Assembly (NCBI GenBank): GCA_945833925.1
Contig: CAMAFX010000003.1
Location: 18,012 to 82,011 of the forward strand
Length of the DNA: 64,000 nt
Origin: an uncultured Prevotellaceae bacterium
GTDB taxonomy: Bacteria; Bacteroidota; Bacteroidia; Bacteroidales; Bacteroidaceae
Direction of reading: 5' to 3'
Within the stretch, counting starts at the first letter, position 1. Every line of letters begins with the position of its first letter. The notes below the pieces were generated by a model that did no database searches, was not told where the DNA came from, and was given only the letters and a program-made list of their open reading frames with translations. Made by a program: the position numbers and the translations under genes. Shown piece by piece: positions 1 through 64,000 of the stretch.

Positions 1-178
1 TGGTTGCCAATCCTGCTATGGCATCCTGGCCGGCACCATTGCCGATAAATGCACAGTCTACAATGTTTAGAATACTGCTTGCTGTCATGGCAATGATGGC
101 AGGCAGTGCGTATTTGAGTAGAAGTGAACCTATGTTTTGTGTGCCAAGTTCCGTGGGCACTTTCTTCGTTGCTTGCAT
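1..178 (-). CDS. MATE family efflux transporter, N-terminal part (truncated by window edge)
   Basis: Reverse-strand translation from CAT at 176-178: MQATKKVPTELGTQNIGSLLLKYALPAIIAMTASSILNIVDCAFIGNGAGQDAIAGLAT, typical MATE N-terminus; absent from the ORF track because it is partial. Confidence 0.8.
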   Translation of the reverse strand, partial: MQATKKVPTELGTQNIGSLLLKYALPAIIAMTASSILNIVDCAFIGNGAGQDAIAGLAT

Positions 179-291
179 AATTGAGTGCAAAATTACGAAT
201 AAAATGGGTAAGTGCAAATGCTGTTTCAGGAAAAAAGCGCGTAAATTATAAATAATGTTTCCCGCGCGTGCATACGTAAAGATTTTTTTTG

Positions 292-299
292 TAACTTTG
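292..299 (+). promoter_or_regulatory. Bacteroidetes -7 element TAACTTTG upstream of the decarboxylase operon
   Basis: TAnnTTTG motif about 75 nt before the ATG, A-rich 5' UTR; no clear -33 seen. Confidence 0.5.
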
Positions 300-372
300 T
301 GTCCGTTTTGAAAAATCTGAGCAATAAGGAAAACATACATAAAAACATAAACATTTTATTAAACAAACAAAA

Positions 373-1944
373 ATGAGTACTCAAACAGAAAAAATCAAGG
401 AGTTGATTGAACTCCGCGCCAAGGCCCGTGTCGGCGGTGGTGAGAAGGCAATCGAGAAGCAACATGCAAAGGGCAAGTTGACTGCCCGCGAGCGCATTAC
501 CATGTTGCTGGACGAGGGTAGCTTCGAAGAGATGGACATGTTCGTAGAGCATCGCTGCACGAACTTCGGCATGGAGAAGAAGCATTATCTGGGTGATGGT
601 GTTGTGACAGGTTGCGGTACAATCACAGGTCGTCTCGTCTATGTTTTCGCTCAGGACTTTACCGTAAGTGCAGGTTCTCTTTCTGAAATGTTGGCAAGCA
701 AGATCTGCAAGGTAATGGACATGGCTATGAAGGTAGGCGCACCAGTTATCGGTCTGAACGACTCGGGTGGTGCACGTCTGCAGGAGGGTATCAACGCTCT
801 GGCTGGTTATGCTGAAATCTTCCAGCGTAACATCATGGCAAGCGGTGTTATCCCTCAGATTAGCGGAATCTTCGGTCCTTGTGCCGGTGGTGCTGTTTAT
901 TCACCTGCATTGACCGACTTCACCTTGATGGTTGAGAACACCTCTTATATGTTCCTTACAGGTCCTGGTCCAGTTAAGGCTGTGTTGGGCGAGGTGGTAA
1001 CTCAGGAACAGTTGGGTGGCGCAAGTGTTCATGCTACAAAGTCGGGTGTGACACACTTCACCGCAAGCAACGATGAGGAGGCTATCGCTATGATCAAGCA
1101 GTTGATGAGCTATCTGCCTCAGAATAATCTGGAGACAACTCCTCGCGTTGAATGTACAGATCCAATCGACCGTATGGAGGACTACCTGAACGAGATTATC
1201 CCTGAGAATCCAAATATGCCTTACGACATGTACCAGGTTATCAGTGGTATAGTTGATAATGGCGAGTTCTTCGAGGTTCAGCCTAACTACGCAAAGAACC
1301 TGATTATCGGTTTCGCTCGCTTCAACGGTCAGTCTGTTGGTATCGTTGCCAACCAGCCTAAGCAGTTGGCTGGTGTGCTGGACAGCAACTCAAGCCGCAA
1401 GGGTGCACGTTTCGTTCGTACCTGCGACGCATTCAATATTCCTATCGTAACTCTCGTTGACGTTCCTGGATTCCTTCCTGGTACTGCTCAGGAGTATAAT
1501 GCAGTCATCCTGCATGGTGCCAAGTTGCTCTACGCTTACGGCGAGTGCACCGTACCTAAGGTAACCGTTACTCTGCGCAAGTCTTACGGTGGTAGCCACA
1601 TCGTTATGTCATGTAAGCAGTTGCGTGGCGACATCAACTACGCTTGGCCAAGTTCTGAGATTGCCGTTATGGGTGCCAGCGGTGCTGCATCGGTTCTTTA
1701 TGCTAAGGATGCCAAGGCTCTCAAGGACGAGGGTAAGGTTGAAGAGGCACAGGCTTACATCAAGGAGCAGGAGCAGGAGTACGAGAGACTCTTCGCCAAC
1801 CCATATCAGGCTGCCAAGTATGGTTACATCGACGATGTCATCGAGCCACGCAATACTCGTTTCCGCATCATCCGCGCTTTGGCTCAGTTGGCCAATAAGA
1901 AGGTTACCAACCCAGCCAAGAAGCATGGCAACATCCCCTTGTAA
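373..1944 (+). CDS. mmdA: Acyl-CoA carboxylase / methylmalonyl-CoA decarboxylase carboxyltransferase (alpha) subunit
   Basis: 523 aa; carboxyltransferase motifs ([41 protein letters not shown]); first gene of a Na+-pump decarboxylase operon. Confidence 0.92.
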
Positions 1945-1974
1945 TCAGGCAACAAACCAGAAAATCAATAAACA

Positions 1975-2304
1975 ATGAATATCTTATCAGTAACCATACA
2001 GACATGGGAACTTGCCGGTATCAGCGTTGGTGTTGTATTTGTCATTCTCCTTGCCTTGGTACTCGTTCTGGGTATCTTTACTGCCGTAGCCAAGAAAACA
2101 ACGGCTAAGGTAGTTGAGGTGAAGAGCGACATTGTCACCAACAAGCAGGCAAAGGCGTTCTCAGAGGCAAGCGAGCAGGACAAGGCTGCTCTCGCTGTGG
2201 CTGTATATCTGTATTTCAACGATGACCACGACCACGAGAGTGGCGTGCTCACCATTAACAATGCTCCAAGCCATTGGGGTCAAGTACTTAATCCAATATT
2301 GTAA
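1975..2304 (+). CDS. OadG-like small membrane subunit of Na+-pumping decarboxylase
   Basis: 109 aa, single N-terminal TM helix, between carboxyltransferase and biotin carrier. Confidence 0.75.
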   Translation: MNILSVTIQTWELAGISVGVVFVILLALVLVLGIFTAVAKKTTAKVVEVKSDIVTNKQAKAFSEASEQDKAALAVAVYLYFNDDHDHESGVLTINNAPSHWGQVLNPIL

Positions 2305-2309
2305 TAAAG

Positions 2310-3032
2310 ATGAAAGAGATAAAGTTTAAGTTGGCTGGCCAGAGCTACACTGCTTGTGTAGAGGAGGAGAAGGGCGCAGGTGCCCTGAAGGTTACCCTCA
2401 ATGGTCAAACATATAACGTAGAGATTGATACCGCAGAGCACAAGATTCCCGTAGCTTCACCAGTAGCTGGTGCTCCTAAGGCTGCACAGAAGGGTGGTCC
2501 TGCTAATGTTAATTCAGAACTTCCTGGCACTGTAACCAAGGTGGTTGCACAGGCTGGTCAGCACGTTAAGCGTGGCGATGTACTTCTCGTTATCGAGAGT
2601 ATGAAGATGGCTAACGATATCGTCAGCGAGGTTGACGGTACTGTTCAGCGTGTTGCCGTAAGCGAGGGTGCTAATGTAAACCAGGGCGACCTGCTTGTTG
2701 AGATGGTGGCTGACTTCGTTGCTGCCGAGGCTCCTGCTCTCGCTCCAAAGCCAGCACCTGCTCCTGCTGCTGCTCCTAAGGCTGCACCTGCTCCTGCCGC
2801 AGCTCCTGTTGCTGCTGGTGCAAATGTGGTAACTGCTCCTCTGCCAGGTACTGTCACAAAGATCACCGTCAAGGTGGGTGACGCAGTCAAGGCTGGCGAC
2901 CAGGTTCTGCTTATGGAGGCAATGAAGATGGAGAACAGCATTACTTCTGAGTCTAACGGTACTGTCAAGGCAATCCTCGTAGAGGCTGGTGCACAGGTAC
3001 AGTCTGGTCAGGCATTGGTTGAGTTGGCTTAA
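2310..3032 (+). CDS. Biotin carboxyl carrier protein with two biotinyl domains
   Basis: Two biotin-attachment motifs, ESMKMAND (K99) and EAMKMENS (K206), joined by an Ala/Pro-rich linker. Confidence 0.92.
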   Translation: MKEIKFKLAGQSYTACVEEEKGAGALKVTLNGQTYNVEIDTAEHKIPVASPVAGAPKAAQKGGPANVNSELPGTVTKVVAQAGQHVKRGDVLLVIESMKMANDIVSEVDGTVQRVAVSEGANVNQGDLLVEMVADFVAAEAPALAPKPAPAPAAAPKAAPAPAAAPVAAGANVVTAPLPGTVTKITVKVGDAVKAGDQVLLMEAMKMENSITSESNGTVKAILVEAGAQVQSGQALVELA

Positions 3033-3064
3033 TTTAATTCATAATTCAAGACAAGATTTCGATT

Positions 3065-4357
3065 ATGAAGAATATTAAGTTTTTAAGCCTTCTGGCAGTT
3101 CTTATGCTCGTTGCTACTCCTGCGATGGCAGCCGAGGTGAACGTAGCAGAGGGATTGAGCAACTTCTTCAGCGAGATGGGTATCGTGTCCTTCTTCGTTG
3201 GTGACGGATGGAAGAACCTGGTGATGATTCTGCTTGGTTGCTTCCTGCTCTTCCTTGCCATCAAGAAGGAATATGAGCCTTTGTTGCTCCTCCCTATTGC
3301 CTTTGGTATGATTCTCACTAACCTGCCTGGTGCTGGTTTGTTTGACACTGCTTTGTGGAACGACGAGTTCCTCAAGGAAGGTTCGGCGCACTATCACGAC
3401 TACAATTACATCTTTGCACATGGCGGTCTGCTCGACATCTTGTACGTAGGAGTTAAGATGGGTATCTATCCATGTCTTATCTTCCTCGGTGTTGGTGCCA
3501 TGACCGACTTCGGTCCTCTGATTGCCAACCCCAAGAGTCTTCTTCTCGGTGCTGCTGCGCAGATTGGTATCTTCGCAACCTTCATCGTTACACAGATTGA
3601 TCTGCCTATCTTCGGTTTCACTCCAGCACAGGCAGCATCTATCGGTATCATTGGTGGTGCTGATGGTCCAACAGCCATCTTCCTGACTTCCAAGTTGGCT
3701 CCTGAGTTGCTCGGCCCTATCGCTGTTGCTGCATACAGTTACATGGCGTTGGTACCCGTTATCCAGCCACCAATCATGCGCCTTCTTACAACTGAGAGCG
3801 AGCGCAAGATTCGCATGAAGCAGCTCCGTACAGTAAGCAAGAAGGAGAAGATTATCTTCCCAATCGTGGTTGCTGTAATCGTATCTCTGGTTGTTCCTTC
3901 TGCAGCAACACTTATCGGCTGCTTGATGTTGGGTAACCTGATGAAGGAGAGTGGTGTGGTAGAGCGTTTGAGCAAGGCTGCACAGAACGAGTTGAACAAT
4001 ATCGTTGTCATCTGCCTCGGTCTTACCGTGGGTGCTACAGCCAGTGCCAGTGCTTTCATGAACTGGCAGACCGTAGGTATCCTCTGCGTCGGTATCGTTG
4101 CATTCGGTGTTGGTAGCGCTTGTGGTGTGCTTATGGCTAAGTTGATGAACCTCTTCCTCCCAAAGGATGGCAAGATCAATCCTCTGATCGGTTCTGCTGG
4201 TGTGAGCGCTGTTCCTATGGCTGCTCGTGTTAGCCAGACTGTTGGTCAGGAGGCAGATCGTCGCAACTTCCTCCTTATGCATGCTATGGGACCAAACGTG
4301 GCTGGTGTCATCGGTAGTGCAGTTGCAGCAGGTATCCTGCTCAGTTTCCTCGGTTAA
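3065..4357 (+). CDS. Na+-pumping decarboxylase beta subunit (OadB/MmdB family)
   Basis: 430 aa polytopic protein; [13 protein letters not shown] and [19 protein letters not shown] motifs. Confidence 0.93.
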
Positions 4358-4401
4358 TCTTTCGCGGATAGGCTGGTGACAGCCTATTTGCAGATATAAT
4401 A

Positions 4402-4511
4402 AAACTGCTACTGCTTTTCTTTGAAGCAGTAGCAGCTTTCTTTTGAAGCAGTAGCAGCTTTTTTTTAAAGCAGTAGCAGTTTTCTTTTGAAGCAGTAGCT
4501 CTCTTTTAGAT
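4402..4511 (+). repeat. 22-bp period tandem array (core AGCAGTAGCAG), preceded by an inverted copy
   Basis: AGCAGTAGC starts at 4425, 4447, 4469 and 4491 (exactly 22 bp apart); inverted copy AACTGCTACTGCTTTT at 4403-4418. Confidence 0.92.
4403..4446 (+). terminator. Intrinsic terminator of the decarboxylase operon, formed by inverted copy plus first repeat unit
   Basis: CTGCTACTGCTT / AAGCAGTAGCAG stem, loop about 7 nt, followed by CTTTCTTTT. Confidence 0.7.
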
Positions 4512-4535
4512 TAGTATTCTTGTTTGCCTGATGAT

Positions 4536-7115
4536 TTAAAGGAGAATCTTTCTTCCGTTGATGATATACAAACCGCGTTTGGGTGATGAGACAGCCCTGC
4601 CAGACAAGTCATAGACCTGTTCGCTTCTCAGTAATTCATCAGCACTGATGTTGCCTTGTGACACTGTTTCAATGCTTGTGTTGATGTCTGAATGTGTACT
4701 TATGGTTATGGATTGCTGCCATTTGCCTGATGACGCATTAATCTTGATATTTCCTTCCTTGCTGTTGGTGCGAATGATGGCAAGTGCTCGACCCTCGAAT
4801 AGTTTGGGGGTATTTGTGCGGAATGAAGCCATGTCGGTAGGCGAGGCGTTACCTGCTGCCAGCAACACACCTTCGCCCTCGACGGTGAAGTTGACCTTTT
4901 CGCTGGAGTTTCTTGTGCATACTCGTCCATCGCTGTCTATCAGTTCGGCGGTTACATATATCAGGTCCTTTCCGTTGCCGATGTAGTTGTCCCTGTCGGC
5001 GGTAAGGCGGATTCCTGTCGGAGTTCCTGTTGTTGTCAACTCAAAACGGTCTGTCTCCTTGTCATTTTCAACGTTGACGGCGCGCAGTGTACCGGGTACG
5101 TACCCAACCTTGAAACCTATCCAATAGGTGTTGCCAGGTGCACCCTCGCCAACCAGATTGTCGTTGAGATAGAGTCTTACTTTCGGTGCACGACTGTACA
5201 CATTCACGTTCATCTTGCTCTGGCTGTCGTATTCGGGCCATGTCCACTCCTGATGTTCCTGCTGCCATCCCCATGCCGAGATTCCCTCCTTGCTGTATGG
5301 CTGCTCAACAGCCATGGTGATTGGGGCGCGATGCCAAACGACGTCGCGGTAGTAGCTTTGTGGTTTCTTTTGTCCTATCAGGTCGATGTCGCCACACCAA
5401 CCATTGTACCAAGGCCATGGTTCGAACATTGGGGGGTTGGCGTTGAACAGGGCAGAACCGATTCCCGCTTCGCCAAGATAATCCATTGCTGTCCAGACGA
5501 AGTCACCGATGATGTATGGTTTCTGCTCTACAAGATCCCAGTTTTGAGAGGCTTCCTTCGGGTAGCTCTCCAGTCCGCAGATAATGCGGTTGGGGTGTGT
5601 GCCGTGGTCGTGCTCGTACTTAGAATACATATAATTATATCCGCCGACGTCCAGACTCTCAAATGCTTTTGAATCCTGTATGTCCCAATTGCCGCCCACT
5701 GCGTTCCAAGCGTCGCCAGCGTCCCATCCGCAGATGGCAGCTGTCACAGCTCTTTCTTTGTCGTAACTCTTTATGATGTTGCGCATCTCCTCGGCAACAG
5801 CCATTCCTGCAGGTTCAATTCGACCTGGTATCTCGTTTCCGATTCCCCACATTATGATGCTTGGATGGTTCATGTCGCGCTTCAGCATAACCTGCAGATC
5901 ACGAGTGTGATACTCAGGGAAATAGGTGTGGTAGTCGTCGTTGTTCTTTGAAAGATACCACTGGTCGAAGCACTCGTCAACAAACATCATGCCCAGACTG
6001 TCGCACAAGTGTATGAAGTGCTCTGACTGCATGTTGTGGCTGCCTCTCAAGGCGTTGTATCCTTGATTCTTCAGTAATTTTATCTTGCGTTCTTCTGCCT
6101 TGTCCCATGCGGCTGCACCCAGTAGTCCATTGTCGTGGTGTACGCAACCTCCATACAACAGGGTGGGTTTGCCGTTCAGCACAAAGCCTTTCTCGGCACT
6201 GAACTCCAGATGTCTCACACCGAATGGAATGGTAAGTTGGTCACCGTCCTCAGACATTCTGATTCTTATATTATATAAATAAGGTGTATCTGGACTCCAG
6301 AGTCTTGGCTGGTTCAGTGGCAGTGCAATCTTTATTTCCTCTTCGTTCTTTGCAAGTGTGTTGTAGTTGGCGGTTGTTGCACTTACCACCTTGCCCTGTA
6401 CGTCGAGCACTTCTGCACTCAGCGTTCCGCTGTGATTTTGCAGAGACTCGTTGATGACAGAAGTGACGAGGTTCACTACAGCATTCTCGCAGTGCTGGTT
6501 ATCCAGTGTTACTTGAGTGCTGATCTGCGTGCTCCATTCGTCGAGGTGTACTTTTGGTGTTGTCAGCATCCAAACGTGACGGTATATGCCACTACCTGCA
6601 TACCAGCGTGTGTTGTTGCCGTTGTTCTGCACCTTCACCAGAATGCGGTTTGTCTCGCCAATAGGCTTTAGGTATGGCGTAATGTCGAAACGGAAACTGC
6701 TGTATCCGTACGGGTTGAAGTAAACCTGGAAACCGTTGACGTAGACGGTAGAGTAGTTGTATGCGCCTTCGAAATACAGCGTGATTAGTTTGTCCTTTTG
6801 TGTTTCGTCCAGACAGAAGGTTTTCTCATACCATGCTTCGCCGCCTACCATCCATCCCGATTGGGTTGTGCCGATGGCATTGGTGCTGAAGGGACCTACA
6901 ACGTTGCCGCCGGCAGCCTTTGCCGCATCTGTTTCAACGCTCCAGTCGTGGGGAAGGTCCAGTTGGCGCCACGAGGCGGTCTCGTCGGCAGTGGGAATGG
7001 TGCTGAGTGCTCCGTATTGGTAGCGCCAGTCGTCGTCTATGCACTGCTTGCGTGTTTGTGCTATGCTCGTTGTGCTGAGCAGCAATGCTCCTATGAGTAA
7101 GAATGTATGTTTCAT
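4536..7115 (-). CDS. Glycoside hydrolase family 2 protein (beta-galactosidase-like), secreted
   Basis: MKHTFLLIGALLLSTTSIAQ signal; GIGNEI acid/base motif; IIGDFVWTAMDYLGEAG. Start moved from 7238 to 7115 to give the signal peptide. Confidence 0.88.
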   Translation of the reverse strand: MKHTFLLIGALLLSTTSIAQTRKQCIDDDWRYQYGALSTIPTADETASWRQLDLPHDWSVETDAAKAAGGNVVGPFSTNAIGTTQSGWMVGGEAWYEKTFCLDETQKDKLITLYFEGAYNYSTVYVNGFQVYFNPYGYSSFRFDITPYLKPIGETNRILVKVQNNGNNTRWYAGSGIYRHVWMLTTPKVHLDEWSTQISTQVTLDNQHCENAVVNLVTSVINESLQNHSGTLSAEVLDVQGKVVSATTANYNTLAKNEEEIKIALPLNQPRLWSPDTPYLYNIRIRMSEDGDQLTIPFGVRHLEFSAEKGFVLNGKPTLLYGGCVHHDNGLLGAAAWDKAEERKIKLLKNQGYNALRGSHNMQSEHFIHLCDSLGMMFVDECFDQWYLSKNNDDYHTYFPEYHTRDLQVMLKRDMNHPSIIMWGIGNEIPGRIEPAGMAVAEEMRNIIKSYDKERAVTAAICGWDAGDAWNAVGGNWDIQDSKAFESLDVGGYNYMYSKYEHDHGTHPNRIICGLESYPKEASQNWDLVEQKPYIIGDFVWTAMDYLGEAGIGSALFNANPPMFEPWPWYNGWCGDIDLIGQKKPQSYYRDVVWHRAPITMAVEQPYSKEGISAWGWQQEHQEWTWPEYDSQSKMNVNVYSRAPKVRLYLNDNLVGEGAPGNTYWIGFKVGYVPGTLRAVNVENDKETDRFELTTTGTPTGIRLTADRDNYIGNGKDLIYVTAELIDSDGRVCTRNSSEKVNFTVEGEGVLLAAGNASPTDMASFRTNTPKLFEGRALAIIRTNSKEGNIKINASSGKWQQSITISTHSDINTSIETVSQGNISADELLRSEQVYDLSGRAVSSPKRGLYIINGRKILL

Positions 7116-7128
7116 GTCGGTCTTTTGT

Positions 7129-8178
7129 TTATTTGATGAACGCTCCAAATCCTTTGATGTGTGCCCGGCCCGTAGCAGGCACAAATGCTGTCCCCTCGTA
7201 GTTGAGGATGTAAGAACCAGCCGTGTGTTCGTGAACACGGTATGTGCCGTGCAGTGTCAGATTGCCTATTTTCACAGGTTCAGGCATTGCAGACGTGATG
7301 AGTGAGACTCCAAGACATATCAGTTCGTCGACTGTCTTCTTTGCCTTAACCAGATAGACCTTTCCTGCTTCCACGCTGTTCTCAGTCTGAGTTGTAAAAG
7401 TTATCTTTCCGTCTTCCAGTTTGGCGGTCTTTATTGATGCAATGCTTTGGAATAAGGTGGAAGCCACATCCTCGGAGATGGCAACAGGCAGACACAGTGC
7501 GACATAGCGGTCTTGTGGCAGGTGTTTGTGCAGGTAGACGTTCGAGAAGATGTCCTTGCTGACAACGTATGTGTCGTAGTTCTCGTCGAGAGAGATGGCA
7601 GATGTTATGTCACCTATGGAGGTCATCTTGAGGCGAACGTCTGCCAGACATATCCATGTGTTCTTGTTTGTGGCGTTTGCTCTCACACCAATGCGTACGC
7701 TGCCTTCCTTGTCGGTCTTCAACTTGACGCTCAGTCTCTGCCATTTGTTACTGGTGCATTCTGTCTCGTTGTCTCCCAAAAACAGCGAGATTCCGCCATT
7801 GTTTCTTCCAGACTGGGTGTCGCTGACGTAGACTTGTGCAACAACACATGCTTCCAGAACGTATTCGCCTGCTGGCAGGAATAAATCCTGAAATATAATG
7901 TCACGGCTGGTGACAGGGTTTGCTGTCCAGCTTTCGATGCCCGTTCCGGCATAGTCTGACGAGTTGAAGAGTGCAACGTTCTTGGCATAGTGACTTCCGC
8001 TTGTGCCAGCCTGCTCGTTTGAGTGATGCTGCCATCCCGGTGCATTTTCACATGAGGCATTTGCAACCATGCCAGTCAGGTCGAGTGGATTGCTCTCGCT
8101 GATGTTTGTCGGAACTTGTGCCGATGTCAGAAGACTGACGCACAATCCGCAGAGTAGTGTAAACAGGTGTTTTCTCAT
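7129..8178 (-). CDS. Secreted protein of unknown function, carbohydrate-binding-like N-terminal half
   Basis: Signal peptide MRKHLFTLLCGLCVSLLTSAQ; 13 nt upstream of the GH2 gene, same strand. Confidence 0.6.
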   Translation of the reverse strand: MRKHLFTLLCGLCVSLLTSAQVPTNISESNPLDLTGMVANASCENAPGWQHHSNEQAGTSGSHYAKNVALFNSSDYAGTGIESWTANPVTSRDIIFQDLFLPAGEYVLEACVVAQVYVSDTQSGRNNGGISLFLGDNETECTSNKWQRLSVKLKTDKEGSVRIGVRANATNKNTWICLADVRLKMTSIGDITSAISLDENYDTYVVSKDIFSNVYLHKHLPQDRYVALCLPVAISEDVASTLFQSIASIKTAKLEDGKITFTTQTENSVEAGKVYLVKAKKTVDELICLGVSLITSAMPEPVKIGNLTLHGTYRVHEHTAGSYILNYEGTAFVPATGRAHIKGFGAFIK

Positions 8179-8381
8179 AAGTACTTTTGTTGTCTATTTT
8201 TTTGCAAAGATACAGATACTATTAGGTTAGGAGGTGATAATTTGTTTCACGATGTGTTATTTTTGGTTCATTATCTCATTTTTTTTTGCATTCATACTAC
8301 GCTTTGCTGTTTTTTTCGTAAATTTGTTGGATGACAGGTGAGAATATACAGATTCGAAAACGCAACATAAACAATAAAACG

Positions 8382-9770
8382 ATGAAGAAGTCTTTTTTAT
8401 TTCTTATAGCAGTAAGTTTGACACTGTGGGTGTCAGCTCAGTCTACCAAGGCTCGACAGGAGATACATGACAACATACTGCTCAGTGCTTCAAACTACGT
8501 GGCCTATGTGGACCCTACACTTCCCTTGACCCCTGCTCCAAAAGGATACGAACCGTTTTACTTGACCCATTACGGACGTCACGGTAGCCGCTGGCTTATT
8601 GGCGAGTGGGAGTATCAGGATGCCATGGGCGTCCTGCAGCGTGCACATGAAAACGGAAAGTTGACCGAGCGTGGCGAACTTCTCCGTATGCAGATGGAGG
8701 CAATATGCCAAAGCGCCACAAACCGTCGTGGCGAGTTGACCGGGGTAGGCGAGCGTCAGCACCATCGTATAGGCAAGCGTATGACCGAGCATTTCCCTGA
8801 GATTTTCAAGGCAAAGAACACTCAGGTTGACGCTCGAAGCACGGTTGTTATCCGTTGCATCCTGAGTATGGTGGCAGAGTGCGAGGAGATATCATCTTTC
8901 AATCCTAATGTAAAGATTCACAATGATGTAAGCGAATCGCTGCAATATTATCTGAATGCGGGCTGGGAGAAGCGTATCCATGAGGACAACTCCGTGAAGT
9001 GGAAGAGCGTCTTCGACTATAACAAGGAGTATGTTCATCCAGAGCGTTTCTGGAGTTTGGTGATGAACGACCCTGACTATCGTGACGAGAAGATTGCCAG
9101 CAGAAGTACGTTTATGAAGCGTGTCTTCGACATAGCAGGCAACATGCAGAGCCATTTCGGCAACGAGGCAGACAATGTGAGCGATAAGGATATCCGCAGC
9201 AATGACATTCAGCCTGAAAACGGCATTGTAAATGGTCAGTGGCTTGACAGCAAGTCGCTTTTCGACCTCTTTACAGAAGACGAGGCATACAATCTGTGGC
9301 GTTGCAAGAACATAGAGTGGTATGTCAACTACTCAAGCGGCATCAGTCCGTTTACTCAAAAGAATCTTCTCAGAAATTTCCTTGAGACAGCCGATACGAT
9401 CGTATCAAGCAAGGACTATCATGGTGCGACACTGCGTTTCGGTCATGAGGTCTGTGTCATGCCGCTTGCGGCATTGCTGGAGTTGGGCGACTGCTACCCC
9501 GACGTACCCATGGACTCGCTTCAGAACCTTGATGCCAAGTGGGCAAACTATCGCATCTTCCCAATGGCAAGCAACATACAGTTGGTGTTCTATCGTCCCA
9601 AGAAAGGCAAGGATGGAGACATTCTCGTCAAGGCACTCCTGAACGAGCGCGAACAGACTCTGCCTGTCAAGACCGATATGTATCCATATTACAAGTGGAG
9701 CACTCTCCGTACATACTACGAGCATAAACTCACTTCCTTCGAGAAACCTAAAATGAAGGGAAGAAGATAG
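8382..9770 (+). CDS. Secreted histidine-type phosphatase (MINPP/phytase-like)
   Basis: Signal MKKSFLFLIAVSLTLWVSAQ; THYGRHGSRW catalytic motif; C-terminal FGHEVCVMPLAALL. Confidence 0.75.
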   Translation: MKKSFLFLIAVSLTLWVSAQSTKARQEIHDNILLSASNYVAYVDPTLPLTPAPKGYEPFYLTHYGRHGSRWLIGEWEYQDAMGVLQRAHENGKLTERGELLRMQMEAICQSATNRRGELTGVGERQHHRIGKRMTEHFPEIFKAKNTQVDARSTVVIRCILSMVAECEEISSFNPNVKIHNDVSESLQYYLNAGWEKRIHEDNSVKWKSVFDYNKEYVHPERFWSLVMNDPDYRDEKIASRSTFMKRVFDIAGNMQSHFGNEADNVSDKDIRSNDIQPENGIVNGQWLDSKSLFDLFTEDEAYNLWRCKNIEWYVNYSSGISPFTQKNLLRNFLETADTIVSSKDYHGATLRFGHEVCVMPLAALLELGDCYPDVPMDSLQNLDAKWANYRIFPMASNIQLVFYRPKKGKDGDILVKALLNEREQTLPVKTDMYPYYKWSTLRTYYEHKLTSFEKPKMKGRR

Positions 9771-9774
9771 GTCG

Positions 9775-11007
9775 ATGGATTCATTGTCACTATATGAACT
9801 GAATAATCTTGTCAGTTCTGTCATCGAGCAGACGTTCGAGGACGACGTCTGGGTGAGAGGTGAACTGCTGGAGGGCCGACCAGGTGGTGGTGGACACTTC
9901 TACGGCGAACTCGTAGAGAAGGACGAACTGACAGGCGGCTTGTTGGCAAAAGCCAGAATAACCATATGGGCAAGGACTTACTCGTTGCTCAGGAACCGGT
10001 TCGAGAACGAGACTGGACAGACACTGAAGCCGGGGCTGAAACTGCTGCTGAAGGTCAAGGTATGTTTTCACGAGCAGTATGGCTACAGTCTGAATGTGGT
10101 AGACATCGATCCGAGTTTTACACTTGGAGATATGGTTAGGCGCCGACAGCAGATTATTGCCCAATTAGAGAAGGATGGGGTAATCGACGATAACAGGACA
10201 CTGCCTTTGCCAACCCTGTTGAAACGTATTGCTGTAGTGTCAAGCGATAAGGCTGCAGGATACGGTGACTTCTGTGATCAACTGCTCAACAACGAGTACG
10301 GACTCTACTTTGACGTACGGCTTTTCCCAGCCCTGATGCAAGGCGCCAGGGTGGAGGAAACCATACTTTCCGCCCTTGATAAGATTGCTTTGCAGGATGA
10401 CCGCTGGGACGCTGTGGTGATAATAAGAGGAGGTGGTGCGGTGAGCGACCTGTCCGATTTTGATTCGTATAACCTGGCTTCAGCCATCGCCCAGTTCCCC
10501 TTGCCGGTATTTACAGGCATCGGTCACGAGAGGGACGAGACTGTCCTCGACAGAGTTGCGCACACGTCGCTCAAGACTCCGACGGCAGTTGCAGCATACA
10601 TTCTTGATTATCAAGTGGCTCACCTTGCACGACTCGAAGAGATACAGAACATTCTCGTGCAGTCTTCGCTGCGCAAACTGGAACGTGAACATCAGCGTTT
10701 GGACCACCTCTCGACAACCCTTCCGCTCTCTTTTGCGAGGGTCAGAGACAGACAGGAACACCTGTTGCAGCAGATTGAGGAGCGTATGCACACCAACGTC
10801 TCGATGCGTTTAGAGCGTGAGAACTACAGACTGCAACTCCTGGAGCAGCGTGTTCAATCTCTTGACCCAGCTTTGCTTCTCAGGCGAGGCTACAGCATTA
10901 CTCTTTGCAATGGTGTTCTTGTCACATCTGCTTCTCAGTTAAAGGAGGGGGATGTCATAACCACACAGCTTGCAAACGGAAAGCTAAGTTCGAAAGTACT
11001 TGCTTAG
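9775..11007 (+). CDS. xseA: Exodeoxyribonuclease VII large subunit
   Basis: VVIIRGGGAVSDLSDFDSYNLASAIAQFPLPVFTGIGHERDETVLD motif; paired with xseB. Confidence 0.95.
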   Translation: MDSLSLYELNNLVSSVIEQTFEDDVWVRGELLEGRPGGGGHFYGELVEKDELTGGLLAKARITIWARTYSLLRNRFENETGQTLKPGLKLLLKVKVCFHEQYGYSLNVVDIDPSFTLGDMVRRRQQIIAQLEKDGVIDDNRTLPLPTLLKRIAVVSSDKAAGYGDFCDQLLNNEYGLYFDVRLFPALMQGARVEETILSALDKIALQDDRWDAVVIIRGGGAVSDLSDFDSYNLASAIAQFPLPVFTGIGHERDETVLDRVAHTSLKTPTAVAAYILDYQVAHLARLEEIQNILVQSSLRKLEREHQRLDHLSTTLPLSFARVRDRQEHLLQQIEERMHTNVSMRLERENYRLQLLEQRVQSLDPALLLRRGYSITLCNGVLVTSASQLKEGDVITTQLANGKLSSKVLA

Positions 11008-11020
11008 GTTTAGTTTTTTT

Positions 11021-11101
11021 TCGGGATTAACTCGCGACAACTCCAGCTAACTCCAGCTAACTCCGATTAACTCCGGTTAAACTCCAGTTAACTCCGGTTA
11101 A
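11021..11101 (+). repeat. 10-bp period degenerate tandem array (consensus CTCCRGYTAA) between xseA and xseB
   Basis: CTCGCGACAA CTCCAGCTAA CTCCAGCTAA CTCCGATTAA CTCCGGTTAA (A) CTCCAGTTAA CTCCGGTTAA. Confidence 0.93.
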
Positions 11102-11122
11102 CGAACGAACAAACAATAAACA

Positions 11123-11317
11123 ATGATAACAAATATGACTTACGAAGAATCAATGAAGCAGTTGGAGACGTTGGCACAGCAGATGGAGCGTGGCGAATTG
11201 CCAATCGACGCACTTGCTGCCAAACTGAAGGAAGCACAGTTGCTCATTTCCTCATGCCGCAAGCAATTGCTTGAGGCTGACGAGCAGGTGAAGAATATCC
11301 TGAATCCCGACGCTTGA
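11123..11317 (+). CDS. xseB: Exodeoxyribonuclease VII small subunit
   Basis: TYEESMKQLETLAQQMERGELPIDAL...; follows xseA. Confidence 0.92.
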   Translation: MITNMTYEESMKQLETLAQQMERGELPIDALAAKLKEAQLLISSCRKQLLEADEQVKNILNPDA

Positions 11318-11361
11318 ATGCTATTTGACTGATTATTGACCAGTTTTTGTGTTTAAAAGTG

Positions 11362-11391
11362 TTGTGTTTTCATCAAAATGATGTATCTTTG
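11362..11391 (+). promoter_or_regulatory. Promoter upstream of ilvE (TTG / 19 nt / TATCTTTG)
   Basis: -33 TTG at 11362-11364, -7 TATCTTTG at 11384-11391. Confidence 0.7.
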
Positions 11392-11456
11392 CAACAGGTA
11401 AGCACTTATGTGCAAAGTATTGTTTTTAAATTGTAAGTAAAAAGATTTATAATACA

Positions 11457-12479
11457 ATGGAACAGATGGATTGGTCAAGTCTGGGTTTTGGCTATAACAA
11501 GACCGACTATAACGTACGCTGTTACTATCGTGACGGTGCGTGGGGCGAGATTGAAGTATGTAGCGAGGAGACAATTCCCCTTCATATGGCAGCAACATGC
11601 TTGCATTACGGACAGGAGGCTTTCGAGGGATTGAAGGCATACCGTTGTCCCGACGGCAAGGTGCGTGTTTTCCGTAGCGACGAGAATGCGGCACGCTTGC
11701 AGAGCACATGCCGTGGCATCCTTATGCCAGAGTTGCCAACAGAGAAGTTTAACGAGATGGTAGACAAGGTGGTTCGCCTTAACGAGCGCTTCATTCCTCC
11801 CTACGAGAGTGGTGCTTCTCTCTACATCCGTCCTTTGCTTATTGGTACAAGTGCACAGGTTGGCGTACATCCTGCAAGCGAATACCTGTTCCTCATCTTT
11901 GTCACTCCAGTAGGTCCTTACTTCAAGGGTGGCTTTGCAACCAATCCTTATGTCATCATCCGCGAGTTCGACCGCAGCGCGCCTCTCGGCACCGGTATCT
12001 ACAAGGTTGGTGGCAACTATGCGGCAAGTCTCAAGGCAAACAGCATCGCTCACGAGTTGGGTTACAGTTGCGAGTTCTACCTTGATGCAAAGGAGAAGAA
12101 ATATATGGACGAGTGTGGTGCGGCAAACTTCTTTGGCATTAAGAACAACACTTATGTCACTCCGAAGAGCACTTCTATCCTTCCGTCCATCACAAACAAG
12201 AGTCTTATGCAGTTGGCTAAGGATTTGGGCATGACAGTCGAACAGCGCCAGATACCCGAGGAGGAACTCGATACATTCGAGGAGGCAGGTGCTTGCGGAA
12301 CTGCTGCTGTCATTTCGCCAATCGAGCGCATCGACGACCTCGACCTTAAGAAGAGTTTCGTTATTGCCAAGGACGGCAAGCCCGGTCCTACATGCACCAA
12401 ACTCTACAACCTGCTTCGTGGCATACAGTATGGTATCGAACCCGATACACACAACTGGACACGCGTAGTGATTGAATAA
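11457..12479 (+). CDS. ilvE: Branched-chain amino acid aminotransferase
   Basis: 340 aa; class IV PLP motifs (YGQEAFEGLKAYR, KVGGNYAASLKAN, EECGAANFF-like DECGAANFFG). Confidence 0.95.
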   Translation: MEQMDWSSLGFGYNKTDYNVRCYYRDGAWGEIEVCSEETIPLHMAATCLHYGQEAFEGLKAYRCPDGKVRVFRSDENAARLQSTCRGILMPELPTEKFNEMVDKVVRLNERFIPPYESGASLYIRPLLIGTSAQVGVHPASEYLFLIFVTPVGPYFKGGFATNPYVIIREFDRSAPLGTGIYKVGGNYAASLKANSIAHELGYSCEFYLDAKEKKYMDECGAANFFGIKNNTYVTPKSTSILPSITNKSLMQLAKDLGMTVEQRQIPEEELDTFEEAGACGTAAVISPIERIDDLDLKKSFVIAKDGKPGPTCTKLYNLLRGIQYGIEPDTHNWTRVVIE

Positions 12480-12510
12480 TGTTACAAGATCATAGCACAG
12501 CAAACAGAAA

Positions 12511-12536
12511 CGGAGCCAGTAACGGCTCCGATTTTT
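12511..12536 (+). terminator. Intrinsic terminator after ilvE
   Basis: CGGAGCC-AGTAAC-GGCTCCG stem-loop followed by ATTTTT. Confidence 0.85.
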
Positions 12537-12540
12537 AATA

Positions 12541-12606
12541 ATTCTCGGATGAGTTCCTGATGATTCTCAAATGAGTTTCTGATGATTCTCGAATGAGTCT
12601 TTTAAT
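12541..12606 (+). repeat. 22-bp period tandem array, 3 units, directly after the ilvE terminator
   Basis: attctcggatgagttcctgatg / attctcaaatgagtttctgatg / attctcgaatgagtcttttaat; ATTCTC at 12541, 12563 and 12585. Confidence 0.88.
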
Positions 12607-12630
12607 AATATACGAACGAAAAATAATCTG

Positions 12631-14823
12631 ATGTCAAGTACTTTAAGATTTCAAGTTGTAGGCGAAGCGTTCAAGAAGAAGCCTGTTGAGATTCCAAATC
12701 GCGAGGAGCGACCAAGTGAATACTTTGCCAAATACGTGTTCAACCGCCAGAAGATGTTCAAGTACCTTCCTTCGAAGGTCTACGCCAAGATGTGCGATGT
12801 CATCGACAATGGTGCCAAACTCGACCTTGCGACTGCTGATGCAGTGGCTGAGGGTATGAAGAAGTGGGCTATGGAACTTGGCGTGACACACTGCACACAC
12901 TGGTTCCAGCCTCTTACCGAGGGTACTGCCGAGAAGCACGACGGCTTTGTTGAGCACGACTGGAAGGGTGGCATGGTTGAGGAGTTCACCGGCAAACAGC
13001 TCGTTCAGCAGGAGCCAGATGCCAGTTCGTTCCCGAGTGGCGGTATCCGCTCTACCTTCGAGGCACGCGGCTACTCTGCATGGGATCCTGCAAGCCCTGT
13101 CTTCGTCATCGGTGACACACTTCACATCCCAACCGTATTCATATCATACACTGGCGAGGCACTCGACTACAAGGCTCCTCTGAAGAAAGCCTTGAAGGCT
13201 GTCGACAGGGCAGCAACAGCGGTGTGCCAGTATTTCTATCCCGACGTGACAAAGGTTGTCAGCAACCTCGGCTGGGAGCAGGAGTACTTCCTGGTCGACG
13301 AGAGCCTCTATGCTGCACGTCCCGACCTCCTGATGACGGGCCGCACCCTGATGGGTCACGATTCGGCAAAGAACCAGCAGATGGACGACCACTACTTCGG
13401 TGCCATTCCAAAGCGTGTGGCTATGTTCATGAAGGACCTCGAGATACAGGCCCTCGAACTTGGCATCCCCTGCAAGACACGTCACAACGAGGTAGCACCC
13501 AACCAGTTCGAGCTGGCTCCTATCTTCGAGGAGACCAACCTGGCTGTCGACCATAACATGCTCATTATGGGTCTGATGAAGAACATTGCACGCAAGCACG
13601 GTTTCCGTTGTCTCTTGCACGAGAAGCCATTCGCCGGCGTCAACGGTTCGGGCAAGCACAACAACTGGAGCCTCTCCACCAACACAGGCGTGCTCCTTCA
13701 TGGTCCCGGCAAGACGCTGCTCGACAACCTGCGTTTCATAACCTTCATCGTTGAGACCCTCATGGGTGTCTACCGCCACAACGGTCTGCTCAAGGCATCT
13801 ATCATCAGTGCCACCAACGCTCACCGTCTTGGTGCCAACGAGGCACCGCCAGCAATCATCTCAAGTTTCCTCGGTACTCAGTTGAACGACCTTCTGGAGA
13901 AGCTCGAGGAGAGCGACGACGACGAACTCTTCAACATCGTCGGCAAGCAAGCCCTCAGCCTCGACATTCCTCAGATTCCTGAGTTGTTGCTCGACAATAC
14001 CGACCGTAACCGTACCTCTCCGTTCGCCTTCACCGGCAACCGCTTCGAGTTCCGCGCCGTGGGTAGCCAGGCAAACTGCGCTGCAGCCATGATTGTGCTG
14101 AACACAGCCGTTGCAGAGGCATTGTCAGACTTCAAGGTTCGCGTAGACGCACTCATCGAGGGCGGTATGGACAAGATGAAGGCTATCCTCAAGACCGTTC
14201 GCGAGGACATCAAGACCTGCAAGCCAATCCACTTCGACGGCAACGGCTACAGCGACGAGTGGAAGAGAGAGGCTGCAGCACGCGGTCTGGACGTAGAAAG
14301 TAGCGCACCAATCATGCTCGACCAGTACCTTGCTCCTGCAACAAAGGAGATGTTCGCCAAGATGAACGTGCTGACCGAGGCAGAACTTCACGCTCGCAAC
14401 GAGATCAAGCTCGAGACATATACAAAGAAGATACAGATTGAGGCACGCATCTTCGGCGACCTCTGCCTCAACCACATCATCCCGGTTGCTACACGCTACC
14501 AGAGCCAGCTCATCGAGAATGTATTCAAGGTAAAGGCGACCTTCCCAGAAGAGATTGCCGGCAAACTCAATGCCAACAACCTGAAACTCATCGAGCAGAT
14601 ATCCGAGAATAGCGCATTCATCACCGAGAACGTCGAGAAACTCACCGACGCGCGCCGTGTGGCAAACAAGATAGAGAGTGCTCGCGAGAAGGCAATTGCT
14701 TATCACGACACGGTAGCTCCTCTGCTGGAGTCTATCCGTTATCATATCGACAAGCTCGAACTAATCGTCGACGACGAACTCTGGCCGTTGCCAAAGTATC
14801 GCGAGATGCTGTTCATCCGCTAA
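12631..14823 (+). CDS. glnN: Glutamine synthetase type III
   Basis: 730 aa GSIII; KPFAGVNGSGKHNNWSL motif. Confidence 0.95.
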   Translation: MSSTLRFQVVGEAFKKKPVEIPNREERPSEYFAKYVFNRQKMFKYLPSKVYAKMCDVIDNGAKLDLATADAVAEGMKKWAMELGVTHCTHWFQPLTEGTAEKHDGFVEHDWKGGMVEEFTGKQLVQQEPDASSFPSGGIRSTFEARGYSAWDPASPVFVIGDTLHIPTVFISYTGEALDYKAPLKKALKAVDRAATAVCQYFYPDVTKVVSNLGWEQEYFLVDESLYAARPDLLMTGRTLMGHDSAKNQQMDDHYFGAIPKRVAMFMKDLEIQALELGIPCKTRHNEVAPNQFELAPIFEETNLAVDHNMLIMGLMKNIARKHGFRCLLHEKPFAGVNGSGKHNNWSLSTNTGVLLHGPGKTLLDNLRFITFIVETLMGVYRHNGLLKASIISATNAHRLGANEAPPAIISSFLGTQLNDLLEKLEESDDDELFNIVGKQALSLDIPQIPELLLDNTDRNRTSPFAFTGNRFEFRAVGSQANCAAAMIVLNTAVAEALSDFKVRVDALIEGGMDKMKAILKTVREDIKTCKPIHFDGNGYSDEWKREAAARGLDVESSAPIMLDQYLAPATKEMFAKMNVLTEAELHARNEIKLETYTKKIQIEARIFGDLCLNHIIPVATRYQSQLIENVFKVKATFPEEIAGKLNANNLKLIEQISENSAFITENVEKLTDARRVANKIESAREKAIAYHDTVAPLLESIRYHIDKLELIVDDELWPLPKYREMLFIR

Positions 14824-14827
14824 TAGA

Positions 14828-14872
14828 AAACACCACAATGCCGTTCGCCTGACATTGTGGTGTTTGTTTTTT
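14828..14872 (+). terminator. Intrinsic terminator after glutamine synthetase
   Basis: Perfect 13-bp stem AAACACCACAATG / CATTGTGGTGTTT, then GTTTTTTT. Confidence 0.9.
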
Positions 14873-14936
14873 TATCTTTATGCGGTGCTCTTCTTTCGTT
14901 ACTGCTGACACGTGGAGAGCCGGCCGGCCTCGTATG

Positions 14937-15653
14937 TCATCTGTTGATGAGAAATATTGCGGGAATCTTCGAGAGGTCGGGTAACCTGATGCTCTTCCAT
15001 TGCTGAATGGTGTGCGTCTGAATCCATTCGTCGTCGGTCGTTATGCCGGCGGCGATGCACATTCTGGTCTGTGGTCGCAGCGACGCTACGAGCGACTGGA
15101 ACATCTTTAGGTTGCGATAGGGCGTCTCAATGAAAAGCTGTGTCTGTCCCTCGTTCCATGCACGGCTCTCGAGTGCTTTCAGACGCTTTGCCCTGTCTGA
15201 TGGCTCCACCGGCAGATAACCGTTGAAAGCGAACGATTGTCCGCCCAGTCCGCTTGCCATCACAGCAAGAATCATGCTCGACGGACCTACCAGTGGAACG
15301 ACGCTGAGTCCTTCCTTCTGCGCTATGGCTACGACATCGGCACCTGGGTCGGCAACAGCCGGGCATCCAGCCTCGCTTATCACACCGATGGACTCGCCAC
15401 GGCGCAGCGGTTCCAGATACTGGCTGAACTGCTTTGTGTCGGCATGCTTGCCCATCTCGTAGAACTGCGAGTCATCGATGGGGAAGGTGCGGTCTACCTT
15501 TCTCAGGAAGCGTCGTGCCGAACGTATGTCCTCGACGATGAAGTGTCGTATCTTCATTATTACGTCGTGGTTGTACGATGGCAGCACCTTGTCGATGGTG
15601 GTGTCGCCAAGCGTCACTGGGATAAGGTATAATGCAGGTTTCTCGTTTTCCAT
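14937..15653 (-). CDS. RsmI-family SAM-dependent methyltransferase
   Basis: ISEAGCPAVADPGADVVAIA and PLVGPSSMILAVMASGL tetrapyrrole/RsmI methylase motifs; 238 aa. Confidence 0.85.
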   Translation of the reverse strand: MENEKPALYLIPVTLGDTTIDKVLPSYNHDVIMKIRHFIVEDIRSARRFLRKVDRTFPIDDSQFYEMGKHADTKQFSQYLEPLRRGESIGVISEAGCPAVADPGADVVAIAQKEGLSVVPLVGPSSMILAVMASGLGGQSFAFNGYLPVEPSDRAKRLKALESRAWNEGQTQLFIETPYRNLKMFQSLVASLRPQTRMCIAAGITTDDEWIQTHTIQQWKSIRLPDLSKIPAIFLINR

Positions 15654-15671
15654 ATTGTTTTTATTGTTGAT

Positions 15672-17540
15672 TCAGAATAGTTGGTCGATGTATGTTTTCA
15701 GTTTGCGGTAGAAGGGGTGCTTGCACAGCGTCTGGTCGTTGCCAATCAGGATGAGTTTCATTCGGGCTCTTGTTATTGCCACGTTCATTCTTCTTAGGTC
15801 GCGCAGGAAGCCCACCTGACCCTCGTCGTTCGAGCGTACCATAGAGATTACGATAACGTCGCGTTCCTGTCCTTGGAATCCGTCCACCGTATTGACCGAT
15901 ATAAGCGAGCGGAACGGTTTGAAGAATGGGCTACGCTTGATGAGTTGTCTCAGCAGACGCACCTGTCCGCGGTAGGGCGAGATCAGTCCCACGTCAATTC
16001 GCTCCGACAGAATCCTCTCCTTGCCGATGCGCTCGAAGTACTGCTGAAGGACGTGCACTGTCAGTTCAGCCTCGAAGGGGTTGATGCGCGACAGTCCGTC
16101 CATCTCCTCCTGATAGATGTCGGCATCTTCCACGGTGCTTATCCATTCGATGGGCGTATCCCAGTCCAGAATGCCTCTGTACTTCACGCTTGGGTCGCTC
16201 TCCAGCAGTCCGTCGTAGAAGAACTGGTTGGGGAACTGCATTATGCCCTCGCACATTCTGTACTGTGTTTTGAGCAGGGTGACGCATTTCGGTTGGTTGG
16301 CAACGATGTGCTCCATCAGTGTCACTCCGCCGTTCTTTCCGTTGCCTGTTGCTGTCAGTGCGTATGTCGATTTCAGTGTCGGTCCGAGTTGCTTGTGGTC
16401 GCCGGCAAGGATGACGCGGTCAGCCTTGGGTATGGCTATCCAGCATGCCGCTTCCAGTGCCTGTGCCGCCTCGTCGATGAAGAGTGTTCCGAAGCGCTGT
16501 CCCATCAGCAGTCGGTTGGCGGTTCCTGTCAGTGTACATGCTATGACGCGTGCCTCGCCGAACAGTTCCTCCTGTATGCTGTATTCTATTTCCGTGGCGC
16601 GGTCCTTCAGTCTGCTCACCTTCTGTTGGAATGAGTCCGACGAACCGTGCTTGCGTTGTGCGTAGAGGTCGCGTATCGCCTTGCGTATGCTCCACAGTTG
16701 GGAGTATTGCGGATGGTTCTCGAAGCGTCGTTCATAGGTCTGTGCCAACATACGGTCGGTGACGCGTGTGGGGTTGCCAATGCGCAGCACGTTTACGCCC
16801 CTGTCGCACAGTTTCTCTGCAATCCAGTCTACAGCCATGTTGCTCTGTGCGCACACCAGCACCTGCGTCTCGCGGTGAAGCGTCTCGTAGATTGCCTCAA
16901 CGAGAGTCGTGGTCTTACCCGTTCCTGGAGGTCCGTGCACCACAGCCACATCCTTTGCCCACAGCACGTCGTTGACTGCCTGTTCCTGAGATGGGTTGAG
17001 CCATGGGAAGCGTTGAGGCATGAAGGTGTACCTGTGCGTTGGCGCCTGGGTGTGGCATATGTCGCGCAGTTCAGCCAGACGGTTTCCCTTAGCAGAGATG
17101 ACGTGGTCCATCGCGTCAAACATCAGGCGGTATGTCGTCTCGTCGAGTGCAAGTTGGATGCCCAGTCTGTCGGCATTCTGCACCTGCAGCAAGGCGTCCT
17201 GCGAGGGTAGGGTAACAACCATCCTGTCGTTCTCTACATAACTGACGTTGGCGCTGAAACGCATGAAATGCAGGAGTCCCGATGCCTCTTCCGTAAAGAA
17301 GCATACGGGTTTGCCAGGCTCGAAGTTGTGCTCCTCGTCGAGCCAGTCTGTACGAATGACCTCCACGCTGAGTTGGTCGAGCGAGTTATAGTAGGAACGA
17401 CCCACAGACAGTGGGAACCAGCACGTTCCGCGCTTCACCTTGCGCTGTATGCTGGTGGCTTCGGTCTGTTTGCGAAACTGCTCTTTTTCGTGCTCGTATT
17501 CATGCCTTATCAGTTCGCAGTGTTGTTCCAGTATATGCAT
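15672..17540 (-). CDS. Superfamily 1 DNA/RNA helicase (Dna2/IGHMBP2-like)
   Basis: GPPGTGKTTTLVEAI Walker A, LFIDEAAQALE Walker B, VDGFQGQERDVIVISMVRS, NVAITRARMKLILIG. Confidence 0.9.
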   Translation of the reverse strand: MHILEQHCELIRHEYEHEKEQFRKQTEATSIQRKVKRGTCWFPLSVGRSYYNSLDQLSVEVIRTDWLDEEHNFEPGKPVCFFTEEASGLLHFMRFSANVSYVENDRMVVTLPSQDALLQVQNADRLGIQLALDETTYRLMFDAMDHVISAKGNRLAELRDICHTQAPTHRYTFMPQRFPWLNPSQEQAVNDVLWAKDVAVVHGPPGTGKTTTLVEAIYETLHRETQVLVCAQSNMAVDWIAEKLCDRGVNVLRIGNPTRVTDRMLAQTYERRFENHPQYSQLWSIRKAIRDLYAQRKHGSSDSFQQKVSRLKDRATEIEYSIQEELFGEARVIACTLTGTANRLLMGQRFGTLFIDEAAQALEAACWIAIPKADRVILAGDHKQLGPTLKSTYALTATGNGKNGGVTLMEHIVANQPKCVTLLKTQYRMCEGIMQFPNQFFYDGLLESDPSVKYRGILDWDTPIEWISTVEDADIYQEEMDGLSRINPFEAELTVHVLQQYFERIGKERILSERIDVGLISPYRGQVRLLRQLIKRSPFFKPFRSLISVNTVDGFQGQERDVIVISMVRSNDEGQVGFLRDLRRMNVAITRARMKLILIGNDQTLCKHPFYRKLKTYIDQLF

Positions 17541-17691
17541 TGTCAGTTATGTATGGAGTAAATGTCTTGCAAAGATACGAAAAATCTTTTCTTTTTGATT
17601 CCCTTTGCCACAGTGATTGAAAATAATTGTTGTTTCGTATTCTCTTATTCGCAATTTCTTTGTATATTTGCGTAAAACCTTATGTAAAGTT

Positions 17692-18510
17692 ATGGCACAA
17701 TTCGCTGATTATATCCAGAAGATAGAGATAGACGCTTTGTGGAATGGCAGAAGACACATCGTATGGGAACTGCGTCCCGACGTGAATATCCTGAGCGGAG
17801 TGAACGGTATGGGTAAGAGTACGATACTGAACAGGGTGCTGCGTTCGCTGCTCAACACAGGTCGTGAGGAAATGACAGACTTGGGAGTCACCCTGACACT
17901 CTCGCCCGACGGTGCCGACATGGTGCGCTTTGATGCGGTAAGGAGTTTCGACCGCCCCGTGCTGTCCAGCACCATTATGGATCGGATTGTTGACACGAAG
18001 TTGAACAGTGAACTTGACTTCCAGTTGTATCAGTTGCAGCGCCGCTACCTTGACTTTCAGGTAAACGCAAGCAATCGCATTGTTGAACTCTTCACGAGTG
18101 GCGATCCGGACGCGCAGTGCAAGGCAAGTGCCATAGCCAGCGAGAAGTCGCATTTCCAGGACCTTGTGGACGAATTGTTCTCGGAGACGGGCAAGACCAT
18201 CGACCGCCAGAGCAACGAGATATTCTTCTACCAGCAGGGCGACCGCCTGTCGCCATACAAACTGTCGAGCGGCGAGAAGCAGATGCTGGTCATCATGCTT
18301 ACCGCGCTGGTCGAGAACAAGGAGCACTACGTCCTGTTTATGGACGAGCCCGAGATAAGTCTGCACATCGACTGGCAGAAGAAGCTTGTCTCCATCATTC
18401 ACGATCTCAATCCCAATGCACAGATAATACTGACGACTCACTCGCCGGCAGTCATCATGGATGGCTGGATGGATTGTGTTACCGACGTTGAGGATATAAT
18501 CGTAAACTGA
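17692..18510 (+). CDS. ABC/AAA-family ATPase (AriA-like half of an ATPase-DUF4435 pair)
   Basis: GVNGMGKST Walker A, LSSGEKQMLVIML signature, YVLFMDEPEISLHIDWQ Walker B/D-loop, TTHSP switch. Start set at MAQFADYI. Confidence 0.85.
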   Translation: MAQFADYIQKIEIDALWNGRRHIVWELRPDVNILSGVNGMGKSTILNRVLRSLLNTGREEMTDLGVTLTLSPDGADMVRFDAVRSFDRPVLSSTIMDRIVDTKLNSELDFQLYQLQRRYLDFQVNASNRIVELFTSGDPDAQCKASAIASEKSHFQDLVDELFSETGKTIDRQSNEIFFYQQGDRLSPYKLSSGEKQMLVIMLTALVENKEHYVLFMDEPEISLHIDWQKKLVSIIHDLNPNAQIILTTHSPAVIMDGWMDCVTDVEDIIVN

Positions 18511-18517
18511 CTTTCCG

Positions 18518-19528
18518 ATGGGACGCCGTTTAACAGATAATGTTTCGTCGGTCTATATCGAGGCTGCCAACCGACTGCGACCAAAGCATGCCAGTCGGCG
18601 AGTCATAGTGTATGTCGAGAGTTATGACGACGTACTCTTCTGGCGCACCGTGTTCCAGACGTTCGAGAGCGAGAACCTGAGGTTCGAGGTGATGCTGCCT
18701 TCGCGCACATCGTTGGGCAAGGGCAAGAAACTGGCAATGAACAACAATCTCGGTCCCGGGATGATAGCCTGTGTGGATGCCGACTACGACTTCCTGATGC
18801 AGCGACATTCCGAAGCCTCCGTGCGCATGCTCGACAACCCCTATATCTTCCACACCTATGTCTATGCCATCGAGAGTTACCAGTGCTATGCGCCCGGACT
18901 GCACGAGGCGTGCGTCATGGCTACGCTCAACGACCGCGAGGTGCTGAACCTTGAGGAGTTCATGCGCCAGTTCTCGGTCATCGTCTGGCCTCTGCTGGTG
19001 TGGAGCATATGGTGCTACAGGCACGACTATTACAAGCAGTTCAGCATCATGGACCTCAACGAGACCCTCGCCATACGCGATGTCAACGTCTACCATCCTG
19101 AACTGACACTCGACTACATTCGCCGTCGTGTCAACAAGCGCGTGTCGTGGCTTCAGCACACATTCCCCGCTGCCAGAAAGGACTTCGAACCGTTGAAGCA
19201 GGAGATTCTGTCGCTCGGCGTGACACCCGAGACGGCATATATGTACATACAGGGGCACACCCTGTTCGACAACATCGTGCTGCCGCTGCTCAACCCAGTC
19301 TGCATCATTCTGCGCCGCGAGCGCGAGAACGAGATAAAGCGCCTTGCGTGTCACGAGGTGCAGCGCCAGAACGAGATGTCGTGCTACCAGCACAGTGTGT
19401 TCTCGGTAGATGCAATGCTGCGCAAGGGCACCAACTATCAGCAGTCGGAACCATACCAGCGTTTGCTCGGCGACCTGCGTGCCTTCTGCGATTCGCTGCA
19501 GAAGGTGGCGGAAGCAGTGGAGGAGTAG
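18518..19528 (+). CDS. DUF4435-type Toprim-like protein (AriB-like half)
   Basis: VIVYVESYDDVLFW (Toprim Glu region) and IACVDADYDFL (DxD); starts 8 nt after the ATPase stop. Confidence 0.8.
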   Translation: MGRRLTDNVSSVYIEAANRLRPKHASRRVIVYVESYDDVLFWRTVFQTFESENLRFEVMLPSRTSLGKGKKLAMNNNLGPGMIACVDADYDFLMQRHSEASVRMLDNPYIFHTYVYAIESYQCYAPGLHEACVMATLNDREVLNLEEFMRQFSVIVWPLLVWSIWCYRHDYYKQFSIMDLNETLAIRDVNVYHPELTLDYIRRRVNKRVSWLQHTFPAARKDFEPLKQEILSLGVTPETAYMYIQGHTLFDNIVLPLLNPVCIILRRERENEIKRLACHEVQRQNEMSCYQHSVFSVDAMLRKGTNYQQSEPYQRLLGDLRAFCDSLQKVAEAVEE

Positions 19529-19559
19529 CCTCTCCCTATATATATTATAAATAAGGTAT

Positions 19560-19595
19560 AGCGGGATGTATCGGTTTGTTGCCGTACATCCCGCT
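19560..19595 (+). terminator. Hairpin in convergent spacer, candidate terminator/3' stabiliser
   Basis: AGCGGGATGTA...TACATCCCGCT plus inner CGG/CCG; no strong T-run. Confidence 0.6.
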
Positions 19596-19629
19596 TACTG
19601 TGTATGGTGGGGTTGTCTTGTGTGTTACG

Positions 19630-20502
19630 TCAGAGAACCTCGATGGTATAGGCTGTTGTCCACATCTTGCCGTTGGTGTGCTGAATGTGCTGGCGCTCGG
19701 CAAACTCGCCGTTGTAGCCTGGGACGTCGCAGATGCCGCACCATGGTTCGATGCAGACGAAGGGGCAGCAACCATGCTTGGGCGACCACAGTGCAAGTAC
19801 GGGCATGTCGTGGGTCACGGCAACGATGGGCTTGCGGTTCTTGTCGAGCAGTGTCACCTTCTTGTTCATACCTCGTATGTCCAGCAAGGTGTCGCAGGCG
19901 AAGGTGTCGTTCTTCAGTGGCAGAATGTTTCCCTCCTCAAGTGCTATGGTTGTCTGCTCGGGGTGCAGGAAGCCGTCGGGTAGCACGCTGTTGCTTACGA
20001 TGTCGGCAGTGTCGAACTGCAGGTAGCCGTGCACCTCGTCGTCAGGATTGAAGTCGGGCAGTTCAAAGGCAGGGTGTGCGCCCATCATGAAGGGGAGGTT
20101 CAGCGAACTCTCTACCTCCCATGTTACCTTGACGGTCTTCTCGTCGGTAATGTCGAACCTCTGTCTCACTGCAAATGGGAAGGGGTAGTGTTTGCCCGAC
20201 TCCTCGCTGTTGCATAGCTCAAGGGTTGCCGACGAACCGTATCCACCCGATGCCAGATGCCATGGCAACCTCTGGCCGAATCCATGCTTGGGCATGGGGT
20301 ATGTCTTGCCTTCTACGACAATCCTCTGTTCCCAACTGTTGCCGATGGTGGGAAAGAGTATAGGGTCGTGCTTTCCCCAGTAGGCAGGGTCGCCGTGCCA
20401 CAGCACGTTGCGTTCGCGTCCTATCATCTCTGGTTCTGCATTCTCTACGTCGATGCACATTCTCAGTGCGCCTGTCTTGTCGGCTATTTCAATCTTTGCC
20501 AT
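19630..20502 (-). CDS. Aldose 1-epimerase family protein (GalM/LacX-like)
   Basis: RNVLWHGDPAYWGKHDPILFPTIG, PKHGFGQRLPW, WCGICDVPGYNGEF. Confidence 0.85.
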   Translation of the reverse strand: MAKIEIADKTGALRMCIDVENAEPEMIGRERNVLWHGDPAYWGKHDPILFPTIGNSWEQRIVVEGKTYPMPKHGFGQRLPWHLASGGYGSSATLELCNSEESGKHYPFPFAVRQRFDITDEKTVKVTWEVESSLNLPFMMGAHPAFELPDFNPDDEVHGYLQFDTADIVSNSVLPDGFLHPEQTTIALEEGNILPLKNDTFACDTLLDIRGMNKKVTLLDKNRKPIVAVTHDMPVLALWSPKHGCCPFVCIEPWCGICDVPGYNGEFAERQHIQHTNGKMWTTAYTIEVL

Positions 20503-20619
20503 ATTGTTTGCATGTTTTGTTGTTGTACGGCAAAGTTAAGTCATAAGTTTTTTTGCGCCAAATAAATGGTTGAGAATTTGGCGAATTATCTCAAAAGGTT
20601 TACTTTTGCAAAAAGAATT

Positions 20620-20871
20620 ATGATAGACAAGGGCGTAATAGAGACTGCATATTGCTTCTTTCACCAGAAGCAGAGAGTATACCAGTACAGCACCATGGAC
20701 TGGCAGAAGGATGACATAGAGTATGCCATCGAGGATTATGTCAGCACGATGAACGGGGAACTGTACGAACTGTTGTCGGGAGGCCGCCCCGATTTTCTGC
20801 GCAATCACACCACCTTTGCTGCCGACATAGTATCGGCACTGGAGATGCTCGACAGCATGATGGAAGGGTAG
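20620..20871 (+). CDS. Small hypothetical protein
   Basis: 83 aa MIDKGVIETAYCFFHQKQRVYQYSTMDWQKDDIEYAIEDYVSTM...; TACTTTTG promoter-like element just upstream. Confidence 0.65.
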   Translation: MIDKGVIETAYCFFHQKQRVYQYSTMDWQKDDIEYAIEDYVSTMNGELYELLSGGRPDFLRNHTTFAADIVSALEMLDSMMEG

Positions 20872-20880
20872 GCGATGAGG

Positions 20881-22608
20881 CTACCTCACAACTATCTCGT
20901 CTGTGAAAATCCAGCCTCCGCGCTTGCCTGACAGGGCTTGTATGCGCACATATCGTGCCTTTGTCGCACCTTTCTTGCCCGCTTTTCTTCCTGTCTTTCT
21001 CTTCGTTGCGGTGTTGCCTGCCTTCCACCCCATGGTCTCGTAGGCTGTGCTCACTGTGCTTTGCCCTGGCGTGTCGTGATGGAGCAGGGTGTAGTTCTCG
21101 CCGTCCGTACTCGTGTAGATGTTTATTTCTTCGGGCAGGAAGATCTCCGGTCCTATGCTTTGCAGGAAGTCTGCCTCTATGCTTTTTATCCTTTCCGTTT
21201 GCTCCAGATCGATGATAACGTCAAGTCTGCCGCGCGAGATGAAGCCCTGCCAGCGTCCGTCGTTGTTTGCCCATCCGCCTCGCAGTCCGTCGGTCAGTGC
21301 CGTGCTTCCGCCTGCCGAATAGTATTCGTTGTAGGGTGCGTTGTATGTCACCTTCTTGCCGGTCGACAGACATCGCACAGGCGAGTCGTGCTCTTGCCGT
21401 TCGCCAACCTCGCTTTCCAGCGGGAATGGAGTGATGTCGTGCTGGCGCAACCAGTTGAGTGCCTCGATGACCTTTCCTTTGTCCTTTGGCGTGTAGTCGT
21501 TGTCGTCCGCCCATGCCGACACTGCCAGTGCTCTGGGCCACAGCATGCGTTCGGCATGTCTGTCGTTGGGCACGTACTCGGTCCATAGGTTTACCTGCAT
21601 GCCGAGCAAGAGGCTGTCGGTCATCCTTTTCTTCACGTCGCGCGCGTATGCCCATATATTGTCAAGAGGTATGTATCCGCCTATTGCCTCGGGTTCGGTA
21701 AGCGGACAATCCTGGTAGGTGTCCACATAGCAGTGCTTTCCGGGGCAGAGTATGACCTCGTGCCCCTGTGCCATTGCCCTGGCTGCCGTGCTCTCGTCGC
21801 GCCACACCATGATGATGGGCTTGATGGCTGAGGTGTCGAGTGCAGTCGGTGGCAGAGCCTCGTCCCACAGAATGACCTTCCTTCCTGCCTTGTCAGCCAT
21901 CTCTGTCAACCTCTGGCTGGCATACTGCTGCAGTCGTTGACGCGAATCTCTGGCAGAGGGGGCAATGCCAAGTTCCTTCATTTTGGCAAGGCAACGCTCG
22001 CATGTTAGCCAGCGAGTGCCTCCTGCCTCGTCGCCTCCTAAGTGTATGTAAGGTGATGTGAAGATGCCGTTCAGTTCGGACAGAACATCGTTCATGAACG
22101 AGTACGATGCCTCGCTGCCCAGACAGAAGTCGGCACATTCGTAGGGCTTGCCTGTGCATCCTGTCTCCGGATATGCGGCGGTAACCTCCTCGCTGTGTGC
22201 CGGAAACTCTATTTCGGGAACTATCTGCACGCCGCGACTGTCGGCATACGCCACCAGACGTCGCATCTCCTCCTGTGTGTAGTAGCCGCCGAATGCCGTG
22301 TCGCTCTTCTCCTCGCTGTACAGTCGCCTGCCATCGTTCCACCATGTCTTCCACGACGCGTCGGTGCGCCATGCCGCCATGCTGGTCAGTCGTGGTCTGC
22401 TCTTTATCTCCAGGCGCCACCCTGCGGCATCGGTGAGGTGCAGGTGCAGGCGGTTTATGCCGAAGTGGCTCATGGCATCGACCTGACGGTAGAGAAACTC
22501 CATCGGCATGAAGTGGCGGCTTACGTCAATCATGATTCCGCTCCAGCGCTCTGCGCTGAAAGTCGTTGCCATTAGCAAGGAAAGTATGAGTGTGAGTATG
22601 CGTTTCAT
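20881..22608 (-). CDS. Secreted beta-N-acetylhexosaminidase (GH20) with C-terminal F5/8-type carbohydrate-binding domain
   Basis: IMIDVSRHFMPMEFLYRQVDAMSHFGINRLHLHLTDAAGWRLEIK, YIHLGGDEA catalytic DE pair. Confidence 0.93.
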   Translation of the reverse strand: MKRILTLILSLLMATTFSAERWSGIMIDVSRHFMPMEFLYRQVDAMSHFGINRLHLHLTDAAGWRLEIKSRPRLTSMAAWRTDASWKTWWNDGRRLYSEEKSDTAFGGYYTQEEMRRLVAYADSRGVQIVPEIEFPAHSEEVTAAYPETGCTGKPYECADFCLGSEASYSFMNDVLSELNGIFTSPYIHLGGDEAGGTRWLTCERCLAKMKELGIAPSARDSRQRLQQYASQRLTEMADKAGRKVILWDEALPPTALDTSAIKPIIMVWRDESTAARAMAQGHEVILCPGKHCYVDTYQDCPLTEPEAIGGYIPLDNIWAYARDVKKRMTDSLLLGMQVNLWTEYVPNDRHAERMLWPRALAVSAWADDNDYTPKDKGKVIEALNWLRQHDITPFPLESEVGERQEHDSPVRCLSTGKKVTYNAPYNEYYSAGGSTALTDGLRGGWANNDGRWQGFISRGRLDVIIDLEQTERIKSIEADFLQSIGPEIFLPEEINIYTSTDGENYTLLHHDTPGQSTVSTAYETMGWKAGNTATKRKTGRKAGKKGATKARYVRIQALSGKRGGWIFTDEIVVR

Positions 22609-22626
22609 TACGTTTCGGTTTGGTGT

Positions 22627-22656
22627 AAAAAAAAGAAGGTTGTCATCACGACAACC
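22627..22656 (-). terminator. Intrinsic terminator in the 5' leader of the GH20 gene
   Basis: Reverse strand GGTTGTC-GTGAT-GACAACC-TTCTTTTTTTT. Confidence 0.85.
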
Positions 22657-22685
22657 AATCTTTCGTTAACCTTAAATCTAATACC
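22644..22685 (-). CDS. Putative 13-aa leader peptide MVLDLRLTKDWLS
   Basis: ATG GTA TTA GAT TTA AGG TTA ACG AAA GAT TGG TTG TCG TGA on the reverse strand; the last codons lie in the 5' arm of the terminator. Confidence 0.5.
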
Positions 22686-22700
22686 ATGAAAAACACGATG

Positions 22701-22730
22701 CAAAGGTACGGCTTTCCTGCAAATCTGCAA
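22701..22730 (-). promoter_or_regulatory. Promoter for the GH20 leader transcript (TTG / 19 nt / TACCTTTG)
   Basis: Reverse-strand -7 TACCTTTG (22708-22701) and -33 TTG (22730-22728). Confidence 0.75.
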
Positions 22731-22793
22731 GCATCTGTGTCTAATAGTATCAGAAAGTATCTTTTTTATTGATGTATATCAATTGGTTGCGAC

Positions 22794-24179
22794 TCACTTC
22801 AGTCCTATCTTGGCGAGTATGCTGCCAGATGGCTTTCGGAAGAGTGAATCAATCTTCTTGATAAGTTGCGAGCGGCAGAACACCACCACACTGTCGCCGG
22901 GCTGTATCTGCGTGTTACCGTTGATGGGCATGCCGACGTCGTTTCGGATAAGTCCGCCGAAGGTGATTCCCTCGGGCAACTTGATGTCGCGGATGAGGTG
23001 TTTGGTGATGGGTGAGTCGTCGGCTGCGATGAACTCGGCAACGTCGGCGTTGGCAATGTTCAGGCACTTCACGTTCGACACATCGGCGTCGAGCATCATC
23101 TGGTAGATGTGGCTTGCGGCGATGGTCTTCTTGTTGATGATGGTGCCTATGTCGAGTTTCTCAGCCATGTCTATGTAGTCCATGTTCTCGCACAGAGCCA
23201 CGGTCTTGCGCACGCCCATTCGCTTGGCAGCCAGGCACGCCAGGATGTTGGTCTCCGTTTCGGGTGTCAGTGCACAGAATGCCTGAGTGTCCTTGATGCC
23301 CTCGTCGAGTAGCAGGTTAGTGTCGCGTCCGTCGCCCTGAATCACCATTATCTCGTCGTCCAGCAGGTCGTTCAGGCGGTTGCATCTCACCTCGCTCTGC
23401 TCTATGATTCGCATGGACATGTAGTCGGGCTTCATCTGCGCCACGTGGATGCAGGTATGTCCGCCGCCCATTATCAGCACGTTCTTGACGTCTGCATAGT
23501 CCTCCTTGCCCACTATCTCGCGTATGTAGGGGATGTACTTGCGCGTGGTCATAAAGTATACGATGTCGCCAAGTTGCAACTCGTGTCTACCGTTGGGGAT
23601 GAGGGTCTCGCTGCCTCGCTTTATGGCTACCACATGGTAGGGGCTGTCGGGTGGACAAAGCGTGGCAAGCGGAGTGTTCAGTATCTTTGCGCTCTCTCTC
23701 AGTTTGATGCCAAGCATGACGAGGGCGCCTCCGTGAAACTCCCAGTACTGGCGTGCCCACGAGCGTTTCAGACCATTCATGATCTCCTCGGCTGCCAACT
23801 GTTCGGGGTAGATGAGCGAGTCGATGCCCATCTGTCGGAAGAAGTCCAGATGTGCCTTCTGCATGTACTCCGAGTTGTCCACACGTGCCACGGTCTTCTT
23901 AGCGCCCAGTGCGTGGGCAAGCATGCAGCAGGTGATGTTTCTTGCTTCGTCGGGCGTGACGGCAATGAAGAGGTCGGAGTGCTGAACGCCTGCTTCCTTC
24001 ATTCCCATGATGCTCGTCGTGGGCACGTTGAGTGTCAGCAGGTCATAGTTGCCTGCCTGCGATAGTGCCTCGGTCTTCTCGGGGTTCTCGTCGATGACGA
24101 TGATGTCCTGGTTTTCGTTTGAGAGCAGTTTTGCCAGGTGTGTGCCTACGGCTCCGGCTCCAGCTATTACTATCTTCAT
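22794..24179 (-). CDS. trkA: Trk system potassium uptake protein TrkA
   Basis: Two Rossmann/RCK modules: MKIVIAGAGAVGTHLAKLL and VKNVLIMGGGHTCIHVAQ. Confidence 0.93.
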   Translation of the reverse strand: MKIVIAGAGAVGTHLAKLLSNENQDIIVIDENPEKTEALSQAGNYDLLTLNVPTTSIMGMKEAGVQHSDLFIAVTPDEARNITCCMLAHALGAKKTVARVDNSEYMQKAHLDFFRQMGIDSLIYPEQLAAEEIMNGLKRSWARQYWEFHGGALVMLGIKLRESAKILNTPLATLCPPDSPYHVVAIKRGSETLIPNGRHELQLGDIVYFMTTRKYIPYIREIVGKEDYADVKNVLIMGGGHTCIHVAQMKPDYMSMRIIEQSEVRCNRLNDLLDDEIMVIQGDGRDTNLLLDEGIKDTQAFCALTPETETNILACLAAKRMGVRKTVALCENMDYIDMAEKLDIGTIINKKTIAASHIYQMMLDADVSNVKCLNIANADVAEFIAADDSPITKHLIRDIKLPEGITFGGLIRNDVGMPINGNTQIQPGDSVVVFCRSQLIKKIDSLFRKPSGSILAKIGLK

Positions 24180-24228
24180 AGAAATATTTTGTTCTTAAGT
24201 AGTTGGGTGCGCCCAGTCCTGTGGCTTG

Positions 24229-26148
24229 TCAGGCTTGGGTCATTCCTTCGAGAGTGTCGATTATAGATGCCTCGTCGATGCCGGCAAGATGCTGCAGTTC
24301 AGCCACAGTGCCGTGCTCGATGAAGTGGTCGGGCAGTCCCAGGCGCTTGATGCGTGGGTTGAATCCGTGCTCGTTCATATATTCCATGACGGCTGTGCCA
24401 AGTCCGCCGTTGCGTACTCCGTCCTCCAGTGTCACCACGTTGGCGAAGTTGCGTCCCACCTCGTCCAGGATATCCTCGTCGATGGGCTTCAGGAAACGCA
24501 TGTCGTAGTGTGCCACACTCAGTTGTCTGCCCTGTTCGGCAGCCTTGCGCTCGAATGTCTCGATGGCGCGCTGTGCCGTGTTGCCAAGCGGACCGATGCT
24601 GAGAAGTGCCACGTTCTGTCCGTCCTTCAGTTTTCTGCCTTTTCCGATAGGTACCTCGTGCATGGGACATTCCCAGTCGGTGTGCTCGCCGTTGCCGCGA
24701 GGGTAGCGAATGACGAACGGCCCCTTGTCGGGCAACTGTGCGGTGTACATCAGGTGACGCAGTTCGTGCTCGTCCATAGGCGAGGAGATGGTGATGTTGG
24801 GTATGGGGCGCAGTGCTGCCATGTCGAACGCACCATGGTGCGTGGCTCCGTCTTCGCCTACCAGTCCGGCGCGGTCGAAGCAGAACACTACGTCCAGTCC
24901 TTCTATGGCTACGTCATGGATTATGTTGTCGTACGAACGCTGTGCAAAGGCAGAGTATATGTTACAGAAGGGCAGCATGCCGTCGGTTGCCAGTCCGGCA
25001 GAGAACGTCACGGCGTGCCCCTCGGCAATGCCGACGTCGAAGGTGCGGTCGGGCATCTCGTTCATCATTATGTTGAGCGAGCAGCCTGTTGGCATGGCTG
25101 GCGTTATGCCGACTATCCTGGGGTTCTGCCTTGCCAATTCCACGATGGTGTGTCCGAACACATCCTGATATCGGGGAGGCTGGTTGGTGTTGTCGCTCTT
25201 TATGCGTTCGCCCGTTTCCGGATTGAAGCGTCCGGGTGCGTGCCATTCGGTGGCGTTCTTCTCGGCAGGCTCGTATCCCTTGCCTTTGCGTGTATGCAGA
25301 TGCAGCAGTTTCGGACCTCGCATGTCCTTGATGTTGCGCAGCGTGTTGACCAGTTCTATGACATCGTGGCCGTCTCGCGGTCCGAAGTAGCGTATGTTCA
25401 TGCCTTCGAATATGTTCTGCTGGTTGTTGAGCAGTGCCTTCATGGCGTTGTTGAAGGTAATGATTCGCTTCTTTCTGTCGTCGCTGAGCCATCCCCACTG
25501 CATCAGTCTCTGGGCTGCGCGGTTGCGCAGGTTGTTGTACGTACTGCCCGTGTGCAGATGGTGCAGGTACTCCTTCATTCCACCCACGCTGTGGTCTATG
25601 CTCATGTTGTTGTCGTTAAGGATGATGAGCATGTCGTTGGGCGTGCCGGCGGCGTTGTTCAGTCCCTCGAAGGCAAGTCCGCCCGTCATGGAACCGTCGC
25701 CAATGACTGCTATGACCTTGCGGTTGGATTTCTCCAGTCGCGATGCCACAGCCATGCCCAGAGCAGCCGAGATGCTGTTGCTGGCGTGCCCGCAGGTGAA
25801 GGTGTCGTATTCGCTCTCGCTGGGAGAGGGGAAGGGGTGCAGTCCGCCCAGTTTGCGGTTGGTGCAGAACCTCTCGCGCCTGTCGGTGAGTAGTTTGTGT
25901 GCGTATGCCTGATGTCCTACATCCCAGACAATACGGTCCTCGGGTGTGCTGAACACGTAGTGCAGTGCCACGGTGATCTCGATGACACCCAGCGAGGAGG
26001 CAAAGTGCCCTGGGTTTATGCTCAACTCCTGGATGAGGCATTCACGCAGTTCCTGACACACCTGTGGCAACTTCTCGATGGGAAGTCGGCGCAGGTCGGC
26101 TGGTGTGTGAATGCTGTCGAGCAGGTTTGTAGATGAATGGTTTGACAT
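24229..26148 (-). CDS. dxs: 1-deoxy-D-xylulose-5-phosphate synthase
   Basis: [35 protein letters not shown]; start set at [13 protein letters not shown]. Confidence 0.95.
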
Positions 26149-26315
26149 TTTAAATAATGTAATATTTCTGCAAAGATACAAAAATAAATGGAGAATGTCG
26201 GTGCTTGGTGTTAAGAATTTGTTTAAATCGATACGCGCTATCGACATTTTTGTGTAAATTTGCAGTAAGAAAAGGGAAAGCCATTTCATTTTCCCTTGAA
26301 TGGAAACAGATAACT

Positions 26316-27146
26316 ATGACCGTAGAATCCGAGAATATAAAGCATTCTGTGGTAGAGACATTGCCACTGCTGCGCCCCATAGAGAGGGGCGACAGTCTCG
26401 TCATGCTGGGCTCGTGCTTTGCTCAGTATATGGGCGAACGCATGGCTGCCGACGGTTTCGAGGTGATGGTCAATCCGTTGGGAACGCTGTTCAATCCCTT
26501 CAGCATCGCCGCCACGGTCAGGACAGCCCTTGACGAGGATGCGCACTTCCCATTGTTCGCAGCCGACGGCGAGTGGCGATGCTGGTTGGCTAACACGCGT
26601 TTCAGGGCGTCTACACCCGAAGAACTTGCCGGAATACTGAAGGAGAGATATTCCGCTCTGCGCGACGCCCTGCTCACGGCTCGGCATCTGGTGCTGACGC
26701 TGGGCACCAACGTGTGCTACAGGACAGACTATGCTGACCCTTCAGCCGGTGGCAGTGTGAGCGACATCGTCGTGACCAACTGCCAGCGCCAGCCCGACCG
26801 CCTCTTCCGTGAGTGGCGAGCAAGCCTTGGCGAGGTGACGGATGAACTGCAGGGTATGCTGAACATACTCTTGAAGAGGAATCCATCACTGCAGGTTATC
26901 CTTACGGTCAGTCCCTACCGCTATCACAAGTACGGCTATCATGGAAGCCAGCTCTCCAAGGCAACGCTGCTTCTGGCAGAGGAGCAACTCGTAAGGCTCT
27001 TTCCGTGTAACTGCTGTTATTTTCCTGCGTACGAGATACTGCTCGACGAACTGCGTGACTATCGTTTCTATGCGCCCGACGGACATCACCCGGGCGATGA
27101 GGCGGTGGATGTGATATGGGAGCGTTTCAGTAAGCAGATAAAGTAA
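26316..27146 (+). CDS. GSCFA domain-containing protein
   Basis: VMLGSCFAQYMGERMAADGFEVMVNPLGTLFNPFSIA. Confidence 0.9.
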   Translation: MTVESENIKHSVVETLPLLRPIERGDSLVMLGSCFAQYMGERMAADGFEVMVNPLGTLFNPFSIAATVRTALDEDAHFPLFAADGEWRCWLANTRFRASTPEELAGILKERYSALRDALLTARHLVLTLGTNVCYRTDYADPSAGGSVSDIVVTNCQRQPDRLFREWRASLGEVTDELQGMLNILLKRNPSLQVILTVSPYRYHKYGYHGSQLSKATLLLAEEQLVRLFPCNCCYFPAYEILLDELRDYRFYAPDGHHPGDEAVDVIWERFSKQIK

Positions 27147-27174
27147 GAAAAAGAAACTCACCAAACACAAGAAT

Positions 27175-29637
27175 ATGTACACAACATCTCATATATCAAC
27201 ACTGATAGGCGCTCACCAGATGGGTGACGCTGAGATAGAAATTAAATGGCTCCTTACGGATAGCCGTAGTCTTTGCTTTCCCGAGGAGACCCTGTTTTTT
27301 GCCATCAAGACAGTGCGTGGCAACGGACACCGCTACATACCGTCGCTCTACAGACGTGGAGTGAGGGCTTTCGTAGTAAGCGAGAAACCAGAGATTCCTT
27401 ATCCTGACGCCACATACCTGATAGTGCCCGACACGCTGAGCGCACTGCAGCGGCTGGCAGAGCGTCACCGCGAGCGCTTCGATGTGCCGGTTATCGGGGT
27501 CACCGGCAGCAACGGCAAGACAACCGTCAAGGAATGGCTCTACCAGATGCTCTCGCCCGAGCGTGTCGTGACTCGCAGCCCCCGCAGTTACAACAGCCAG
27601 ATTGGCGTACCCTTGAGTGTATGGTCACTTGAAGAGCAGACTCAACTCGCCATCTTCGAGGCTGGCATCAGCGAGCCTGGCGAGATGGAGGCGCTTGCCG
27701 GCATCATACAGCCTACCATAGGTGTGTTCACCTGCCTTGGTGATGCGCATCAGGAGAACTTCTCTTCGTTGGAGCAGAAATGCATGGAGAAGCTGCAACT
27801 CTTCAAGGATTCGTCGGTTCTCTTTATGCCTGTCATGGATGCGTCTGCCGACAGTACTGCTAACACGCTTGAGGTGCAGAGTTCGGACTTCGTCAGACGC
27901 TGCGTGGAAAAGAGCGCGTTCAAGGGCGAACTGATAATGGTGGCGCCCGAGGACTTCGCCGGCATCTGCGGTGGCAGTGCCGAATCTCCACTGAACTGGA
28001 ATGGTAAGGACGGAGCATTGAGTGTCGACGCCATGCTTTGTGCTGCTGTATGCCGCTACCTGGGTATGCCCGACGATATCATAGCAGAGCGCCTCGGGCA
28101 ACTGCAGCCTGTGGCAATGCGACTGGAGGTGAAGGAGGGCAGGCATGGTTGTACGCTGATCAACGACAGTTACAACAGCGACCTGGGCAGTCTGGACATC
28201 GCCCTTGACTTTATGAGTCGACGCTCGGACACTAAGAATAGAAACCAAGTGCTTATACTAAGCGATATAGAACAAAGCGGCTATGATTCGGACACCCTCT
28301 ACAGGAGAGTGGCTGCCTTGGTGGCAGGTCGTGGCATAACGCGTTTCTTCGGAGTGGGAGAGTGTCTGTGCAATGCTGCAGCGCACTTTGCCATGGCAGG
28401 GGTGGAGCGTTACTTCTTCCCTACAACCGAGGCTCTGGTAGAGAGTAAGGCATTCCTGTCTCTTCGAGACGAGGTCGTTCTGATTAAGGGCGCACGTCGC
28501 TTCCATTTCGAGAACGTGACAGACCTGCTCGAGATGAAAGTTCACGAAACGATTCTCGAGGTTAACCTGAGTGCCGTGGTAGACAATCTGAATTATTATC
28601 GCTCGTTCATGAAACCAGACACCAAGATGGTTTGCATGATAAAGGCAAGCGGATATGGAGCAGGCAGCGTCGAACTGGCACGTACGCTGCAGGACAGCAG
28701 GGTTGACTACCTGGCTGTAGCAGTTGCTGACGAGGGTGTTGAGCTGCGTCGCGCCGGCATCACGGCTGGTGTCATCATCATGAATCCCGAGATGACGTCG
28801 TTCCGCACCCTGTTCCGTTACCGACTGGAACCAGAGGTGTACAGTTTCCGTCTGCTCGACGCGCTCATCAAGGAGGCAGAGCACGAGGGCATAACCGGTT
28901 TTCCTGTTCACATCAAGTTGGACACGGGTATGCACCGGCTCGGTTTCGACCCACTGAAGGATATGCCTCAACTGATAGACAGACTGAAGCACCAGAATGC
29001 AGTTATTCCACGTAGTGTGTTCTCGCACTTTGTGGGCAGCGACAGCGACGTCTTCGACGAGTTCTCGGCAATTCAGTACGATCGCTTCCTGAAGGGCAGC
29101 AGCGAGTTGCAGAGTGCCTTCTCACACCATATACTGCGCCACATGTGCAACAGCGCAGGTATCGAGCATTTCCCCGAGCGACAGATGGACATGGTTCGCC
29201 TTGGTCTGGGGCTCTACGGTATAAATCCTCGCAACAACGCTCTCATACACAATGTTTCTACGCTGCGCACCACCATACTGCAGATACACGACGTACCAGC
29301 CAGCGAGACGGTGGGCTACAGTCGACGTGGCAGACTGGAACGCGACAGCCGCATAGCAGCGCTTCCAATTGGGTATGCCGACGGTCTGGACCGCCTCTTA
29401 GGCAACGGACACGCCTACTGTCTTGTGAATGGCAAGAAGGCGCCTTACGTGGGAAATATATGTATGGATGTGTGTATGATAGATGTTACGGACATTGACT
29501 GCAGGGAGGGCGATTCGGCTATCATCTTCGGCAACGATCTGCCTGTCAGCACCCTTTCCGACGTCATTGGCACCATCCCCTACGAGATACTTACCGGTGT
29601 GTCACCACGCGTCAAGAGGGTTTACTACAAGGAGTAG
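27175..29637 (+). CDS. murF-alr: Bifunctional MurF / alanine racemase fusion
   Basis: N-term GVTGSNGKTTVKEWLYQML (Mur ligase); C-term MVCMIKASGYGAGSVELART (PLP-lysine region) and VGNICMDVCMIDVTD. Confidence 0.95.
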   Translation: MYTTSHISTLIGAHQMGDAEIEIKWLLTDSRSLCFPEETLFFAIKTVRGNGHRYIPSLYRRGVRAFVVSEKPEIPYPDATYLIVPDTLSALQRLAERHRERFDVPVIGVTGSNGKTTVKEWLYQMLSPERVVTRSPRSYNSQIGVPLSVWSLEEQTQLAIFEAGISEPGEMEALAGIIQPTIGVFTCLGDAHQENFSSLEQKCMEKLQLFKDSSVLFMPVMDASADSTANTLEVQSSDFVRRCVEKSAFKGELIMVAPEDFAGICGGSAESPLNWNGKDGALSVDAMLCAAVCRYLGMPDDIIAERLGQLQPVAMRLEVKEGRHGCTLINDSYNSDLGSLDIALDFMSRRSDTKNRNQVLILSDIEQSGYDSDTLYRRVAALVAGRGITRFFGVGECLCNAAAHFAMAGVERYFFPTTEALVESKAFLSLRDEVVLIKGARRFHFENVTDLLEMKVHETILEVNLSAVVDNLNYYRSFMKPDTKMVCMIKASGYGAGSVELARTLQDSRVDYLAVAVADEGVELRRAGITAGVIIMNPEMTSFRTLFRYRLEPEVYSFRLLDALIKEAEHEGITGFPVHIKLDTGMHRLGFDPLKDMPQLIDRLKHQNAVIPRSVFSHFVGSDSDVFDEFSAIQYDRFLKGSSELQSAFSHHILRHMCNSAGIEHFPERQMDMVRLGLGLYGINPRNNALIHNVSTLRTTILQIHDVPASETVGYSRRGRLERDSRIAALPIGYADGLDRLLGNGHAYCLVNGKKAPYVGNICMDVCMIDVTDIDCREGDSAIIFGNDLPVSTLSDVIGTIPYEILTGVSPRVKRVYYKE

Positions 29638-29678
29638 CGCAGTCTCTCCGTTTTTGTTCTGAAGCTGTGTTGTAGTTC

Positions 29679-29817
29679 TCGCAGCAGAAAATTTTTTTTC
29701 ACGTGGCAGAAAAAATTTTTCTACGCTACAGAAAAAAAATTTTTCTGCTGCGAGAAATTTTTTTCTTCACGATAAAAAAAGTTGCTGAATTTCCGTACGA
29801 ATTTTTTTTTTGGTGGT
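29679..29817 (+). repeat. A-tract/T-tract 22-bp period array with a long imperfect palindrome
   Basis: CAGAAAA at 29686, 29708, 29730 (22 bp apart), degenerate units after; 14-bp perfect inverted repeat CTCGCAGCAGAAAA / TTTTCTGCTGCGAG (29679-29692 / 29742-29755). Confidence 0.85.
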
Positions 29818-29922
29818 ATAATTGTAAATGTGGCTGCACGTGGATTTGTCAACTGTCGCCCGGTTGACAATGAAACGCCAGCGCGAGAAAAGAAATATTA
29901 TACCTATAAAACAAATTTTATC

Positions 29923-30351
29923 ATGAACAACAACATGTGTTTCAGCAATGCCGTATGTACGATGGCATCATGCAAGATGAGTGGAGAATGTGCGCGTTAT
30001 CAGGATTATCTGGCAAAAACGGAGCGGGGAGAGCAGTGCCTCTACATGCTCAATGTCAGTTGCCTCAAGCCTGATGCCAATGGATGTCAGTATGGAGTGC
30101 GCAGAGTGCAGCATAGGATGGCTGTAGGGTTCAGGAAGTTGTACGACTCGATGCCGAGGGCAAAGGCGAAGGGTTTCTACTTCTGTGCTACGTTTCCCAG
30201 TGTGACAGCGTTCTACAAGTTTCTGAATGGCAAGAAGCCTATGGATGCCGAATTGCAGCAGAAGATGCTCGACGCGTTTGCCAGCTGTGGGGTGGATGTC
30301 AGTGTCGGTTTTGACAAATATATAAATATAGACGTGAACGAGCCATTCTAA
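29923..30351 (+). CDS. Cys-rich protein, DUF6078-like
   Basis: MNNNMCFSNAVCTMASCKMSGECARYQDY...; start chosen after the A/T-rich leader. Confidence 0.7.
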   Translation: MNNNMCFSNAVCTMASCKMSGECARYQDYLAKTERGEQCLYMLNVSCLKPDANGCQYGVRRVQHRMAVGFRKLYDSMPRAKAKGFYFCATFPSVTAFYKFLNGKKPMDAELQQKMLDAFASCGVDVSVGFDKYINIDVNEPF

Positions 30352-30376
30352 ATAAGAAATCGGGCTTGTTCACGTC
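30331..30376 (+). terminator. Hairpin overlapping the end of the DUF6078-like CDS
   Basis: GACGTGAACGAGCC / GGCTTGTTCACGTC, 14-bp stem with one G:U; stop codon in loop; no T-run. Confidence 0.6.
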
Positions 30377-30419
30377 TGTCATGGTTCCTTTGTCCGGATA
30401 ACGAGTGCGGCGCTTCTGC

Positions 30420-31295
30420 TTAGTCGATGAATCGCTTTGCCAGTGCGCCGAACTCCTCGATGCGGCGGTCGCGCAGGAATGGCCACCAGCGGCGCACGTT
30501 TTCTGAGCGCTTCATGTCGATGTCTACAACGATGTTCTCCTCCTTGTCCTTGCTGGCGCGGTAGAGCAACTCACCCTGTGGACCGGCAACGAAACTGCTG
30601 CCCCAGAACTGTATGCCGTTGGTCTGACCGCTCGGGTCGGGCTCGTGACCGACACGGTTGACGGTGACAACGGGCAGTCCGTTTGCCACGGCATGGCCTC
30701 TTTGCACCGTGGTCCATGCTTCACGCTGTCGCTCCTGCTCCTCGGGTGTGTCGCTCGACTCATAGCCGATGGCAGTGGGATAGATGAGCATCTCGGCTCC
30801 CTGCAGTGCCATGAGGCGCGCACCTTCTGGATACCACTGGTCCCAGCACACCTGCACGCCGAGTCTGCCAACGCTGGTGTCGATGGGGTGGAAACCGAGG
30901 TCGCCGGGCGTGAAGTAGAACTTCTCGTAGTAGGCGGGATCGTCGGGGATGTGCATCTTGCGATATTTTCCGGCTATGCTTCCGTCCTTCTCAAACACTA
31001 CGGCAGTGTTGTGATACAGGCCGGCTGCCCGACGTTCGAAGAGCGAGACTACCAGCACGATGCTGTGCTCTTTGGCTAAAGAGCCATAGAAGTCTGTGCT
31101 TGGGCCGGGTATGGGTTCCGCCAGGTTGCAGTTGTCAACATCCTCTACCTGACAGAAATATGGTGTGTTGTGCAGTTCCTGCAAGACGACGAGTTCGGCA
31201 CCTTTGCCTGCCACGTCGGCTATGTTTCCTGCAAGTTTTGCCTTGTTCTGCTCGATGTTGTCCGAGCAACACTGCTGAATGAGTCCTACTTTCAT
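30420..31295 (-). CDS. aguB: N-carbamoylputrescine amidase (carbon-nitrogen hydrolase)
   Basis: MKVGLIQQCCSDN, VQVCWDQWYPEGARLMALQGAEMLIYPTAIG; adjacent to agmatine deiminase. Confidence 0.93.
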   Translation of the reverse strand: MKVGLIQQCCSDNIEQNKAKLAGNIADVAGKGAELVVLQELHNTPYFCQVEDVDNCNLAEPIPGPSTDFYGSLAKEHSIVLVVSLFERRAAGLYHNTAVVFEKDGSIAGKYRKMHIPDDPAYYEKFYFTPGDLGFHPIDTSVGRLGVQVCWDQWYPEGARLMALQGAEMLIYPTAIGYESSDTPEEQERQREAWTTVQRGHAVANGLPVVTVNRVGHEPDPSGQTNGIQFWGSSFVAGPQGELLYRASKDKEENIVVDIDMKRSENVRRWWPFLRDRRIEEFGALAKRFID

Positions 31296-31343
31296 TATGC
31301 TATGTTTTGTTTATTATGAATGTACTACGGTGCGTGATCTCTC

Positions 31344-32483
31344 TTAATCTTGGGTTGATGGAATGATGCCGATGGGGAACTGCATGGTGCAGCAATGCAG
31401 GGAGCCGTGCTGGCGAATAAGCACCTGGCAGTCGATGCCTACGATGTCGTGCTTGGGAAATGCCTTCTGTAACTGGCTCGTTGCCTTGTCGTCGAGTTCC
31501 TTGTCGCCGTAGGTGGGCATCAGAACGGTGTTGTTCATGATAAGGAAATTGGCATAGGTAGAGGGGAGGCGTTCGCCGTCCTCGTCGATGCGTATGGGTC
31601 CCATAGGCAGTGGAACGAGGCGGTATGGGCGGCCGTCGATGGTGGTGAAGGTCTTGATCTGCTCCTCCATGAGACGAAGTTCCTCGTAGTGCTCGTCCTC
31701 GGTGTCGGTGCACTGCACGTAGGCTATGGTGTCGTCGGGGCAGAGACGTGCCAGCGTGTCGACGTGCGAGTCGGTGTCATCGCCAGCCAGATAGCCGTGG
31801 TCCAACCATAGTATGCGCTGTGCATGAAGAATGTTCAGCAGACGCTCTTCGATGTCAGCCTTGCTCAATGGCTGATTTCTGTTAGGCGCCATAAGACACT
31901 GGCTTGTTGTGAGGATGGTGCCACGTCCGTCGCTCTCTATGCTGCCACCCTCGAGCACTATGTCGAGATGGTCTTCGTACCTGCCACGCAGAATGGCCTG
32001 CTCGTTCATATGGCGGCATATCTCGTTGTCGAGCGTTGCCTCGAACTTCTTGCCCCAGCCGTTGAACTGGAAATCGAGCAGACTGGCTTCGGTGTCGCCT
32101 ATGAGAGTGATGAAGCCATGGTCGCGCGCCCAGGTGTCGTTGGTTGGCATACGGTGGAAGGTTATATTGCCCAATACCTTTTGTGGCAATTTCTCGTTAA
32201 GTAGTTTTTCTATTCTCTCGGGTTCGGGAGTGACGATTATGAGCCTCTCTCGCAGAGCAATCTCCAGCGACATGCGTATGTAGCATTTCTCGACCTCGCT
32301 CAGTATGGATGCCCAGTCGGTGTTGGCATGGGGCCATGTCAATTGTATTCCGCTTTGCGGATACCACTCGGCAGGCAGATGCTTGCTGCGCATCTCGCTC
32401 TGTTGCGGGCCAGACGTGTCTTTGTTTAGGACGAGTGTGAGGTCGTCGATGGACGCTGTTGTCCTGTGGAATATCATTGCCAT
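31344..32483 (-). CDS. aguA: Agmatine deiminase
   Basis: TNDTWARDHGFI, LEGGSIESDGRGT, HGSLHCCTMQFP; start set at MAMIFHRTT. Confidence 0.92.
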   Translation of the reverse strand: MAMIFHRTTASIDDLTLVLNKDTSGPQQSEMRSKHLPAEWYPQSGIQLTWPHANTDWASILSEVEKCYIRMSLEIALRERLIIVTPEPERIEKLLNEKLPQKVLGNITFHRMPTNDTWARDHGFITLIGDTEASLLDFQFNGWGKKFEATLDNEICRHMNEQAILRGRYEDHLDIVLEGGSIESDGRGTILTTSQCLMAPNRNQPLSKADIEERLLNILHAQRILWLDHGYLAGDDTDSHVDTLARLCPDDTIAYVQCTDTEDEHYEELRLMEEQIKTFTTIDGRPYRLVPLPMGPIRIDEDGERLPSTYANFLIMNNTVLMPTYGDKELDDKATSQLQKAFPKHDIVGIDCQVLIRQHGSLHCCTMQFPIGIIPSTQD

Positions 32484-32711
32484 TTCTTTGTCATTTAATC
32501 GTGTTGTCAGCGTCTCTGCGCCCGGCTTGCGCCATGGTGCATCAGCACTGCTGTGTGCAAATTTACGAATTTTACTGAATTTTACTGTTAAAATGTATGC
32601 ATTTTCGTTTTGTAATGTGAAAAAGAATTGCAAATAGTGGAAAAGACTTGCCGACAGATGGCGCTGAACGCGTTTTTTTCATAAATTTGCATTCAGTTAA
32701 ATAATGTGCGT

Positions 32712-33578
32712 ATGAATAAGATAAAATTGACAGCCGGCGTGTTTGCAGCGACAATGTGTCTTGCCACTGGATGCAGGCAAAAAGGCGAAGAGCCAAGCGT
32801 GCCGGTAACGGTGGAGGAGATTCAGCACCCCATGGCCGACTTGAGCGAGATACATTTGGACAGCGTGACTGTAGACACAACCTGGGCACTTTCCGATGAG
32901 TACCGTAGCGAAACGATGGGTGACGAGGATGCTGTGCCAGGTCTGAAGTGCGTGGTGGATGTGCCGTCGGCTTCGCAGGCTCCGTTGCTTGCCAATGCGG
33001 TGATGGAGTGGATTAACGAAATTTGCATGAGCGGAACCTACGATGGCGACCTGATGGATGTAAAAGCCATGGTTGTAGATGCAATAAACAACCAGAAGAA
33101 AGATTCTGGCGGTATCTGTTCGGACAGCTATCGTGAGTTCAACATTCGCAAGGTGTACGAGAATGCGGCTCTCATCACTTTTGTCTATTCGGGCTACGAC
33201 TATGCCTTCGGTGCCGCACATGGCAGTCCCTATTGTGTTGGGGCTACTTTCCGCAAGACGGATGGAAAAATATTCGGCTGGAATATGTTCCGACAGAATG
33301 CTGACCTGCAACCTTTCCTGAAGGAAGGGCTGAAGAAATATTTTGAGGTGTCGACCGACGACGAACTCTCGGAGTCTCTGATGATGGATGCTCTCTACTC
33401 TGTGGAATATCTGCCTAAGGCAATCAACAATCCGTGGGTCAACAAGGACGGAATCGTGATGCAGTATCAGGCTTACGAGATAGCATGTTATGCCGCCGGA
33501 CAACCATACGTTGTGATACCTGTGGACAAGGTCGACAATCTGTTGACAACAACTGCAAGCAAACTTATCAGGCAATAA
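32712..33578 (+). CDS. Lipoprotein with DUF3298/RsiV-like domain
   Basis: MNKIKLTAGVFAATMCLATGC lipobox; GAAHGSPYCVGATFRKTDGKIFGW. Confidence 0.75.
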   Translation: MNKIKLTAGVFAATMCLATGCRQKGEEPSVPVTVEEIQHPMADLSEIHLDSVTVDTTWALSDEYRSETMGDEDAVPGLKCVVDVPSASQAPLLANAVMEWINEICMSGTYDGDLMDVKAMVVDAINNQKKDSGGICSDSYREFNIRKVYENAALITFVYSGYDYAFGAAHGSPYCVGATFRKTDGKIFGWNMFRQNADLQPFLKEGLKKYFEVSTDDELSESLMMDALYSVEYLPKAINNPWVNKDGIVMQYQAYEIACYAAGQPYVVIPVDKVDNLLTTTASKLIRQ

Positions 33579-33622
33579 AAAACAAATTTCCCTGGTATCT
33601 GACAAATAGGAAGAGGCGAGTG

Positions 33623-34072
33623 ATGGTTAAGAGGAGGTCGGCATGTTTTGCAGCGGTTGCGCTGGTGGTGGTTCTGATGGCAGGACCAGTAACTGGAAGA
33701 TGCGTGACCATGGACAGCGTAGTGGGGGTGGGTGACGCTCCTGTTGCCTGCTTGACACACGACACTCTGCAGACAGACACACTGAGGGAGGTGGTGGTAA
33801 AGGCGGATTCTGGCATACACATACCATTGTCTGGCTCGCTGATAAAAGACGCTCATCGCAAGGACTATTCGCCTAATGCCATACTGCAGAGGTTGGCACC
33901 CACGCTGCACGACCAGATAATGCATCCCTTTGGATTCAAGGAAAGGAAGCAAAACCGCAAGCGGAAGAAGGTGAACAAGATACTGAGAGACTACGACATG
34001 ATAAATAGCGATCCGCTGCAAATGCTGCTCGACAGCATAGCAAAAGCGCAGGGTTACGAGCAAAATCGTTAA
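33623..34072 (+). CDS. Secreted hypothetical protein
   Basis: Signal peptide MVKRRSACFAAVALVVVLMAGPVTG; TLREVVVKAD segment. Confidence 0.6.
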   Translation: MVKRRSACFAAVALVVVLMAGPVTGRCVTMDSVVGVGDAPVACLTHDTLQTDTLREVVVKADSGIHIPLSGSLIKDAHRKDYSPNAILQRLAPTLHDQIMHPFGFKERKQNRKRKKVNKILRDYDMINSDPLQMLLDSIAKAQGYEQNR

Positions 34073-34152
34073 TTTTTCTTAAAATTATCATTTTTTAGTT
34101 CTTCATTTCAGCAAAAAACACTAACTTTGCACATAATTAATATAGCACAAGC

Positions 34153-34965
34153 GTGAAGATTAAGCAGATCATTGACGCCCTTGAGAGATTCGCGCCTCTG
34201 CCCCTGCAGGAAAGTTACGATAATGCTGGCTTGCAAGTGGGATTGACAGAGACGGAAGCATCAGGGGCTTTATTGTGTCTTGACGTGACCGAGGAAGTGG
34301 TGCGCGAGGCCATCGACATGGATTGTAATCTCATAGTGGCACATCACCCACTGCTGTTTCGCGGACTGAAAAAGGTCGGCGACGACACACAGGTGGAACG
34401 TGTGGTGAGAATGGCAATAAAGAACGACATTGCCATATATGCGGCACACACAAACCTGGACAATGCAGAGGATGGCGTCAACTATAAGATTGCAGAGAAA
34501 CTGGGACTGGTGGACGTGCAGATGATAAACCCACGCAGGGTGACGGTGAGGAACGGACTGCACGAGCGCACCGTCATGGCTGGTTCGGGTGTGATGGGGT
34601 ATTTCCCCGCTCCGCTCGACTCGCTCATCTTCCTTGAGAAGGTGAAGAACGTGTTCGGCGTGGAGTGTCTGATGCACAACGAACTGCTGAGCAGACCTGT
34701 CGTCAGCGTGGCTCTGTGCGGTGGTGCCGGCGATTTTGTCATGGACGATGCCATCAGGATGGAGGCTGACGCCTTCCTTACCGGAGAGATGCACTATCAT
34801 CAGTATTTCGGCATGGAACAGAAAATCCAGATTGGAGTGCTTGGACACTACCAGAGCGAGAAGTTCACGGTGGAGATTTTCCGACAGGTAATCGAGGACA
34901 AGTTGCCAATGATGCCAGTGTTCGTGACGAGTGTCAACACAAACCCGATAAAGTATCTCTTATAA
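34153..34965 (+). CDS. Nif3-like dinuclear metal center protein
   Basis: LQESYDNAGLQVG, NLIVAHHPLLFRG, YAAHTNLDNAEDGVN; GTG start. Confidence 0.92.
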   Translation: MKIKQIIDALERFAPLPLQESYDNAGLQVGLTETEASGALLCLDVTEEVVREAIDMDCNLIVAHHPLLFRGLKKVGDDTQVERVVRMAIKNDIAIYAAHTNLDNAEDGVNYKIAEKLGLVDVQMINPRRVTVRNGLHERTVMAGSGVMGYFPAPLDSLIFLEKVKNVFGVECLMHNELLSRPVVSVALCGGAGDFVMDDAIRMEADAFLTGEMHYHQYFGMEQKIQIGVLGHYQSEKFTVEIFRQVIEDKLPMMPVFVTSVNTNPIKYLL

Positions 34966-35054
34966 AAACGCTGCGTGCCTGTTCCTGCGGTCGGTAATAA
35001 ACGCAGTACGGCAAAGGAATCGAGAATTTAATCATTATAAATACAATATAGTTT

Positions 35055-35888
35055 ATGGCAAGAGAAAAAGTAAAGGACCCATCGGAAATGACCGTTGAGG
35101 CTAAACTGAAGAACTTGTATCAGTTGCAGACAATGTTGAGTGAGATTGACTCTTTCAAGACTCTCCGTGGTGAACTTCCACTCGAGGTGCAGGACCTGGA
35201 GGACGAGATTGAGGGACTGACAACTCGCGTGGGACGTATGCTCGAGCAGAGCGAGAATCTGAGAAGCGAGGTTAGCCAGCGCAAGGGTACAATCGAGAAG
35301 AACAACTCAGACATCGCACGCTACAAGGCTCAGATGGACAATGTGCGCAACAACCGCGAGTATGACTCTCTGACAAAGGAGATTGAATACAGCGAACTGG
35401 ACAACCAACTCAACGAGAAGAAGATTCGTGAGGCTAACGATACAATCGAAAATCTCCAGGAGCAGATTCGCAAGAGCAACGAGATGCTGAGCGAGCGTCG
35501 TGCAGACCTCGACCTGAAGAAGAGCGAACTCGACGAGATTATTCAGGAGACACGTGCCGAGGAGGAGAAACTCCGCGAGAAGGCTAAGGGTATCGAACTG
35601 ACCATCGAGACTCGTTTGCTCAGCGCATTCAAGCGCATCCGTAAGAATGCACGCAACGGTCTGGGTATCGTGTACGTACAGCGCGATGCTTGCGGTGGCT
35701 GCTTCAACAAGATTCCACCTCAGCGCCAACTTGATGTTCGCATGCACAAGAAGGTTATCGTGTGCGAGTATTGCGGACGTATTCTTATCGATCCAGAACT
35801 TGCCGGTGTCGAACTGAACAAGCCTGCCGAGGAGGAGAAGCCAAAGCGTGGCGGTCGCCGCACTTCACGTCGCAAGACTGAGGAATAA
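35055..35888 (+). CDS. C4-type zinc ribbon domain protein
   Basis: Long coiled coil then CGGCFNKIPPQRQ...VIVCEYCGRIL. Confidence 0.92.
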   Translation: MAREKVKDPSEMTVEAKLKNLYQLQTMLSEIDSFKTLRGELPLEVQDLEDEIEGLTTRVGRMLEQSENLRSEVSQRKGTIEKNNSDIARYKAQMDNVRNNREYDSLTKEIEYSELDNQLNEKKIREANDTIENLQEQIRKSNEMLSERRADLDLKKSELDEIIQETRAEEEKLREKAKGIELTIETRLLSAFKRIRKNARNGLGIVYVQRDACGGCFNKIPPQRQLDVRMHKKVIVCEYCGRILIDPELAGVELNKPAEEEKPKRGGRRTSRRKTEE

Positions 35889-35931
35889 TCTGATTATAAC
35901 TGAGGAGCAGTTATATATATAAATAAGGTAT

Positions 35932-35968
35932 GGGGAATGGATTGCATAGTCCGTTCCTCATTCTTTTT
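35932..35968 (+). terminator. Intrinsic terminator after the zinc ribbon gene
   Basis: GGGGAATGGA-TTGCATAG-TCCGTTCCTC then ATTCTTTTTTTTT. Confidence 0.8.
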
Positions 35969-36016
35969 TTTGCAAGTGCCATCTGTTTACGGCGAGTGTG
36001 CCGTGGTGCACGTGCT

Positions 36017-36478
36017 TCAGATGTTTTCGTAGTCGGGGATGTCTGTCAGAAACTCGTATCGCCTGTCGTCGTAGTTTATCCTGCAACAAAAATGCTGTAT
36101 GCCATTGCTGATGATAAGGTAGGGGACCTGCAGTTTCATATTGTAGCGACATATCTGGTCGAACACTCTCTGGGTAATGGCAACAGATGGGGACTTGTAC
36201 TCGATAATGACTATCGGTTTGGCGTTGGAGCCATAGACAACACTGTCGCATCTCTTCTTCATCTCGCCAACCTGCAACGCTGTCTCGTTGGCAATTCTAC
36301 CCTTGGGATAGTGTTTGTTGGAGATAAGGAAGTGCACAAAATGCTGGCGGACCCATTCCTCTGGCGTCAGTGCTACGTAGCGCTGCCTGAGTATGTCGAA
36401 TACCTGAGGACGACCGTTCTCCTGCTTTGTCTTCAGGTCTGCATTGGGAAGATTGAGTGCTGGCATCATTGTGGACAT
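36017..36478 (-). CDS. HsdR-N-terminal-like (PD-(D/E)XK) protein
   Basis: EEWVRQHFVHFLI, RCDSVVYGSNAKPIVIIEYKSP nuclease-like core. Confidence 0.8.
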   Translation of the reverse strand: MSTMMPALNLPNADLKTKQENGRPQVFDILRQRYVALTPEEWVRQHFVHFLISNKHYPKGRIANETALQVGEMKKRCDSVVYGSNAKPIVIIEYKSPSVAITQRVFDQICRYNMKLQVPYLIISNGIQHFCCRINYDDRRYEFLTDIPDYENI

Positions 36479-36532
36479 GGTCGCTGTTTCTCTGCCTGAG
36501 TTTACTTTTTCTTCAAAAACTTAACTTTTCGT

Positions 36533-36562
36533 TTTTGATTTCATTATAAATATGTATCTTTG
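36533..36562 (+). promoter_or_regulatory. Promoter upstream of AMP nucleosidase (TTTG / 18 nt / TATCTTTG)
   Basis: TTTG 36533-36536, TATCTTTG 36555-36562. Confidence 0.7.
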
Positions 36563-36584
36563 CGTAGGCAAAAATAACAAAAAA

Positions 36585-37361
36585 ATGAAAACGAAACAAG
36601 AAATTGTCGAAAATTGGTTGCCAAGGTACACGCAGCATCCTCTTGAGGATTTTGGCAAGTATATTCTTCTCACAAATTTTAATAATTACGTTGATATCTT
36701 CTGCGAGGAATTCAATATTCCTGTGCCCGACTATAAGGCTAACATGCGCATGGCAACAGCAGGAGACATCACTTTCATTAATTTCGGCATGGGCAGTCCC
36801 AATGCAGCCATTATCATGGACTTGCTTGGAGCGATAAACCCAAAGGCTTGTCTTTTTCTTGGCAAATGTGGCGGTATCTCGCATAAAACACAACTCGGTG
36901 ACTTCATACTTCCTCTTGCTGCTATAAGAGGAGAGGGTACGAGCAACGATTATTATCCATCTGAAGTACCAGCGCTGCCTGCGTTCATGCTGCAACGTGC
37001 TGTGTCATCTGCCATTCGTGACATGCAGAGAGATTACTGGACTGGTACCATCTACACGACAAACCGCAGGATTTGGGAGCACGACGAAGATTTCAAGGAC
37101 TATCTGAGGAAGACGCGCGCAATGGGAGTGGATATGGAGACTGCTACGCTCTTTACATGCGGTTTCTACAACCATATTCCAACAGGTGCGCTTCTGCTTG
37201 TTTCTGACAACCCGATGACGCCTGAGGGTGTGAAGACAAGTCAGAGCGATCGTTCTGTAACGCAGAATTTCGCAAAACAACATGTCGAGATGGGCATTTT
37301 GGCTATGAATAAGATTATGGATGGTGACAAGACCGTCAGACACCTTAAGTATGACTGGTAA
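36585..37361 (+). CDS. amn: AMP nucleosidase
   Basis: CLFLGKCGGISHKTQLGDFILPLAAIRGEGTSNDYYP; MGVDMETATLF. Confidence 0.92.
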   Translation: MKTKQEIVENWLPRYTQHPLEDFGKYILLTNFNNYVDIFCEEFNIPVPDYKANMRMATAGDITFINFGMGSPNAAIIMDLLGAINPKACLFLGKCGGISHKTQLGDFILPLAAIRGEGTSNDYYPSEVPALPAFMLQRAVSSAIRDMQRDYWTGTIYTTNRRIWEHDEDFKDYLRKTRAMGVDMETATLFTCGFYNHIPTGALLLVSDNPMTPEGVKTSQSDRSVTQNFAKQHVEMGILAMNKIMDGDKTVRHLKYDW

Positions 37362-37381
37362 TTGTTTAATAGGAATTTATA

Positions 37382-38407
37382 ATGGCAGCAAAAGCAGCAG
37401 GACCTTCGTACGAGGAAATAATACGCGATGTGCGTGCAGGAAATCTCTCGCCTATATATTATCTCATGGGTGAGGAGGATTATTATATCGATAGGTTGAG
37501 CGACTTCATCGTTAAGTCGGTCTTGAAAGAAGAAGAGCGCGACTTCAATCTAGATGTCATATATGGTGGCGAAACAAATGCTAACCAGGTTATTCTTTTT
37601 GCTCAGGGCCTACCTATGATGGCAAAGTATCGTGTTGTTCTCTTGCGTGAGGCGCAGAACATGAATGACAGGGAGAATCTGGCAAGTTATTTGGCACATT
37701 ACAATCCTTCTACTGTACTCGTTGTATGTCATAAACACGGTAAATTGGATGCTCGCAAGGAATTGGCCAAGGAAGTTAAGAGGGTAGGCGTGCTGTTTGA
37801 GTCGAAACGGTTGGCAGATTACCAACTTCCTGGCTTTGTTACGTCATATTTCAAGCGTAATTCAATGGATTGCGAACCTGCCGCTGCACAAATGTTGAGT
37901 GAATACGTGGGAAGTGACCTCAACAGGCTCTCTTCGGAGATGGACAAACTGCTTCTGGCGACTCCACAAGGCACTACAAGGGTCACTCCAGCGCTTGTAG
38001 AGGAGCAAACGGGCATCAGCAAGGACTACAACAACTTTGAACTGCAGAATGCCCTTGCGGCACGCGACGTGTTAAAGGCGAATAGGATAGTGAAATATTA
38101 TGACAGTAACCCACGTTCTTTTGCATTACCCCTGACATTGGCGTCTTTGTTCGGATTTTTCTCGGATGTTATGCAGAGTTATTATGCACCATCACGCGAT
38201 GAGGCGTCGGTGGCTGCATGGTTGGGCAAGTCTACATGGCAGATTCGCCAGGCTATTCTTCCTGCAAGCCAGAGGTACAAGGCTGTAAAGGTAATGCAGA
38301 TTCTTGCGGAGATACGCCGAACAGATGCGCGAGGAAAGGGAGTAGGGGGCGATCGCACATCGCCCGGTGACTTGCTGCGTGAATTGGTTTTCTTTATACT
38401 ACATTAA
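37382..38407 (+). CDS. holA: DNA polymerase III subunit delta
   Basis: YYLMGEEDYYIDRLSDFIV; LLREAQNMND; 341 aa. Confidence 0.92.
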   Translation: MAAKAAGPSYEEIIRDVRAGNLSPIYYLMGEEDYYIDRLSDFIVKSVLKEEERDFNLDVIYGGETNANQVILFAQGLPMMAKYRVVLLREAQNMNDRENLASYLAHYNPSTVLVVCHKHGKLDARKELAKEVKRVGVLFESKRLADYQLPGFVTSYFKRNSMDCEPAAAQMLSEYVGSDLNRLSSEMDKLLLATPQGTTRVTPALVEEQTGISKDYNNFELQNALAARDVLKANRIVKYYDSNPRSFALPLTLASLFGFFSDVMQSYYAPSRDEASVAAWLGKSTWQIRQAILPASQRYKAVKVMQILAEIRRTDARGKGVGGDRTSPGDLLRELVFFILH

Positions 38408-38441
38408 ACGTGCTCCAAGGGCACGTTTAATGGTCTTTTTT
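38402..38441 (+). terminator. Intrinsic terminator after holA
   Basis: Perfect 12-bp stem CATTAAACGTGC / GCACGTTTAATG then GTCTTTTTTC. Confidence 0.92.
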
Positions 38442-39451
38442 CTACTTGATTCTTCTTCCCCCACCAGAGACGTTTTTTGTTGCCAAATGACTCATAGCAG
38501 GTCGTTGTACAACTTCAAACATTGCACTCTTTCTTTATCTTCCGAAATAATTTTAGTGTCGGATTGTCTGTTTCACCGGTGTTTATGGTGGTCTCACAGA
38601 TGGTCTACTGGCATCAAGATTATGTCTTAGGCTTGCGCAAAATACGTGTTTGCTGTATTATTTTGCTTTTTCTGTATATAAAAAGGTGAAATGTGCTGTG
38701 TTTGATGCACTATTTGTGCCAAAAAAGGCTCAATTTACTGTCTGTATACGGACAAAATAGCCCGAAATCGCTGTTTTTCACTCTAGAATACGTTTTTGTT
38801 CATACAAGAATGATTAGTGGTATCTCTATAAGTCTCAATATCTTACGCTTATTTTGATGCGCTGAGAATCGCGTAGAAATCTGAGAATCGTCCAGTTGTG
38901 CGTTATAGAGTGAAAACGCAAAAAATGGCATAATTTCACTTATCTTAAATTATCAATTAACATAATTTTGTTTTTACTTTCAATACACGTTCTTCAAGTG
39001 TGTTATTGATTTTAAAACAGCAATGGAGTAATAAGGCAACAATCTCACCCGATTAACATTTTGTATACTCTATGACATTTTTAATTTCAATACCCAAAAC
39101 CGACAGTTATAATTACTAAATGAATACATATTCACTACTTTTTATTTTATGTAACGTCTACAAAACCAACACATAACTCCATCTATGTTACAAGTAGACT
39201 TGCACTGATGTAAATATTCACTACTTTTATGTATTCATACAGTTATATATAGAATTCTATAATGCACAACTGCACTGAAAACCAATGTATAGCGATATTT
39301 TGTTCATCTTGTTACTCCAAAATGTTACAAATACGCCCATTATCATTATTAATATTCGTAATCGCAATACAAAACCATAATATACAAATGTATAGTTTAA
39401 AACAAGAAAAACAAATTTTCATTTGTTGTTTTACTTTTTATTTTCAATTTC

Positions 39452-39482
39452 TTGTTTTGTAAAAGGCGATTTGCTATCTTTG
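39452..39482 (+). promoter_or_regulatory. Promoter upstream of HTH regulator (TTG / 20 nt / TATCTTTG)
   Basis: TTG 39452-39454, TATCTTTG 39475-39482. Confidence 0.65.
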
Positions 39483-39541
39483 CATTTGAAAAAAGTGAGT
39501 GTTGTGTTTATGCATCATCGTCACATTGAAATTTGGAGAAA

Positions 39542-40144
39542 ATGAAAGATCGTATTTTGCAAATCATGAGAAGTGAGGGAATGACCCAGCAAGAGTTCTC
39601 TCGAGCAACCGGACTGTCACCTGCTTCATTGTCTAGTATCTTTAATGGTAGGACGGCCCCCACAATGAAGCATGCGGAGGCTATGCACCGCCGTTTTCCT
39701 AACTTGAATCTTAGTTGGCTTCTGTTTGGCGAGGGTGAGATGTTCCTGTCTGATGAGAGTGGCTCACAGGGGGAAGGAAACGTGTCAGACAATGCTGGAA
39801 CTGATGTTAACAGGACTTCTGATACGCTGTTTCCTGAGTATGATACACCGGGTTCTGTCAATTCCCTAAAGTCACAAAATACGTCTCCAAATAATCCTGC
39901 TAATGCTTCTGGAACGGCATATAGTCATAATGTTCGCGCGCGCGAGGCAAATAGAAACGCAAATGGTGTCCCTTCAGAGCATCCATCGGTGTTAAATTCT
40001 TTCGATAGTGAAAGAGAGGCTTTCATGGATGCACTTCAGGCAGAGATGGAATTTGCGAAACTTCATAACATCAAACGAAGGAAGATAACTGAAATTCGTA
40101 TCTTCTTTGATGATGGTACTTTCGAGACGTTTAAGGGGAACTGA
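39542..40144 (+). CDS. XRE-family helix-turn-helix regulator
   Basis: EGMTQQEFSRATGLSPASLSSIFNGRTAPTMKHAEAM HTH; low-complexity middle; KITEIRIFFDDGTFETF tail. Confidence 0.85.
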   Translation: MKDRILQIMRSEGMTQQEFSRATGLSPASLSSIFNGRTAPTMKHAEAMHRRFPNLNLSWLLFGEGEMFLSDESGSQGEGNVSDNAGTDVNRTSDTLFPEYDTPGSVNSLKSQNTSPNNPANASGTAYSHNVRAREANRNANGVPSEHPSVLNSFDSEREAFMDALQAEMEFAKLHNIKRRKITEIRIFFDDGTFETFKGN

Positions 40145-40236
40145 AAAGTTTCCCTTATTTATTTGTGTGCTTGATATGTTTTTGTTAAATTTGCATAGTA
40201 TAAGATGTATTTAATTTCTCTATTTGTGATTTAGCC

Positions 40237-41010
40237 ATGAAGAAGTATATATTGGATCTTGAGGTTGTAGAAGTAAGCCACCCTCATCCACGATATGTTT
40301 TGATTAAGTTGACGGACACAAAGGCTCCGTTGCCAGAAATGGTGCCAGGACAGTTCGCTCAACTCCGAATAGATGGGTCGTCTACCACTTTTCTAAGACG
40401 CCCTATTTCTATTCATTATATGGATAGTAAAACAAATCAGTTATGGTTTTTGGTTCAAACTGTTGGCGATGGTACACGACAGGTTGCAAAACTCAAAAAG
40501 GGTGATACGCTCAACTGCGTACTTCCACTCGGTAATGGTTTCACCCTGCCTGCTGGTAAAGACGAGAAGATCTTGCTCGTAGGAGGAGGTGTAGGATGTG
40601 CACCTTTACTCTATATGGGCAAATGGATGTCTGAAATGGGGTGCAGACCAACCTTCCTTATAGGCGCACGCTCGGAGAGTGATTTGTTGCAATTAGACTT
40701 GTTCGAGAAGTATGGTGATGTGTATATTACCACAGAAGATGGCTCGAAGGGTGAAAAGGGCTTTGTAACACAGCATTCAGTTTTGAAAGAAAAGAAGTTT
40801 GATAGAATTTCCACTTGCGGACCATCTCCTATGATGAAGGCTGTTGCGCGATATGCAACGGAGTCGGACGTAAAGTGTGAGGTTTCGCTTGAGAATAAGA
40901 TGGCGTGCGGAGTTGGTGCGTGTCTTTGTTGTGTGCAAGATACCAATGATGGGCACAAATGTGTTTGTACCGACGGACCTGTTTTTGATATTAAGGAACT
41001 TAAATGGTAA
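40237..41010 (+). CDS. pyrK: Dihydroorotate dehydrogenase electron transfer subunit
   Basis: FAD/NAD-binding reductase; [16 protein letters not shown]; 2Fe-2[14 protein letters not shown]. Confidence 0.93.
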
Positions 41011-41015
41011 AAGCC

Positions 41016-41927
41016 ATGGCAGATTTAAGAACTAAAATTGGTTCACTTGAAATGGTGAACCCCGTAATGACTGCTTCGGGAACTTTCGGTTACGGAGTAG
41101 AATTTCAGGACTTCGTAGACCTGAGTAAGGTTGGTGGTATTATAGTAAAAGGAACGACCTTGAATCCACGCCAGGGCAATCCATATCCACGTATGGCAGA
41201 AACCGCGCAGGGAATGCTGAACTGTGTAGGTCTTCAGAACAAGGGCGTGGCACATTTCTGCGACCATATATATCCCATGATAAAGGACCTTCCAACCCGT
41301 GTTTTGGTAAACGTGTCGGGTTCGACGCCAGAGGACTATGCAGAGTGCGCAGCGAGAATAGCAGAACTGGAGAATATACCAGCCATAGAACTGAACATAT
41401 CATGTCCAAATGTAAAGCAAGGTGGAATGGCTTTCGGTGTTACCCCAGAAGGCGCATCTACAGTTGTAAAGGCTGTGCGTGAGGCTTATCCAAAGACGCT
41501 TATTGTGAAGTTGTCTCCTAACGTGACAAGCATTACTGATATTGCAATGGCTGTTCAGGATGCCGGAGCCGATGCTGTCTCTCTTATCAACACACTCATG
41601 GGTATGGCTATTGATGCCGAAAAACGCAAGAAACTGCTGTCTATTGGAACAGGAGGTCTTAGCGGTCCTGCAGTAAAACCTGTTGCGTTGCGAATGGTTT
41701 ATCAGGTGGCACATGCCGTTAACATTCCGGTGATAGGCCTTGGAGGTATAAGCAGTGCAACCGATGCAATTGAGTTCCTTCTGGCAGGAGCGTCTGCCAT
41801 AGAGATAGGAACAGCCAACTTCCTTGATCCTGCAATATCGGAGAAGGTCGCTGTTGGTATCAATGAATACTTGGATCGTCATCACTTCTCCAGTGTAAAG
41901 GATATAATCGGAGCGTTGGAGGATTGA
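41016..41927 (+). CDS. pyrD: Dihydroorotate dehydrogenase catalytic subunit
   Basis: [53 protein letters not shown]. Confidence 0.95.
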
Positions 41928-41992
41928 CGGAAGGTAATCCATCGTTATATCATTGGCTTTTGAATTGCTTATATATATATATAATAAGGTAT

Positions 41993-43195
41993 ATGAAATA
42001 CGACTTTGATGAGATAATAGAAAGACGTGGCACTGATGCATACAAGTATGTGTATCTGAAAGATGTATGCGGCAGGGATGATGTGCTGCCAATGTGGGTT
42101 GCCGATATGGACTTTGCAACTCCACCGTTTGTTATGCGAACGTTGCAGAAACGTCTCGAACAGAGAATAATGGGTTACACTTGCAGCACAACCGAGTATC
42201 GTCAAAGTATTGTTGACTGGTGTAGAAGCCATTATCAGTGGGAGATAAAGCCAGAGTACATCAATTATGTTCCAGGCGTTGTGGCAGGTATTTATCTTGC
42301 TATTCAGACCTTCACGGAGAAGGGTGACAAGATTCTGATACAGGATCCTGTATACCATCCGTTCAGATTCGTTCCGGAAGGCAGCGACAGAGTTGTCAAG
42401 TGGAATCATCTGGTTCGTACGGAATCATCTTTCGAGATGGATTTTGATGCTTTGCGCGAAGATGTCAAGGGATGCAAGATGATGATACTCTGCAATCCTC
42501 ATAATCCTGCGGGAATCTGCTGGAGTAGGGATACCTTGCAGAAAGTGGCGCAGATATGTGCCGAGGAAGGTGTATTGGTAGTAAGCGACGAGATTCACTG
42601 TGATATGGTTCTCGGAGGACACCAGCATATTCCTTTCGCCACAGTCAGTGAAGAGGCCGGCAGAATCAGTATCACCTTACAGGCACCAAGCAAGACATTC
42701 AATATGCCAGGTATTGTTTGTTCGCAGGCTGTTGTTCTGAACCCCTTGCTTCGTGAGAAATATTTCTCGTATATAGAGAATAGTGACATGGACCTTGGTA
42801 ATGTGTTCTGCTATTCATGCGCAGCCGCATGCTACACGGATGAGGGCAACGAATGGAGAGAGCAAATGCTGGACTATGTACAGGGTAACATTGATTTGTT
42901 GGCTGATGGTTTGGAGAATGCTACCGACAAGATAAAGGTAATTCGCCCTCAGGCTTCTTTCCTTGTATTGCTGGATTGCAGAAATCTTCTCGCACAACTT
43001 GCAGGTGAAAGCACAGGAGAAGAAGCACAGGAAAAACTGGTAAGATTCCTTGCGGATAAGTGTGGTGTGGGATTTAACTCTGGCAGTATGTTCGGACCTG
43101 GTGGTGTAGGATATATGCGCGCCAACTTAGGATGCCCACGCTCTGTCGTTAAGCAGTCTCTGGAACAGATTGTGGCAGGACTTGCCACCTTGTGA
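41993..43195 (+). CDS. PatB/MalY-type C-S lyase (PLP aminotransferase fold)
   Basis: LPMWVADMDFATPP, LCNPHNPAGICWS, SDEIHCDMVLGGHQHIPFA, PSKTFNMPG. Confidence 0.92.
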   Translation: MKYDFDEIIERRGTDAYKYVYLKDVCGRDDVLPMWVADMDFATPPFVMRTLQKRLEQRIMGYTCSTTEYRQSIVDWCRSHYQWEIKPEYINYVPGVVAGIYLAIQTFTEKGDKILIQDPVYHPFRFVPEGSDRVVKWNHLVRTESSFEMDFDALREDVKGCKMMILCNPHNPAGICWSRDTLQKVAQICAEEGVLVVSDEIHCDMVLGGHQHIPFATVSEEAGRISITLQAPSKTFNMPGIVCSQAVVLNPLLREKYFSYIENSDMDLGNVFCYSCAAACYTDEGNEWREQMLDYVQGNIDLLADGLENATDKIKVIRPQASFLVLLDCRNLLAQLAGESTGEEAQEKLVRFLADKCGVGFNSGSMFGPGGVGYMRANLGCPRSVVKQSLEQIVAGLATL

Positions 43196-43216
43196 TTATA
43201 TCTTACAGATTTTACA

Positions 43217-43289
43217 AACAAAGAACTCTGGGAATTTCCTTAATCCTTGGTCATCATAAAGGATATGGAGGTTCCCAGAGCTCTTTGTT
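43217..43289. terminator. Long hairpin between convergent genes, candidate bidirectional terminator
   Basis: 18-bp stem AACAAAGAACTCTGGGAA / TTCCCAGAGCTCTTTGTT (one G:U) plus inner ATCCTT/AAGGAT stem. Confidence 0.65.
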
Positions 43290-43308
43290 CTATTCAGTGT
43301 TGTTCTTC

Positions 43309-43464
43309 TTACAATTCGTTAGCGGGTATCTCAAGGACGAGATTACCTCTTCTTACAACGAGAGAAAGGTTGTCATGCTTTGCTCTCTCTATAAGGCGCG
43401 TCTGAGCAAGGAGGATTCCCTTGTCGATGCGACGTGCCATTTCTAGCTTTTCACGATCTTTCAT
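43309..43464 (-). CDS. 51-aa small protein coupled to the zeta-like kinase; not in ORF track
   Basis: MKDREKLEMARRIDKGILLAQTRLIERAKHDNLSLVVRRGNLVLEIPANEL*; its ATG overlaps the kinase stop (ATGA). Confidence 0.75.
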   Translation of the reverse strand: MKDREKLEMARRIDKGILLAQTRLIERAKHDNLSLVVRRGNLVLEIPANEL

Positions 43465-44075
43465 TTTTCTTCCTCCTCTTCCTTATTATATTTGTTGTAG
43501 TAATCGTTGTATAGGTCTTGATTCTCTATTTCGGGTTTCTGTCCCTTCCATCCACACGCAATCTTGGATGCCGGACATGTGGAGTTGTCATAGAGCGCCC
43601 AGTAATCCACTACAGGTGTGTAAAGTTTGAACAGATTGCTCAGTCCTGCACGGTAACGACGGTAGATGACGTCGAGCGGTATGTTGTGTCCACCCTGGCT
43701 GACTCTCTTTGCCACACGCTTGACGGCTTGCTCGGGTGATGGGAGAGAGAAGAACAACAGTGTCACAAAGTATCCACGTCGTTGAGCCTGTTGGATAAGT
43801 TTGACATAGGAACGTGTGCTCAGGGTTGTCTCGAAAGCAAATGTCACACCTTCCTTAAGAAGATGAATAACTCGGTCAATCATCAAGCGTCCTGCTTGAA
43901 TGGCGACACCTTCCGGATTGAATGGCGACAAGCCGGCGGCAATCTCGTCGGCATTGACGAACTCCCTGCAGTTAAGCATCTCTGGCAGTACAGTGAAACT
44001 TGCAGTTGTCTTGCCTGCACCATTGCATCCTGCAATGACGTACAGGTTCAGTGGTTTCTTCTTTTGTTCGCTCAT
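43461..44075 (-). CDS. Zeta-toxin-like P-loop kinase
   Basis: LYVIAGCNGAGKTTASFTVLPE Walker A, EFVNADEIAAGLSPF, FAFETTLSTRSY, DVIYRRYRAGLSNLFKLY. Confidence 0.85.
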   Translation of the reverse strand: MSEQKKKPLNLYVIAGCNGAGKTTASFTVLPEMLNCREFVNADEIAAGLSPFNPEGVAIQAGRLMIDRVIHLLKEGVTFAFETTLSTRSYVKLIQQAQRRGYFVTLLFFSLPSPEQAVKRVAKRVSQGGHNIPLDVIYRRYRAGLSNLFKLYTPVVDYWALYDNSTCPASKIACGWKGQKPEIENQDLYNDYYNKYNKEEEEEK

Positions 44076-44079
44076 AGTA

Positions 44080-44775
44080 TTATTTCTTTAACAGGTCTGG
44101 TCTTAATCTCTTGGTTCTTTCCATGCTCTGGGCGAGTTCCCATTCCTTAATCTTTGCCTCATGACCAGAGAGAAGGATTTCGGGAACGCTTCCCCATGAC
44201 TCTCCGTTAACACCAACATACTCCTTGGGACGTGAGTATACAGGAGCCGCAAGAAGGTTGTCCTGAAAAGAGTCTGACAGAGCACTTTGTTCATCACCTA
44301 TTGCTCCAGGTATGATACGTACGATGGCATCGGTCATGACTGCAGCGGCAAGTTCGCCTCCTGTCAGCACGTAATCGCCGATGGAGACCTCTTTCGTTAT
44401 TAACTGTTCACGTACACGATAGTCGATTCCCTTATAGTGCCCGCAGAGGATGATGATATTCTCCTTTAATGACAGTTCGTTTGCCATAGGCTGATCGAAC
44501 TGCTCTCCGTCGGGCGAGGTGAATATGATTTCATCGTAGTGGCGTTCGGACTTGAGCTGGGAGATGCAACGGTCGATAGGTTCGCACTGCATAACCATAC
44601 CGGCAAATCCACCGAAGGGATAGTCGTCAACCCTGCGCCAGCGGTTGGTTGAGTAGTCACGCAAGTTGTGCACGTGAATCTCAACAAGTCCTTTCTTCTG
44701 TGCACGACCGAGGATGCTCTCCTGTGTGAAGGGGAGCACCAACTCGGGCAGCACTGTTATGATGTCAATTCGCAT
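44080..44775 (-). CDS. trmD: tRNA (guanine-N1)-methyltransferase
   Basis: [59 protein letters not shown]. Confidence 0.95.
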
Positions 44776-46134
44776 TTACTTAAGATTCTTTTGTTCAAGT
44801 CCGTAGCCTTTCTTTTTGTCGAGGCTCAGCAGAATGAGTGAGATGACAATGGCAACAGCGCCAAATGCCGCGAATATTGTCATTGTCTGCGTATAGTCAA
44901 TGATGCCATTGTCATCGGTGTTGGCTTGGTTGACCTTACCGATAAGGATGGGCACCATACTCAGTCCGATGTTCTGGATGTAGAAGATAAGTGCGTATGC
45001 AGTGCCAAGAAGCTTCATTGGAATGAGTTTTGGAACAGATGGCCACATGGCACTGGGAACAAGTCCGAAGGCTACGCCAAGAACGAGCATCATTGCTATC
45101 GCAATGGCAACACTGTTCATTGGCAAAGCGAAGACAACGTGTACCAATGTCAGCAATACGCTGCCGATAAGCATAAGTGTAGCGCCCTTTCCAAATCGGT
45201 CGTAGACATATCCAAAGAATGGGGTGAGGACGATTGTTCCGTAAGGAAGCATACTGGGAATGAAACCGGCAATACCCTGATTTACGCCATACTTCATAAC
45301 CATCAGTTTGGTTGCAAACTTAAGGAATGGGAATACACCTGCGTAGAACATCAGGCAGAGCAAAGTAACACACCAGAAACCGGGATTCTTGAAGAGAAGG
45401 CCGAGGTCGGAGAACTTGAAGCCTTCTTCTGCATCCACATTGGCTGTGTTGGCACTTGCTGCGTCCTCCTTCTTGTCCATGAAACTGTAGACTATGAAAG
45501 CAACCATACCTGCGCATAGCAGTGATGCACCAAGGGCAACAGATGCACTTACACCACCAATCATGGTAGCAAATGGCAGCGCGAAGCTAAGTGCTGCAGC
45601 TGTACCGAGACGAGCAAGTGCAACCTGCAAGCCCATAGCCAGGGCAAGCTCGTGACCGGTGAACCACTTCACTATAACCTTGCTGACAGTGATGCCGGCA
45701 ATCTCGCAGCCAACGCCGTAGATGGCAAAGCCAAGACATGCCACAATGACCTGTGTTGAGTATGTGCCAATGCCGAGAGGCAGTGTCACGCTACCCTCGA
45801 AGCCACGGCTGACAGCATACCATTTGATGCAGGCGCCACCGAACATAAGCATGGTGCTCATGATACCTGTGAAGCGGATGCCAAACTTATCGAGGATGAT
45901 GCCGCCAAAGAAAAGCAGCAACAGGAACACGTTAAAGAATCCGTACGAACCACTGAAGAATCCGTACTCGTCACTTGTCCATCCAAGTCCGAGACCACCG
46001 TCCTCAACGGGAGCTGTCAACAGGGGCTCGAGAGGTGACATCACATCGGTAAAGAAGTAACCGAACATCATTGTTACGCTTACAATGACAAGGGCAGTCC
46101 AGCGCATAGCTGGTTTGTCTGAAAGTTTTTCCAT
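44776..46134 (-). CDS. MFS transporter
   Basis: About 12 TM segments; abuts trmD (stop/start within 1 nt). Confidence 0.85.
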   Translation of the reverse strand: MEKLSDKPAMRWTALVIVSVTMMFGYFFTDVMSPLEPLLTAPVEDGGLGLGWTSDEYGFFSGSYGFFNVFLLLLFFGGIILDKFGIRFTGIMSTMLMFGGACIKWYAVSRGFEGSVTLPLGIGTYSTQVIVACLGFAIYGVGCEIAGITVSKVIVKWFTGHELALAMGLQVALARLGTAAALSFALPFATMIGGVSASVALGASLLCAGMVAFIVYSFMDKKEDAASANTANVDAEEGFKFSDLGLLFKNPGFWCVTLLCLMFYAGVFPFLKFATKLMVMKYGVNQGIAGFIPSMLPYGTIVLTPFFGYVYDRFGKGATLMLIGSVLLTLVHVVFALPMNSVAIAIAMMLVLGVAFGLVPSAMWPSVPKLIPMKLLGTAYALIFYIQNIGLSMVPILIGKVNQANTDDNGIIDYTQTMTIFAAFGAVAIVISLILLSLDKKKGYGLEQKNLK

Positions 46135-46221
46135 TGGAGTTATCTTTTATGTTTATAGTCTTGTGTTATTTTACCTCTATGCAGGGTAAGGTCGGATTTC
46201 TGTCGGTGACTTATATTTGTT

Positions 46222-48429
46222 TTATTTCAAATACTTGTCCAACCAACGGAAGAATGTACGCTGCCAGAGGATTCCGTTCTGTGGTTTCAACACCCAGTGA
46301 TTCTCGTCGGGCAGGAGAAGAAGCTGGGCATCGATTCCTCGCAGACGAGCTGCCGCAAAGGCAGATTGTGCCTGAGTGTATTCTATGCGGAAATCCTTCT
46401 GACCATGAATGCAGAGTATTGGTGTGTCCCAACGGTCAACATATAGGTGTGGACTCTGGACAAAGACGTTGTGCTTGCCCTTGGGGGTTACATCGACTTC
46501 TACGATGCGTGACTTGTCTTTGGCGGTGAAACCACGACGCCAGGGTGCTGCCAGGAGATCCCAGTTGGCAAACCACATCTCCTCGGTTTCAAGGTACTGC
46601 TGTTGGGTGTTGAAGATTCCATCGTGAGAGATAAATGCTTTGAAGCGCTTGTCGTGATTGCCGGCTAACCAATATACACTGTAACCACCAAACGAGGCAC
46701 CTATACAACCAAGACGGTTCTCGTCTGCCCATGGTTCTTTCTTGATGTCGTCGATGGCTGAAAGGTAGTCCTGCATACACTGACCGCTGTAGTCACCACT
46801 GATCTGCTCAAGCCATTCCATGCCAAATCCTGGCAGACCGCGGCGGTTGGGTGCGATGATGACGTAGTCGTTTGCTGCCATAATCTGGAAGTTCCAGCGG
46901 TATGACCAGAACTGGCTGACAGGACTTTGCGGACCGCCTTCGCAGAAGAGCAGTACTGGATACTTCTTCGACGGGTCGAAGTGGCTTGGATAGATGACCC
47001 AGCAGAGTTCCTCCTTTCCATCGGTGGTCTTGACCCAACGTTCTTCTACTTTTCCGAATGCAAGTTGAGAGAGAAGATGGTCGTTCTCGTGGGTAATCTG
47101 TTTCAGTACGGCAGGCTTGTTCTTGATGGGGCTGAGCAGGTAGAGGTCGGATGGGGCAGAGATGCTGTGACGTTCTACGAGGAGTTGCTTTCCTCCCGGA
47201 ACCAACTGTACCGAACCATAGTCGTAGTTGCCTGTCGTGAGACACTTGACCTCACCCTTCAGGTTTGTTTGGTAGACCATCTGGCGAGCGTGCCATACAC
47301 CAACGAAAAAGAGCGATTTGTTGTCTGCTCCCCAGCAGAAGCCTTCTACGCTGCTTTCAAAAGATTCTGTAACATATTGTTTTTGCCCGGTCTTCAGGTT
47401 AAGGATACAGAGACGGTTGCGATCGCTCTCATAGCCATCACGCTCCATACTCTGCCATGCAATCATTGTGCCGTCGGGTGAGAACTGGGGGTTCTGGTCG
47501 TAGCCAGCATTAATGTCTTCGGTAAACTTGTTCTTTGCTTGGTGCTCCAGTGACTTTGTCGCATCAAAGTCTGGCTCAACATATCCTTCCGGCTTGCAAA
47601 TGTTGCGTGTCTTGCCACTCTCTATGTCGTATAGGTAGATGTCGCTGTCGGTTGAGGTGACATATGCCACTCCAGTCTTTTTGCGGCTTGTGTATGCAAC
47701 CTGTTTGCTGTCAGGGCTCCAGCAGAACTGCTCTGTACCTCCAAATGGAAGCATAGGACATTCAAAAGGCTCGCCGTCAAGCAGGTCCTTTGCCTCACCT
47801 ACTTTATTCTCGCTGAATGGCGCCACAAAGAGATGAGGAATAGATGTAACGTAGGTATCCCAGTGCTTATAGTTGAGTTCGTTGATTACCATTCCTGTTG
47901 CAAGAGGCAGGTCCTTTTCCTTCGCCTGGATGCTGCTGGTCTGGCTTACCTCACGAATAAGCAGGACGTGTTTCTCGTCGGGTGAAAATTTAAATCCGCC
48001 GATTTCTTCACCTTCTGACATCTGAACACGATCGCTACCGTCGAGGTTCATACTCCATAGTTGTCCTCCACTTATGAAGGCAATGCGCTTGCCGTTCAGG
48101 ATGAAGGCTGGCTCCAACTCGCTCTTTCCGTCCTTGGTCAGCAGTTTCTGGTTATTGCCATCTGCGTCACAGATGTAGATGACAGTGTGGCTCTTGTTTT
48201 GCTCTACGCTGTAGTAACTGACTGTATACACAACATTTTTGCCGTCAGGACTTACAACGTGACTTCCAATGCGTCCCATCGCCCAGAGTACTTCGGGCGT
48301 CATGCGGTCACTGCTCAGTTTAAGTTCGTGTTTGCCAATGACAGCATTGTTCTCTGGTTGAGCGGCGCTGATGGTGTTTGTTGCTGAAATCATGACGCTT
48401 GCTATGGTCATAATCTTTAGTGTATTCAT
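46222..48429 (-). CDS. S9 family prolyl oligopeptidase-like peptidase, secreted
   Basis: Signal peptide; WD-like propeller repeats; GASFGGYSVYW catalytic Ser; DENHW. Confidence 0.9.
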   Translation of the reverse strand: MNTLKIMTIASVMISATNTISAAQPENNAVIGKHELKLSSDRMTPEVLWAMGRIGSHVVSPDGKNVVYTVSYYSVEQNKSHTVIYICDADGNNQKLLTKDGKSELEPAFILNGKRIAFISGGQLWSMNLDGSDRVQMSEGEEIGGFKFSPDEKHVLLIREVSQTSSIQAKEKDLPLATGMVINELNYKHWDTYVTSIPHLFVAPFSENKVGEAKDLLDGEPFECPMLPFGGTEQFCWSPDSKQVAYTSRKKTGVAYVTSTDSDIYLYDIESGKTRNICKPEGYVEPDFDATKSLEHQAKNKFTEDINAGYDQNPQFSPDGTMIAWQSMERDGYESDRNRLCILNLKTGQKQYVTESFESSVEGFCWGADNKSLFFVGVWHARQMVYQTNLKGEVKCLTTGNYDYGSVQLVPGGKQLLVERHSISAPSDLYLLSPIKNKPAVLKQITHENDHLLSQLAFGKVEERWVKTTDGKEELCWVIYPSHFDPSKKYPVLLFCEGGPQSPVSQFWSYRWNFQIMAANDYVIIAPNRRGLPGFGMEWLEQISGDYSGQCMQDYLSAIDDIKKEPWADENRLGCIGASFGGYSVYWLAGNHDKRFKAFISHDGIFNTQQQYLETEEMWFANWDLLAAPWRRGFTAKDKSRIVEVDVTPKGKHNVFVQSPHLYVDRWDTPILCIHGQKDFRIEYTQAQSAFAAARLRGIDAQLLLLPDENHWVLKPQNGILWQRTFFRWLDKYLK

Positions 48430-48538
48430 TATTTTTTGTTTATTAAACGGATGAAAGGTTATTCCGCTAATTTATATATTGTTTATTCGATACAGCCTTG
48501 TATAGATCCTGTGAGGGAAAACCAAAGTAGGCTACGCT

Positions 48539-50428
48539 TTATTTTTTGTTCTGCTGCATTTTGCGTAGTTGCTCCTGTTGTTCTTGGAGTGCCTTGAACT
48601 GAGCGGCAATTCCAGACAACTTCTTGGGGTCGTTCTTGTGCTTCTCACGATATGCCTCAAGCTGTGCGAGCAACTTGTTGTCATCTGTGGTCTTGCGCAA
48701 ATACCACATCATAAGGATGCTTGTCAGACCCGAAAGGAAGTAGTAGTAGCAGAGACCGCTTGAGTAGGTGTTGAACACAAAGAAGAACATGATAGGCATG
48801 AAATACATCATATAACGCATCATCTTCATCTGTGCTGCCTGCTCGCTGCTCATCTGATCTTTTTGCTGACGCATTGAAATCCATGTGTTTACGATGTTGG
48901 TTGCACAGAACAGAAGGCAGAAAAGTGAAAGGTGGTCGCCGAGTCCCCAGATCTCTGTTCCCCAATTGATGATGTCATCGTATGCAGAGAGGTCGTCTGC
49001 CCAGAGGAAGCTCTGACCGCGCAACTGGATTGCGTTAGGAACAAAGTTGAAGAGTGCAATCCAGATAGGCATCTGGATAAGCATTGGCAGACATCCGCCC
49101 ATAGGTGATACTCCGTATTCGCGATAGAGACCCATCACCTCTTGCTGCTTCTTCATGGCATCTTCCTGGTTAGGATACTTCTTGCTTATCTCGTCAACCT
49201 TTGGCTTGAGAACACGCATACGTGCACTGCTCAGATAACTTTTGCGCGTTGTTGGGTAAACAATAATCTTGATGAGGATAGTCAGAAGGAAAAGAACAAG
49301 TCCCATAGAGAATCCCCAGCCTGTCAACCAGTCGAAAATATAGATGATAAAGAATCTGTTGATCCACTTGAACAGTGGCCATCCCAAATAAACCAATTCG
49401 TCAAGTTCCAAGTCCTTGTCGCTGGCGCTAAGTTCGTTGTGGTCCTGCAGCAAATGGTAGTCGTTTGGACCGAGGTACATCTGCATCAGGGTAGGGGTTT
49501 TGCCAGTTGGGTCGAATGCTGTCTGCATTGTTGCGGTGTAGTATTTCAGGTTGCCAGAACCCTTCTCCAATGCAGTGCTTGAGAGTTGCGCATTGGTGAA
49601 ATCCTGATGACCGATCAGAACACAACTGAAGAACTGGTTCTTGAATGCAACCCAGTCGAGTGCATTCTCCATCTGCTCGGTTTCCGTTCCTGTGGCAGAA
49701 AGATAGTCTGTGTCGTCATCCTTCTCCTTATAGGTGAGAGTTGCATAGCGTGACTCGAAATCGAATCCCTTCTCCTGCTGTGCACAGGTGTCAGACCATG
49801 CAATGTTCAATTTGTTGCTGTTGATAGATAGATACTTGTCAAGGTTCTTTGCCTCAATGGTGAAGTCAACCATATAACTGCCTTCCTGCAGCCTGTATTT
49901 GAGATCGAGGGTACCGCCATTGCCTGCAGTAAGACGCATTGTTGCAGTACTGTCTGTGTGGTTGACAACATCAAAATAGTAATCGGAGGTAATAATGTGC
50001 TCATTCTTTCCTTCGATGGAGATTACCATCTCGTTCTTGCCAGGGGTCAGCAATTCCACCTGACTTTTTTTGTCCTGAGACTTGTAGGAACCAAGCATCG
50101 TGACCTTCTCAACAACGCCACCCTTTGTGTTCAACTGTATTGCCACGTTGTTGTTTTTTAATACGATTGCTTTCTCCTCTCCAATTCTGTTCTTGTAAAA
50201 TGCTTTGGTGCTGTCGTTTGCCATGACTGTCTTCATGGAATCGGCATCGACTATTGCCAGGGAATCCTGACGTGCCTTGTTGATAGAGTCGCGTCTGGCT
50301 TCTGCTATCAATTCTTCCTGATACTTCTTCTGCGCCTCAATCTCTTCTTGGCTTGGACGACTGAAATAACTGAATCCAATCAGCACTGCTCCTATGAGCA
50401 CAAATCCTGTAAGTGTGTTTTTATCCAT
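48539..50428 (-). CDS. yidC: Membrane protein insertase YidC
   Basis: MDKNTLTGFVLIGAVLIGFSYF; TTRKSYLSSARMRVLKPKVDEI; MGGCLPMLIQMPIWIALF. Confidence 0.95.
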   Translation of the reverse strand: MDKNTLTGFVLIGAVLIGFSYFSRPSQEEIEAQKKYQEELIAEARRDSINKARQDSLAIVDADSMKTVMANDSTKAFYKNRIGEEKAIVLKNNNVAIQLNTKGGVVEKVTMLGSYKSQDKKSQVELLTPGKNEMVISIEGKNEHIITSDYYFDVVNHTDSTATMRLTAGNGGTLDLKYRLQEGSYMVDFTIEAKNLDKYLSINSNKLNIAWSDTCAQQEKGFDFESRYATLTYKEKDDDTDYLSATGTETEQMENALDWVAFKNQFFSCVLIGHQDFTNAQLSSTALEKGSGNLKYYTATMQTAFDPTGKTPTLMQMYLGPNDYHLLQDHNELSASDKDLELDELVYLGWPLFKWINRFFIIYIFDWLTGWGFSMGLVLFLLTILIKIIVYPTTRKSYLSSARMRVLKPKVDEISKKYPNQEDAMKKQQEVMGLYREYGVSPMGGCLPMLIQMPIWIALFNFVPNAIQLRGQSFLWADDLSAYDDIINWGTEIWGLGDHLSLFCLLFCATNIVNTWISMRQQKDQMSSEQAAQMKMMRYMMYFMPIMFFFVFNTYSSGLCYYYFLSGLTSILMMWYLRKTTDDNKLLAQLEAYREKHKNDPKKLSGIAAQFKALQEQQEQLRKMQQNKK

Positions 50429-50556
50429 ATATGTTTTTTAATGTTTACTTCAGTATTATTGATGTTTGTCTCTGTTGTTTTGCCAGTGGCTTGTTGTTTT
50501 TTGAAATTAAAAAAATACCCTTCTCGTGTTTAATGTGCTCGCCTGAGTAAAGCGCA

Positions 50557-50583
50557 GTGCGTGCGTGTGCGCGTGCACATGTG
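50557..50583. other. 27-nt perfect alternating purine-pyrimidine tract (Z-DNA-prone)
   Basis: GTGCGTGCGTGTGCGCGTGCACATGTG. Confidence 0.9.
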
Positions 50584-50673
50584 ATTATAATATTGTACAA
50601 AGTTAGGAAAATAAGTCCAACTAATGGAATATTTGTTGATTTATTTGTATCTTTGCGTCAAAAATTAAAATAT

Positions 50674-52035
50674 ATGAAGAAGTTTTTACTATTTGTGACG
50701 ATTTTGCTTTCTTTCGATACAGCCGTAGTGTCTGCTCAAAGAATCAGATCGCAAAAAAGAAATCAAATATATGCTGACAGCGTTAAGATAAAATGGCAAC
50801 TATATGCAGACTCTTTGGAATTGTTGCTCGACAAATATCGCAAGGCTGATTCTATTGCCGCAACCGAGACACGCACTATAACTATGAATCCATATTTTTT
50901 TCCGCTGATATCTACAGGTACACTTTATCGTGCACCCTTGCAACAGAGTATGGGTATAAGTTGGCTGCCTTCTTCATTGTCATCACGTAAAAATGCTATG
51001 TTGCAGTCGGGTGGCGATGAGCAATTGCAAGCATTGGCAGGCATTAATATGCAATTGGCCTCGATGTACGCCAGGAATCCTGTTTTGTTTCAGCAGACAC
51101 AAGAGCAGGTGAAGCACGAGGGGGCCATGGTGGCTGATGTCGAAAAGCCAATGTCTACAGACAAGAGGATTATGGATGAGATTCAATTGGCAGACATTGA
51201 GCATGATATAACTGATACCATAGCAGCAATAACAAGAAAACCAAACTTTTGGACTATTAAGGGAAACTCCTCTCTCCAGATAACGCAGTCGCATTTCTCC
51301 GACAACTGGTTTCAGGGAGGTGAAAACAATTATGCTGCTTTAGCAATGATTACGTTGGAGGCAAACTACGACAATAAGCAGAAGTTACAATGGGACAACA
51401 GACTTGAGTTGCAGTTAGGCTTCCAAACAGCTCCCAGCGATACTTGCCATACGCTGAAGGTTACTAGTAATCTGCTGCGCCTCACATCAAAGCTGGGTTA
51501 TAAGGCAGCAAAAAATTGGTTCTATTCTACGCAACTTATGTCGTACACTCAACTTTATCCTAACTTCAAAACTAACACCAACGAGGTGACCGCCGACTTT
51601 GCATCTCCTGTTTATGTACAACTTGCAATAGGTATGGATTACAAGTTGAAAAAGAATAAGTTCCAAGGATCTTTACTCCTTGCTCCAATGTCTATTAATA
51701 TGACGTATGTAGACAGGGCTGCACTAAGAAGCAGATACATACAGGAGGATGACAAAAACACGAAGTTTACTTTTGGTCCTAACGTGACAATGACGTTCAA
51801 TTGGAATATATGGAAGAATGTACAATGGAACACCCGACTGTATTGGTTCAGTGATTTCAAGTATACCAATATAGAGTGGGAGAATACGTTTACATTTACA
51901 ATAAATAAATATCTAACCAGTAAATTGTTCCTCTATCCTAAGTTTATTGACAATAACACAAAGTATCGTCGTGAGAATGGTTCGTACTGGATGTTCAGAG
52001 AATGGCTCAGTATGGGATTGAGTTACAGTTGGTAA
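50674..52035 (+). CDS. DUF3078 domain-containing secreted/outer-membrane protein
   Basis: MKKFLLFVTILLSFDTAVVSAQ signal; FWTIKGNSSLQITQSHFSDNWFQGGENNYAALA; aromatic beta-rich C-terminus. Confidence 0.82.
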   Translation: MKKFLLFVTILLSFDTAVVSAQRIRSQKRNQIYADSVKIKWQLYADSLELLLDKYRKADSIAATETRTITMNPYFFPLISTGTLYRAPLQQSMGISWLPSSLSSRKNAMLQSGGDEQLQALAGINMQLASMYARNPVLFQQTQEQVKHEGAMVADVEKPMSTDKRIMDEIQLADIEHDITDTIAAITRKPNFWTIKGNSSLQITQSHFSDNWFQGGENNYAALAMITLEANYDNKQKLQWDNRLELQLGFQTAPSDTCHTLKVTSNLLRLTSKLGYKAAKNWFYSTQLMSYTQLYPNFKTNTNEVTADFASPVYVQLAIGMDYKLKKNKFQGSLLLAPMSINMTYVDRAALRSRYIQEDDKNTKFTFGPNVTMTFNWNIWKNVQWNTRLYWFSDFKYTNIEWENTFTFTINKYLTSKLFLYPKFIDNNTKYRRENGSYWMFREWLSMGLSYSW

Positions 52036-52060
52036 AGGATTGCTTAATTGTTTTTTGAAA

Positions 52061-52192
52061 AGCAGTAGCAGCTTCTGAAAAAAGCAGTAGCAGCTTCTGA
52101 AAAAAGCAGTAGCAGCTTCCAGAAAAAGCAGTAGCAGCTTCCGGAAAAAGCAGTAGCAGCTTCCAGAAAAAGCAGTAGCAGCTTCTGAAAAA
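52061..52192 (+). repeat. 22-bp period tandem array, 6 units, same core as 4402-4511
   Basis: AGCAGTAGCAGCTTC starts at 52061, 52083, 52105, 52127, 52149 and 52171. Confidence 0.95.
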
Positions 52193-52300
52193 CGCGATTA
52201 GATTGGGGCAGTGGAAAGATGAAGAGGTGAATTTTCAAGCATACAAATTGGAAAAACTGTTGCTCGGCATTTGAGTAACAAGTATATAAATAAGGAAAAT

Positions 52301-52328
52301 TGGCTCGCTTCACAGCGAGCCACTTTTC
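52301..52328 (+). terminator. Intrinsic terminator in convergent spacer
   Basis: TGGCTCGCT-TCAC-AGCGAGCCA then CTTTTC. Confidence 0.8.
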
Positions 52329-52460
52329 AATTAGGTATTAGTTTTGTTTAAGGTAAAAAGATTGTTTGTTTCAGGATAACGTATGCAAATTTAGTTGATA
52401 ATTTATATATAACCAAATAATTTTATATGTTTCAAAACATATTTGTAGGTTGCGATGGTT

Positions 52461-53333
52461 TTATATGCCTTTTTCACAGGTTTCTAAGTGATACTTTTCC
52501 ATTCCGACAATGGGATGAGACATAATTTGTCCAAGAATAAGACCTTCTTTCTCAATGGCTTTCTGCAGTTGCTTTGCAAATGTGGCAGTTATTCCACCTA
52601 CAAAATGTACTGCTAATTCGGGTCTTCCGTAGTTCTTGATATTTCGCCGAAGGAATCTTCTAAATTCGTCAACTACCAAGGCTTCTACTTTTGAATTGTC
52701 AAGATGTCGTGCAAGAAATGGTGTTAAACTGGCAAGAAACATATTTGGCATAGGCTGTCGGTATACCCTGTCAATTATTTCGTGTTGAGATAGTGATGTT
52801 TCTTCGTAGAAGCTTTCCTGGATTGATGTGGGCAGTTGTTTCTTCAGGATGTCACCAACGAGTCTTTTGCCAAGGGACGCACCACTGCCTTCGTCACCCA
52901 GAATATATCCCAAGGCAGGTGTTTGATTAATGATTTTCTTTCCATCGAAGTGGCATGAATTGCTGCCCGTGCCGAGTATGCAGGCAATGCCTTCGTTGTG
53001 TCCGCATAAAGCCAGTGCAGCCCCCATCATATCACTTTCCACCGAGACTTTTGCATTGGGGTAGGCTCGCTGGATGAGTCGCTTGACAGTTGTGGAGTAG
53101 GGAGGGATACATCCTGCACCATAGAAGTAGACATGGTCTATTTCTTGAGGCAGGAATGAGTATTTGCCAGACTCTTTGCTTTGGTTGTAAAGAGCCTCTC
53201 TTCCTCTTTCAATGGCTTTGCTGATGGTTTCCTCGTTATCGCGTATGGGGTTTATTCCAAGTGTGGTAACTCCTTCGTTGCCAAGGCATAACCATGTAGT
53301 CTTTGTACTTCCGCTGTCTGCTATCAGGATCAT
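52461..53333 (-). CDS. BadF/BadG-type ATPase, N-acetylglucosamine kinase-like
   Basis: MILIADSGSTKTTWL, ACILGTGSNSCHFDG, LGDEGSGASLGKRL. Confidence 0.88.
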   Translation of the reverse strand: MILIADSGSTKTTWLCLGNEGVTTLGINPIRDNEETISKAIERGREALYNQSKESGKYSFLPQEIDHVYFYGAGCIPPYSTTVKRLIQRAYPNAKVSVESDMMGAALALCGHNEGIACILGTGSNSCHFDGKKIINQTPALGYILGDEGSGASLGKRLVGDILKKQLPTSIQESFYEETSLSQHEIIDRVYRQPMPNMFLASLTPFLARHLDNSKVEALVVDEFRRFLRRNIKNYGRPELAVHFVGGITATFAKQLQKAIEKEGLILGQIMSHPIVGMEKYHLETCEKGI

Positions 53334-53404
53334 TGTTGCTGCAATATTTAGATGATGACATTGTCTTTTTGTGTGTCAGAGATGTCGTTTCCTGTAAACG
53401 GTTC

Positions 53405-54163
53405 TTATTGGTCGTCGTTCTGTACATATCCTTGCCTGTCTTTGGGCAATCCACCCATAACGGCATTGTATGCTTTTTCCATAGTTTCAAGTTCTGACTC
53501 ATGTCCCTTGCCGTTAGGGAAAATAGGGTCGTGGACTATTATGGAGAGTTTGGCTCTTTTTATAAAAGGGTTACTCGTTGTTCTTGGCATCACGTCAAAT
53601 GGTCCGTTCAACGTAATAGGGACAACTGGCAATTGCAGTTCGTCGGCAAGTTGAAATGCCCCTTTCTTGAAATAACCCATATGTCCGGTAAATGTTCTGG
53701 CTCCTTCAGGGAACACAACAACCGACGCTCCACCTTGCAGTATGTTGCGAGCTGTATCATAGGTCTTCTTTATTGCTTTTGGACCTCTCTTGTCCACAAA
53801 GATATGTCCTGCACTTTCGCATGCTTTGCCGATGAGGAAAATCTTTCTCAGTGATTTCTTCATCATCCATCTCAGGTCGTGACCGAGGAAAGCATAAATC
53901 AAGAAAATGTCAAAATTTCCTTGATGATTGGCAACAAACACATAACTTGTCTTCTTGTCAATCTTCTCTCTGCCCTCAACATGAACAGGCAGCAAAAGCA
54001 CCCTAATCATGCACCATGACCAAATTCTTGCAGGCCAGTACCCCCAGAATTTTGCATAGCCACATGTGCAGCCTACGATAGTCGAAAGTGAAGCCAGTAT
54101 TGTGACAATTGCCAAAACAGGTAATGCAACAATTAAAAGGTATGTACAGTATATGATTCGCAT
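53405..54163 (-). CDS. plsC: 1-acyl-sn-glycerol-3-phosphate acyltransferase
   Basis: VANHQGNFDIFL (NHQxxxD box), VVFPEGARTFTG. Confidence 0.9.
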   Translation of the reverse strand: MRIIYCTYLLIVALPVLAIVTILASLSTIVGCTCGYAKFWGYWPARIWSWCMIRVLLLPVHVEGREKIDKKTSYVFVANHQGNFDIFLIYAFLGHDLRWMMKKSLRKIFLIGKACESAGHIFVDKRGPKAIKKTYDTARNILQGGASVVVFPEGARTFTGHMGYFKKGAFQLADELQLPVVPITLNGPFDVMPRTTSNPFIKRAKLSIIVHDPIFPNGKGHESELETMEKAYNAVMGGLPKDRQGYVQNDDQ

Positions 54164-54165
54164 AT

Positions 54166-54771
54166 CTATTGAGCTGCTACATCTTTGTTGATTTGCTCAA
54201 TGTAGTTTAGTGTTTCTTCTCTTCCGAGTTTTGATTCTGCAGATGTTACGAAGTATGGCGGCAACTCTTCCCAATCCTGACGAAGTCGGTTAAGGTAAAA
54301 CTGTACGCTGCATGCCAATTGGTTACGGCTCAGTTTGTCTGCCTTGGTAAATATTATGCTGAATGGGACTCCGTGTTCGCCAAGAAATTCAATGAATTCG
54401 AGATCCACTTTTTGTGGTTCGTGACGGCAGTCTATTAGCAGAAAGAGATTTGTCATCTGTTCGCGCTGCAGAATGTAGCTTGTAATCATGCGTTGCAGAT
54501 TCTCCTGCTCTTTCTTGCTTCGTTTGGCATATCCGTATCCGGGTAGGTCGACCAAATACCATTCCTTGTTTATCAAAAAATGATTTATCAACATTGTCTT
54601 GCCTGGTGTGGCAGATGTTTTTGCAAGTTTGCTAAAACCGGTAAGCATGTTTATCAGACTTGATTTTCCAACGTTGCTTCGTCCGATAAACGCATATTCC
54701 GGCATATTTGTGCTGGGACATTTATCTACTGTTGGACTACTTATAACATATTCTGCGCTTTTAATTTCCAT
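54166..54771 (-). CDS. engB: Ribosome biogenesis GTP-binding protein EngB/YsxC
   Basis: [48 protein letters not shown]. Confidence 0.95.
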
Positions 54772-54805
54772 GATGCTATTTGTGTCAATGATGCTATTTG
54801 TGTCA
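54770..54805. repeat. Perfect 18-bp tandem duplication at the engB translation start
   Basis: ATGATGCTATTTGTGTCA twice (54770-54787, 54788-54805). Confidence 0.95.
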
Positions 54806-54850
54806 ATGGTGAGTTATGACGAAATTCGTCTTCTATATTTGCTGCACGAG

Positions 54851-54881
54851 CAAAGTTACAACAATTTTGCTTTATACCAAA
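54851..54881 (-). promoter_or_regulatory. Promoter for engB (TTTG / 19 nt / TAACTTTG, reverse strand)
   Basis: CAAAGTTA at 54851-54858 and CAAA at 54878-54881 on + strand. Confidence 0.65.
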
Positions 54882-55789
54882 AACTTTTTGATGTATTCGG
54901 TGCTTACATTCCTTCTTTTAGCATAGTCGCTCAACTGATCCATTCCTATTTTGCCCACACAGAAATGCTTGACTTCTGGATGTGCAAACATCAGTCCGCT
55001 TGTGCTGGCATGTGGTTTCATAGCACCGTTTTCGGTAAGTCTTATGCCTATGGAACTGAAGTCAAGTATCTCGTCAATAAGGAAATTCAAACTTTGATCG
55101 GGTAGTGATGGGTAACCTACGGCTGGTCGCTTGCCCTGATACTTCTCGCTAAACAAATCCTCTATACATAAGTGCTCGTTGGGAGCATATCCCCAGATGT
55201 CTTTTCTTACAAGTTCGTGCAGTTTTTCTGCAGTGGCTTCTGCCAGTCTGTCTGCAAGTGTCTGGTGTAGAAGATGCAGATATTCGTCGTCAGATGCTTT
55301 CTCTTCGAACTCTTTGTCGGTACAGCACGCAAATACGCCAATATGGTCAGCAACTCCGATGTTTTTCTCTGTTGGGATTGTGTTTATGGGTAATACATAG
55401 TCGGATAGGCATTTGCACAACCCTTCATTATCGGTCATTTGCTGCCTAAGCAAAGGAAGTCTTTTGGCTGATTCGTTGCAATAAAGAATGATGTCTTCTT
55501 TCTCGCTTCGTGCGGGTATTATTGCCACCTTTGCATTTGTGAAGAATAACTCGTCGCAGTTTTTTAGCAACTTTTGAGCATCTTCGTAAAGTTGCATGGC
55601 TTCAGTTGCGCGTTGGCGGTCGCGTTCGGGAAATGACTTAAGCCAATTTTGTTTGCATGCCATACATCCGTGTATCTTGGATATGCTGGCAAAGTGCATG
55701 GGAACCCCCCAGGCATGAAAGAAGTACAGCCAGTTAATGTATGGCGCGACTTCGTGAATCCTGAATTTATAAGTGCATGATTTGTTCAC
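54872..55789 (-). CDS. Free-standing cobalamin-dependent methionine synthase activation domain
   Basis: KRPAVGYPSLPDQS...SIGIRLTENGAMKPHASTSGLMFAHPEVKHFCVGKIGMDQLSDYAKRR matches the MetH C-terminal activation module; 305 aa. Confidence 0.85.
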   Translation of the reverse strand: MNKSCTYKFRIHEVAPYINWLYFFHAWGVPMHFASISKIHGCMACKQNWLKSFPERDRQRATEAMQLYEDAQKLLKNCDELFFTNAKVAIIPARSEKEDIILYCNESAKRLPLLRQQMTDNEGLCKCLSDYVLPINTIPTEKNIGVADHIGVFACCTDKEFEEKASDDEYLHLLHQTLADRLAEATAEKLHELVRKDIWGYAPNEHLCIEDLFSEKYQGKRPAVGYPSLPDQSLNFLIDEILDFSSIGIRLTENGAMKPHASTSGLMFAHPEVKHFCVGKIGMDQLSDYAKRRNVSTEYIKKFLV

Positions 55790-55791
55790 TG

Positions 55792-57126
55792 TTATTCCCC
55801 AAACTCAAGTGCCTGACCAATGAACGAGTCGTCAATATTGCTTCCGTCGAATACCTTGTGCCCATTACACCAAGTACTCATAACTCTCCAGTTTAATTGT
55901 TCGCCTGTCAGAGGTGACCAACCACATTTGCTTAGTATATTTCTTGTGTCAACTACCCATGCTTCTTTTTTTACCAGTACGATGTCGGCTTTGTAGCCAG
56001 GGCGGATGAAACCTCTACGTTTGATTCTGAACAAACGTGCAGGGTTATGGCACATCATCTCTACGACACGAGTTAATGTCATTGTGCCGTTGTCTGCCAT
56101 AGTAAGCATTAGCGGAAGCGAGAATTGTATGATAGGCATTCCAGAGACAGCCTTGGCTGCACCTCCTTCTTTCTCTGATAAAAGGTGAGGAGCGTGATCG
56201 GTTCCAACGACGTCAATCAAACCTTCCCTTGCAGCATTTCTAAGTGCTTCTCTGTCTCTCTCGCTTTTTATTGCGGGATTGCTTTTGATGAGGCTGCCGA
56301 GTTTTTGATAATCCTTGTCTGTGTAGAAGAGATGCTGCGGGCAGACTTCTGCCGTGATTCTCTTTTCGTCAATTTCCCCTTTCTCCAAAAGTGAAAGCTC
56401 TCTCTCTGTTGTGATGTGCGCTATGTGAAGTCTGGCATTGCTTTCTTTTGCAAGTCTTACTGCAAGGGCGGTAGATTGATAGCATGCTATGTCGTCTCTT
56501 ACCCAAGGATGGTATTCCACCGAAGGGTCTTCGCCACATTTCTCCTTTGCCTCTTTCATCCGCTCGTTGATGCGTACCGTATCTTCGCAGTGGGCCATTA
56601 TCAGTGAAGGGCACTCCTGGAATATCTGTCTTAGTTTATTTTCTTTGTCGACCAGCATTCCACCAGTACTGCTCCCCATAAACATCTTCAAAGCGGGTAT
56701 ACGGCTTGTGTCCATCTGCTTAATCTCATTCAGGTTGTCGTTAGTGGCACCTAAATAAAATGCATAGTTGGCATGGCAAACATTGCTTGCCATATTCATC
56801 TTGTCTTTCCAAAGACTTATTGTTGTGGTTTGAGGCAGCACATTTGGCATGTCCATAACGCTTGTCACTCCTCCTGCAACGGCAGCACGGGTTTCGCTTG
56901 CCATGTCAGCCTTGTGCGTCAAGCCAGGGTCTCTCATATGCACGTGATCGTCAATTACACCAGGCAATACGTACATCCCTTGCGCTTCTACAGTATCGTC
57001 AGCATCCTCTGGGAATGTCTCTCCGTTTCGATATATGGCAAGTATAGTTTCGTCTTCAATGAGAAGGGTTGCGTTGTACTCTTCTCCCTCGTTTATAACA
57101 GTTGCGTTCTTGATGAGTGTGCGCAT
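55792..57126 (-). CDS. pyrC: Dihydroorotase
   Basis: GVIDDHVHMRDPGLTHKADMASETRAAVAGGVTSVMDMPN; GTDHAPHLLSEK. Confidence 0.93.
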   Translation of the reverse strand: MRTLIKNATVINEGEEYNATLLIEDETILAIYRNGETFPEDADDTVEAQGMYVLPGVIDDHVHMRDPGLTHKADMASETRAAVAGGVTSVMDMPNVLPQTTTISLWKDKMNMASNVCHANYAFYLGATNDNLNEIKQMDTSRIPALKMFMGSSTGGMLVDKENKLRQIFQECPSLIMAHCEDTVRINERMKEAKEKCGEDPSVEYHPWVRDDIACYQSTALAVRLAKESNARLHIAHITTERELSLLEKGEIDEKRITAEVCPQHLFYTDKDYQKLGSLIKSNPAIKSERDREALRNAAREGLIDVVGTDHAPHLLSEKEGGAAKAVSGMPIIQFSLPLMLTMADNGTMTLTRVVEMMCHNPARLFRIKRRGFIRPGYKADIVLVKKEAWVVDTRNILSKCGWSPLTGEQLNWRVMSTWCNGHKVFDGSNIDDSFIGQALEFGE

Positions 57127-57135
57127 ATGTGATAT

Positions 57136-57903
57136 CTATTTTCTTTTGGGATATTTCCTGAACCAACCATCCAGACGTAAGCGGATAACTCCAAATACAG
57201 CCTCGCTGAAGATACCTCCACTCATCTTGCTGGTTCCCAATTCTCTATTGATAAATATGACTGGTACTTCCTTTATCTTGAAACCACACTTGAATGCTGT
57301 GTATTTCATTTCAATCTGGAAAGCATATCCCTTGAATCTGACTTTGTCAAGTTCTATGGTCTCGAGAACTTCTCTGCGATAGCACTTGAATCCGGCAGTG
57401 GTGTCGTGTACTTTGAATCCAGTAACGATTCTAACGTATTTTGAAGCGAAATATGACATGAGCACACGTCCTATTGGCCAATTTACGACATTTACTCCAC
57501 TTACATATCTGCTGCCGATAGAAACATCATAACCTTCGTCATGGCATGCTGCATAAAGACGTGGAAGATCCTTCGGGTTGTGACTGAAGTCTGCGTCCAT
57601 CTCGAATATGTAGTCGTACTTCTGCTCTATAGCCCACTTGAAACCGGTTATGTAGGCAGTTCCTAATCCTAGTTTGCCACTCCTTTCAATAATATGCAGA
57701 CGGTCTTTCATTTCCTCCGTTTGCATCAGCCTTTTTACAATGTCTGCTGTTCCGTCGGGGCTCCCATCCTCTATGACTAACACGTCGAAACTATGTTCTG
57801 TGCCGTTAGGAGTCTCCTTAAGCGCAGTGACTGCACGTATTATGTTCTCTATATTCTCCTTTTCGTTGTATGTCGGAATAATGACTATACTATCGTTTTT
57901 CAT
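57136..57903 (-). CDS. Polyprenol monophosphomannose synthase-like GT2
   Basis: IIPTYNEKENIENII, VIEDGSPDGTADIV, FEMDADFSHNPKDLPRL. Confidence 0.9.
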   Translation of the reverse strand: MKNDSIVIIPTYNEKENIENIIRAVTALKETPNGTEHSFDVLVIEDGSPDGTADIVKRLMQTEEMKDRLHIIERSGKLGLGTAYITGFKWAIEQKYDYIFEMDADFSHNPKDLPRLYAACHDEGYDVSIGSRYVSGVNVVNWPIGRVLMSYFASKYVRIVTGFKVHDTTAGFKCYRREVLETIELDKVRFKGYAFQIEMKYTAFKCGFKIKEVPVIFINRELGTSKMSGGIFSEAVFGVIRLRLDGWFRKYPKRK

Positions 57904-59024
57904 ATTTTCTCTTCTCTGAATTTTAATAGTTCGTTTACGATTTCTTCATTATCGTCGCTTAATGATATGATAAGGTTTTTGTAACGTTGCTTAGCAATCA
58001 TATCTTGCATAAATGGGTATACGGGAACATCTTCTGTCCAGAATTGTTTTCCCATAAAACACATCGGACTGCTGAAGCCGAAACTCAGGTAGTGGTTCTG
58101 TACTGCTTCCTGGAATATTTCCTGAAGTGTTCCTGCACTGCCAGGAGTGAATATTATTCCGCCCGAGGCAATCGTCAATATGCCATCTTCGCGTATGCTG
58201 TTATCGAAATACTTTGCTATGCACATTGCCAGTGGGGTAGAGGGTTCGTGCCCGTAAAGCCATGTGGGTATGCCTATACTGAGATATTCCTTCTGTGGAT
58301 ATTTCTCTACTACTTGCATTGCTGTGTCAAGCCACATCTTGTCCGTAAAGTTTGGTGCAGTACAAAGCATACTCAGCGCATCCGTAAACTCGTCCTCGCT
58401 TCTTCCTGCCATCCAAGCACCAAGATGTGTGGCCTCCATTGCTCCCGGACCTCCTCCACTTATCATTATAAATCCTAACTCGCTTAATTTCTTACTTATC
58501 CGGGCTACTTGCTCGTATTGCGCGCATGTTCTTGACATATTATGCCCACCCATGACACCAATAATTCGTTTCTGGTCGAAATGACCCAAAAGGTCGTGCA
58601 GTGCAGAACTTATGCTATGGTCGTGCAGGCTTCTCGCTAAAGTTTCTTTTATATTTGTTGCTTGTTTGCCTTCTTTAAGGTAGTGACGATATACTATAGC
58701 ATCATAGCATTTGTCATAACTGTCAGGGTTGCCGACCTCATATCCTTCATATAAGGATTGGGCAGTATACAGTTTGCTTCGGAATACGTCAAAGGCTTCT
58801 CCCATCTTGGGAAAAACCAAAGAGTCTTTTATGTGACGCTTGAAACCTGATGGCAAAGTGCATCCGAGAAATATGCAATCTACATAGTCGTGTGCCATAG
58901 ATAGTTCTGTCTCAGCGGTCAGGTTTACACCTTTGAACGCAGTACGACGTATCACTTTCTCTTCCGAGTGCAGTGTCTGTGCAAGTTGCCAATCGTCATT
59001 AATTTCTGTATAGTTGTGCTGCAT
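57900..59024 (-). CDS. LOG family protein
   Basis: ISGGGPGAMEATHLGAW, SAGTLQEIFQEA; overlaps the GT2 start by 4 nt. Confidence 0.85.
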   Translation of the reverse strand: MQHNYTEINDDWQLAQTLHSEEKVIRRTAFKGVNLTAETELSMAHDYVDCIFLGCTLPSGFKRHIKDSLVFPKMGEAFDVFRSKLYTAQSLYEGYEVGNPDSYDKCYDAIVYRHYLKEGKQATNIKETLARSLHDHSISSALHDLLGHFDQKRIIGVMGGHNMSRTCAQYEQVARISKKLSELGFIMISGGGPGAMEATHLGAWMAGRSEDEFTDALSMLCTAPNFTDKMWLDTAMQVVEKYPQKEYLSIGIPTWLYGHEPSTPLAMCIAKYFDNSIREDGILTIASGGIIFTPGSAGTLQEIFQEAVQNHYLSFGFSSPMCFMGKQFWTEDVPVYPFMQDMIAKQRYKNLIISLSDDNEEIVNELLKFREEKI

Positions 59025-59230
59025 AATGCAAAATTACTGCTTTTTTTTCATTCTCACGATATTCGTTATGATATTTTTCTCTTTTTTCACATTTATCTAT
59101 CATTTGCCGTGTGACTTAAAATATTGTTCTCTATTTCTTTGGAAAAAAATTATAATTTATTTAAATTTGCGCTTGATAAAGGTCTTGTGCTTTTATGAAA
59201 TGTTAACATATTAATATAATACATACCGCG

Positions 59231-59842
59231 ATGAAAAAGTTTTTCCACAAGGTAGCAATAGTTTTAGTTGCAATGACAGCAAGCCTCTCTTTTACAAGTT
59301 GTGACTCTGATACATTGACAACAATTTTGGGAACAGTAATCCAATACATTCTGGACCCGGGCACGAGTTATGATTATAAGGGCACTTTGAAGAGTGGGCC
59401 TCTCAAGGCTACTGGAGATGGTTTTAACTGGATTAATTCAAATGAGACATCCACTTTTAGTAATGTGACGGTTCGCTATACAGCGGGCACCAATAGTTCT
59501 GCCACGTTGGAAATTCCTGGTTTTACCGATGGAAAGATGACAGTGGGTGACATTACTATCAATGGACTTGCAATAACAGAAAGTTCTTCTGCAAAGAAAA
59601 CTACGTTCGGTATAGGCGACAATTCTACTATTGTTGCCTCTGTTACTGTGGACGGAGTTAAATATGACGAGAATAGCATTTCAAGTGTATATATATCTTC
59701 CTTGAACGATAAGGATTACACTTCGACGTACGTAACAAGTGAAAATCTTTCTACGTATATTTCGATTGTCTTTGCAAATTCAGAAGGTGAGAATGTATAC
59801 GCTTTGAACATTGATTATTCAGGATCAATAATTGCACAGTAA
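59231..59842 (+). CDS. Lipoprotein, DUF4840-like
   Basis: MKKFFHKVAIVLVAMTASLSFTSC lipobox; repetitive beta-rich sequence. Confidence 0.65.
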   Translation: MKKFFHKVAIVLVAMTASLSFTSCDSDTLTTILGTVIQYILDPGTSYDYKGTLKSGPLKATGDGFNWINSNETSTFSNVTVRYTAGTNSSATLEIPGFTDGKMTVGDITINGLAITESSSAKKTTFGIGDNSTIVASVTVDGVKYDENSISSVYISSLNDKDYTSTYVTSENLSTYISIVFANSEGENVYALNIDYSGSIIAQ

Positions 59843-59853
59843 AACTTCCCGGC

Positions 59854-60771
59854 ATGCCATTAAATATTCCAGATAAACTTCCTGCGATAGAACTTCTCAA
59901 AGATGAGAATATTTTTGTGATGGACTCTTCAAGAGCACATTCACAGGATATCCGACCTTTGCGTATTGTTATTCTTAACCTTATGCCTCTTAAGATAACA
60001 ACCGAGACGGATTTGATACGAATACTTTCTAATTCACCATTGCAGCTCGACATCACTCTGATGAAAGTGAAGGCTCATACAAGCAAGAACACGCCTGTAG
60101 AACATATGAAGGCTTTCTACAAGGACTTTGAGTTGTTACGTGACGAGAAGTTTGATGGTATGATTATAACCGGAGCCCCTGTTGAGCATCTGTCGTATGA
60201 AGAGGTCAACTATTGGGATGAGATTTCTGAGATTTTCACTTGGGCTCGAACTCACGTGCAAAGTACTCTATATATCTGTTGGGCTGCGCAGGCTGGGCTT
60301 TATTATCATTATGGTATTCCAAAGTACCCGTTACCAGAAAAGATGTTTGGCATCTTTCCTCAGAAGACGCTTACACCATCGCTGCCAATCTTCCGTGGTT
60401 TTGATGATGTGTTCAATATGCCACACAGCAGACATACAGAACTTCATCGTGAGGATATCTTGAAGGTTCCTGAATTGACACTTATCGCAGAGAGTCCTCA
60501 GAGTGGAGTGGGAATCGTCATGGCACGTGGTGGACGTGAGTTTTTCATTACAGGGCATAGTGAATATGCGCCAAACACACTTGATACTGAGTATAAGCGT
60601 GACCTTGACAAGGGGTTGCCTATTCATAAGCCGTATAACTATTATATGAACGACGATCCGTCATGCTCTCCGTTAGTAACATGGCGCGCCCATGGCAACA
60701 TGTTGTTCTCCAATTGGTTGAACTATTATGTTTATCAGGCAACTCCATTCAACCTTGGAGATATTCATTAA
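59854..60771 (+). CDS. metA: Homoserine O-acyltransferase
   Basis: IRPLRIVILNLMPLKITTETDLIRILSNSPLQ, YICWAAQAGLYYHYGIPKYPLPEKMFG. Confidence 0.95.
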   Translation: MPLNIPDKLPAIELLKDENIFVMDSSRAHSQDIRPLRIVILNLMPLKITTETDLIRILSNSPLQLDITLMKVKAHTSKNTPVEHMKAFYKDFELLRDEKFDGMIITGAPVEHLSYEEVNYWDEISEIFTWARTHVQSTLYICWAAQAGLYYHYGIPKYPLPEKMFGIFPQKTLTPSLPIFRGFDDVFNMPHSRHTELHREDILKVPELTLIAESPQSGVGIVMARGGREFFITGHSEYAPNTLDTEYKRDLDKGLPIHKPYNYYMNDDPSCSPLVTWRAHGNMLFSNWLNYYVYQATPFNLGDIH

Positions 60772-60804
60772 TCATAAGACGGTGGATTGTAGAATCATAG
60801 ATAT

Positions 60805-63774
60805 ATGACAAAAATTGAATTGCTGTCGCCGGCTCGTAATGCAAGTACGGCAAAAGAGGCTATCTTGCATGGTGCAGATGCTGTATATATAGGTGCACCA
60901 AGATTCGGTGCAAGATCTGCTGCAGGCAATTCTCTTGATGATATACGTGAACTTGTTCCTTTTGCTCACATGTATGGTGTAAAGGTGTATGTAACATTAA
61001 ACACCATACTGTATGATAACGAACTGAATGATGCAAAAGAACTTGTTGAAGCACTTTATGAGATAGGTGTAGATGCCCTGATAGTTCAGGATTTGTCTTT
61101 TCTTAAGATGGAACTGCCTCCTATCCCTCTTCATGCTAGTACCCAGATGGATAATCGTTCTGCACAGAAAGTTCAGTGGCTTTACGATCAAGGATTCCGT
61201 CAGGCGGTCTTGGCTCGTGAACTTACTATTGATGAGATAGGTGAGATTCATTCTGCTGTTCCTGGTATGCAACTGGAAGTCTTTGTCCATGGGGCAACTT
61301 GTGTCAGTTATAATGGTCAGTGTTATGCTTCTCAGTATTGCTTCAACAGGAGTGCAAATCGTGGTGAATGTGCTCAATTCTGCAGAATGCCTTTTGACTT
61401 GATTGATTCTGAGGGAAAAGTTTATGCTGGGGTACAGCAGAAACATTTGTTGTCTCTGCACGATATGAATCGTAGCGAGGACTTGGAGGCTCTGCTTGAT
61501 GCAGGTGTCGTAAGTCTGAAAATCGAAGGAAGATTGAAGGATGAAGCATATGTGAAAAACGTAACAGCTTATTACAGAAAGAAATTAGATGAAATCTTCA
61601 GACGACGGTCGTCGGAATATCAGAGATCGTCCGTTGGTGTCTCGAATGTGTCCTTTAACCCACAACTGGACAGATCTTTCAATAGAGGTTTTTCTAACTA
61701 TTTTCTATATGGTCGGACTCCTGATATGGTCCAGTTGTGTTCTCCTAAAAGCCTTGGACAACACGTTGGACATGTCAAGGAGGTCAGGCGTAATTGCTTC
61801 ACGGTTAGCGGTACAGTGCCTTTTGCTAATGGTGACGGCTTGTGTTTTATTGACGATACAGGAAATCTCCATGGATTCAGAGTCAATAGGGTAGAGGGGA
61901 ATTGCTTATATCCAAAAGATATGCCAGATGGTTTGCATTCACGTCAACAACTATATCGTAATAATGATCAGGCTTTTAATCAACTTCTTTCTCATTCTAC
62001 CGCGCAACGTCATATTCCTGTCTTTATAACAGTTTTAGAGACCTCTCAAGAATCTGTATCTGTGACATTTAAGTGTGTAGACGGCATTGCTGTAACTCAG
62101 GAGTTCCGTCAAGAACTGTGTCCTGCACGTTCTCCTCAATGTGAGAACATTAAGCGACAGATGTCTCGTTTGGGTGAAACAGTTTACGAGGCTCTGGACG
62201 TAAGGGTGGATTTTACAGAAGAGTGGTTCATTCCATCAAGCATCTTGTCAGAATGGCGTAGAAATATGGTCGGATTGCTTGATGCTGAGCGATTAAGACG
62301 ATATAACCAAATCTATGGTACAGAATGTGGGTGTGGGGTGAGGTTACATAAGAATTCTTGCCAAACGGGTTTATATCAGGGGTGTAACTTGTCCTATAAG
62401 GCAAATGTGTCTAATAAGTTAGCCAAGGCTTTCTATGAACAGCAGGGGGCGAATTCAATAGAACCGGCACTTGAGATTCAAGAAACCGTCCGTCGTGATA
62501 ATCTTCAGTTGATGACATTGAAGTACTGTCCGCGATATGAACTTGGATTATGTAGTAAGTTTGTAAAGAAGGCTGTTCCTGCTCTCTCGTTACGTAGTTC
62601 AGACGGCAGGGTATTTCCTCTTCATTTTGATTGTAAGAAATGCTTGGTACATGTTTTGTCATCTGTTTCTAAGATTCTGGTCTTAGTCTGTATGCTGTCT
62701 CTTGCGTCATGTTTCTCTTCTCATGAAGAAGATGCGTTTGCAGATGAACGACAGGACACATTGTATGTCAATCTGGATGATACGTCTCTGGTGAACAATA
62801 GTGTGAAGGATAGTTTGCTTGTAATAGCCAGTAGTTCACCTAAAGATAGTTTTGCTTTGACTCATCACTATTCAATAGGATATAATTTTGATGTTGAGAT
62901 AGATAGTCTGTCTTTGTGTACTGAAATACCTTCGCGTGCCCAGCAGTTGTCTGTTATGCCCGATTCACTGTCTGTCTACTATGGAGATATACTTGTAGTT
63001 GCCGAGGTGCAGGTTGTTCCTGAAGATAGCATAGATTCTGTATGGGTGAAAGTGGCGAGGGACCAGTCTACGCAGGGGTGGTTGCGTGAGAGTGATCTTT
63101 TGGCGTCTGTTGCTCCAGATGATCCTATCTCTCAGGCTATATATTATTTTAGTGGAAATCATGTTTTTGCCACATTGCTTCTTGTTATTGTTGTGCTTTT
63201 CTTCCTCACAACTCGTTTTATAAAGGCGAGAGCGGGAAGTCCCAAGGATGGTACATCATCTAAGATTTCCTTATTGTCAGTTAAACACTATTCGCCATCC
63301 CAGCGACTTACTGCTGTCAGTAGCCCTTATCCAATTATTTTGTGTTTGACAATGGGTGGAGCGGCTGTATTCTATGCCAGCATGCAGTTGTTTGTTCCAG
63401 ACGTTTGGGAGGAGTTTTATTTTCATCCTACGCTCAATCCCTTTGCAGAACCTGCTCTTCTTGGTGCTTTTCTGGTGTGTGTCTGGTTGCTTCTTTTGTT
63501 TTTTATTGCAACCGTTGATGATGCACTGCGCCAATTGAATCTTTGGCAGGCATTTCTGTATATGCTGACAATGTCCACCAATCTTTTATTGCTGTATATC
63601 TTTTTCTCCCAGGCTACGTTGTTGTATATAGGCTATCCGCTGTTTTTGGTATATGTATATAGGGTGGTAAAATTTTATTTTGAAAGAGTCAATCCCAAGT
63701 ATCATTGCGGTAATTGTGGGAAACCATTGCAAAAGAAAGGGGTATGTCCCCATTGCGGAGTCTTGAATAAATAG
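60805..63774 (+). CDS. U32 family peptidase fused to lipoprotein-signal/SH3-like/TM/zinc-ribbon C-terminal region
   Basis: N-term U32 (VFVHGATCVSYNGQCYASQYC...RGECAQFCRMPF); after about residue 615: ILVLVCMLSLASC, SH3-like region, several TM helices, YHCGNCGKPLQKKGVCPHCG. Confidence 0.85.
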   Translation: MTKIELLSPARNASTAKEAILHGADAVYIGAPRFGARSAAGNSLDDIRELVPFAHMYGVKVYVTLNTILYDNELNDAKELVEALYEIGVDALIVQDLSFLKMELPPIPLHASTQMDNRSAQKVQWLYDQGFRQAVLARELTIDEIGEIHSAVPGMQLEVFVHGATCVSYNGQCYASQYCFNRSANRGECAQFCRMPFDLIDSEGKVYAGVQQKHLLSLHDMNRSEDLEALLDAGVVSLKIEGRLKDEAYVKNVTAYYRKKLDEIFRRRSSEYQRSSVGVSNVSFNPQLDRSFNRGFSNYFLYGRTPDMVQLCSPKSLGQHVGHVKEVRRNCFTVSGTVPFANGDGLCFIDDTGNLHGFRVNRVEGNCLYPKDMPDGLHSRQQLYRNNDQAFNQLLSHSTAQRHIPVFITVLETSQESVSVTFKCVDGIAVTQEFRQELCPARSPQCENIKRQMSRLGETVYEALDVRVDFTEEWFIPSSILSEWRRNMVGLLDAERLRRYNQIYGTECGCGVRLHKNSCQTGLYQGCNLSYKANVSNKLAKAFYEQQGANSIEPALEIQETVRRDNLQLMTLKYCPRYELGLCSKFVKKAVPALSLRSSDGRVFPLHFDCKKCLVHVLSSVSKILVLVCMLSLASCFSSHEEDAFADERQDTLYVNLDDTSLVNNSVKDSLLVIASSSPKDSFALTHHYSIGYNFDVEIDSLSLCTEIPSRAQQLSVMPDSLSVYYGDILVVAEVQVVPEDSIDSVWVKVARDQSTQGWLRESDLLASVAPDDPISQAIYYFSGNHVFATLLLVIVVLFFLTTRFIKARAGSPKDGTSSKISLLSVKHYSPSQRLTAVSSPYPIILCLTMGGAAVFYASMQLFVPDVWEEFYFHPTLNPFAEPALLGAFLVCVWLLLLFFIATVDDALRQLNLWQAFLYMLTMSTNLLLLYIFFSQATLLYIGYPLFLVYVYRVVKFYFERVNPKYHCGNCGKPLQKKGVCPHCGVLNK

Positions 63775-63931
63775 CATTTAAGTAATGATTCGCTCCTTCT
63801 ATATTGTTTTCTTCTGATTACGTTTGTCGTCTCGCGCGTATATTATATATAAGGTATATAGTAATAAGGGAAGACTTTCATTATTATTTGTGCTAAAAAA
63901 CATATTTTCTTTGTAAAAAGTTGTAGAAACG

Positions 63932-63963
63932 TTTGGTGGGTTTGAATATTTGTCGTACCTTTG
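63932..63963 (+). promoter_or_regulatory. Promoter near right window edge (TTTG / 20 nt / TACCTTTG)
   Basis: TTTG 63932-63935, TACCTTTG 63956-63963; downstream gene outside window. Confidence 0.65.
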
Positions 63964-64000
63964 CATCCGCAAACGAGAAACAAGCGGTCGTCGAGCCATT

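Follow-up and report, generated by a model that had tools for sequence, protein, structure and literature searches.

The window, a 64,000-nt stretch of DNA from a Prevotellaceae bacterium, carries a trkA-like gene (22794 to 24179, minus strand; PF02254/PF02080) and, downstream on the same strand, a gene of the beta-hexosaminidase family GH20 (20881 to 22608; PF00728, E = 1.6e-84), whose ATG is at 22608. A short element with its own promoter and terminator lies between the two genes, also on the minus strand. The promoter (22701 to 22730) is of the Bacteroidota sigma-ABfr type, with TTG at 22730-22728, a 19-nt spacer, and TACCTTTG at 22708-22701, and the predicted transcript start, read from the minus-strand sequence, is at approximately 22696. 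The intrinsic terminator (22627 to 22656) is composed of the stem GGTTGTC-GTGAT-GACAACC at 22656-22638 followed by TTCTTTTTTTT; it was picked up independently by a consensus terminator scan, and its T tract is 18 nt from the GH20 ATG. Translation of positions 22687 to 22646 gave a 13-codon open reading frame (ORF), ATG...TGA, encoding MVLDLRLTKDWLS, and in the window copy the loop of the hairpin includes its stop codon. An earlier note on this DNA had described these features, and its promoter, terminator, ORF, and GH20 assignment all agreed with what was found here. The note had read the arrangement as a candidate attenuator or short RNA, and it is the short-RNA half of that reading that the Rfam search bore out.

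When the whole 64-kb window was scanned with Rfam, a single match exceeded its cut-off, the element at 22696-22626 on the minus strand. This segment matched the covariance model RF04319, BTncRNA_FopS, at 84.9 bits (gathering score, 56; E = 4.4e-11 for the 64-kb window), and the alignment covered model positions 1 to 71 of 71 without a gap. FopS was characterized in 2025 as a "family of paralogous sRNAs" in Bacteroides thetaiotaomicron (PMC11697453), where it comprises 14 copies with canonical sigma-ABfr promoters, a single-stranded 5' R1' seed, and a Rho-independent terminator (PMC11697453). Membership of the window element in this family is shown by its covariance score, its own Bacteroidota promoter, and its presence in several copies in the genome. 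Two copies were found besides that in the window, making three in a fragmented assembly, and FopS-bearing genomes of the genus contain one to six. The exact 59-nt core was found by a contig scan in one relative, a Bacteroidaceae metagenome-assembled genome (MAG) from water-buffalo caecum. Since the Rfam match is end to end, two further copies exist in the genome, and FopS is present in 122 of the 139 genomes of the genus, the element is far beyond what chance would produce. It is very probably a FopS sRNA gene, trans-acting by homology, whose position before GH20 is incidental, and it is clearly identified as an ordinary member of an already known sRNA family.

The 5' part of the element (22666 to 22696, minus strand) contains the R1/R1' seed GTGTTTTTCATGGTATTAGATTTAAGGTTAA with an anti-start CAT; its role as a seed is taken from the work in B. 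thetaiotaomicron (PMC11697453). Nucleotides 1 to 32 are unpaired in the minimum-free-energy fold, and the seed of the window copy does not differ from the consensus. For comparison, 104 FopS-like copies were collected with their flanks, and a weak class-level match (L056) was left out. The remaining 103 copies, 72 from the genus of the window and 31 from other genera, are a set skewed to high scores among the matches listed. Hardly any variation was seen across these 103 copies in the promoter or the opening 31 nt, and TAnnTTTG stands directly upstream in 72/72 copies from the genus and 27/31 from other genera. The terminator stems vary between genera with pairing kept (GGTTGTC/GACAACC, GGAGTAC/GTACTCC, GGCTGTCTG/TAGATAGCC, and GGGAATCT/AGATTCCC).

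The genes that surround these copies differ from one copy to the next. With neighboring genes called as simple longest ORFs, the copies shared no same-strand gene or pathway downstream (78 families among 95 copies), and in 40 of 64 copies from the genus the next gene was encoded on the other strand. No FopS was found within 1.5 kb of the 11 nearest GH20 homologues. In one relative (G001), trkA is followed by FopS, then by a pair of opposite-strand genes (for the second, the strand was taken from its counterpart in the window), two more genes, and GH20, so that FopS and GH20 are approximately 5 kb apart; trkA adjoins FopS in this genome and is near FopS in another (G061). In the window, where this neighborhood recurs, GH20 comes immediately after FopS; between the two genomes, FopS has stayed with trkA and GH20 has moved. 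The promoter and the terminator travel with FopS and not with any one gene. The suggestion in the earlier note that similar leaders recur upstream of other genes is correct as to their recurrence in the genome and the genus, but what recurs is a set of paralogous sRNA genes and not the leaders of particular genes.

These arrangements bear on the possibility that FopS is an sRNA that also acts in cis, leaky termination allowing low-level expression of GH20 from the FopS promoter with the ORF irrelevant. The 18 nt between the T tract and the GH20 ATG leave no space for a promoter after the terminator, and in seven copies from the genus a same-strand gene starts within approximately 50 nt. However, read-through from trkA could also reach GH20, and the FopS-GH20 arrangement is not conserved. 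We consider this addition to the sRNA function possible but rather unlikely.

The earlier note had outlined a translation-coupled attenuator of GH20, in which ribosomes on the 13-codon ORF determine whether the terminator forms. The geometry of the window, with the stop codon in the loop and GH20 directly past the T tract, fits such a model. Among the 72 copies from the genus, the ATG is kept in 71; the stop codon is in the hairpin loop in 37, whereas in 15 it is reached beyond the terminator and in 8 ahead of the hairpin. These shifts arise because the indels are not multiples of three, and the loop-stop geometry recurs because an invariant RNA sequence adjoins a fairly constant stem. In other genera, ATA stands in place of the ATG in 25 of 31 copies. 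Within the genus, about half of the copies have the frame shifted or closed at a different point. Nucleotides 3 to 27 are essentially fixed in 84 ungapped copies regardless of reading frame. Judged from these copies, the constraint is on the FopS RNA sequence and not on the peptide. A conserved leader ORF overlapping the terminator, the mark of an attenuator, was not found among the 103 copies, and putative small ORFs at the FopS loci of B. thetaiotaomicron were excluded by the authors of that study (PMC11697453). The attenuator thus fails on ORF conservation, on the frequently opposed and changing downstream gene, and on the GH20 homologues, and it is very improbable. A small-protein gene encoding MVLDLRLTKDWLS would fit the frame being open with an ATG in 71 of 72 copies from the genus, but this reading has a next-to-negligible probability, given that frame-breaking indels leave the RNA undisturbed, that ATA replaces ATG in other genera, and that synonymous-type variation is absent, the nucleotides being simply invariant. 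Most likely, the 13-codon ORF is not a gene.

Several other FopS-like copies have features of their own. Clustered copies, approximately 0.3 to 2 kb apart, occur at L128 (G070:C46), L151/L152 (G486:C112), and L135 (G121:C12), some with altered or duplicated seeds such as the ...GGTATTAGATTAGTTTTAAGG... repeats in L128. At five loci from several relatives (L023, L031, L032, L101, and L103), a putative sigma-70-like factor gene, judged by eye, follows FopS by approximately 97 nt on the same strand. The exact FopS seed is also present on 13 contigs of the IMG/VR viral collection (L287 to L299), which may represent phage genes or prophage flanks; carriage of FopS by phages has been hinted at in published work, and these matches agree with it. 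The match left out above, L056 (G233), comes from outside the order and is a diverged FopS-like element that scores 43.9 bits, below the cut-off, and bears a seed-like GTGTTTTTCATTGTCTTAATTTTAAAG and a terminator-like hairpin.

As a FopS gene, the element would be transcribed from its promoter into an RNA of approximately 70 nt that is unstructured and near invariant in its 5' half and carries a Rho-independent terminator. From its homology to FopS of B. thetaiotaomicron, which represses SusC-type mRNAs at the level of translation by pairing with them at the start codon (PMC11697453), this RNA would act in trans. Its seed, with the anti-start CAT, would block ribosome binding by pairing with mRNAs for glycan uptake and related functions at their translation-initiation regions. 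The complement of the seed reads ...ATCTAATACCATGAAAAACAC, which is a start-codon context. We scored first-ATG sites against the seed complement in 1.96 Mb of the window genome, including the window and the SusC loci, and used flank-permuted controls. Ten sites scored at least 13, compared with 1.9 expected, and 0.5% of 1,000 permutations reached that number. This excess of the seed complement at start codons is modest and suggestive of trans targeting. Duplex energies did not separate SusC start regions from ordinary genes of the window: the SusC first-ATG regions ranged from -8.5 to -21.3 kcal/mol, and the window genes had a mean of -13.6 kcal/mol (standard deviation, 2.9). The top predicted targets genome-wide were an epimerase, a GH13/CBM48 glucan-branching-type enzyme, a nucleoside-gate membrane protein, and a SusD. 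No single target emerged from these tests. The GH20 start region, as a cis target, has an ordinary duplex energy (-14.0 kcal/mol), and the site predicted in the glgB-type branching-enzyme gene is absent in the two close relatives with a readable start region.

FopS extends through nearly the whole family. It was present in 186 of 199 genomes and 21 of 22 genera in a family sample of genomes at least 90% complete, the window's own genome excepted. Outside the family, FopS is rare in the phylum: 7/396 sampled genomes, the window genome counted, gave a match. Of these, one belongs to a different family within the order, and another is a weak match at the class level. In B. thetaiotaomicron, the RRM protein RbpB antagonizes FopS, and RbpB binding is a property of the FopS members of that species (PMC11697453). 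A profile search for RRM_1 found no such domain in 138 of the 139 genomes of the genus, including that of the window, in counts that depend on MAG completeness and that would miss a non-RRM substitute or an RRM that has diverged strongly. The one remaining match covers 35 residues of a frame interrupted by stops. A lineage-specific RRM profile gave the same outcome over the genus, and the same RRM search was positive (E of approximately 1e-20) in five of six other FopS-bearing genomes. An RbpB-type partner for the window FopS was thus not found by RRM_1, and its membership in the family stands nonetheless, since RbpB binding is not defining for RF04319.

In the 199-genome family sample, RRM and FopS occurred together in 45 genomes, FopS without RRM in 141, neither in 13, and RRM without FopS in none. 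One genus (g183) lacked FopS in 12/12 sampled genomes and RRM as well, an apparent loss of the whole system. In published work, the RbpB-FopS circuit was suggested to be probably widespread among the Bacteroidaceae (PMC11697453). Because most FopS-bearing genomes have no RRM, that circuit is not general in the sampled family, taken here in the GTDB sense, which includes lineages that the authors may not have meant. We lean toward the view that FopS works without RbpB over most of its range, the antagonism being later or lineage specific, or another RNA-binding protein taking its place.

These data replace an attenuator reading by a known sRNA family and show FopS to be near universal in GTDB-type Bacteroidaceae, far past the Bacteroides species studied so far. 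Its RRM-less distribution is an unexpected point that is worth following: with no RRM in 141/186 FopS-bearing genomes, the question is whether FopS needs, or meets, an RNA-binding protein outside Bacteroides. The locus also carries a caution, since an sRNA that contains an ATG and ends in a terminator can mimic a leader-peptide attenuator. Attenuators of the trp/his type share its layout, a short ORF and a terminator ahead of a gene, but the window element has neither a conserved ORF nor a conserved regulated gene. GibS (RF04182) shares the 5' end and the R1 seed with the window element but is about twice as long and has an additional seed (R2) and a promoter of a different type, none of which the element has; this identity was rejected at 39.4 bits against a cut-off of 115, with the R2 region absent. 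A literature search for Prevotella sRNA maps returned nothing useful for comparison. Compared with FopS of B. thetaiotaomicron, copy number is lower (3 in the window genome and up to 6 in the genus versus 14), and the genus, unlike the B. thetaiotaomicron setting, yielded no RRM/RbpB-type protein. The window copy also reads CATGGTA, whereas CATAGTA is common in FopS of other genera. In promoter type, transcript length, single-stranded 5' seed, terminator, and scattered multicopy genes, FopS of the window and that of B. thetaiotaomicron are alike.
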